Of a stretch of DNA of 37,048 bases, positions 1-37,048 are shown one piece after another (position 1 is the stretch's first letter; each line of letters opens with the position of its first letter). Source of the DNA: Deltaproteobacteria bacterium (GTDB taxonomy: Bacteria > Desulfobacterota > Desulfuromonadia > Desulfuromonadales > Geopsychrobacteraceae); assembly GCA_024276935.1 (NCBI GenBank), contig JAJRWH010000034.1, positions 1 to 37,048 of the forward strand, written 5' to 3'. The notes under the pieces were generated by a model, which made no database searches, was not told the DNA's origin, and worked only from the letters and a program-made list of their open reading frames with translations. A program made the position numbers and the translations under genes.

Positions 1-333
1 TACAGCGTTCAGCCCTAACAAACCCGACTGAATTCCCCACGAATTGAAATGTCCTGGTATTTTTACACTGCAACAAGTTGCGTCAAAATTGATTTCGAAA
101 AAACTCGGTTTTTGGGACAGACTCTAAGTACCTCCCCAAGGCAGTACAGCTAGAGTCACTAATCTGTTGTTGTTCAGGCGACAGCTAAACAGGTTCTGCC
201 GCAATTGCAAGTCAGTTCGGTTCAACAAGGCACCTACTGGTTCAGGTTAATAGCATTTTTCGGATAAACTGTAAAAACAAATGCTTCCAATCTTTGTTCG
301 TCCATACATTTTTTCTGACAAAAGGAGAACATC
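1..333. other. Gene-free stretch upstream of the ACT-domain gene
   Basis: I see no credible coding frame here. The stretch holds an inverted repeat at 120-157 (GACTCTA/TAGAGTC outer arms with GTAC/GTAC inside) that has no T-run after it, so it does not look like a simple terminator. It should contain the promoter of the gene starting at 334, but I cannot pick out a convincing -35/-10 pair. The first bases may be the tail of a gene lying outside the window. Confidence 0.4.
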
Positions 334-864
334 ATGACTGGCCGTTTTATTATGACTGCTTTTGGCAAGGATCGTCCGGGGATTGTTGCTGATGTGACCC
401 GGTTGCTTTATGAAAACGGGTGCAATCTCGAAGAAAACAGCATGACCTTGCTGGCAGATGAATTTACCCTGATCCTGCTTTTTTCGACCCAGGAAGAGGG
501 GATCGAAAATCGTTTACAGGCTGAATGTCGACGCCTTGAGAAGGATTGTGGTATTTCGGCATTTATCCGCCCTTTGGAAGAGCGGCGTGAATTACCTGCA
601 ACGGGTGTTGCCTCGTATCTGATCGAGGTTGAAGGTCTTGATCAATCAGGGATTGTCTATCGTATCAGTCAGCATCTGGCTGACCGGGGATTGAACGTCC
701 TCGATCTGAAATCGACGGTTAAATGCTCACCCGAAAGTGGCACAGCTCTTTATCAAATGCAGATTCAGGTTCAGGCTCAAGCGGGCGTTTCTGCTGAAGA
801 TGTTGAGGCCGGGCTCTCCCCCGTTGCTGACGAGTTGCATGTTGATATCAGCGTGACCAGTTGA
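334..864 (+). CDS. Double ACT-domain protein, GcvR-like
   Basis: This 176-residue soluble protein has two ACT domains in tandem. The first is at about residues 4-75, opening with the typical TAFGKDRPGIVADVTRLL, and the second is at about 93-172, opening with VEGLDQSGIVYRISQHL. That layout and length match the glycine cleavage system repressor-like (GcvR) family, in which ACT domains bind amino acids and act through protein contacts rather than DNA binding. The start is set by AGGAG at 324-328, a normal distance before the ATG. It is monocistronic: a hairpin terminator follows at 887-920. No gcv genes are in the window, so a role in glycine control is only a family-level inference; a general amino-acid-sensing role is equally possible. 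Confidence 0.8.
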   Translation: MTGRFIMTAFGKDRPGIVADVTRLLYENGCNLEENSMTLLADEFTLILLFSTQEEGIENRLQAECRRLEKDCGISAFIRPLEERRELPATGVASYLIEVEGLDQSGIVYRISQHLADRGLNVLDLKSTVKCSPESGTALYQMQIQVQAQAGVSAEDVEAGLSPVADELHVDISVTS

Positions 865-886
865 ACTTTTTACTTACGTCAGAATC

Positions 887-920
887 AAAAAGGGACCAGA
901 CTGCTTGTCTGATCCCTTTT
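887..920. terminator. Bidirectional Rho-independent terminator
   Basis: The hairpin has arms AAAAGGGACCAGAC and GTCTGATCCCTTTT with one C/A mismatch, a five-base loop, and A- and T-runs on opposite ends. It can end both the ACT-domain gene on the + strand and the tRNA on the - strand. Confidence 0.85.
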
Positions 921-926
921 CATTTC

Positions 927-1002
927 TGGAGCCGCCCATCGGATTTGAACCGACGACCTGATCATTACGAGTGAACTGCTCTACCAGCTGAGCTAGGGCG
1001 GC
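927..1002 (-). tRNA. tRNA-Thr (anticodon CGU)
   Basis: A 76-nt cloverleaf reads on the - strand: a 7-bp acceptor stem GCCGCCC/GGGCGGC, discriminator U, an encoded CCA end, D-arm GCTC/GAGC, T-arm with TTCGAAT loop, and anticodon loop CTCGTAA giving anticodon CGU, which reads ACG. The anticodon stem has an apparent U-U mismatch at the second pair (28-42); the other stems pair fully if G-U is allowed. It is followed by the shared terminator at 887-920. Confidence 0.95.
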
Positions 1003-1017
1003 AAATTGCGTTCGCAG

Positions 1018-1046
1018 TATTTAACTCAATTTCAGGCTTTAGTCAA
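1018..1046 (-). promoter_or_regulatory. Sigma-70 promoter of the tRNA-Thr gene
   Basis: On the - strand TTGACT (1046-1041) is followed after 17 bases by TAAATA (1023-1018), with the mature tRNA 5' end about 15 bases downstream. The near-consensus -35, ideal spacing and position make this a good tRNA promoter. Confidence 0.65.
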
Positions 1047-1184
1047 TCTCTTATGGTTTCGGTTGTTGTGGCCAGGTTTCTTTCTTCTCCCTGATTCTAT
1101 ATTGCCTCCAGGCGGCCTCACCAAGCTGTTTTCCCCCGTCGTGCTTGCATGATTATTGATGACTGCTTGCGTTAGTGAAATTTG

Positions 1185-3869
1185 ATGAGTATGCTTTCGG
1201 TCTGCATTTCTTTCATCTTTGGCGCGAGTTATATGGTTCGACTACTGACAGCAGTCTATCTATTGGTCCTTTTTGTTGGGTCCGCGTGGGGGGGGACTCC
1301 TGAACAACCTCATGTTCTTATCCTTGATTCCTACCATCCCGGTTATGAATGGTCCGACAGTATCGTCAAGGGAATCCGCGACTCTCTTCTGAAAAGCAAT
1401 CGAAAAGCGATTATTCATGTTGAATACATGGATACCAAACGTCATCCAAATCAGAATTTGGATAAATTGGCGCAGATTTATATCGATAAATACAGGGCCA
1501 CTGGTTTGGATTTGATTTTCAGTGTTGATGATAATGCTTTTAATTTCATCAAGACGTACCGTGATCAGCTTTCTGCTGAATCTCCGCTGGTCTTCTGTGG
1601 GGTCAATTATCTGACCAAAAGTAAATTGGAAGGTTTGACAAACTTTACCGGAGTGAATGAAACGGCAGATATTGAAGGAACAATTTCCCTGATTCTTAAG
1701 CTTCACCCCGGGACATCGCGGATCATTTCAATTTCTGATATGACAACAACGGGTCAAATTATAAAACGCAAAATTGATTTGCTCAGAGCTGACTACGCCA
1801 ACCGGGTTAAAATTGTTCACTGGGATGAATTATCTCTTGCCGAATTGCTTGCCAGGCTGAACCAGTTGTCTGATGGTGATGTTGTCTTGTTCTCTTTTTT
1901 CTTTAGAGATCGTTTGGGTCAATCGTTCAAGTATGATGAAATCGCAGAGAAGGTTACGGCAGCAGCGTCTGTTCCGGTGTATGGAAACTGGGATTTCAAC
2001 CTTGGCCACGGCATTGTTGGTGGGACACTGGCAAGTGGCGTTTTTCAGGGACGAGCGGCGGGTAACTGTGGTGTACGGATTTTGAATGGAGAGCCTGCAT
2101 CCAGAATCCCGATATTATGGAAGAGTCCCAATAGAAATATGTTTGACGAAAAAGTACTTCGTCGTTTCGAGATTCGTCAGAGTTCCCTACCGACAGATGC
2201 CATAGTTATCAATCATACGCCAACCTTTTTTGAAGAACATGAAAATCTGATCATTACTTTTGTTGCCGCCACTCTGACAATGTTGGTGGTTATTGTGGTT
2301 CTGGTGGCCAATACGCGGCGACGCATCCGGGCTGAGAAAAAATTGCGCCTGAGTGAATCCCGTTATCGTGAATTGGTTGAGATGCTGCCGCAACCCGTGT
2401 TTGAAGTCGATATCAAGGGCCGTTTGACTTATTTGAACCAATTTGGTCTGGATTGGCTTGGCTACAGCCAGGAAGATCTCACTGCGGGAGTTTTTGTTCG
2501 AGATCTTTTTTTTCAGGAGGATCGCCAGCAACTTGAAGAGAATATTGCCAAAATTCTTCAGGGAGCTCCTTTGCGGGGGAATGAGTACCGTATTCTAAAA
2601 AAAGATGGTACCTCTGTTCCTGTTCTTTCCTATTCACGTGTTTTGCATGATGAGACAGGGGTTGTCGGGCTACGAGGTGTTGTGACAGATGTCAGTGCGA
2701 TTCACAGGGCCGAACAGGAGGCTTTGCTGGTCCGATTGTATCTGAAAAATGTTATTAATTTAATGCCGACCATTTTGATTGGGACAGACCGAGATGGGGT
2801 CGTTAGCCTGTGGAACGAACAGGCAACGATAATCCTGGGGGTGAGTTCGGAGGCGGCGCATGGTCAGCAGCTGGTAGATATCCTACCCTCGTTGGCCCCG
2901 GAACAGGAAAAAGCTCGACAAGCGATTCAAGATGGCAAACTTTGCTCTGAAACCAGAGTGAGGCGCAATTTGTCTGATGGAATTCGCTATTGGGATATTC
3001 AGATTTATCCCTTAACTCTCCAGGATCTGGAGAGTGCAATCATTATTATTGATGATGTGACCGAACAAATCCAGATGGAACGGGTGATGATTCAGTCTGA
3101 AAAGATGATGTCTGTTGGTGGACTTGCCGCAGGAATGGCCCATGAAATCAACAATCCCCTTGCGGCAATATTGCAAAATATCCAGGTGATTTCCCGACGG
3201 TTATCATCGGGAGTTCCACAAAATATTCCCGCGGCGGAGCAAAGCGGAATTTCCCTGGAAAAGCTGGGTGTCTATCTGGAACTCCGTAGGATTCCTGCAA
3301 TGATCGAAGCTGTTATTGAGGCTGGTGGCAGGGTGGCCGATATCATTCAGGATATGTTGTCATTCAGCCGCAGTGATGATTCGTTGGATACGCTCAAGGA
3401 TGAGGTTGATATTCACGATCTGCTTGCCCAATCCTTAAGTTTTGCCCGTAAGGATCATGTCCATTACGATTTCAAAAGAATTCTTATCCAGGAAGAATTC
3501 AAGGAAATTCCGCTTGTTCAGTGTTCAAAGTCCCAGATTCAGCAGGTTCTGCTGAATATTTTTAAAAATGGTGCCGAAGCCATGACCTCCTGGGATGAAA
3601 TGACTGCGACACCCAAGTTTATTATTCGGACATGTCCGGTCGATCGTTTTGTCCGGATAGAGATTGAAGATAACGGCCCCGGGGTTCCTGAAGAGGTTCA
3701 AAAGCATATTTTTGAACCCTTTTTCACCACCAAGAAAGTTGGTGTCGGGACCGGTCTGGGCCTGTCCATTTCATATTACATCATTACCCAAAACCATTCA
3801 GGGACTCTTGATCTGGTTTCTTCTCCTGGCAATGGGTGCAAATTTATTATCGAGCTGCCCGTGGCCTAA
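1185..3869 (+). CDS. Membrane sensor histidine kinase with ABC-substrate-binding-type periplasmic domain and two PAS domains
   Basis: An orphan sensor kinase of 894 residues from the ATG at 1185. In order it has an N-terminal signal/TM segment, a periplasmic region at about 40-330 that looks like the ABC_sub_bind-type fold (it opens [22 protein letters not shown]), a second TM helix at about 355-377, PAS at about 390-510, PAS at about 518-635, and a kinase core. The H-box [15 protein letters not shown] puts the phospho-acceptor near His653. The N box ([10 protein letters not shown]), G1 (DNGPGVP), F (FEPFFTTK) and G2 (GTGLGLS) boxes are all intact. No response regulator is adjacent. The start is uncertain: neither 1185 nor the ATG at 1233, which begins a cleaner signal peptide, has a strong Shine-Dalgarno. 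Its stop overlaps that of wrbA on the other strand. The ligand is unknown. Confidence 0.88.
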
Positions 3870-4507
3870 TGAGAGTTGCTGCTTATGGTCTGACCACGTT
3901 TCAGCTGTGCCGTTACGGTTGCGACGTGCTCTCCCTGAAACCTGGCGATGGCCAGTTCATTTTCACTTGGCATTCGTGAGCCGTCCCCTGCGGCAAGGGT
4001 TGTTGCCCCGTAGGGGGTGCAGCCGGAGACTTCATCCAGCGTCAGCAGGCGTTGCTCGCGGTAGGGAACGCCGACCACAATCATTCCATGGTGAAAGAGG
4101 CTGGTGTGAAAACTGGTGATCGTGGTTTCCTGCCCGCCATGTTGACTGGCGGTTGATGCGAAAACGCTGCCGACCTTGCCGATGAGAGCTCCCTTCATCC
4201 ACAACCCACCGGTTTGATCAAGAAAATGCCGCATCTGGGCGGCCATGTTGCCAAAGCGTGTCGGTGTGCCGAAAATAATTCCGTCGGCATCAGCCAATTG
4301 TGCGGGCTCTGCAACCGGGATGTGAGCAAAGCTGTCCCGTGCGGTCCTGGCGCCACTTTCCTCGAGGGCTTTGTTGGACATCAGTTCGGGAACTTGCCAC
4401 AGGCTGACATCAACCTGGGGAACTTGACGTGCTCCCTCTGCTATGGCTTCGGCCATCTGGTAGATGTGCGCGTACATGCTGTAAAAGATAATCTGGATTT
4501 TTGTCAT
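3866..4507 (-). CDS. wrbA: NAD(P)H:quinone oxidoreductase, WrbA flavodoxin-like
   Basis: A 213-residue cytoplasmic flavoprotein of the WrbA family, which reduces quinones by two electrons using NAD(P)H and FMN. The N-terminal beta strand and FMN phosphate loop ([21 protein letters not shown]), the family motif [24 protein letters not shown] and the late GASTLA-like segment ([11 protein letters not shown]) are all present, and the length is slightly above the usual ~200. An upstream in-frame ATG would give 235 residues, but the start at 4507 begins at the conserved [10 protein letters not shown] and has an AAGGGAG Shine-Dalgarno at 4513-4520. It converges with the sensor kinase gene; the two stop codons overlap, leaving no room for a terminator between them. 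A role in oxidative stress protection is a family-level inference. Confidence 0.93.
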
Positions 4508-4545
4508 GGGAATCTCCCTTAAATAGGCTTTGATCGGGTTTAATT

Positions 4546-4564
4546 CCCCGCAGCTTGCTGCGTG
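4546..4564. repeat. Short palindromic repeat, copy 1
   Basis: CCCCGCAGCTTGCTGCGTG contains the inverted repeat CGCAGC-TT-GCTGCG. A closely similar unit lies 46 bases further on. It sits about 40 bases upstream of the wrbA start codon, inside its likely promoter region. Confidence 0.6.
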
Positions 4565-4591
4565 ACTTAGCAAAGGTTGCAGGCTGTTGAT

Positions 4592-4612
4592 ACCCCGTAG
4601 CTTGCTGCGGGG
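4592..4612. repeat. Short palindromic repeat, copy 2
   Basis: ACCCCGTAGCTTGCTGCGGGG (a final T follows) folds into a 10-bp stem with one G-U pair and a TT loop, sharing the AGCTTGCTGCG core with the copy at 4546. No T-run follows on either side, so it reads as a dispersed palindromic unit rather than a terminator. Confidence 0.6.
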
Positions 4613-4660
4613 TGATTCATTATTAAACTATTATTCCGAGAATCTGTCCGTCAAGTGTGG

Positions 4661-4703
4661 CGCAAAAAGGACAAAGCTCGCGGAAAGATCCGCGAGCTTT
4701 GTC
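4661..4703 (-). terminator. Rho-independent terminator of the acyl-CoA ligase transcript
   Basis: A perfect 15-bp stem (4670-4684 paired with 4689-4703) with a four-base loop is followed on the - strand by CCTTTTTGCG. It lies about 165 bases past the ligase stop codon, with the ~140 bp repeat at 4731-4870 in between. Confidence 0.75.
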
Positions 4704-4730
4704 GAGTCAGAACTGGCAACAATCTCTATC

Positions 4731-4870
4731 AGGCTGTTGAAAAACTATCTGCGTTGCGATTGCGGTGTTAGAAATTGTCTCAAAATGCTCATTTACTGGG
4801 TGTCAACTGCGCTTTTCGATAATTTTTGACTTGCACTCGCGGCCTCGAAAACGTTTTTCAGCACCCTGCT
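4731..4870. repeat. ~140 bp dispersed imperfect palindrome, copy A
   Basis: Nearly the same sequence recurs in the same orientation at 34579-34719, with about a dozen differences and one single-base indel by eye, so roughly 90% identical. The ends form an inverted repeat: the left end AGGCTGTTGAAAAAC matches the complement of the right end, AGGGTGCTGAAAAAC, and the similarity continues patchily inward, so the whole unit could fold as a long imperfect hairpin. It has no coding capacity of note. It looks like a MITE- or REP-like non-autonomous element; no parent transposase is in the window. The right end overlaps the stop codon of the acyl-CoA ligase. Confidence 0.8.
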
Positions 4871-6503
4871 ATTGGTAATTTTCGCGCAGGCCGCGCTTAT
4901 TGACCTTGCCGACACTGGTTTTGGCGATTGATTCGACAAACTGAACCTTTAGAAGAACGACCTGTTTGGAGATAATCCCCTTGTCGACGAAGCTGTGAAT
5001 GTGCTGAAGCAGCCCCTTTTCATTGAGATCGGCATCCACTTTTTTCACCACCAGAGCCAGGGGTTTTTCACCCCATTTATCGTCAGGTAGACCGATGACC
5101 GCGGCTTCAGCAACACCGGGCAAGGCACAGATCAGGTCTTCAATTTCGAGAGACGAAATCCATTCGCCACCGATCTTGATCACATCTTTAATCCGATCTG
5201 TGATTTTGACGTAATTTTGTTTGTTGCGGTGAGCGACATCGCCTGTATGCAGATAACTGCCGCGCCACAGAACTTCGGAATTTCGCTGATCCTTGAGATA
5301 ACCCTGAGTCAACCAGGGGGCCCGAACGACGATTTCACCGACGCTGTCACCATCACGGGGGACTTCCTCCAGCTCTTCATCGACAACGCGCAGGTCAACC
5401 AGCGGGATGGGGCGACCGGTTTTACAGCGGATTTCAACTTGCTCATCTTCACTCAGATCCTCATCCGGGACGTGGGCAATGGTCAGAACTGGACAGGTTT
5501 CGGACATGCCGTAGCCACTGAAAATATCGATTCCCTTTTTGAGTGCTGCGCGGCACATTGCCTGGGGCAGGGCGGCGCCACCGATCAGGACTTTCCAGTT
5601 TGACAGGTCTGCAGTTGCAAAATCAGGATGACTCATCAAAAGGTGCAAGATCGTGGGAACACAATGAGACAGAGTCACTTTTTCGGTGGTCAGCAGCTGT
5701 AGCAGCATGTCGGGAGTATATTTACCAGGATAAACCTGTTTGACACCGAGTGCTGTGGCCAGGTAGGGGAAACCCCAGGCGTGAACGTGGAACATCGGGG
5801 TGATCGGCATGTAGACATCACCCTGATGAAAACGTCCCTGGCTGGTGGGAGTGCCCAGCGCTACCAGGGCGCCAAGGGTGTGCAGAACCAGTTGGCGATG
5901 GCTGAAATAAACCCCTTTGGGCAGTCCGGTGGTGCCGGTGGTGTAAAAGGTTGTGGCCCGGGTGTTTTCGTCAAAATCAGCAAAGTCGTAATGATCTTCT
6001 GCCGCATCAAGCAGGGCTTCATATTCGCCGACGAAATTGAGCGAGGTTTCCGGTTGCTGTTGACCATCCTGCAACAGAACATAGTCTTTGACTGTATCAA
6101 TCCGGCCCTTGATCTGTTCCAGAATCGGCAGGAACTCTTCGTTGACCAGAATATAATCGTCTTCAGCATGATCAATGGTGTAGAGAATCTGTTCTGGTGA
6201 CAGGCGAACATTGACCGTATGCAGAACCGCACCCAGCATCGGGACGGCGTAGAAGCATTCCAGATAGCGATGGCTGTCAAAATCCATCACGGCGACAGTA
6301 TCACCCGGTTTGACCCCGATAGAACTTAAGGCGTTGGCCAGTTTGCAGACCCGTTGCCGGAACTCGGCATAACTGAAACGCAGCTGATCACGGTAGATAA
6401 TTTGTTGCTGAGGGTCGTCCACCACCGGGGCGTTGAGAAGGTTTTTGATCAGCAGGGGGTAGTTGTAGGCACTCATGGTGCGTTGAATCAGGTTGTCGGT
6501 CAT
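4869..6503 (-). CDS. Acyl-CoA ligase (AMP-forming), AlkK/medium-to-long-chain type
   Basis: A 544-residue adenylate-forming enzyme that activates a fatty acid to acyl-CoA through an acyl-AMP intermediate. The P-loop [11 protein letters not shown] is at about 183-193, GYGMSET at about 329-335, the TGD motif in [10 protein letters not shown], and the C-terminal catalytic-lysine motif [10 protein letters not shown] near 527-537. The N-terminus ([14 protein letters not shown]) and the [20 protein letters not shown] stretch resemble AlkK-type ligases. AAGGAG stands before the ATG at 6503. It could form one transcript with metF, 96 bases upstream. Its TAG stop straddles the end of repeat copy A, so the last residues may have been altered by that insertion. 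Exact chain-length preference cannot be read from sequence. Confidence 0.88.
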
Positions 6504-6599
6504 CTGTAGGCTCCTTGGTTAAGGTGTCGAAGATGAAGCAAGGGATCAATGGGTCGTCCTCTACCAAAACAGGGTTGGCAAAGGCTTGAGCCGGCATGA

Positions 6600-7508
6600 T
6601 TATTTGGGGCGTACGCCCAGAATATGGCAGATTGCATAGGTCAGATCTGCCCGGTTGAGGGTGTAAAAATGAAAAGCAGTCACTCCGTTGGCGTACAGGG
6701 CACGACACTTTTCAGCGGCAACGGTTGCAGCGACCAGGTTACGGGTTTCGGGTTCATCGTCAAGGCCGATAAACAGATCGGCCATCCAGGCCGGAACCGA
6801 GGCCCCGCAGGCCGTGGCAAATTCTTTGACCCGTTCGAAATTTGTTACCGGCAGAATACCTGGTACGATCGGCACATTGATTCCTGCGGCCCGTGCCCGA
6901 TCACGAAAATGCAGGAAAGCACCGGTGTCGAAGAAAAACTGGGTGATCGCGCGGGTGGCTCCGGCATCTATTTTTCGTTTCAGGTTATCCAGGTCTGATT
7001 CTTTTGAGGAGGCTTCCGGATGTCCTTCCGGGTAGGCCGCTACACTGATCTCAAAGTCGGCGACTTTCTTCAGGCCTGTGACCAGGTCAGAAGCATAGGC
7101 ATACCCGTCAGGGTGAGGTTTGTAGAGGGTTTGACCTTCGGCCGGGTCACCCCTTAAGGCGACAATATGACGGACTCCTTCATCCCAGTATTTACGGGCA
7201 ATATCGTCAATTTCACCACGGCTGGCATCGACGCAGGTCAGGTGGGCCGCCGGTTCAAGACTGGTCTCACGGCGCAGACGCGAAACGGTAGCGTGGGTGC
7301 GTTCGCGGGTTGTGCCTCCGGCTCCGTAGGTGACGGAAACATAGGCCGGTTGCAAAGGCTCAAGGCGTTTAATGGCGCGCCAGAGTGATTGTTCGGCCTT
7401 GTCAGTTTTGGGTGGAAAGAACTCAAAAGAAACTTCAACATTGCGGGGAAGTGGCGAGGCTACGGTCAGGTTGATGTCATGGTCCTTCGAGGTGGTGATC
7501 TGGTTCAT
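6600..7508 (-). CDS. metF: Methylenetetrahydrofolate reductase
   Basis: A 302-residue FAD-dependent TIM barrel that interconverts 5,10-methylene- and 5-methyl-tetrahydrofolate, supplying the methyl group for methionine. The family opening VSFEFFPPKT puts the catalytic glutamate at Glu29. AYVSVTYGAGGTTRERT and the folate/FAD segment HIVALRGDP are present, as are QFFFDT and PGILPV. The length matches the E. coli enzyme (296) with a slightly longer N-terminus. The Shine-Dalgarno before 7508 is weak (GGA only). I saw no SAM-responsive riboswitch in the 127 bases upstream. No other methionine gene is beside it. Confidence 0.95.
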   Translation of the reverse strand: MNQITTSKDHDINLTVASPLPRNVEVSFEFFPPKTDKAEQSLWRAIKRLEPLQPAYVSVTYGAGGTTRERTHATVSRLRRETSLEPAAHLTCVDASRGEIDDIARKYWDEGVRHIVALRGDPAEGQTLYKPHPDGYAYASDLVTGLKKVADFEISVAAYPEGHPEASSKESDLDNLKRKIDAGATRAITQFFFDTGAFLHFRDRARAAGINVPIVPGILPVTNFERVKEFATACGASVPAWMADLFIGLDDEPETRNLVAATVAAEKCRALYANGVTAFHFYTLNRADLTYAICHILGVRPK

Positions 7509-7635
7509 TGCTAGTCCGTTGTGTTGTCATGTTAAGGCAGAATTCAAACCCGAGGTTCCTGACCTCGATCTGACAGAGGCGTTAAACTAACATCCTCAAT
7601 GTTGATGATTCCACTAAAAATTGAATGACAGTCCT

Positions 7636-8316
7636 TCAGATGGGGAAATAGCGACGTTCAGGACGTCCAACTGCTCCGTAAATCAATTCAGCGTTGAGCT
7701 GTCCTGTCGTGGTCAGATATTCGAGGTAACGTCGTGCTGTTGTGCGACTGACGCCGGTTTTTTCACTGACTTCTTCAGCGCTCAGTCCTTCTTCACGATT
7801 GTTCGGAAAAACGGCTTCGATCTTTTTGAGGGTCAAGGGGTCAATTCCCTTGGGAGTTGCAGGTTCGCCCGGTTGTTTTTCTTGATAAGGATGGAGCAGG
7901 CGGTCAACATCCTGCTGTTCGAGGGCTGTAGACTGACTGAACTGCTGACGGTGATGGTAAAAGCGTTCGAGTGCTTCGGTAAAACGGGCGAACATAACAG
8001 GTTTGATAATGTAGTCAAAGATTCCTCCACGCATCGCTTCTTGCAGTGGTTCGTTTTCGCGTGCTGCGGTAATCAGAATGACATCAGTCTGTTGTCGCCG
8101 GGCACGGAGCTTCCACAAGATTTCCATCCCCAGCCCTTCGGGAAAATAGAGATCAAGGAGAATCAGGTCAGGACAGAGAAGTTCACTCATTTTCTCTGCA
8201 TCTTCCAGTGTGCCCGCGATCCCACAGACCGAAAAGCCGTCGATCTTGCAGGTGAAGTGGCGGTGGATTTCAGCGATTTTAGGATCGTCTTCAACGATCA
8301 GAACCTTGATCTCCAT
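7636..8316 (-). CDS. Response regulator of the CitB/DcuR family
   Basis: A 226-residue regulator with a receiver domain at about 1-120 and a C-terminal winged HTH typical of the CitB/DcuR/DpiA group (SAEEVSEKTGVSRTTARRYLEYL at about 178-200). The acidic pair in IVEDD, phospho-acceptor Asp55 (ILLDLYFP) and the conserved lysine of IIKPV are intact. The start is the ATG at 8316 with AGGGAG just upstream; a TTG at 8319 would also be in frame. It begins immediately after the stop of its partner kinase, so the two are surely co-translated. Likely target: the divergent tctCBA operon. Confidence 0.92.
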   Translation of the reverse strand: MEIKVLIVEDDPKIAEIHRHFTCKIDGFSVCGIAGTLEDAEKMSELLCPDLILLDLYFPEGLGMEILWKLRARRQQTDVILITAARENEPLQEAMRGGIFDYIIKPVMFARFTEALERFYHHRQQFSQSTALEQQDVDRLLHPYQEKQPGEPATPKGIDPLTLKKIEAVFPNNREEGLSAEEVSEKTGVSRTTARRYLEYLTTTGQLNAELIYGAVGRPERRYFPI

Positions 8317-8319
8317 CAA

Positions 8320-9942
8320 CTACTCCCTGTGTCGTTTGGGGATGTAAACACTCAGTCGTGCACCACCGAGTTCACTATCGCCCAGAGTGATTTCACCGTC
8401 CAGATCCTTGAGCGCTTTTTTAACCAGGTAAAGCCCCTGGCCTCGGTCACCCTGTCCTCTGGTGGTAAAGCCCCGTTCAAATATTTTATCGGAAATGGCG
8501 ACCGGAATCCCCGGGCCAGAATCTTCAATCTCAAAAATCAGGTCATGACCGGCATCCGTCATGCTCAACAGGACCTCGGGGTTGTCCGTGTTTTCCAATG
8601 CGGCATCAAAGGCGTTGCCGATAAGGTTGCCGAGGATAGTCAGTATTTTCTCGCGGTTGAGATCATCAGGTACATCGATCAACTGGCTTTCAGGATCTAT
8701 GCGGAAGTCAATCCGCAATTCCTGGGCATGGTTGTACTTGCCAATTAAAAAGGCAGCAAGTAACGGGTGTGGAACAGCCTTGGCCAGAAAAGCGATCAGG
8801 CCTTGATAACCGGCAGATTCCCGTCCGATCAGGTCAAGAGCTTCTTTTTGATGGCCGATTTCAATCAGACCGGCGATGGTGTGCAGCTTGTTTGAGTATT
8901 CGTGGGTCTGGGCTCGTAACAACTCGGAATATTCTTTGACCTGACTGAGTTGGCGCGTCATGATTTCCAGCTCATCAAGGCGGCGAAAGCTGGCAACAGC
9001 ACCGATAATCTGTTCGCCTTCACGCATTGCGACATTATTGATGATCATTGTTGTGTCGCCAATTGCCAGCTCCTGATCGATCCGTTCACCGCCATCGGTC
9101 AGGATGTGGCTGAGCCTGGCTCCTGGCAGAACGTCCCTGATATGGTGTCCGACAACTTCATCAAGTGAATCTTTACCCAGGATTTCAAGTGCTTGACGGT
9201 TCGTGACTGTAACCTTCGCGTCAGGATCGATGGCGACAATTCCTTCACGAATCGATTCGATAATTGTTTTGCGTTCGCTGAAGAGACGCGCGATCTGCTC
9301 TGGTTCAAGACCGAAGATTGCCTGTTTGAAATGGGTTGAGATGCTGATTGCGCCGATGATGCCGAGAATGGTCAGAATGCCGATCAGCAAACCAACTTTC
9401 AGTTGATGGTTAAGAACGATTGCGTTGACATCTTCAACCAGGTAACCAACTGAAACCACACCGATAATTTCATTCTTTTCATTGAAAATCGGCACTTTGC
9501 CACGGATTGACGGACCAAGGGTGCCGACTGCCTGTGAAATGTAGGAAGTCCCGTGTTCAAGCGCGGGGGCATTGTCTCCTCCGACCATTTTTTTGCCGAG
9601 ACGGTCAGGTTTGGGGTGTGAAAAGCGGATGCCCTCCCGGTTGCCGATGACGATGAACTCTGCTCCAACTTCCTTGCGAATCTTTTCAGCCAGTTTTTGC
9701 AGCTTTCCTTCAGGATCGGGTTTGACAATCTGTTGCCGGACCAAAGGGATCTGGGCCACGCTTCGCGAGACCTGCAACGCACGTTTGCCGATCTGATCTT
9801 CCAGCATCTCTCCGACCATGGCGGTGTACATACCGCCCGCGACCAGAGTCAGTGGCAGGACCAGCAGGCAGACCAGAAAGACCATTCGAGCTTGCAGACT
9901 GGTCGGTGTCAGACGCTGTTTTATTTGTTGAATCAGGTTCAT
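8320..9942 (-). CDS. Sensor histidine kinase of the CitA/DcuS family
   Basis: A 540-residue membrane kinase. TM1 is at about 20-43, followed by a periplasmic PAS-like (Cache) domain at about 45-178 with the carboxylate-sensor signature FSHPKPDRLGK, TM2 at about 182-204, a cytoplasmic PAS at about 222-325, and a kinase core. The phospho-acceptor is His347 in the family motif RAQTHEYSNKLHTIAGLIEIG. GNAFDAAL, DSGPGIP and GQGLYLVK form the ATP site. CitA/DcuS kinases sense citrate, fumarate or related acids in the periplasm, which fits the divergent tricarboxylate transporter. The Shine-Dalgarno is poor. The exact ligand cannot be told from sequence. Confidence 0.92.
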   Translation of the reverse strand: MNLIQQIKQRLTPTSLQARMVFLVCLLVLPLTLVAGGMYTAMVGEMLEDQIGKRALQVSRSVAQIPLVRQQIVKPDPEGKLQKLAEKIRKEVGAEFIVIGNREGIRFSHPKPDRLGKKMVGGDNAPALEHGTSYISQAVGTLGPSIRGKVPIFNEKNEIIGVVSVGYLVEDVNAIVLNHQLKVGLLIGILTILGIIGAISISTHFKQAIFGLEPEQIARLFSERKTIIESIREGIVAIDPDAKVTVTNRQALEILGKDSLDEVVGHHIRDVLPGARLSHILTDGGERIDQELAIGDTTMIINNVAMREGEQIIGAVASFRRLDELEIMTRQLSQVKEYSELLRAQTHEYSNKLHTIAGLIEIGHQKEALDLIGRESAGYQGLIAFLAKAVPHPLLAAFLIGKYNHAQELRIDFRIDPESQLIDVPDDLNREKILTILGNLIGNAFDAALENTDNPEVLLSMTDAGHDLIFEIEDSGPGIPVAISDKIFERGFTTRGQGDRGQGLYLVKKALKDLDGEITLGDSELGGARLSVYIPKRHRE

Positions 9943-9970
9943 TTTTTGTCACATGCAGTTCAGAAAGAGC

Positions 9971-10010
9971 CTGTTTTTTGGTTCTGCGGACAGAATAGTA
10001 CAGAAACAGC
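9971..10010. promoter_or_regulatory. Candidate operator in the kinase-tctC divergent region
   Basis: The dyad TTCTG-cgga-CAGAA (9982-9995) is flanked by CTGTTT on the left and AAACAG on the right, making a partly symmetric ~40-base site. Its position between divergent genes suggests binding by the CitB-type regulator. This is inference from symmetry alone. Confidence 0.35.
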
Positions 10011-10110
10011 CGTAAACAGTATGAACAAAATGGTCTTTATGCCGGAAAAAATCAATATGTCGACAATATTTACACTCTTTTACATCTCTTTTAGTTTCAG
10101 GCGGAAGTTG

Positions 10111-10125
10111 TGGTTTTTCGGTTGC
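10111..10125 (+). promoter_or_regulatory. Possible sigma-54 -24/-12 promoter of tctC
   Basis: TGG-N8-TTGC has the right spacing for a -24/-12 element and lies about 50 bases before the tctC start codon. The usual CAC after TGG is replaced by TTT, and CitB-type regulators are not sigma-54 activators, so this is weak. An overlapping repeat TGGTACCA/TGGTGCCA lies just downstream at 10133-10152. Confidence 0.25.
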
Positions 10126-10174
10126 CATAATCTGGTACCAGGAGATGGTGCCAAACTGACAAGGATAGAATGTG

Positions 10175-11158
10175 ATGAGACAGAAATTGATGAGATTGCT
10201 AATTGCGTTGCTGGTACTGGTCTTTGTGGTTCCGGTTGTCCAGACGATGGCTTCGAGTCATGAGATCGATGAAATCCACTTTTTGATTCCCGGTGGTGCT
10301 GGCGGTGGCTGGGATGGTACGGCCCGCGGAGTTGGCAAGGCACTGCTTGATTCCGGATTGATCAAGGAAGCATCGTTCGAAAATATGTCGGGTGGTGGCG
10401 GTGGTAAAGCGCTGAATTACCTGATCAGTACCGCCAAGCGTCAGCAGGGTACTTTGATGGTCAACTCGACACCGATTATCATCCGTTCACTGACCGGGGT
10501 TTTCCCCCAATCTTTTCGTGATACCACCCCGATTGCTTCGGTCATTGCTGACTACGCCGCAATCGTTGTCCCGAAAAAATCCAAGTACACCAGTCTGACC
10601 CAGATGATTGACGATTTCAAAAAGAACCCGCGTTCGGTCAAAATTGCCGGCGGTTCGGTCAAGGGCAGCATGGACCACCTGGTGCCGGCTATGATCATTC
10701 AGGCTGCAGGGGGGGACCCGCTCAAGCTGGTTTATGTTCCATATGATGCCGGTGGCAAGGCAATGGCTGGTCTGTTGTCGGGCGATACCCAGGCCCTTTC
10801 GACCGGATATGGTGAGGCATTGGGCCTGACCAAGCAGGGAGAAGTCAGGATTCTGGCCATTACTGCTGACAAGCGTCTGGCACAGACACCTGAGGTCCCG
10901 ACAGTCAAGGAACTCGGCTATGACATGACCTTCGCCAACTGGCGTGGATTCTTCGGTGCTCCGGGCCTGCCAAAAGCCAAGGCAGATGCTTATCGTGCCC
11001 TGCTTAAGAAGATGTATGCAACCCCCGAGTGGGAAGATATCCGCAACAAGCGCGGCTGGCAGAATCTTTATCAGCCCGGTGATGAGTTTGTCCGTTTTCT
11101 TGAAAAACAGGAAAAAGAGATCGGCAGCATGATGCGCACTCTCGGATTTCTCAAATAA
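10175..11158 (+). CDS. tctC: TctC-type periplasmic solute-binding protein of a tripartite tricarboxylate transporter
   Basis: A 327-residue Bug/TctC-family receptor that captures a carboxylate in the periplasm and delivers it to TctAB. It has a signal peptide at about 1-26 (hydrophobic LLIALLVLVFVVPVV) and the family's first ligand loop IPGGAGGGWDGTARGVGKAL. Later come ADYAAIVVPKKSKYTSL, KIAGGSVKGSMDHL, YVPYDAGGKAMAGLLSGDTQA and a typical C-terminal helix pair. The start is the ATG at 10175 after AAGGAT; the GTG three bases earlier is also possible. It heads the tctC-tctB-tctA operon. A 95-base gap with a small inverted repeat (GAGCCT/AGGCTTC) separates it from tctB and could favour extra receptor synthesis, but that is speculation. 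Confidence 0.93.
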   Translation: MRQKLMRLLIALLVLVFVVPVVQTMASSHEIDEIHFLIPGGAGGGWDGTARGVGKALLDSGLIKEASFENMSGGGGGKALNYLISTAKRQQGTLMVNSTPIIIRSLTGVFPQSFRDTTPIASVIADYAAIVVPKKSKYTSLTQMIDDFKKNPRSVKIAGGSVKGSMDHLVPAMIIQAAGGDPLKLVYVPYDAGGKAMAGLLSGDTQALSTGYGEALGLTKQGEVRILAITADKRLAQTPEVPTVKELGYDMTFANWRGFFGAPGLPKAKADAYRALLKKMYATPEWEDIRNKRGWQNLYQPGDEFVRFLEKQEKEIGSMMRTLGFLK

Positions 11159-11253
11159 ACAGTAAGGACGCGAGCCTCAGGTTTCAGGCTTCGGAACTTC
11201 TCTCCGGGCCTGATTTCTGCGGCCTGTCGCCTTTGTCCTGACAAGGAAGAATC

Positions 11254-11733
11254 ATGGCACGTGAAAAGGTCGGAGCGCTGGTTATGCTCCTTTTCAGTCT
11301 GGCGTACGGTTATCAGGCCACACAGATTCCGCTGAGTTTTCTGTCTCAGCAGGAATTTTTTACCCCAAGAACCATGCCTTACGCACTGGCAGTGACCGGG
11401 TTTGTCTTGTCGTTTCTGATTCTGGTGTTGCCAACCGTCGACGAACAAGGCAAGACCAGTCTGGCAGAGGAAACTCAGGGGATGGACTGGAAACCGGCAA
11501 TTCAGCTGGTCGGGCTGATGCTTTTTTACGGACTGGTCATGAAGTGGCTCGGATTTGTGATTGCTTCAATCATCTTTTTGCTGATCGGATTCCGGATTCT
11601 GGGTGAAAGAAGGATCAAACGGATGCTGCTGGCAGCGATCCCGCTGGTATTGGTGCTCTGGGTGGTGATGTCAATGTTGTTGGGTGTTTATATCGCGCCG
11701 GGTGAAATTTTCCATATGCTGGGGATAATCTGA
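11254..11733 (+). CDS. tctB: TctB-type small membrane subunit
   Basis: A 159-residue inner-membrane protein with about four predicted helices (roughly 7-25, 42-60, 82-112 and 123-150). The size and layout match the poorly conserved TctB subunit of tripartite tricarboxylate transporters, and its place between tctC and tctA confirms the call. AAGGAAG precedes the ATG at 11254. Its stop codon overlaps the tctA start in a TGATG arrangement, implying translational coupling. Sequence alone would not identify it; context carries the assignment. Confidence 0.9.
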   Translation: MAREKVGALVMLLFSLAYGYQATQIPLSFLSQQEFFTPRTMPYALAVTGFVLSFLILVLPTVDEQGKTSLAEETQGMDWKPAIQLVGLMLFYGLVMKWLGFVIASIIFLLIGFRILGERRIKRMLLAAIPLVLVLWVVMSMLLGVYIAPGEIFHMLGII

Positions 11734-13268
11734 TGCTCGACTCGATGATGAATGGCATGATGAACGGAATCAGTACCACGTTGATTCCGATCAATATACT
11801 GATGGTCCTGTTCGGCTGCTTTATGGGCAGCCTGATTGGCATGCTGCCCGGTCTCGGTCCGATTACTGCGGTCGCGCTGATGATTCCGGTGACCTACGGG
11901 CTCGATCCCGCGACCGGCATGGTCCTTCTTTCCGGGGTCTATTACGGGGCGATCTTCGGTGGCTCGACCTCGTCTATTCTGATCAACGCACCTGGCGAAG
12001 CTGCCACCGTGGCGACTGCCCTTGACGGCTACCCTCTGGCGCGCCAGGGTTATCCGGGCAAGGCGCTGGCAATTGCGGCCTATTCCTCATTCTCAGGTGG
12101 CACCATTGCCGTCGTGATGATGATGTTCTTTGCGCCGATGCTGGCCAGTGTGGCCACCAGTTTTCAGTCGGCGGACTATTTTGCTCTGATGATTCTCGGG
12201 TTGACGGCGGTTTCGGCCTTTGCCGGTCGCGGCGGGGTACTCAAGGCCTTGCTGATGGTGGTGCTCGGGCTGATGCTGGCGACGGTCGGAACCGATCAGA
12301 CTTCAGGAATTCAGCGTTTTACCTTCGGTTCGCTTGAGTTGCTCGATGGCATTGAGTTTCTGCTGCTGGCGATGGCGACATTCGCCCTGACCGAAGCCCT
12401 GATGATTATCCTCAAGCGGGATGAATCCTCTGACAGTCTCAAGCCCAAGATGATCGGTTTCAAAAGCCTCAAGGTCACAAAAGAGGAGTTCAAATTTATT
12501 GCGCCGACCATTGCACGATCGTCGATTCTTGGTTTTTTTATCGGTGTGCTTCCCGGGGCTGGTGCCACCCTCGGTTCGTTCATGTCCTACGGGATGGAGC
12601 GCAACCTGGCGCCACCGGAGGAACAGAAGAAGTTTGGCAAGGGCAGTCTGCGTGGTCTGGCTGCACCCGAAACGGGAAACAATGCCGCCAGTTCAGGATC
12701 TTTCGTGCCCCTGCTCTGTCTGGGGATTCCGGGCTCCGGCACCACCGCGGTTATGCTCGGCGCTCTGATCGCTTACGGCATCGAACCTGGCCCACGGATG
12801 TTTATTGACAGTCCCGAAGTTTTCTGGGGCGTCATCATGTCAATGTATCTTGGCAACGTCTTTTTGCTGGTCCTGAACCTGCCGCTGATTCCCTATTTTG
12901 CCAGGCTGTTGGCCATTCCGCGCAACCTGATGGTGCCGATGATCCTCTTTTTCTCCTTAATGGGAGTCTATCTGGTCACCTTCAATGATTTCGATATCAT
13001 GATGATGGTGTTTATCTGCGTAGCGGCGATGGGGTTGCGTTTGATGAATATGCCGATGGCTCCGTTGCTGCTCGGCTTTATTCTCGGTGGCCTGATGGAG
13101 GACAACCTGCGCCGTGCTCTGTTGATCTATGATGACTCGATCGCGTTCATGTGGCAGCGCCCCCTGACTCTCGGGATCAATCTGGCGACAATCATTATTC
13201 TGCTGCTTCCGTTGTTGCGTGCTTTCTTTGCTCGTCGTAAGAAGGCCGTGTCTGTTACGCAGGGTTGA
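11733..13268 (+). CDS. tctA: TctA-type large permease subunit
   Basis: A 511-residue permease with 11-12 hydrophobic segments. The two TctA signature regions are clear: GMLPGLGPITAVALMIPVTY followed by YYGAIFGGSTSSILINAPGE near the N-terminus, and the matching second-half GVLPGAGATLGSFMSYGME with AAPETGNNAASSG and GIPGSGTTAVMLGAL. TctA forms the translocation channel, driving uptake of tricarboxylates or similar acids by an ion gradient, fed by TctC. It is the last gene of the operon and is followed by a terminator at 13322-13376. The substrate is unknown; citrate is the family prototype. Confidence 0.95.
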   Translation: MLDSMMNGMMNGISTTLIPINILMVLFGCFMGSLIGMLPGLGPITAVALMIPVTYGLDPATGMVLLSGVYYGAIFGGSTSSILINAPGEAATVATALDGYPLARQGYPGKALAIAAYSSFSGGTIAVVMMMFFAPMLASVATSFQSADYFALMILGLTAVSAFAGRGGVLKALLMVVLGLMLATVGTDQTSGIQRFTFGSLELLDGIEFLLLAMATFALTEALMIILKRDESSDSLKPKMIGFKSLKVTKEEFKFIAPTIARSSILGFFIGVLPGAGATLGSFMSYGMERNLAPPEEQKKFGKGSLRGLAAPETGNNAASSGSFVPLLCLGIPGSGTTAVMLGALIAYGIEPGPRMFIDSPEVFWGVIMSMYLGNVFLLVLNLPLIPYFARLLAIPRNLMVPMILFFSLMGVYLVTFNDFDIMMMVFICVAAMGLRLMNMPMAPLLLGFILGGLMEDNLRRALLIYDDSIAFMWQRPLTLGINLATIIILLLPLLRAFFARRKKAVSVTQG

Positions 13269-13321
13269 CACCGGTTATTAAGTTGTCAGGGAAACTTCTT
13301 AACTGATATTTGCAAGGTTAT

Positions 13322-13376
13322 AAGCTGTGTTTCTGCCAGGAGGTTTCATTGATTCTGTCGGGAACACAGCTTTTTT
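13322..13376 (+). terminator. Rho-independent terminator after tctA
   Basis: AAGCTGTGTT (13322-13331) pairs with AACACAGCTT (13363-13372) across an unusually long ~31-base loop, followed by a T-run. It ends the tctCBA transcript just before the promoter of the next operon. Confidence 0.7.
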
Positions 13377-13401
13377 ACTGCGACCCGGGCCAGGGGTCTG
13401 G

Positions 13402-13429
13402 TATGATCAAAATAACAATTGATCAAAAT
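13402..13429 (+). promoter_or_regulatory. Promoter and candidate operator of the arginine-catabolic genes
   Basis: TATGAT at 13402-13407, preceded by TGG as in an extended -10, is a fair sigma-70 element; the -35 is weak. A direct repeat of TGATCAAAAT (13404-13413 and 13420-13429, 16-base period) overlaps the -10 and the likely transcript start, as expected for a regulator-binding site. The regulator is unknown; the nearby Lrp-type protein is one candidate. Confidence 0.4.
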
Positions 13430-13451
13430 GACTTTGTCCGAGAGGTATCCC

Positions 13452-14546
13452 ATGGCCCATCCTTATCCCGAGTTCATCGCACCTGATTTTTCTGTTCCTG
13501 AACTGGCCGCAGCACCGGTTGTGAAAACTGAAAAAGCTGTGGCTGATGGTGTTGTCCCTGAAAACTTTCATGGCACGTCAAACCATCCGGAATATGTCCA
13601 TCTTGGTGAGGGGCGTTGGTTGTTGGCTCCGGAAAGCCGGATGGATTCGGTCTTGGTTCTCAGCAATGACAGGCTTGATGTTGTTGAAGCCCGTCGTGTC
13701 AGAAAGGGCGACCCGGTGGTGGTGGGCCGGACCGAAAATGGTGAAGAGGGAATTTTTGTTCATATTGACGGTTTTCACCAGGCCAGCGATGAGGCCGCAG
13801 ACAAGTTTACCTTTCGTACCCGGGGCACTCGTGAAACACCTTTTTCGCGCAGCTACGATGATCTTTACCGGGTCCTGCGCCATGATCGTGATCAGGGCCA
13901 TATTGTCTGGGTTCTTGGCCCGGCGGTTGCGTTTGACAAAGACAGTCGTGATGCAATGCAGGGTCTGATAGAAAATGGCTATTGTCATGGTCTGCTGGCA
14001 GGCAATGCTCTGGCAACCCATGATCTGGAAGCGGCCTATTTTCGGACCGGACTCGGACAGGATATCTATACCCAGCACCTGCAACCCCTGGGGCATTACA
14101 ATCATCTCGACCTGATCAACAAGGTCCGTCGTTCCGGTTCTATTCGGCAGGCGATCAGTGACCTGGAACTGAAAGACGGAATTATCTATGCCTGTGAGAA
14201 ACAGCAGGTTCCCTATGTTTTGGCTGGTTCAATTCGCGATGATGGTCCTCTTCCCGAGGTTATTTCTGATGTCTATGCCGCTCAGGATGCGATGCGTGTC
14301 CATGCCCGCAAGGCGACAACAGTGATTGCCCTGGCCACCCAGTTGCATTCAATCGCCTTTGGCAACATGGTTCCGAGCTACCGGGTCATGGATGATGGCG
14401 AGGTACGACCCGTCTTTTTCTATATCGTTGATATGTCAGAGTTCTCAGCCGACAAGTTGGCAAATCGTGGTTCTGCCCAGGCGGTGGCGATCCTGACCAA
14501 TGCCCAGGATTTCATGACGAATTTGTGGAATAATCTCAAAGCGTGA
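13452..14546 (+). CDS. Stand-alone LOR/SDH-family protein, probable ornithine cyclodeaminase
   Basis: A 364-residue protein that I place in the LOR/SDH (TIGR00300-like) family from the motif GSIRDDGPLP at 259-268, together with GLLAGNALATHDLE at 180-193 and GHYNHLD at 214-220. Relatives are the C-terminal domain of cyanobacterial AgrE/ArgZ and archaeal proteins with ornithine cyclodeaminase activity, which turn ornithine into proline and ammonia. It is unrelated to the classical mu-crystallin-type cyclodeaminase. Here it lacks the arginine-hydrolysing N-terminal domain of AgrE, but arginase is encoded 42 bases downstream and would supply the ornithine. The start is the ATG at 13452 with GAGAGG upstream; an in-frame TTG at 13419 is less likely. 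Function is inferred from family and neighbour. Confidence 0.82.
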   Translation: MAHPYPEFIAPDFSVPELAAAPVVKTEKAVADGVVPENFHGTSNHPEYVHLGEGRWLLAPESRMDSVLVLSNDRLDVVEARRVRKGDPVVVGRTENGEEGIFVHIDGFHQASDEAADKFTFRTRGTRETPFSRSYDDLYRVLRHDRDQGHIVWVLGPAVAFDKDSRDAMQGLIENGYCHGLLAGNALATHDLEAAYFRTGLGQDIYTQHLQPLGHYNHLDLINKVRRSGSIRQAISDLELKDGIIYACEKQQVPYVLAGSIRDDGPLPEVISDVYAAQDAMRVHARKATTVIALATQLHSIAFGNMVPSYRVMDDGEVRPVFFYIVDMSEFSADKLANRGSAQAVAILTNAQDFMTNLWNNLKA

Positions 14547-14561
14547 GGCGTGAGGCGTGAG
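14541..14561 (+). repeat. Triple GCGTGAG direct repeat
   Basis: Three perfect tandem copies of the heptamer GCGTGAG. The first contains the stop codon of the LOR/SDH gene. A run like this can change copy number by slippage, altering only the intergenic spacing to arginase. Confidence 0.7.
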
Positions 14562-14588
14562 TTCAATAGTGGGTGGTAAAAAAGGGTT

Positions 14589-15479
14589 ATGGGACAAAAA
14601 ACAATTCGTATAATCGGAATCCCGATCGACCTTGGTCAGAACCAGCGTGGTGTAGATATGGGGCCTGCTGCGTTGCGTTATGCCGGTTTGGCTGATCGAC
14701 TCAAACGACTCGGTTACCAGGTTCAGGATGCCGGAAATATTCTGGTGCCAGTGCGGGATACCGTAGATCGTCAGGCGCTTGGTTTTGTCCCGGCGATTTC
14801 CCAGGTATGCAATGCCCTTTATTTTGCCGCCAGCCAGGCGATCAGCGATGGGGCAATTCCGGTCTTTCTTGGTGGCGATCACTCCATTGCTATCGGCACC
14901 GTCGGTGGCGTTACCGCAACCGAAGATTGTGGCTTGATCTGGATTGATGCTCATGGTGATTTCAATACTCTGGACAGCTCTCCTTCAGGAAATGTGCACG
15001 GTATGCCTCTGGCCAGTCTGTTGGGGGAGGGACCGCCGGAACTGATCAGTGTCGGTCGTAACGGCGCAAAAATATCACCGGAAAATGTCGTTTTGATCGG
15101 TCTGCGTGATCTGGACCTTGCCGAGAAAAAGCGTTTGCTCCACAGCGGGATGCAACTTTTTTCAATGCGGGATATTGATGAGCAGGGGATGGGACAGATA
15201 GCGGTCTCAGCCCTTGAGACTATGGCCCATTGTCCACGGATTCACGTCAGCCTTGATGTTGATGCTCTCGATCCCCACGATGCACCGGGGGTGGGGACTC
15301 CTGTTCCAGGTGGATTGACCTATCGCGAGGCCCAGCTGCTGATGGAAATCATTGCCGACAGTCAACGTCTTTCCTCGCTCGATATTGTTGAAATCAATCC
15401 GATTCTCGATCAGCGTAACCGGACCGCCGAAATTGCCATTGAGTTGGTGGCATCCCTGTTTGGCAAAAGTATTCTTTAA
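14589..15479 (+). CDS. rocF: Arginase
   Basis: A 296-residue ureohydrolase with all the binuclear manganese-site motifs: GGDHSIAIG (His98), WIDAHGDFNT (Asp120, His122, Asp124) and SLDVDALDP (Asp223, Asp225), plus the C-terminal PGVGTPVPGGLTYREA and EINPILDQRNRTA. The length and the N-terminal IGIPIDLGQNQRGVDMGP fit true arginase (arginine to ornithine and urea) better than agmatinase or formiminoglutamase. It follows the probable ornithine cyclodeaminase in one operon, giving an arginine-to-proline route. A purine-rich AAAAAAGGG ends two bases before the ATG, which is a tight Shine-Dalgarno spacing. The stop codon overlaps that of the convergent lrp-type gene by four bases. Confidence 0.93.
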   Translation: MGQKTIRIIGIPIDLGQNQRGVDMGPAALRYAGLADRLKRLGYQVQDAGNILVPVRDTVDRQALGFVPAISQVCNALYFAASQAISDGAIPVFLGGDHSIAIGTVGGVTATEDCGLIWIDAHGDFNTLDSSPSGNVHGMPLASLLGEGPPELISVGRNGAKISPENVVLIGLRDLDLAEKKRLLHSGMQLFSMRDIDEQGMGQIAVSALETMAHCPRIHVSLDVDALDPHDAPGVGTPVPGGLTYREAQLLMEIIADSQRLSSLDIVEINPILDQRNRTAEIAIELVASLFGKSIL

Positions 15480-15973
15480 CGGTTGGCCGTGACCAGGTTC
15501 AGGGGTAGTTCGGTTTTTTTCAAAACCGTTTTCAAAGCAAAAGATGATTGAACGCGCTGTACTCCCGGCAGGCCGGTCAGATGGCTGTGAATTCGTAAGT
15601 AGTCGTCGTTATCACGTACGATAATCCGTAGCAGATAGTCACTTGCACCTGACATCAGGTAGCACTCCAGAACTTCTTCGACCTTGTCAATCTCTCCTTC
15701 GAATTTTTGCAGTTTGTCCTGTTGCTGGCCTTCCAGTGTGACCTGGACAAAAACCGTTCCCGGTTTGCCGATAGCCCCCTGATTGATCAACATGACATAG
15801 CGATCGATAACCTGTTGTTCTTCCAGCAGGCGAACTCGGCGCAGGCAGGCTGATTCTGAAAGGTTGACCTTTTCGGCCAGCTGGACATTGCTCAGGCGAC
15901 CATTTTGTTGAAGTGCGGCCAGAATACGCAGATCAATACTGTCCAGGTCTGTTTGTCGCAGATTATTTATCAT
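15476..15973 (-). CDS. Lrp/AsnC-family transcriptional regulator
   Basis: A 165-residue regulator with an N-terminal winged HTH (DLRILAALQQNGRLSNVQLAEKVNLSESACLRRVRLLEE, given here as domain span about 13-50) and a C-terminal RAM/ligand-sensing domain (about 70-150, with VEECYLMSGASDYLLRI-like core). Such proteins form octamers that wrap DNA and respond to amino acids. It is divergent from alanine dehydrogenase and convergent with arginase, so alanine-responsive control of ald is the first guess, as known for AldR-type Lrp proteins. Control of the arginine genes is possible. It may also regulate itself, because its promoter lies in the shared AT-rich 15974-16165 gap. Confidence 0.92.
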   Translation of the reverse strand: MINNLRQTDLDSIDLRILAALQQNGRLSNVQLAEKVNLSESACLRRVRLLEEQQVIDRYVMLINQGAIGKPGTVFVQVTLEGQQQDKLQKFEGEIDKVEEVLECYLMSGASDYLLRIIVRDNDDYLRIHSHLTGLPGVQRVQSSFALKTVLKKTELPLNLVTANR

Positions 15974-16101
15974 AATTATTCTTTCGTCGAATTATCTGCT
16001 AAAAAATATCATGCAGCCAGCACCTTCGCAAGGAAATCTCGTAGCGATTCTGCTAAATTCAGGACAGTTACCACAATCAAAATAAATTTGGTTAAAATAA
16101 A

Positions 16102-16118
16102 CAGGATGGTTCGTCCTG
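16102..16118. promoter_or_regulatory. Candidate operator in the lrp-ald divergent region
   Basis: CAGGATGGTTCGTCCTG carries the inverted repeat CAGGA/TCCTG with a seven-base centre, in an otherwise AT-rich gap, 48 bases before the ald start. A site for the divergent Lrp-type regulator is plausible but not shown. Confidence 0.3.
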
Positions 16119-16165
16119 ATAACAACGGTGTTGCTGGTTTCCGCAAGGAATAAAAGGAGAGGCTT

Positions 16166-17290
16166 ATGATTGTTGGAATTCTAAAAGAAATTAAGGCAGA
16201 AGAAAATCGTGTCTGTATGACGCCGGCCGGGGTTGAGGTGATGAAAAACCACGGCCATCAGGTGCTGGTCGAAACGGCTGCCGGTCATGGAAGTGGCTTC
16301 AGTGATGAGGACTATCTTGCTGCCGGGGCTGACATTGTTGCAAGTAACACAGATATTTTTGCCAAAGCTGAGATGTTGATGCATGTCAAGGAGCCACAAC
16401 CTTGCGAGTATGACCTGATTCGGCCCGGGCAGATTTTCTTCACATACTTCCACTTCGCGGCCTCTGAGTCGTTGACCAGAGCGATGCTTGAGCGCCAGGT
16501 GACATGTATCGCCTATGAAACAATTGAAAACCCGGATGGCAGCTTGCCACTGTTGACCCCGATGAGTGAAGTTGCCGGTCGAATGGCAGCGCAACAGGGG
16601 GCCAAATATGTCGAGCGGACCCAGGGAGGACGCGGTATTCTGCTGGGTGGAGTCCCGGGAGTACCGCCTGCAACGGTCCTTGTTCTGGGGGGAGGTGTGG
16701 TCGGAACTCACGCGGCCCAGATGGCTTGCGGGCTTGGGGCCAAGGTCTATCTGCTCGACATGAATCTGGATCGCCTGCGGCATCTGGCAGAGGTGATGCC
16801 GAAAAACTGTTTTCCGATGATGTCTTCCCCGGCGACCGTTCGTGAATTGGTCCAGGAAGCTGATGTGGTCATTGGTGCCGTATTGCTCCATGGGGCCAAG
16901 GCCCCCAAACTGGTGACCCGTGAGATGCTTAAAAGTATGAAACCGGGAGCCGTTCTGGTTGATGTCGCGATTGATCAGGGTGGCTGTTTCGAAACCTCAA
17001 AACCGACAACTCACGCAAATCCCATCTATGAAGTCGATGACATTGTTCACTACTGTGTGGCCAATATGCCGGGTGCGGTACCCCTTACTTCAACCTTTGC
17101 TCTGACCAATGCTACCCTGCCTTATGCGGTGGCGATTTCTGACCAGGGATGGCAGCAGGCAGCACGTGAAAACCGGGGGATAGAGGCTGGAGTTAACATT
17201 GTCAATGGCCAGATTACTTATCCAGGCGTGGCAGAAGCCTTTGGGATGCCCTATGTTCCGGTTGATGAAGTGTTAAAACCGACTCCTTGA
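16166..17290 (+). CDS. ald: Alanine dehydrogenase
   Basis: A 374-residue NAD-dependent enzyme that interconverts L-alanine with pyruvate and ammonia. The N-terminus IVGILKEIKAEENRVCMTP carries the substrate-binding Arg15. The catalytic Lys is in MHVKEPQP and the His in FTYFHFAAS. The NAD-binding loop is LGGGVVGTHAAQMACGLGA, and the C-terminal stretch VDVAIDQGGCFETS with CVANMPGAVP is typical. The length matches the family (about 371-374). AAGGAGAGG lies eight bases before the ATG. It is transcribed away from the Lrp-type regulator and followed by a strong terminator, so it is its own unit. Confidence 0.96.
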   Translation: MIVGILKEIKAEENRVCMTPAGVEVMKNHGHQVLVETAAGHGSGFSDEDYLAAGADIVASNTDIFAKAEMLMHVKEPQPCEYDLIRPGQIFFTYFHFAASESLTRAMLERQVTCIAYETIENPDGSLPLLTPMSEVAGRMAAQQGAKYVERTQGGRGILLGGVPGVPPATVLVLGGGVVGTHAAQMACGLGAKVYLLDMNLDRLRHLAEVMPKNCFPMMSSPATVRELVQEADVVIGAVLLHGAKAPKLVTREMLKSMKPGAVLVDVAIDQGGCFETSKPTTHANPIYEVDDIVHYCVANMPGAVPLTSTFALTNATLPYAVAISDQGWQQAARENRGIEAGVNIVNGQITYPGVAEAFGMPYVPVDEVLKPTP

Positions 17291-17298
17291 GTATACTG

Positions 17299-17337
17299 CT
17301 GGCGGTATCCGAGAGAGACTGGATGCCGCCAGTTTTT
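17299..17337 (+). terminator. Rho-independent terminator after ald
   Basis: A 12-bp stem CTGGCGGTATCC/GGATGCCGCCAG with one G-U pair and a 10-base loop is followed directly by TTTTT. Confidence 0.92.
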
Positions 17338-17434
17338 CGTCCTGCCTTTTCAGCTCTTCCTCCAGATCCCAAAAATCAATATCAGAACAGTCCGGAAAAA
17401 TTCGTTTAAATTTAAAAAAGAACATTATAATTAA

Positions 17435-17462
17435 TTGACATTCAATGAAACTAGGCTAACAT
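17435..17462 (+). promoter_or_regulatory. Sigma-70 promoter of the chemoreceptor gene
   Basis: A perfect TTGACA at 17435-17440 is followed after 16 bases by TAACAT, in AT-rich DNA 67 bases before the start codon. It is unlike a sigma-28 flagellar promoter, so this receptor may be made independently of the flagellar cascade. Confidence 0.55.
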
Positions 17463-17528
17463 ACCTCTGTTCCCCATAGAAAGACCGGACTTTGCTGGAT
17501 ACGCCCGTGTCACGGGAGGAGGAAAAAG

Positions 17529-19733
17529 ATGAAGATTTTTGCCAAACTTATTGGTGGCTTTGCCGTTGTGGCCGCCGTCTGTGCCCTGGTTGGTGGCCTT
17601 GGCTGGTATGGGATTTACCATACCCGCGAGGGGCTGAGTGACATTGCTGATACTCGGATGCCTGCCGTTGAAGGACTGGGGCTGATGATGGCGGGCCTTA
17701 ACGGGCTCAAATCGGCAGAGCGAACCATGATGATTTCAAGTCTGACTTCCGCTGACAGGCGTCATGAAGTCAAGAACCTCAGTAAAAGAATGAAGATTCT
17801 GGATGATGGCTTTGCCGAGTATGACCGGTTGGCAAAGGATACAAAAGAGAAACAGTTGTGGGGTGAGGTCAGGCAGGCACTTGATCTGTGGAAGAGTGAG
17901 CATCATAAGCTGGTCGAGCATGTGAAAAAGATCGGTCTGGATGATATCGGTTCTCTTGAGGCGGTGCTGGTTGGGCGTAAGCTTGATCATGTCCGTTGGG
18001 TGAGTGAACTTGAGAAGTCGGTTGTCCGCAGTGAAAAATTTACTGGTCAACTTGATCCCAAGCTTTGTGGCCTTGGCAAGTGGTTAGCCAAGTATACGAC
18101 CGATGATAAGCAATTTGTCGCCCTGCTCAAAAGTTTTTCCGGCCCGCATCAACGCCTGCATCAGCTGGGAGAAACCATCAACAGTAAAATTGCAGAAGGA
18201 GATTATGCTGCTGCCGGAGTGCTGGTCACTTCCAAAGTCAAGCCGACCTTGGTTGAAATTGAAGGATTGTTCGATAAGGCGCTGACTTATGTCAAAGCTG
18301 ATCTGGACGACCTTGCCGCTGCCAAGACGATTGGATTTGGCAGTGAAAGACATGCGTTCAGCGCAGCGATGAAGGCTTTGAATAAACTGGTTGAGTATAA
18401 CGTTGAATTGACCTCCCAGGTGACCCACGAGACTGAAGCCAGTGCCAGCCGCAGCCAGACCCTGTCGTTTGTCGCAGTTCTGTTCGGGGTTATCGCCGCT
18501 CTGGTGATTGGCTATTTGATGGCGCGCAGTTTTTCCGTGCCAATGCGCCGAACTGTCAGCGTCCTTAAAGAGTTTGAAATGGGGCACCTGAATACCCGGC
18601 TGAATTTAAAGCGCAAAGATGAAATTGGCGAGATGGCCGACACCCTTGATGCCTTTGCCGATAATCTGCAAAAAGAAACGGTGGCAATTCTTAAAGGATT
18701 GGCTGCCGGAGATGTCAGTTATACGATAGAACCGCGTGATGCCCATGATGAGATCCGCAGTTCATTGAAAACCCTGGGTGAGGATTTGAATCAGGCACTG
18801 ACCCTGATTCAAAACTCAGGTGAACAGATTAATTCAGGGGCATCACAGGTTTCAGAAGGGGCTCAGCTGCTTTCAGAAGGGGCCACCCAATCTGCGGCGT
18901 CTCTCGAAGAAATTACCAGTTCAATGGGAGAGCTTTCGAGCCGGACTCGTGACAATGCCGACAATGCCCAGCAGGCCAATCAGCTATCGACTGAAGCAAT
19001 GGAAGCAGCCCAAAAAGGAAGTGCACAGATGCAGCAGATGGTCGCGGCCATGGATGATATCCGTGAGTCAGGACAATCGATCAGCAAGATCATCAAGGTC
19101 ATCGACGAAATTGCATTTCAGACCAATCTGTTGGCACTCAATGCAGCGGTAGAAGCAGCCAGAGCCGGACAACACGGGAAGGGTTTTGCCGTAGTAGCAG
19201 AAGAGGTTCGTAATCTGGCCGCACGCAGCGCAAAAGCTGCCCAGGAAACGGCTGAGTTGATCGAGGGTTCGGTGCAGAAGACCGATAACGGGGCCAGCAT
19301 TGCCCGGGAAACTGCGGAAGCACTTGAAGAAATTGTGGCGGGAATCACCAAAACCAGTGATCTGGTTGAAGAAATCTCAGCGGCCAGTAATGAGCAGGCT
19401 CAAGGAATCGGTCAGATCAATCAGGGTCTTGAGCAGATTGATCAGGTGACGCAGGCCAATACTGCCAGTGCAGAAGAAAGTGCAGCAGCTGCTGAACAGT
19501 TGTCAAGTCAGGCTATGGAATTGCGCCGGTTGTTGCAACAGTTCAAGTTACGCAACGCAACCACGACAATTGCCAGGGCTCCTGCGACCGCACCGGACAA
19601 GATCGCCTGGAGTGCCCCGGAAGCAGGAGCAGGCTGGCAGGCGAGTGAAGAGCAGCTTGCGGCGCAATCAGCGCAGGCTGATGACTCATCGCCACAAATT
19701 GCCCTCGATGATAGCGAGTTCGGCAAATATTGA
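17529..19733 (+). CDS. Methyl-accepting chemotaxis protein with tandem HAMP domains
   Basis: A 734-residue transmembrane chemoreceptor. TM1 is at about 7-30, the periplasmic helical sensor at about 31-310, TM2 at about 312-335, a first HAMP at about 335-385 ([22 protein letters not shown]), a second HAMP-like unit at about 388-432 ([18 protein letters not shown]), and the cytoplasmic coiled-coil signalling domain to about 690. The hairpin tip [20 protein letters not shown] is conserved, so coupling to CheA/CheW is expected. The C-terminal tail is low-complexity, Ala/Gln-rich and lacks a CheR-tethering pentapeptide. The sensor region is mostly helical and gives no ligand clue. GGAGGAGG stands just before the ATG. 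No che gene is nearby. Confidence 0.93.
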
Positions 19734-19790
19734 AAATGACACTCTCTTTATAAATTCGTCAGGTTTTATTTCTGACTCTTGAGTTGTTCT

Positions 19791-19832
19791 CTCCGGCAGA
19801 CTAGACTGGGGTTTTGTCTGCCGGAGTTTTTT
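19791..19832 (+). terminator. Terminator hairpin that contains the sfsA Shine-Dalgarno sequence
   Basis: CTCCGGCAGAC (19791-19801) pairs perfectly with GTCTGCCGGAG (19816-19826) across a 14-base loop, followed by six T bases that end right at the sfsA ATG (19833). It is a textbook terminator for the chemoreceptor transcript, yet the 3' arm carries the only Shine-Dalgarno-like GGAG for sfsA. A transcript reading through would have its start site sequestered. Confidence 0.85.
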
Positions 19833-20525
19833 ATGCAACTACCAGCCCCATTATTTGCAGGCAGGCTGCTGCGACGTTACAAGCGATTTTTGGCCGACGT
19901 AGAACTCGACGATGGCCAGGTTGTTACCGCCCATACCCCCAATACCGGGAGCATGCTGCAATGTGCGGTCCCCGGCTATCCCGTTTTGATTTCTGCAACA
20001 GACAATCCCAAACGTAAGCTCAAATATACTCTCGAGTTGATTCAGGTGGGGCAAGACTGGGTTGATACGCATACGCAAAGAGCAAACCATCTGGTTGCAG
20101 AGGCCCTGGATAATGGCTGGATCAAAGAGTTCTGTGGTTATCAGGTGCAACGAGAATATCGTTTCGGTGCCAGTCGGATCGACTTTCATCTGGAGAAGAT
20201 GGCACAACAGGTTTTGCTTGAGGTGAAAAACGTAACTTTATGCGATCACCAGATTGCCCGTTTTCCTGATGCGGTGACGAGCCGGGGCCAAAAACATCTT
20301 CATGAACTTCAGGTGGCTGTGCAACAGGGGTATCGCGGGGTGATCTTCTTTCTGGTTCAGCGTTCTGAAGCGACCGGTTTTCGTCCTGCCGATGAAATAG
20401 ATCCTGTTTATGGAGAGGTTTTACGCAAGGTGGTTGCTGCCGGAGTTGAGCCACTGGCGTATAAAACCGCAACATCCCCGCAAGAGAATCGGATTGCTGA
20501 AGCAATACCGGTCCTGCTTGACTAA
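19833..20525 (+). CDS. sfsA: SfsA family DNA/RNA nuclease-like protein
   Basis: A 230-residue protein of the SfsA family, first known as a sugar fermentation stimulation protein and now viewed as a nucleic-acid-binding, PD-(D/E)XK-like fold. HTPNTGSM near residue 36, the YTLELIQVG strand, the core motif EYRFGASRIDFHL and LLEVKNVTL (the E-x-K-type motif), then FPDAVTSRGQKHLHEL and VIFFLVQR, are all conserved. The start at 19833 matches the usual N-terminus and length (E. coli 234). A longer frame begins 54 bases upstream, inside the terminator hairpin, and is unlikely. It is co-transcribed with tmcAL nine bases downstream. Biological role unsettled. Confidence 0.93.
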   Translation: MQLPAPLFAGRLLRRYKRFLADVELDDGQVVTAHTPNTGSMLQCAVPGYPVLISATDNPKRKLKYTLELIQVGQDWVDTHTQRANHLVAEALDNGWIKEFCGYQVQREYRFGASRIDFHLEKMAQQVLLEVKNVTLCDHQIARFPDAVTSRGQKHLHELQVAVQQGYRGVIFFLVQRSEATGFRPADEIDPVYGEVLRKVVAAGVEPLAYKTATSPQENRIAEAIPVLLD

Positions 20526-20534
20526 GGCTTGCTT

Positions 20535-21794
20535 ATGCGCGCAGTGGGGTTGGTTACTGAGTACAATCCGTTTCATAATGGCCATCTGTATCACCTTCAG
20601 CAAAGCCGTCGGCTTGCTGATGCCGAGGTTACCGTGGCGGTAATGAGTGGTCATTTTTTGCAACGTGGTGAAGCCGCTCTTTGTGATAAATGGCGGCGTA
20701 CCGAAATGGCACTGGCCGCCGGGGTCGATCTGGTTATTGAGCTTCCCTACATCTTTGCCTGTAACAGTGCTCCGTATTTCGCACGTGGGGCGATTCTTTG
20801 CCTTGACGCTCTGGGAGGGATCGACAGCCTTTGTTTTGGGAGTGAGCTGGGGGATCTTGCCCCTTTGCAGCGCTATGCTGACCTGCTGAATCAACACAAC
20901 GCGACCATCCTGGCGCAGACACAACAACTTTTGCGGCGTGGGGTTGTTTATCCCGTGGCGCGTGCAGAAATCATGCGGGGTTTAAGCCCCGATGTTGACC
21001 TTACCGAGACCCTGTCAGCCCCGAACAATATTCTTGGGATCGAATATCTGCGAGCATTGGCACAAACCGGTTCAGCAATCAGGGCATTGACAATTCAGCG
21101 TCAGGGACCTGGTTATCACGATCTGGAAGGGCAGGGGGCTATTTCCAGTGCTACCGGGATTCGTCGAAAACTGAAGCAGCATGAAAATGTTGCGCTGTAT
21201 CTGCCGGCAGCAGTTGGAGATCTCCTTCAGACTGTCCTTGATGAAGCGGTGATTCCTGATGATGACCATCATCTGCGGCTTTTGCTGGCAAGAATTCTGC
21301 GCGGTGCGGATACGTTGATCCGGCTTTATCAGGTTGAATCGGGGCAGGAAAATCGGTTGTTTGATGCTGCGGGGAAAGCAACGACCCTGGGTGAACTGAT
21401 TGAAAATATCAAGGCTCGCCAATTGACCAGAACCCGGGTTCAGCGCATGCTCTGTCATGTCCTGAATGATGTCGATGCGGAGGTGGCCAGTCAGCAACTG
21501 GATCGGGGGCCTTCATATCTGCATCTGTTGGGCAGTTCAGAAAAGGGAGAGAAGTTTCTGGCGGCAACCCGTAAAGAACGCCGTTTACCTCTGGTTGGCA
21601 ATTATTCGCGGATCCACAATCAATTGCAGAGATTCTACGGTCAGGGAAGTAACGAATTGCTTCTGGCTCAACACCAGCTGCAAATGGAACTGCGCAGCAG
21701 TGACAATTACGCTCTGTTGCAAAAAGGGTTCTCTGCCCGGAGACAGCGGGATTATTTTGAACCGGTAAGAAGGGTGGGTCTCAGGGAAGATTGA
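20535..21794 (+). CDS. tmcAL: tRNA(Met) cytidine acetate ligase
   Basis: A 419-residue nucleotidyltransferase-like enzyme of the TmcAL (YlbM) family. Using ATP and acetate it makes N4-acetylcytidine at the wobble position of elongator tRNA-Met. The N-terminal adenylation motif VGLVTEYNPFHNGHLYHL carries the HxGH signature, followed by VMSGHFLQRGEAALCDKWRR, ELPYIFACNSAPYFA and LCFGSE. Later come GPGYHD and SATGIRR, with a helical C-terminal half. The length is close to the B. subtilis protein (415). The ATG at 20535 begins at the conserved residues; an in-frame TTG six bases before is an alternative. It lies nine bases after sfsA, in the same operon. Confidence 0.93.
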   Translation: MRAVGLVTEYNPFHNGHLYHLQQSRRLADAEVTVAVMSGHFLQRGEAALCDKWRRTEMALAAGVDLVIELPYIFACNSAPYFARGAILCLDALGGIDSLCFGSELGDLAPLQRYADLLNQHNATILAQTQQLLRRGVVYPVARAEIMRGLSPDVDLTETLSAPNNILGIEYLRALAQTGSAIRALTIQRQGPGYHDLEGQGAISSATGIRRKLKQHENVALYLPAAVGDLLQTVLDEAVIPDDDHHLRLLLARILRGADTLIRLYQVESGQENRLFDAAGKATTLGELIENIKARQLTRTRVQRMLCHVLNDVDAEVASQQLDRGPSYLHLLGSSEKGEKFLAATRKERRLPLVGNYSRIHNQLQRFYGQGSNELLLAQHQLQMELRSSDNYALLQKGFSARRQRDYFEPVRRVGLRED

Positions 21795-21872
21795 CAATAA
21801 GCACCCATATGAGAAACGTCCCGTACCCGGTGGACCAGAATGAGAAGGCAGAATTAACCGGATGGGATGCAA

Positions 21873-23144
21873 TCAGTTGTCATCAAACTCGGGCGGATGT
21901 CGGGGGCTGCTCTTGATCGATTCAGGGTTGTTGATTTCAGTACCGTTTCCGGCTCCCAGCTCCTTAAAGCGCCGTGCACTGACCAGAACCCGCCGGTCGA
22001 GTGAGGACATGGCCCGGTTGTAGCTGTCAACGGCTTTTTCCAGCCCTTTGCCCATCTCCTGAAAGTGATTTTCAAGAACAGCAATTCGCGAATAAAGTTC
22101 TTGTCCCAACTGACTGATTGCCTGTGCATTTTCTGTCAACTGTTCGTGGCGCCAACCGTAGGCAACCGAGCGTAGCAGCGCAATCAGGGTGGTGGGGGTG
22201 GCGAGCAGAACCTTTTGTTCAACACCACTTTCGATCAGGGCCGGGTCCTGCTCCAGAGCGGCAGAGAAAAAGGCTTCTCCCGGCAGAAAGAGGACAACAA
22301 ACTCAGGGGTCGGCTGAAATTGTTCCCAGTAGCTTTTGGTTGACAGTTTTGCCAGGTGGTCCCGAACCTGACGAGCGTGGTTACGCAAATGGTTATGGCG
22401 CAGATCATCGTCGTCAGTTTCCAGAGATTCCAGATAGGCTGACAGGGGAGCTTTGGCATCAACAATAATGTTACGACCATTGGGCAGACGGATGATCATA
22501 TCAGGGCGTTGTCGACCCTTTTCGGTGTCAACCGATTGTTGTTCTTCAAAATCACAGTGTTTCAGCATTCCTGCCATTTCAACGACTCGTCGTAGCTGGA
22601 TCTCTCCCCAACGACCGCGTACTGAAGGAGCGCGCAATGCCTTGACCAGATTACCCGTTTCGCGGTCCAGGTTGCGTTGACTTTCCATCAGGGTTTTAAG
22701 CTGTTCATCCAGTCTGGCATAGGCCCCGCTACGTGCCTGTTCAAGCTGACCAATCCGTGTATCAACCTTAGAGAGAGCCTCTTGCAGGGGTTTGACCAGT
22801 TGGTCTATTGCCTGTTGCCGCAAAGAGAGATCTCCTCTGGCTTCAGATTGAAACTTTTCCAGCCGGGATTGTGCCAGATCCAGAAAATTTCGGTTGTTGG
22901 CATTCAATGCCTCGGCAGAAAGGGCTTTGAATGCCTGCTGCAATTCCTGCTGATTGAGTTTAAGCAGGGCCATCTTCTCTGCTGAAGCACGTTGTTCGGC
23001 TTCAAGCCGAGCCTGGGACTCGATCGCAATTTTTTCGTGCTGACGACAGCGCTGCCGGTTGTAAATCAGGCCGATTACGAATCCGGCCAATCCACTCAAG
23101 AGAGCGGTCATCAGAATTTCAGGTTGAAAAAGAATGTCTATCAT
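21873..23144 (-). CDS. rmuC: RmuC-family DNA recombination protein
   Basis: A 423-residue protein with an N-terminal membrane anchor at about 8-29, a long coiled coil at about 35-165 rich in Gln, Glu and Lys, and the nuclease-like RmuC domain at about 165-375. Typical RmuC segments are VRGRWGEIQLRRVVEMAGM, RPDMIIRLPNGRNIIVDAKAPL, YWEQFQPTPEFVVLFLPGE and LATPTTLIALLRSVAYGWR. The family limits inversions and other rearrangements at short inverted repeats; the biochemical activity is inferred. The Shine-Dalgarno (AGAG) is weak. It converges with tmcAL and diverges from the YkgJ-type gene, so it is monocistronic. Confidence 0.94.
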   Translation of the reverse strand: MIDILFQPEILMTALLSGLAGFVIGLIYNRQRCRQHEKIAIESQARLEAEQRASAEKMALLKLNQQELQQAFKALSAEALNANNRNFLDLAQSRLEKFQSEARGDLSLRQQAIDQLVKPLQEALSKVDTRIGQLEQARSGAYARLDEQLKTLMESQRNLDRETGNLVKALRAPSVRGRWGEIQLRRVVEMAGMLKHCDFEEQQSVDTEKGRQRPDMIIRLPNGRNIIVDAKAPLSAYLESLETDDDDLRHNHLRNHARQVRDHLAKLSTKSYWEQFQPTPEFVVLFLPGEAFFSAALEQDPALIESGVEQKVLLATPTTLIALLRSVAYGWRHEQLTENAQAISQLGQELYSRIAVLENHFQEMGKGLEKAVDSYNRAMSSLDRRVLVSARRFKELGAGNGTEINNPESIKSSPRHPPEFDDN

Positions 23145-23265
23145 ATTGTTTTCTCTAGAAAAAAATTAAAGTCAAGATAGCAGATCCGACCTGCATACGG
23201 CAAGCCGGGGGTTTGCCTGTCGCTGATTATGAGTTACAATTAAGATGTGGGCGAGGAGGAATCTG

Positions 23266-23934
23266 ATGGACCAGAATTTTAATTTTGCACATTTCTCCAA
23301 ACAATGTCGCAAGGCTTATTTTTCTAAGGTTCCGCCAGCGGCAGTCTGTTTGCAGCAGTTGTACAATGATTGTGAAGAGGTGCTTGACCGATATCATCCG
23401 GATCGTTCTGCGCGTCTTGCCTGTCGTGCGGGTTGTGGAGACTGCTGTATTGTCAATGTTTCGCTCTTGCTTCCCGAGGCGTTGGCGATTGTTGATTATT
23501 GCAATGAGCGACCTCAGAAGTATCGGGAACTTGACCAGAAACTGGATTCTTTGTGGATCAGTATTCGTGGTGTCGATGATGAAGAACGGGTTTGTATGCG
23601 GCAACCTTGTGTTTTTCTTGATTGCCAGGGACGTTGTACAATCTATCCGGTACGCCCTCTTCTGTGTCGCGGGGTCACATCGACAGATACTGAAGAGTGT
23701 AAAAAATCGTTCAATGCCTATCTGTATAATGAAAAACGTTCTGTGCAGATGAACCTGTTTCAACATGAACTCTACATGACAGCCTACCTCGGTTTGGGAG
23801 AGGGGTTGGAGGACAGAGGGATGGATGGTCGCGGGTTTGAACTGACCGGTATTGTCCGTTATTTACGACGTCATTCCAGGCAACGGCAGAAGCTTCAGGC
23901 CGGCCTGCGTCTTCGCTGGGAGGAGTTGGCCTAG
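23266..23934 (+). CDS. YkgJ-type cysteine-cluster protein
   Basis: A 222-residue cytoplasmic protein of the YkgJ (CxxCxxCC, zinc- or iron-chelating) family. Cys53, Cys57, Cys60 and Cys61 form the CRAGCGDCC cluster, and a second group follows at Cys110, Cys115, Cys120, Cys124 and Cys134 (PCVFLDCQGRCTIYPVRPLLCRG). A metal site or Fe-S cluster is likely but no function is established. The start at 23266 is fixed by GAGGAGG at 23253-23259; an ATG at 23245 lies upstream of that Shine-Dalgarno and would be out of register with it. Structured DNA, not a classic terminator, follows the stop. Confidence 0.85.
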   Translation: MDQNFNFAHFSKQCRKAYFSKVPPAAVCLQQLYNDCEEVLDRYHPDRSARLACRAGCGDCCIVNVSLLLPEALAIVDYCNERPQKYRELDQKLDSLWISIRGVDDEERVCMRQPCVFLDCQGRCTIYPVRPLLCRGVTSTDTEECKKSFNAYLYNEKRSVQMNLFQHELYMTAYLGLGEGLEDRGMDGRGFELTGIVRYLRRHSRQRQKLQAGLRLRWEELA

Positions 23935-23935
23935 A

Positions 23936-23999
23936 GCTTGTCGGTACATACGGACCAAACAGCCTGGTTTACAGCCAAACCATGGCTAGGCCGACAAGC
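23936..23999. other. Branched inverted repeat between convergent genes
   Basis: GCTTGTCGG (23936-23944) pairs with CCGACAAGC (23991-23999). Inside, AGCCTGGTTT (23961-23970) pairs with AAACCATGGCT (23977-23987) with one bulged A. There is no T-run on either strand. It could form a stacked stem-loop that protects or ends both convergent transcripts. Confidence 0.5.
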
Positions 24000-24003
24000 C
24001 GGA

Positions 24004-24375
24004 TTACCCGTGGTGGCTGACCAGTATCAGGTACTGGATCAGTCCGAAAAGCGAGATTCCCAGCATGACGATCAGCGATGCACGGGTATGATCATCTTTG
24101 CGGCGCTTGCGGCGGCTGTTGATTATCAGGCCACCGATACTGCTGAACAGGCAGAGCAGCAGAAGATAAAAGATATACTGCATCAGTTCCATGTCCCACG
24201 CACGGCGCAGACGCAGGTTGTAGAAGCGGTCAAAGAAGGTCTCAACTTCAGGTTTGGCAAGGGCTGTGATCAGAAGAGCGGCGACCAGGCTGGCACCACT
24301 TATCAGCCCTGACCAGGTTAAAAGTTTGATCCAGAGATCCGGGCCTTTACGACGATCAACGTAGGGACGGGTCAT
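24004..24375 (-). CDS. Small three-helix membrane protein of unknown function
   Basis: I do not recognise this 123-residue protein beyond its shape. It has a basic N-terminus (MTRPYVDRRKGPDLW), TM helices at about 16-40, 65-86 and 100-120, and a strongly basic loop NSRRKRRKDDHTR between helices two and three that should face the cytoplasm. AAGGAG precedes the ATG at 24375; an in-frame ATG at 24429 lacks such support. It is transcribed divergently from clpS across an 83-base gap and faces the YkgJ-type gene. Its closeness to clpS may mean shared control, but nothing in the sequence links it to proteolysis. Confidence 0.75.
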   Translation of the reverse strand: MTRPYVDRRKGPDLWIKLLTWSGLISGASLVAALLITALAKPEVETFFDRFYNLRLRRAWDMELMQYIFYLLLLCLFSSIGGLIINSRRKRRKDDHTRASLIVMLGISLFGLIQYLILVSHHG

Positions 24376-24458
24376 CAAGGTCTCCTTGGAGGCTGTCCGG
24401 TCGTCAGTGGTTGTGTTAGGATAAAACAATCCAGCTAACGAGGGAGTACAGCAAGATC

Positions 24459-24767
24459 ATGAGTCAGGAACAGCAATTACCGTCAACCCGCAGCAGGGCG
24501 AAAAAAAAGGTCGAAACACCGCCGCTGTTTAAGGTTTTGATGCACAATGACGATTATACCACCATGGAGTTTGTCGTCGAGGTCCTCTGTGCAGTTTTTC
24601 ATCAAAGTGATACCGCAGCCGAACGGACCATGCTGGCCATTCACTTTCAAGGGCTTGGCCATTGCGGGACCTATCCTTTTGCCGTTGCCGAAACCAAGGT
24701 TCAGGAGGTGCGGAGCCGGGCCAGAAAAGCCGGATTCCCGCTGCGATGCAGTATCGAAAAGGAATAA
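24459..24767 (+). CDS. clpS: ATP-dependent Clp protease adaptor ClpS
   Basis: A 102-residue adaptor that binds N-terminal Leu, Phe, Tyr and Trp degrons and passes substrates to ClpAP. A flexible charged N-terminal extension (1-22) is followed by the core. HNDDYTTMEFV holds the degron-binding Asn30 and Asp31, and IHFQGLGHCG carries the His that corresponds to the hydrophobic-pocket His of E. coli ClpS. The length matches the family (E. coli 106). GAGGGAG stands upstream of the ATG, though at a rather long distance. clpA begins 12 bases after the stop. Confidence 0.95.
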   Translation: MSQEQQLPSTRSRAKKKVETPPLFKVLMHNDDYTTMEFVVEVLCAVFHQSDTAAERTMLAIHFQGLGHCGTYPFAVAETKVQEVRSRARKAGFPLRCSIEKE

Positions 24768-24779
24768 CAAAGGGGAACT

Positions 24780-27047
24780 ATGTTTAATCAGGATGTACAG
24801 ATAGCATTTACCCTGGCCGTCAGGGAGGCCCAGCGACGGCGGCATGAATATTTGACGACGGAGCATATCCTTTATGCTCTGTTGTTCGAGGGAAGCGGGC
24901 AGCAGATTATAAGTGTCTGCGGCGGGGATGTCGAAGAACTCAAGCGTCAACTTGAAGATTTTTTTGACAAGCACCTCGTTTCTTTACCCGAAGAAACCGA
25001 CAAGGAAGATATCCCCCGACAGACATTGGCCCTGCAACGCCTGCTGCAACGGACTGTTCTGCACATGCAATCCTCCAATCAGGTTGAAGTTGGAGTGGGA
25101 GATTTGCTGGCGGCGATCCTTGAAGAAGAAAACAGTCATGCGTGCTATTTTCTCGCCGGTCAGGGGATTGAGCGGGTCGATCTGCTCGATTATATCTCAC
25201 ATGGTTCGGATAGCAGCCCCGCCTCAGAACCGGCTCCGGAGCAACCTGTCGAGCCACAACCTGATGAGCGCAGTAAACCGAAAAAAGCCGCCAACGATCC
25301 GTTGAAATCGTTTACTCATGATCTGGTTGCCCGTGCTAAAGCGGGTAAAATAGATCCTTTGATCGGGCGTGAGCAGGAACTGGAGCGGACCCTGCTGGTT
25401 TTATGTCGACGGCGCAAGAATAATCCGATTTTTGTTGGCGAGCCTGGGGTTGGCAAGACGGCCATGGCGGAGGGACTGGCACTTCGCGTTGCCAATGGTG
25501 AGGTTCCAGACCTGTTGCAGGAAAGTGAAATTTTCACTCTGGATATGGGAGCATTACTGGCCGGTACCAAGTTTCGGGGCGATTTTGAAGAACGTCTCAA
25601 GGCTGTTCTCAAGGCATTGCAGAAGCGTGAAAAGGCGATTCTGTTTATTGATGAAATTCACACCATTGTTGGTGCAGGAGCAACCAGTGGCGGCAGTCTT
25701 GATGCCTCAAATATTCTGAAGCCGGTTCTTGGTTCCGGGGAACTGCGCTGTATTGGTTCCACCACCTATGAAGAGTATCGCAATCTGTTTGACAAGGATC
25801 GTGCCCTGTCCCGGCGGTTTCAGAAGATTGATCTGGCGGAGCCTTCCAGCGAAGAAAGCCGGGCCATTCTTGAGGGGTTGAAAAGTAAATACGAAGACCA
25901 TCACCAGGTCCATTATACCCCGGCCGCACTTGACGCGGCGGTGCAGCTGGCGGTGAAGCATCTGACGCAGCGCCATTTGCCTGACAAGGCGATTGATGTC
26001 ATAGACGAAGCCGGGGCGCGTCAACGCCTGGCCCATAAAAACCGCAAGCCGATCGGGGTTGATGAAATAGAAAAGGTGGTTGCTTTGATGGCGCGGGTTC
26101 CTGTTCGGAGTGTCAGTGGCTCGGCCCGGCAGCAGTTGCGGCATCTGGAGCGAGATCTGAAGCGGGTTGTTTTTGGTCAGGATCAGGCAATCGACAATCT
26201 GGTACGAGCCATTCATCGCTCGCGGGCCGGGTTGGGACATCCGGACAAGCCCATCGGATCACTGTTGTTTACCGGCCCGACGGGAGTTGGCAAGACCGAA
26301 GTGGCCAAACAGCTGGCACTGACTCTGGGCGTCAAGTTTCTGCGTTTCGACATGAGTGAATATATGGAGAAACACTCGGTCGCTCGCCTGATTGGTGCCC
26401 CGCCCGGTTACGTTGGTTTTGATCAGGGAGGGCTTTTGACCGAAGGAGTCCGCAAACATCCCTGGTCGGTTCTTTTACTTGATGAAATCGAAAAAGCCCA
26501 TCCCGATCTTTTCAATATTTTGTTGCAGGTTATGGATCATGGCACGCTGACTGACAATAACGGGGCTGAAACCGATTTTCGCAATCTGATTCTGATCATG
26601 ACCAGTAATATTGGTGGGCGTGAGATGAACATAGCACCAATAGGGTTTGGCGACCGCAATGCGCCGCCGCCAAAACAGGCGTTGGAAAAAGCATTTTCTC
26701 CCGAATTTCGCAATCGGCTTGACGCTGTTCTGACCTTTTCCGCACTTGATCAAAAAGTCATGCTGCGGGTGGTTGACAAGTTTGTTGCAGAGCTGGAAAG
26801 TCAGCTGTCCGAGCGAAATATTATCATCAGGCTGACTCCTGCGGCCCGTCGTCACCTGGCTGAACGTGGCTATGATCCACTGTTTGGTGCTCGGCCCCTT
26901 GGTCGTCTGGTACAGCAGGAGATCAGTGATCCTTTGGCCAGTGAAATTCTCTTTGGGGCATTGAAAAATGGTGGAGAGGTTCAGGTCGGTTGCCGTAACG
27001 GCAAGTTTCGTTTTGTCTTTGGTCCCCATCTCACGTCCGCATCCTGA
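24780..27047 (+). CDS. clpA: ATP-dependent Clp protease ATP-binding subunit ClpA
   Basis: A 755-residue unfoldase that feeds substrates to ClpP. An N-domain at about 1-145 (the ClpS docking site) and a low-complexity Pro/Glu linker at about 147-172 lead to two AAA+ modules. The first Walker A is GEPGVGKT (Lys226) with LFIDEIHT. The second is GPTGVGKT (Lys505) with [10 protein letters not shown] and arginine finger FRNRLD. A ClpP-binding IGF tripeptide is at 621-623, where E. coli has IGL. There is no ClpB-type middle coiled coil, which separates it from ClpB and ClpC. It is the middle gene of clpS-clpA-aat, with the aat start nine bases downstream. Confidence 0.97.
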
Positions 27048-27055
27048 GGATTTCT

Positions 27056-27772
27056 GTGCCCTGCGTTTACCTTACGGATGACCTTTGGTTTCCTCCGGTT
27101 GAGGAGGCCGAGGATATCGGCCTGCTGGCAGTGGGGGGGGATCTTTCATCTCCTCGGCTGTTGCTGGCCTACAGCCTGGGGATTTTCCCCTGGTTCAATC
27201 CGGGTGAACCGATTCTCTGGTGGTCGCCCGATCCGCGTTGCGTCCTTTTTCCCGAACAGATTCATGTATCCAGATCCTTACGCAAAGTGATGAATCGTGG
27301 CGATTTGCGCGTGACCTTTGACCAGGATTTTGCCGGTGTTATTTCTGCCTGTCGTCAGTTGCGGAGTCTGGAGGGAACCTGGATTACTCCTGAAATGCAG
27401 CAGGCTTATGTTCGCCTGCATCACCTGGGCTTTGCTCATTCAGTTGAATGCTGGCAGCAGGACCGGCTGGTCGGTGGAATCTATGGCGTCAGCCTTGGAC
27501 GGTGCTTCTTCGGTGAGTCGATGTTTTCCCGGGTTGACAACGCCTCAAAGGTTGCACTGGTCGTTCTCTGTCAGGCGTTGCGGCAACAAAAATTTCGGCT
27601 GGTCGATTGCCAGCAGACGAGCAGCCATCTGTTAAGTCTGGGGGCGACAGAAATTGATCGATCATCCTTTTGTCGTCTGCTCTCAGAAGGTCTGCTTGAT
27701 GATGGCGGAAAGCTTTGTTCCAACTTTCCGTCATCATCAGAGCCGGTCCTCAGTTCTCCTGTACCTTGTTGA
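27056..27772 (+). CDS. aat: Leucyl/phenylalanyl-tRNA-protein transferase
   Basis: A 238-residue transferase that adds Leu or Phe from charged tRNA to proteins with N-terminal Arg or Lys, creating degrons read by ClpS. The family segments [76 protein letters not shown] and [16 protein letters not shown] are intact. It starts with GTG at 27056 after GAGG, eight bases past the clpA stop, so the tagging enzyme, adaptor and unfoldase are one operon. Its last 23 bases overlap the end of the convergent rdgC-like gene, and there is no room for a terminator between them. Confidence 0.96.
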
Positions 27773-28928
27773 AACAGGCCGCGATATTTTTTTCTGTGGC
27801 AGTCCAGGTCTCGCTGAGACGTTGCTCCAGGAAGAATTTCAAGAGACTGGAGAAGAGTTGTTCTCCCTCCTCAATGGCGGCCAGCTTGGTATAAAATGCC
27901 GCTTCAGCTTCGGCAGCCGGATCATCTTCAGGATCTTTTTCGGGTTTGATCATCGGAGTACGAAAACCGCCAAAGCTGAAGCGTTCACCTTTCAAGGTCA
28001 GTTTCCAGTTCAGATCATCACCAAGGCTCATGTGCAGTGTCGCTTCAGTAATCTGCTTGCCGTTGCACAGAGCACTACAGGCCTCGGCAAAGCGGTCCTG
28101 GGGCCCGGCAACCGATATTTTCTGCTCTCCTTCCGGGCCCGTTCCAAGCAACAGCAGACGGTTATCAAGCCAGGCACTGAAGGGCTGCTTCGCCAGCAGT
28201 GGTCCCTGGGTGTTGACCTTATATCTGGAATCAGAATTGAGGCTGCGATAGAGCAGCCAGGACAGAAAATCTTCCCCCAGCCAGGTATTGGCTTCGATTT
28301 CTGCCAGGGGACTCTCACTGCTGGCCTGATTCAGGGCCTCAAGCCGGGTTGTCTGCTCCGGCGTCACAACCTGCCGGGCGCGTGATATGGGGGTCAGCAA
28401 GCACAGGCGCAAATCGGGAAAGCTTTGATGAAACAGGCCCTGAAAACAATCGATCTTCTTCTGGCTCAGGGATGAAAAACGCAACAAGCCACTGTCGGTA
28501 TCCCAGATGATATCTGCGATTGAAGGAACGGGCAGGGTCCGTGCAAATAGCAGACTGCTCGCCTGGTCGCGGATTGCTTCACGCTCTTGCTTGGGGACCC
28601 TGTTGAAATTTGGATGTGCTGCCAGAAAGCTGTCACTCAACCGTTTTATTTCGCGTTTGAGCAATGCTGAGGGGATTTTGCGTCGGTCTTCACGCAGGGA
28701 AAAACAGAGGGATTGTTCGCGACACAATTGACGTTCTTCACTGAAGCTGGTGGCATCATGATCGTCGAACTCAACCCAGCCGCAACTGTATTCATCGACA
28801 GAATTGTCAATGGAACGAAAGCAGTCGTTTTGCAGCTGTTCACTTATGACTTGATATTTCGATTCAGCAGGCAGGTTTCCGATAACTTCAAAATGGCAAA
28901 CAGCAGAAGCAGGCGCAAGAAGGCCCAT
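27750..28928 (-). CDS. RdgC-like recombination-associated protein (diverged form)
   Basis: A 392-residue protein that I assign to the RdgC family from its general layout. FEVIGNLP at the N-terminus is followed by a GWVEFDD segment, then [13 protein letters not shown], the [26 protein letters not shown] stretch around residue 110-135, and [10 protein letters not shown] near 220. RdgC proteins form ring dimers on DNA and restrain RecA. This version is longer than the E. coli protein (303) and has an acidic insert ([18 protein letters not shown]) near 335-350. AGAGGA precedes the ATG at 28928. It may end a PilZ-J-domain-rdgC transcript and overlaps aat by 23 bases at its end. Family membership is fairly but not fully sure. 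Confidence 0.75.
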
Positions 28929-28981
28929 AGGTGGTTCCTCTCAATCGTGATAGTGACGGAATTCTTTACTTGGTGCAGAAC

Positions 28982-29725
28982 TCAGCGACGGTAGTAGAAA
29001 TGATGCGGGTATCCGTGACGGTATTTCAGATTATGTTCAGACAATTCTTCGAGCAGGGTTTCAATCTCGGTTGCAGTCAGGATTCCCTGTTCGACAAAAT
29101 AAGCGCCAAGTTTATGTTGACGACTGCGTTGATGAAGCAGCAGGGCTCTGACCTGAAGAGTGCTGAGCAATCCCAGACGTTCGGCCCGTTCTCCAAATCT
29201 GCCAAGCTTGTGGCTTTTCAGGATCTGTGCGACCTCTTGATCTTCCAGCCATCCCCAACGCTTGGCAATCTGGCCCATTGCAGGTCGCTGCTGACGTTGC
29301 CAGTTCAGGGCCCAGATCAGGGTCTTGAACGAGATGAGCCCCCGATAGTAAAGATAAGTGCCAAATTGCAGTGGCCGGGTCGGCAGAGGCCCCTGAGGCG
29401 GGTGTGGTCGCTGCGGGTTGCTGGTTTCTGAAGGTCTGGTGCTTTGCGAGGGATATTTGTGAACGCCGGCCAGATCGCGTTGGCGCAGGTAGTTCTGGAG
29501 CAGCTGATGGGCCTGATTGAGATCTTGAAACAGACGAATCTGGCGACGCTTTTTATGCGGGTGGTTGTGACAGATATCCGGGTGAGTCGTCTTTGCCTGC
29601 TTGCGGAACGCCGAGCGGGCACCGGATGCCTGGAGATATTGCAGGAAGTCTCGACTGAGTCTGAGATGGCTACCGAACAGGGTGCGGCAGGCTCGAAAGG
29701 CTTCTGTTTCGGAGATCTGCATCAT
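28982..29725 (-). CDS. J-domain protein with four MshEN-like repeats
   Basis: A 247-residue protein. Residues 10-80 resemble a J domain: a helix, a basic helix and the HPD motif at 48-50 (KTTHPDI), followed by a third helix with FQDLNQAHQLL. A Pro/Ser-rich linker (90-118) leads to about four repeats of ~28-30 residues. They start near FGTYLYYRGLISFKTL (121), GQIAKRWGWLEDQEV (151), GERAERLGLLSTLQV (178) and GAYFVEQGILTATEI (207), each with the pattern G-x-x-h-x-x-x-G-h-h-x-x-x-x-h and most ending in a Gln. The pattern recalls the N-terminal repeats of GspE/MshE ATPases. The J domain would contact a DnaK; the partner is unknown. Two ATGs (29725, 29722) are possible and the Shine-Dalgarno is weak. 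Confidence 0.65.
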   Translation of the reverse strand: MMQISETEAFRACRTLFGSHLRLSRDFLQYLQASGARSAFRKQAKTTHPDICHNHPHKKRRQIRLFQDLNQAHQLLQNYLRQRDLAGVHKYPSQSTRPSETSNPQRPHPPQGPLPTRPLQFGTYLYYRGLISFKTLIWALNWQRQQRPAMGQIAKRWGWLEDQEVAQILKSHKLGRFGERAERLGLLSTLQVRALLLHQRSRQHKLGAYFVEQGILTATEIETLLEELSEHNLKYRHGYPHHFYYRR

Positions 29726-29856
29726 CTGGAAACTCGTTCGACCAAAGAAATCAAGAGAGTGTTTCTGAGCCTGAAAAGGCAGGCTGAATTCTGTTTTTTA
29801 TACCTTGAATCAGGGGGGTGAAACAAGGATAAATCGATTAGGATTTGGTGATGTTG

Positions 29857-30555
29857 TCAGAGACGGTCCTGAATAAAACGCGAGATTCTCTTCTGATCCT
29901 GTTCGAGGATATTGATAAATTTCATCCCTGCCCGCAAGGTACCATCTGCATCATTTTCGGATAACCAGATGATTTCAGCCAGAGTACAAATTGGTGTTTT
30001 ATCATCGCCCAGATCGAGTAACATCAGGCAGATATCGCCCTGTTCTGCCGGGGGATGGAGAGCAAAACGAATGCCTCCCGGGCTTAGATTGAGCTGGCAG
30101 GGGCTGAATCCCTGCAGTGAGGGGGCCGTTTTGGCATTGGCAAGGATTGAGGCATTTTTCTCCCAGGTCTGACGCAGGGCGTGGAGTGATTTTTTCCCCC
30201 GGGTAAAACGGATGCCGATGGTGCAGTCAAGGCGTCGCTCAACGCGGCGTTGAAACATTTTCAGGTCAGGTAAAACCAGAACCCGGATCTGGTTGGCAGA
30301 AAGAGATTTGAGAAAAACTACCGAGACCTTAACCCCCAGTCCCAGCGCATCAGCACTGAGCTCAAATGCCATCTTCTCATGAAAGGGGTAGTCTCCGATT
30401 GTTTCAGGGTCGTAGGAAAGGAGCAGGTCGAAGTGGTTGGCATCGCCTCCTTCAAGAACCGCACTGAGCAGTTCATTGCGGCCTTCAGGCGGGGGGGGGT
30501 GTTTGACTCGTAACTGTACCTTCTGGCCGGTTTTAAAGTATTTTTTATAAATCAT
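29857..30555 (-). CDS. PilZ-domain protein, probable c-di-GMP effector
   Basis: A 232-residue protein with a YcgR-like N-terminal beta domain at about 1-100 and a PilZ domain at about 102-232. The c-di-GMP signature is intact: the arginine-rich RRVERR at 103-108, giving RxxxR, and NLSPGG at 156-161, fitting [DN]xSxxG. Such proteins change motility, pili or exopolysaccharide behaviour on binding c-di-GMP. The start at 30555 is the first ATG after the terminator that ends the cytochrome gene; only 11 bases separate the T-run from this ATG and no clear Shine-Dalgarno is seen. It lies 131 bases ahead of the J-domain gene on the same strand and may share a transcript. Confidence 0.85.
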   Translation of the reverse strand: MIYKKYFKTGQKVQLRVKHPPPPEGRNELLSAVLEGGDANHFDLLLSYDPETIGDYPFHEKMAFELSADALGLGVKVSVVFLKSLSANQIRVLVLPDLKMFQRRVERRLDCTIGIRFTRGKKSLHALRQTWEKNASILANAKTAPSLQGFSPCQLNLSPGGIRFALHPPAEQGDICLMLLDLGDDKTPICTLAEIIWLSENDADGTLRAGMKFINILEQDQKRISRFIQDRL

Positions 30556-30566
30556 CAGAGGCTCGC

Positions 30567-30603
30567 AAAAAAAAAGAAGGAGACACACCGTGCCCCCTTC
30601 TTT
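30567..30603 (-). terminator. Rho-independent terminator after the cytochrome gene
   Basis: On the - strand AAAGAAGG pairs with CCTTCTTT across a 15-base loop, followed by an unbroken run of about nine T. It lies 37 bases past the cytochrome stop and just upstream of the PilZ start codon. Confidence 0.88.
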
Positions 30604-30639
30604 CTCAAAACAACTTGAAGTTTATATTCAAGGAGTCAA

Positions 30640-31182
30640 TTACATATCGTGACAGGTGTCGCAGTTGTCATCGACACTAAAAGCCGTATCGCCATCATGG
30701 CAAGCGCCACAGGCTTCGCCTTCACTCATCTGGTCCATGGTGAACCGCGGGTTTTTCTTTTGGTCAGGAATAAAAATGTCGGTGTGACAGTCGGCACATC
30801 CGTACATCTCGGTATGGACACTGTGCGGGAAAGTTGCATCCCCGTCTTCAACAGCAAAGACGATGTCATGGGTCGGGTGACAGGCACTGCAATCATCATC
30901 GACGGCAAAGGCTTTCTTGCCGTTGTGGCGGGCCCCGCAGGCTTTCCCCTTGCGCATATCGTCCATTGTGAATTCCGGATTTTTACTGCGAACAATATTG
31001 AAGACCCGGTTATGGCAGAGTGTACATTTTTTCCCCAGAGCATCCAGATGATTATAGTGACTGAATTCAACCGGGCCCGTCGCCTCGACATCAATTTTGA
31101 CGATATCGTCAATCCAGCGGGCGGTGGCCAGTCCTGGCAGCAGTAAAAATGTCAGGGCTGAGAGTAGCAGGGTACGCGACAT
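30640..31182 (-). CDS. Periplasmic multiheme c-type cytochrome, two c7-type triheme units
   Basis: A 180-residue exported cytochrome with a signal peptide at 1-21. Two homologous ~65-residue units each begin with FSHYNH or FPHSVH, have a KNPxFTMDxM stretch, and carry three heme sites. The sites are CTLCH (53-57), CGARH (82-86), CSACH (98-102), CADCH (129-133), CGACH (158-162) and CDTCH (174-178). The second site lacks the second cysteine (Arg85, codon CGC at 30930-30928, one base from TGC), while its heme-ligating His86 remains. So five normal sites plus one altered. It likely carries periplasmic electrons in anaerobic respiration. AGGAGG lies eight bases before the ATG; a terminator follows the gene. 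Confidence 0.92.
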   Translation of the reverse strand: MSRTLLLSALTFLLLPGLATARWIDDIVKIDVEATGPVEFSHYNHLDALGKKCTLCHNRVFNIVRSKNPEFTMDDMRKGKACGARHNGKKAFAVDDDCSACHPTHDIVFAVEDGDATFPHSVHTEMYGCADCHTDIFIPDQKKNPRFTMDQMSEGEACGACHDGDTAFSVDDNCDTCHDM

Positions 31183-31215
31183 GTTAAGAGCCTCCTGTAA
31201 TAAATCTGTATTTGA

Positions 31216-31245
31216 CCTGAATCAGGTTTGAATCTGAATCAGGTT
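31216..31245. promoter_or_regulatory. Paired palindromes upstream of the cytochrome gene
   Basis: CTGAATCAGGTT occurs twice with a 17-base period (31217-31228 and 31234-31245). The first copy sits in the perfect 13-base palindrome ACCTGAATCAGGT; the second keeps the CTGAATCAG core. They lie 34-63 bases before the cytochrome ATG, downstream of a consensus - strand -10 (TATAAT, 31264-31259). They look like an operator for a dimeric repressor or other regulator. Confidence 0.5.
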
Positions 31246-31388
31246 AATAGAATGGGCCATTATACAGAAAACCGGCAGATGAGAAAACGGTTATTTTTTA
31301 CCCGGATACGATGGGACCCTGTGGTCAGGGGAAGGCTGGTGATTTTCCTGCCGCACGTGTTATGGTCCCGCCGCGAGAGAGGATATTT

Positions 31389-32510
31389 ATGGCTCAGGTC
31401 GAACTGAATTGTTTTGCGATTACCGTGCCGGGCACCGAAGAAATCTGCGCGGAGGAGATCCGTCTGTTGGGTCTTAATCCCCAGATAGAACCGGGCGGTG
31501 TCGGGTTTGCGGCAAACAGGCGTGATCTATATCGGGTCAACTTGTGGAGCCGGGTGGCCTCGCGAGTCCTGGTGCGACTCGGGCAGTTTCGTTGCCGGGA
31601 TTTTCCTGAACTCTATCGGCAGTTGCTGAAACTGCCCTGGGGACGGTTTGTCCGTCCGGGGCGCCCCTGTCAGGTTCGAGTCAGCTGCCGGACATCTCGT
31701 TTGAATCATAGTGGCCGGGTTGCACAAACGGTTCGCGCTGCAGTTGAAAAGGTACTGGGTACGCAAGATCCCTTGCCGGGGGCAGAGCAACTGATCCTGA
31801 TTCGGATCAACAATGATCAGTGTACCGTGTCGATTGACAGTTCCGGAGAGTTGTTACATCGGCGCGGATATCGGGTTGCTGCGGTTGAGGCCCCGCTGCG
31901 TGAGAACCTTGCGGCAGCAATTTTGCTTAAACTTGGTTACGACGGGACTTGCCCTCTGGTCGATCCAATGACCGGTTCGGGAACCTTTGCCATTGAGGCG
32001 GCTTTGATTGGCGCAGGGATTGCCCCGGGACACCAGCGGCATTTTGCTTTTATGGATTGGCCACATTATCGACCCCATGTCTGGACTCTCTGTTTGCAGG
32101 AGTCCGGCAAGGGCCGAAAAACCGGTGGCGAGATTATTGCGCTGGATTGCAACCCGACAGCCGTTGCTGCAGCGTGTAAAAATGCGGCGGCCGCAGGAGT
32201 TGACTCGTTGCTTCGGATCGACCGAGGTCAGATGGAAGATCTTCAGGCCCCGGCTGAAAAGGGTTTGCTGGTCTGCAACCCGCCCTATGGAGAACGCTTG
32301 GGGCGGGTCGAACAGATGACGTCGCTCTATGCTGATTTTGGCAGGCTTTGTCGCGAATCTTTTGCTGCCTGGACGGTTGGTTGGATTGCTGCTGAGCGTC
32401 ATTTCAAGGACAAGATGAAAATCGGTTGTCAGCGGATCTGGTCTTTTTCGAATGGTGGAATCGAGGTTGAGTTGAGGCAGCGTGCTGGTGACAAAAGAGA
32501 AAAATCTTGA
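31389..32510 (+). CDS. THUMP-domain class I RNA methyltransferase (RlmL/YpsC-like)
   Basis: A 373-residue SAM-dependent enzyme, probably an rRNA or tRNA guanine-N2 methyltransferase. It has an N-terminal ferredoxin-like/THUMP region at about 5-150 (FAITVPGTEEICAEEI and a typical SSGELLHRRGYR end) and a Rossmann methyltransferase domain from about 165. The SAM-binding motif DPMTGSGTF is at 192-200 and the catalytic NPPYG at 297-301. The length equals the stand-alone YpsC-type enzymes (about 380), lacking the second methyltransferase half of E. coli RlmKL. GAGAGG precedes the ATG at 31389; a longer frame starting at 31311 has no support. rpsU follows 81 bases later. The exact RNA target is not shown. 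Confidence 0.88.
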   Translation: MAQVELNCFAITVPGTEEICAEEIRLLGLNPQIEPGGVGFAANRRDLYRVNLWSRVASRVLVRLGQFRCRDFPELYRQLLKLPWGRFVRPGRPCQVRVSCRTSRLNHSGRVAQTVRAAVEKVLGTQDPLPGAEQLILIRINNDQCTVSIDSSGELLHRRGYRVAAVEAPLRENLAAAILLKLGYDGTCPLVDPMTGSGTFAIEAALIGAGIAPGHQRHFAFMDWPHYRPHVWTLCLQESGKGRKTGGEIIALDCNPTAVAAACKNAAAAGVDSLLRIDRGQMEDLQAPAEKGLLVCNPPYGERLGRVEQMTSLYADFGRLCRESFAAWTVGWIAAERHFKDKMKIGCQRIWSFSNGGIEVELRQRAGDKREKS

Positions 32511-32591
32511 CTTCAAACCGAGATATCGCTATAAACTTCGCTCTTGCGGCCTGTTCGCAAAGAATGTACGTGAAAGCGAGGTGATTGCTCC

Positions 32592-32789
32592 ATGGAAATT
32601 ACCGTCATCGATGGCAACGTCGAAAAGGCGATCAAGGTTCTCAAGCGCAAGCTTCAGCAAGAGGGACTTTTCCGTGAAATGAAACAACGGAAGTTCTACG
32701 AGAAGCCCAGTATCAAGCGTAAGCGTAAGGAGAAAGAAGCCCAGCGTCGTCTGCGTAAGAAACAACGTGCGATGCGTCGTTTCTCCTGA
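32592..32789 (+). CDS. rpsU: 30S ribosomal protein S21
   Basis: A 65-residue strongly basic protein. MEITVIDGNVEKAIKVLKRKL and FYEKPSIKRKRKEKEAQRR are typical of S21, a small-subunit protein near the anti-Shine-Dalgarno end of 16S rRNA. GCGAGG lies ten bases before the ATG, and a strong terminator follows. It is set apart from the methyltransferase gene and is probably expressed on its own. Confidence 0.97.
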   Translation: MEITVIDGNVEKAIKVLKRKLQQEGLFREMKQRKFYEKPSIKRKRKEKEAQRRLRKKQRAMRRFS

Positions 32790-32807
32790 GAAACTGTCAT
32801 ATTTACC

Positions 32808-32851
32808 AAATAAAAAGGCGATTCCACTTTGGTGGGATCGCCTTTTTATTT
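32808..32851 (+). terminator. Rho-independent terminator after rpsU
   Basis: A 20-bp stem from AAATAAAAAGGCGATTCCAC to its complement, with one G-U pair and a four-base loop, ends in TTTTTATTT. The A-rich 5' arm lets it also work on the - strand, though no - strand gene ends here. Confidence 0.93.
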
Positions 32852-32903
32852 GCATCGACCAGGGTTCCGGCAAGGGAATTGACGGACCCCTGGTCATATG
32901 GAT

Positions 32904-34346
32904 TCAGCACGGAAATTTTTTCAGTTTAAGACCGGAAATCTCTTCAACGAAACGAACCACCTGGTAGCTGTAACCATATTCGTTGTCGTACCAGACATAA
33001 AGTACGCAGCGGTTTCCATCAACGATGGTTGCCAGAGAATCGACCACCCCGGCGTAACGAGATCCAACCATATCTGAAGAAACCACGTCGGGTGAATTGG
33101 TGAAGTCGATCTGTTCCTGCAGGGGTGAGTTGAGTGAGATATCCCGCAGATAATCATTCAGCTCGGCAACACTGGTTCCGGTTTCAAGGGTCAGGTTGAG
33201 AATAGCCAGTGACACATTGGGAGTCGGAACCCGAATCGCATTGCCGGTCAGTTTTCCTGCCAGTTCCGGCAGCGCTTTGGCGACAGCCTTGGCGGCACCG
33301 GTTTCAGTGATAACCATATTCAGTGGCGCACTGCGTCCGCGGCGGTTTTTACTGTGATAGTTGTCAATCAGGTTTTGATCGTTGGTATAACTGTGACAGG
33401 TTTCAACATGGCCGAAAGAGATGCCGAACTTGTCGTTGACAGCCTTGAGAACCGGAACGATGGCATTGGTGGTACAACTTGCTGCTGAGAAAATCTGCTC
33501 ATCAGGCTTAATGTCATCATTGTTGACCCCGTAAACAATGTTGGGGACATCCCCTTTGCCCGGTGCGGTCAGCATGACCTGAGACACCCCTTTGGATTTA
33601 AGGTGCAGGCCGAGTCCTTCACGATCACGCCACTTGCCGGTATTGTCGATAACGATGGCGTTTTTGATCCCATATTGGGTGTAATCGATCTGGTCGGGAG
33701 AATCGGCATAGATGATTCGAATCATGTTGCCGTTGGCAATGATTGCGTTTTCTGCTTCGTCAACCTTGATCGTTCCCTCGAAGTGGCCATGAACCGAATC
33801 GCGTCGCAGCAGGCTGGCGCGCTTGACCAGGTCATCATCACTCCCCTTGCGAACCACCGCCGCCCGCAAGCGAAGCTTGGTTCCGCCACCGGCCTGGTCG
33901 ATAAGAATTCGGGCCAGAAGACGTCCGATTCGGCCAAAACCGTACAGCACCAGATCGCGAGGCTCATTCAGTTGTTGTGAGCGGCCCGTGTTGAGTTCGG
34001 CCAGCTGTTTGGCAACAAATGCGTCGATATCGCTGATATTTTGTTCCTGAATCGTAATGGCCAGTTTGGCCAGATCAATTCGCCCTGGCGCCAGGTCGAG
34101 CTTGGCAATTGCCTGAAGAATCGGAAAGGTATCGCTGACCCAAAGTTCTTTGGCAATAATCTGGCGGGCAAAACGATGTGCCCGCAAAATTTCGATGGTC
34201 GACTGATGGACCAGCGAACGATCAAAAATGGTACAGATCACCTCGCGGTCACGATAGAGTCGCCCAATCAGCGGGATCATCGATTCAGCGAGTTCTTCTC
34301 GCTGTTTCCAGTCTTTGAAATAGTTATCGTCTTTTTCGGCAGCCAT
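32904..34346 (-). CDS. gap: Glyceraldehyde-3-phosphate dehydrogenase, long form
   Basis: A 480-residue GAPDH with an N-terminal extension of about 130 residues before the normal Rossmann start (LYGFGRIGR at 135-142). The active site is SCTTNAIVP with Cys291, followed by HSYTNDQNLIDN and the RRGRSAPLNMVITETGAAKAV substrate region. Then VPTPNVSLAILNL and YDNEYGYSYQVV are typical. The enzyme interconverts glyceraldehyde-3-phosphate and 1,3-bisphosphoglycerate. A long-form subclass with this kind of helical N-terminal extension is known in several bacteria; its purpose is unclear. The ATG at 34346 has AAGG upstream; the frame runs open 150 bases further but that part is not protein-like. It is divergent from fba, the neighbouring pathway step. 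Confidence 0.92.
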   Translation of the reverse strand: MAAEKDDNYFKDWKQREELAESMIPLIGRLYRDREVICTIFDRSLVHQSTIEILRAHRFARQIIAKELWVSDTFPILQAIAKLDLAPGRIDLAKLAITIQEQNISDIDAFVAKQLAELNTGRSQQLNEPRDLVLYGFGRIGRLLARILIDQAGGGTKLRLRAAVVRKGSDDDLVKRASLLRRDSVHGHFEGTIKVDEAENAIIANGNMIRIIYADSPDQIDYTQYGIKNAIVIDNTGKWRDREGLGLHLKSKGVSQVMLTAPGKGDVPNIVYGVNNDDIKPDEQIFSAASCTTNAIVPVLKAVNDKFGISFGHVETCHSYTNDQNLIDNYHSKNRRGRSAPLNMVITETGAAKAVAKALPELAGKLTGNAIRVPTPNVSLAILNLTLETGTSVAELNDYLRDISLNSPLQEQIDFTNSPDVVSSDMVGSRYAGVVDSLATIVDGNRCVLYVWYDNEYGYSYQVVRFVEEISGLKLKKFPC

Positions 34347-34578
34347 GGCCAGGGCCCTTTCTGTGTCAGTGCCATCAAGGCACAGAGTCTGATAGTATGC
34401 TTTGTCCGCCAATGGTGGGGCGAGAAATCGCCGGTATACTAATCGAAAAGGCGGGGGGATGCAACATACCCTTGCCACATACCCGTGCCCTCGCAAGAGA
34501 CAGGGGCAAGAGAAATGTCTGATCAGAATTATTGTGCGCTGAAGCTGGACAACCTTTGTTTCTGCTGATATGACTAAC
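34347..34578. other. Leader/promoter region of gap
   Basis: I see no gene here. On the - strand an inverted repeat CTTGCC/GGCAAG (34471-34476 and 34505-34510) with a C-rich/G-rich interior could fold in the gap leader. I do not recognise a known riboswitch class. No clear promoter pair stands out. Confidence 0.3.
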
Positions 34579-34719
34579 GGGTCGTTGAAAAACTATCTGC
34601 GTTGTGATTGCGGTGTTAAAAATAGTCTCAAAATGCTCATTTACTGAGTGTAAACTGCGCTTTTTCAACAATTTTTGCCTTGCATTCGCGGCCTCGAAAA
34701 CGTTTTTCAACACCCTGCT
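34579..34719. repeat. ~140 bp dispersed imperfect palindrome, copy B
   Basis: This is the same element, in the same orientation, as 4731-4870, with about a dozen differences. Its terminal inverted repeat is cleaner here: the left end GTTGAAAAAC matches the complement of the right end GTTTTTCAAC exactly. It sits between the divergent gap and fba genes, its right end 37 bases before the fba ATG, so it is either in the fba leader or part of its promoter. Confidence 0.8.
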
Positions 34720-34756
34720 GAACCGACAAACAACCGAGCTGAAGGAGCGATGAAAG

Positions 34757-35737
34757 ATGAGTAAAGCTGTCAGTTACAAAGATCTTGGCCTGGTCAATTC
34801 GCGTGAACTATTCCGCAGTGCGGTTGCTGGTGGCTATGCGATTCCGGCCTATAATTTCAATAATCTTGAACAGTTGCAAGCTATTGTTACGGCCTGTTCC
34901 GAAACCCGATCTCCGGTTATTCTGCAGGTCAGCAAAGGGGCTCGCAACTATGCCAATGAAACCATGCTCAGATATATGGCGATGGGGGCGGTCGAGATGG
35001 CCCGTGAAATGGGGGGGGGATTGCCGATTGTTCTCCACCTTGATCATGGTGATTCTTTTGAGCTTTGTCAGTCCTGCATCGATTCAGGATTCTCCTCGGT
35101 GATGATTGACGGGTCGCACTTGCCGTATGATGAGAATGTGGCCTTGACTCGCAAGGTGGTTGAATATGCCCATCAGTATGATGTGACAGTCGAGGGTGAA
35201 CTTGGGGTTCTGGCCGGGATTGAGGACGATGTCGTCGCAGAGAAATCGACCTATACCCAACCGGACGAGGATGAAGACTTTGTGAAGAAAACCAGTGTTG
35301 ATTCATTGGCAATATCGATTGGGACCAGCCACGGAGCCTACAAATTCAAACTGAAAGAAGGCGAGTCGGTTCCGCCTTTGCGATTTGATATTCTTGAAGA
35401 GGTCGAACAGCGCATTCCCGGTTTTCCGATTGTGCTGCATGGTGCCAGCAGTGTGGTTCCGGCCTATGTTGCGTTGATCAACCAGTATGGTGGTCAGATG
35501 GATGGTGCGGTTGGTGTTCCCGAAGATCAGCTGCGGCGCGCGGCCAAGAGTGCCGTGTGTAAAATCAATATTGATTCGGATGGTCGCTTGGCTGTTACGG
35601 CCAAGATTCGCGAGTTTCTGGCTAACAACCCGAGTGAGTTTGATCCACGCAAATACCTTGGAGCGGCACGTAGCGAACTGGTCACTCTGATCAAAAATAA
35701 AAATGAAGCAGTGCTCGGGAGTGCGGGGAAGGCTTGA
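34757..35737 (+). CDS. fba: Class II fructose-1,6-bisphosphate aldolase
   Basis: A 326-residue zinc-dependent aldolase that splits or forms fructose-1,6-bisphosphate. The motifs are clear: IPAYNFNNLEQLQAI, LHLDHGDSFELC (catalytic Asp and zinc His), SVMIDGSHLPYDENV, VEGELGVLAGIEDD, ISIGTSHGAYKF (zinc His) and IVLHGASSVVP (zinc His), with INIDSDGRLA near the end. GAAGGAG lies eight bases before the ATG at 34757; an earlier ATG at 34750 is out of frame. It is divergent from gap, with repeat copy B in the gap between them, and is followed by a bidirectional terminator. Confidence 0.96.
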   Translation: MSKAVSYKDLGLVNSRELFRSAVAGGYAIPAYNFNNLEQLQAIVTACSETRSPVILQVSKGARNYANETMLRYMAMGAVEMAREMGGGLPIVLHLDHGDSFELCQSCIDSGFSSVMIDGSHLPYDENVALTRKVVEYAHQYDVTVEGELGVLAGIEDDVVAEKSTYTQPDEDEDFVKKTSVDSLAISIGTSHGAYKFKLKEGESVPPLRFDILEEVEQRIPGFPIVLHGASSVVPAYVALINQYGGQMDGAVGVPEDQLRRAAKSAVCKINIDSDGRLAVTAKIREFLANNPSEFDPRKYLGAARSELVTLIKNKNEAVLGSAGKA

Positions 35738-35766
35738 AGCTGATTTGCTGAAATCGGGATGGTATG

Positions 35767-35794
35767 AAAAGCGGACCGGAATGGCCCGCTTTTT
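35767..35794. terminator. Bidirectional terminator between fba and the ChaN-like gene
   Basis: AAAAGCGG and CCGCTTTT form an 8-bp stem with an 11-base loop, with A- and T-runs at opposite ends. It serves the two convergent genes that end on either side. Confidence 0.82.
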
Positions 35795-35800
35795 ACTTAT

Positions 35801-36985
35801 TCAGTCAGTAAACTCGACCTTAAGTGACAGACGCTCGTTTCCCCTTTGAATATCCAGGTGCAGATTTTGTTTCGGGTGCATATTCATCAGCAGATAGAGC
35901 AGGTCAAACTGATTGGCGAGAGCTGTTTTTTCAGCCTTGAGTAAAAGATCGCCTTTTTTGATGCCGGCCTTTTCTGCTGCAGAACCGGGCAGAACCGCTG
36001 TGACCACAACCCCTTGCGGTTTTTCTTTGATTCCAACTCCCAGTTTGACCCCTACAGTGATTTTTTCATAACGAGTCAGCTTGAGATAATCCCAGGCTCG
36101 CATGGGGAACTTTGGCATGGCGACATCCATCAACTGTTGCTCACGCTCTTTGGGGATTTCAATCTCGCGGGAACCAAGCAGTAAAAAGGAGACGGGCAGC
36201 CGTCGGTGGAGACGGCGCGGAATGCCGAAACCATAACGAACATGGTTGCCACCTGCCACCACGACCATTTGCCGCTCCTGTCCCGCCGGACTTTGCAGAT
36301 AGTCAGCCAGATTCTGAGCCATGGCTTCGTCCCACAGGGTCTGCACGCGCAGAAAACCGTCACTCATGGCTTTGCCCATGCTGTGCCCACTGTAGATACT
36401 TGTGGCCAGAGCTCGTTGATAGGGATCGGAAAAATCAAACTCGGGCAGGGTTGAACGGATTTCCGGGGGCAATTCAGCCAGAGGAGTACGTCCGACCTGG
36501 CGCACGAGTGCTTTGGGTGCGTTCAGGCCAATCACCGGAATCTTGTTGGCCCGGCAAAATTCAAGCAGAGGACGGTAGAAGGCATAGTTCATCCGCCAGT
36601 TTTTAAACCAGCCAACCTGCCGCAGAAATTGTTTTTCGGTCAGTTTTCCGGTTGTCCAACGGTCAAGAACCGGTTGCTGTTCCGGGGTGAACATCTCCAT
36701 GCCCAGAGCCAGTTTCCCCGGGTTTCGTTGGTAGAGACCCTGTAAAACTTCAAGCTGAAACCGGTGAGACGCCGGGTTATCGTGGGTTTCGCCGACAAAA
36801 ACGACCCGGGTACTGCCGATGGCGTCGAGCATCTGGGCTGAGTTGATTCGGTGGCCGGTTTGAACATGGATCAGGTCGTCAACCTTTGGCTGGTCCAGCG
36901 GATAGGGAAACTCCGGGTTGCCGATCAGCTGTGGCGTGGCACAGCCGCTAAGAAAGAGGAAAATAATCAGCAGTAAGCGATACAT
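35801..36985 (-). CDS. ChaN-family lipoprotein with C-terminal PDZ domain
   Basis: A 394-residue predicted lipoprotein. The signal peptide ends in the lipobox LSGC, with Cys15 as the lipidated residue. The ChaN (DUF399, heme-binding) domain spans about 45-280, with VVFVGETHDNPASHRFQLEVL near 62-82, LALGMEMFTPEQQPVLD and VVVAGGNHVRYGFGIPRRL, which carries the late His. A PDZ domain follows at about 305-394 (GVVVTAVLPGSAAEKAGIKKGDLLLKA). ChaN proteins bind heme and have been linked to iron uptake. The added PDZ suggests it also holds a partner protein or peptide. The start at 36985 opens the signal peptide; the ATG at 37021 adds 12 residues before it. The Shine-Dalgarno is weak. Confidence 0.87.
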   Translation of the reverse strand: MYRLLLIIFLFLSGCATPQLIGNPEFPYPLDQPKVDDLIHVQTGHRINSAQMLDAIGSTRVVFVGETHDNPASHRFQLEVLQGLYQRNPGKLALGMEMFTPEQQPVLDRWTTGKLTEKQFLRQVGWFKNWRMNYAFYRPLLEFCRANKIPVIGLNAPKALVRQVGRTPLAELPPEIRSTLPEFDFSDPYQRALATSIYSGHSMGKAMSDGFLRVQTLWDEAMAQNLADYLQSPAGQERQMVVVAGGNHVRYGFGIPRRLHRRLPVSFLLLGSREIEIPKEREQQLMDVAMPKFPMRAWDYLKLTRYEKITVGVKLGVGIKEKPQGVVVTAVLPGSAAEKAGIKKGDLLLKAEKTALANQFDLLYLLMNMHPKQNLHLDIQRGNERLSLKVEFTD

Positions 36986-37048
36986 CACAAGACTCTTTTC
37001 TCTTGATGGTTGATCCCGCAAAGGTTTTCATTGCCCAACGTCAATAAA

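Follow-up and report, generated by a model that had tools for sequence, protein, structure and literature searches.

Background

How can a gene be expressed when a terminator-like hairpin adjoins its start codon and contains its ribosome binding site? This question is raised by sfsA in a genome of the Geopsychrobacteraceae, from which we analyzed a stretch of 37,048 nucleotides (hereafter, the window). Three genes follow one another on its forward strand: a chemoreceptor gene that precedes the hairpin (17529-19733; an ORF with the Pfam domains 4HB_MCP, HAMP, MCPsignal and CZB), sfsA (19833-20525; SfsA_N and SfsA, PF03749/PF17746), and a HIGH_NTase1 gene (20535-21794; PF05636) that is likely to be cotranscribed with sfsA. 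For the last of these the family evidence is HIGH_NTase1, and the name tmcAL is that of the initial annotation.

Several systems are known in which a stem-loop acts upon the expression signals of the gene that follows it. In Escherichia coli the frd terminator overlaps the ampC attenuator, so that the terminator of one operon lies over the expression signals of the next; the ampC transcript, made from a promoter further up, is attenuated by this hairpin. In riboswitch expression platforms, one terminator stem may both terminate transcription and cover the Shine-Dalgarno sequence. IS10/Tn10 is also protected from outside transcription. Two stem-loops have been described for IS200, one that stops transcription impinging from outside and another that hides the ribosome binding site (PMC3196728). 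In bacteriophage T4, the ribosome binding sites of gene e and I-TevI are described as lying in a hairpin formed only by the longer RNA initiated upstream, and a late promoter located just upstream of the ribosome binding site gives rise to a translated RNA without the 5' strand; arrangements of this kind are stated for I-TevII, I-TevIII, segB and Aeh1 mobE, and helices at the ribosome binding site also for soc and 49 (PMC3014915, PMC2988022).

Results

The hairpin adjoining sfsA

Direct reading of the region agreed with the initial annotation, which had reported a perfect 11-bp hairpin with six T bases abutting the sfsA ATG and the GGAG of sfsA in its 3' arm. The 5' arm, CTCCGGCAGAC, occupies positions 19791-19801 of the forward strand; the loop, TAGACTGGGGTTTT, has 14 bases (19802-19815) that are partly paired inside, and the 3' arm, GTCTGCCGGAG, extends from 19816 to 19826. 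All 11 pairs of the main stem are Watson-Crick and eight of them are G-C. The Shine-Dalgarno sequence of sfsA, GGAG, is formed by the last four bases of the 3' arm (19823-19826), 6 nt before the ATG (19833-19835), and the T6 tract directly 3' of the stem (19827-19832) is at the same time the terminator tail and the spacer between the Shine-Dalgarno sequence and the ATG. The chemoreceptor stop codon and the hairpin are separated by 57 nt.

The RNA of positions 19740-19860 folds with -36.0 kcal/mol against -22.9 ± 3.0 for shuffled sequences (z -4.4; none of 200 shuffles as stable), and this fold adds a 4-bp inner stem within the hairpin loop. When the 70-nt region upstream of sfsA was shuffled, an equally good hairpin ending at most 10 nt from the start codon appeared in 2 of 2000 cases. 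Given that positions 19791-19832 combine a G+C-rich stem with a T run directly behind it and lie past the end of a gene, the hairpin is predicted to be an intrinsic (Rho-independent) terminator. A simple terminator scanner did not list the hairpin at 19791-19826, probably because it limits loops to 3-8 bases.

A mistaken call of the sfsA start was ruled out by the Pfam match (SfsA_N/SfsA) and by the conserved N-terminus (start, a charged or polar residue, L or I, and P), which is common to most of the relatives shown.

The stem and the tail are those of a typical intrinsic terminator, as would be expected if the hairpin simply served the upstream gene as an ordinary terminator and adjoined sfsA by chance; leaky read-through would then feed sfsA, and the burial of the Shine-Dalgarno sequence would be a side effect. 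The placement of the hairpin speaks against this explanation. A census based on a perfect-stem rule identified 36 terminator-like sites in 320,264 bases of the genome of the window, both strands included, and the sfsA hairpin is the only one that adjoins an ATG opening a long frame; in three of the 36 an ATG, GTG or TTG located 3-19 nt past the stem opens at least 90 codons, these frames being unverified ORFs.

Conservation of the hairpin and of its neighbors in the genus

Nine genomes of the genus were sampled and sfsA is present in seven. Six of these seven have the hairpin with GGAG in the 3' arm and with a T-rich tail that contains a run of 4-7 T, and their ATG lies 6-9 nt past the arm; hence the spacing between the hairpin and the ATG, which the initial annotation had singled out for comparison among relatives, is kept. 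The stem of G006 carries one mismatch. In the remaining member, G004, the 5' arm is kept together with a core of 7 bp, but the T tract and the remainder of the 3' arm are gone. Because the SfsA tree places G004 within the genus, beside G007 (support 88/90, on a branch that is not starred), its state looks like a likely secondary loss of the hairpin. At this locus (L006) an in-frame ATG precedes the aligned start of sfsA by 15 nt, with no clear Shine-Dalgarno sequence seen, and the genome may use a different start for sfsA now that the hairpin is lost.

Changes on both sides of the stem were observed at 4 of the 17 stem pairs of the genus alignment, two of which involve bases of the -10 region of the candidate promoter described below; two of the four are one and the same change, shared by the sisters G000 and G003. 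The covariation score of the stem was matched by 1 of 500 shuffles, and the further pair types present in the stem were no better than those of shuffled alignments (115 of 500). The motif CTCCGGC-N8..34-GCCGGAGWTTT occurs once per genome in five of the nine genomes, solely at sfsA, and G006 misses it by one base; with the motif single-copy and at sfsA in these five, a repeated genomic hairpin family was ruled out.

The gene upstream of sfsA is this chemoreceptor gene in G000, G003, G006 and G007, and its C-terminus is readable in G002. G001 and G004 have an arginase gene in this place: Pfam Arginase was tested for the gene of G001 and for the copy that the window itself carries further upstream, and the gene of G004 was assigned by the likeness of its start. 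Since G001 has the full hairpin with arginase as the upstream gene, the hairpin goes with sfsA and not with the chemoreceptor gene. The initial annotation had placed the terminator after the chemoreceptor gene; the hairpin is not tied to that gene alone. This permanence of the hairpin at sfsA under different upstream genes also argues against an ordinary terminator that came to adjoin sfsA by chance. In the SfsA tree G001 pairs with G002, and G004 with G007, and for this reason, if the tree is right, the chemoreceptor gene was gained or lost more than once.

Outside the genus, the gene upstream of sfsA in 21 of the 26 family members is a divergent acyl-CoA synthetase-like gene (a name that derives from reading the translation), and therefore no terminator is needed there. 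In G004 the synthetase gene is divergent from a two-gene block that includes arginase and precedes sfsA, an order which suggests that the arginase block came to lie between the synthetase gene and sfsA.

A small stem, GTCAG-N9-CTGAC (19758-19776), is folded between the chemoreceptor stop codon and the candidate -35 region. Relatives have small stems at comparable places. An equal stability was reached by 1 of 500 shuffles in the window, 32 of 500 in G007 and 149-248 of 500 in the other five members, and the stem was dropped as a common feature of the genus given that it is clear over shuffles only in the window, and weak in G007.

A candidate sfsA promoter spans the hairpin

Promoter-like sites were searched in the 90 nt upstream of sfsA with a matrix of E. 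coli-like -35 and -10 frequencies, untrained on these sequences. The best -10 lies within the loop of the main stem in all seven genus members. In the window the top site is TTGAGT-17-TAGACT: the predicted -35 (TTGAGT, 19779-19784) is located just upstream of the hairpin, the last 11 bases of the 17-nt spacer (19785-19801) are the 5' arm, and the predicted -10 (TAGACT, 19802-19807) consists of the first six bases of the loop. From the position of this -10, transcription of sfsA-tmcAL would start at about 19814 (19812-19816), that is, 3' of the 5' arm. The hexamers are predicted to be of the sigma70-like type.

For a second matrix, the training set consisted of 25 members of the family from genera other than the hairpin genus, among them G058, which has a possible hairpin of its own; L039 was excluded from the training because its upstream region looked the same as that of L008. 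With this family matrix, the -10 of the best site begins immediately behind the 5' arm in 7 of 7 members, at 25-29 nt from the ATG in six of them and at 39 nt in G004. Among 2000 shuffles, a site as good turned up 4-12 times for G001, G002, G004, G006 and G007, 100 times for G003 and 301 times for the window; four of the seven members share one string, TTGTTT-17-TAGGAT, and hence are not independent. The site of the window matches 8 of the 12 consensus positions, falls below the cut of a simple promoter scanner and is unlisted there. The case for a promoter in the window is thus one of position and kinship and not of its own score, and the weakness of this match, taken alone, is what would be expected if the hairpin were only an ordinary terminator. 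A second -10 (TGTAAT or TGTAAC), also in the loop, competes in G002, G006 and G001, which makes the exact transcription start uncertain.

A rival site further up in the window, TTGAAA-15-TAAATT, which ends 76 nt before the sfsA ATG, scored 6.2 versus 7.7 with the E. coli-like matrix and 0.8 versus 5.4 with the family matrix. When the scan with the E. coli-like matrix was extended to 200 nt, a site 79 nt upstream was preferred in G007 and another at 101 nt was nearly level in G003 (5.7 versus 5.8); under the family matrix neither of them wins or draws level. The initial annotation had stated that sfsA-tmcAL have no room for a promoter of their own after the terminator unless it lies within the loop or upstream, and it counted a start within the loop against its own reading. 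The first part of this statement fails, since the best candidate overlaps the hairpin, and it is one of the exceptions, a -10 in the loop, that the promoter scans favor.

The promoter-like site and the leader in other genera

The E. coli-like scan detected the pattern TTGT..-17/18-TARRAT in other genera, often 26-30 nt before the ATG. Among the 26 family members outside the genus, the family matrix gave a site scoring at least 10 at 26-32 nt before the ATG in 14 and elsewhere in five (at 17, 17, 17, 39 and 56 nt), and no site of this score in seven; given that 25 of the 26 are the training set, this fit is partly by construction. A similar promoter-like site thus occurs at a similar distance from the ATG in genera that mostly lack the hairpin, a result that is at odds with an ordinary terminator as the whole explanation, and GGAG is found 5-9 nt before the sfsA ATG in many relatives without the hairpin. 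We consider it most likely that an older sfsA promoter and its Shine-Dalgarno sequence were overwritten by a terminator. The novelty of the genus would be that the spacer was made complementary to the leader, and that the gap between the Shine-Dalgarno sequence and the ATG was made a T tract. The genera without the hairpin, the hairpin genus and the one likely secondary loss would provide an evolutionary before-and-after of this change.

Other elements were observed upstream of sfsA in these relatives. In L009, L015, L018, L040 and L041 a dyad, GCAAG-N8-CTTGT, possibly an operator, overlaps the -35 region, and several of these loci have further up an element similar to AACTATACGATTATC that resembles, by eye, a -10 region of the opposite strand directed toward the divergent gene. 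Within the last 60 nt before sfsA, three genomes of family f2 (loci L028, L118 and L125) have a different terminator-like hairpin of 12-13 bp followed by 7 T, ending 13-16 nt before the sfsA ATG; there too, little room is left for a promoter after it.

A possible second occurrence in another genus

We ranked 97 regions upstream of sfsA from 96 genomes of the order by the best perfect hairpin ending at most 10 nt from the start codon. In this set L038 and L164 are the same place and some starts are uncertain; the set is without L045, L103-L109 (seven loci) and genomes with partial or poor matches, and six distant loci obtained from a scan of genome contigs (L031-L036) were left out of the comparison. 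The first five places are occupied by members of the hairpin genus (scores of 30-40), the sixth by G058 (29), with a clear drop to the seventh (21); G006 is placed low by a ranking of perfect stems due to its one mismatch.

G058 belongs to another genus, and its 13-bp hairpin (L042, 1444-1500; reached by 3 of 2000 shuffles) covers both signals, with the -10 TAGAAT inside the hairpin and the Shine-Dalgarno sequence in the 3' arm; a co-directional gene is located 99 nt upstream of sfsA. The tail is poor in T (TTATTC), and a fold of 130 nt showed no excess stability over shuffles (z 0.45). Considering these two features, and that 3 in 2000 is not rare among about 90 regions, G058 is a lead to a possible second origin of the arrangement. 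G056, with a gap of 158 nt behind its upstream gene, instead has an inverted repeat of 10 bp, rich in G+C, that lies apart from the promoter-like site and upstream of it.

Accessibility of the ribosome binding site and proposed mechanism

The cost of freeing the Shine-Dalgarno sequence and the ATG was computed for the seven genus members, 8 of the 26 other family members and G058. In the window it amounts to 17.0 kcal/mol in the read-through RNA versus 7.3 in the RNA from the predicted start, the latter being within the range of the eight other family members (2.5-8.1). For the six genus members with an intact hairpin the values were 8.7-20.9 and 2.4-7.3, respectively, as calculated with an accessibility window of 12 nt before the ATG, from which the Shine-Dalgarno sequence of G001, with its GGAG 9 nt before the ATG, is partly outside. 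The difference supports the proposal of the initial annotation that ribosomes would have difficulty in translating read-through RNA. It is also a difficulty for an ordinary terminator whose leakage feeds sfsA, given that the Shine-Dalgarno sequence would be locked in the read-through RNA, and we regard that explanation as distinctly improbable.

We propose instead that the hairpin is probably an intrinsic terminator nested with the sfsA promoter, which would insulate sfsA-tmcAL from the upstream neighbor. This reading draws on features of the sequences themselves: the hairpin with the Shine-Dalgarno sequence in its arm, its conservation and covariation, its independence of the gene that precedes it, and a promoter-like site that occurs both with and without it. 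An RNA polymerase arriving from upstream would transcribe both arms, the hairpin would fold and transcription would stop at the T tract; in any RNA that escapes termination, the ribosome binding site would be locked in the stem. A polymerase starting at the sfsA promoter would transcribe only the 3' arm, so its transcripts would be neither terminated nor hidden from ribosomes: lacking the 5' arm, they would not be acted upon by the hairpin. In these transcripts the 3' arm and the T tract would form a leader of roughly 19 nt that includes the Shine-Dalgarno sequence. The unit would thus insulate sfsA-tmcAL at two levels in about 54 bp, and insulation would be the purpose for which it was selected.

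Attenuation as an alternative

The initial annotation had suggested an attenuator or leaky termination, a reading that did not gain support, since the best-supported promoter spans the hairpin. An attenuator would require a promoter between the chemoreceptor stop codon and the hairpin, and an anti-terminator or a ligand that chooses between termination and read-through. The site TTGAAA-15-TAAATT described above is a weak candidate for such a promoter, and the small stem at 19758-19776 precedes the hairpin. Against this, the 57 nt between the stop codon and the hairpin are not conserved in the genus as judged by eye, the family matrix gives that candidate a low score, and the hairpin is retained in the minimum-energy fold as well as in the centroid, neither of which pairs its arms in another way. 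An Rfam search of positions 19650-19950 yielded no family at the gathering score and no known aptamer or leader family; the one weak match, of the whole anti-hemB model (19756-19834; 17.9 bits, cut-off 49.5; E 0.065), is in all likelihood fortuitous. An attenuator or riboswitch was rejected, since no conserved upstream promoter was seen and no Rfam family reached the cut-off, and we deem it very improbable.

Discussion

If the reading that we prefer is right, it would show that a bacterial chromosome can insulate one gene from the next with hardly any additional DNA, by means of a terminator written into the spacer and the leader of an existing promoter. By analogy, the nearest system in logic is that of T4 gene e and I-TevI, with termination added. 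As in those genes, the Shine-Dalgarno sequence of sfsA sits in a hairpin of the longer RNA. The predicted -10 of sfsA is placed at the start of the loop in all seven genus members, with a weak score in the window. In contrast with them, the sfsA hairpin has a T tract and should terminate transcription, its predicted promoter is sigma70-like and not a phage late promoter, its neighbors are of the chromosomal type, and its likely purpose is insulation and not timing. In IS200 two stem-loops are involved, whereas a single hairpin could do both tasks at sfsA, where, moreover, the promoter is predicted to be inside the hairpin; unlike the elements of IS200 and IS10, it is not found at a transposase gene, the downstream product being SfsA. 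In the absence of a phage late promoter and of a transposase gene, the sfsA unit is not a member of the T4 or the IS200 type. It also differs from frd/ampC, given that the predicted sfsA start lies inside the hairpin, and from riboswitch platforms, in that no known aptamer family is present according to Rfam and that the best promoter candidate overlaps the element instead of preceding it. In our searches of open-licence literature, no description of a promoter nested inside a terminator hairpin was found.

A more extended version, which we consider unlikely, would make the hairpin a one-way gate that serves as terminator, lock of the ribosome binding site, promoter spacer, -10 and leader; it would have evolved at least twice, in the genus and in G058, around an older promoter once a gene was placed upstream, and the terminating polymerase would perhaps be handed to the sfsA promoter for re-initiation. 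Least probable of all is that the main role of the hairpin is a coupling in which the polymerase that terminates at the T tract stays parked over the sfsA promoter, which it would block by interference or from which it would re-initiate after RNA release: the predicted stop point is about 20-30 nt from the -10, and the terminated E. coli polymerase has been described to remain on the DNA, slide and re-initiate at nearby promoters in vitro (PMC6978380), but the same report states that such events have not yet been observed in vivo, and the variation of the upstream gene within the genus speaks against a specific coupling.

For the nested terminator and promoter that we favor, two further implications can be mentioned. 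For annotation, a hairpin over a Shine-Dalgarno sequence need not mean attenuation if a promoter lies in its loop. In addition, the unit would be a natural and compact terminator-promoter part, whose behavior under upstream traffic is directly testable.

Elsewhere in the window, the Rfam search matched the family Cis8_sRNA, of Ruegeria, at positions 12789-12916 of the reverse strand (65.3 bits, cut-off 58). This match is antisense to a tctA gene (Pfam TctA), and it may be that Cis8_sRNA picks up nothing more than the coding sequence of tctA.
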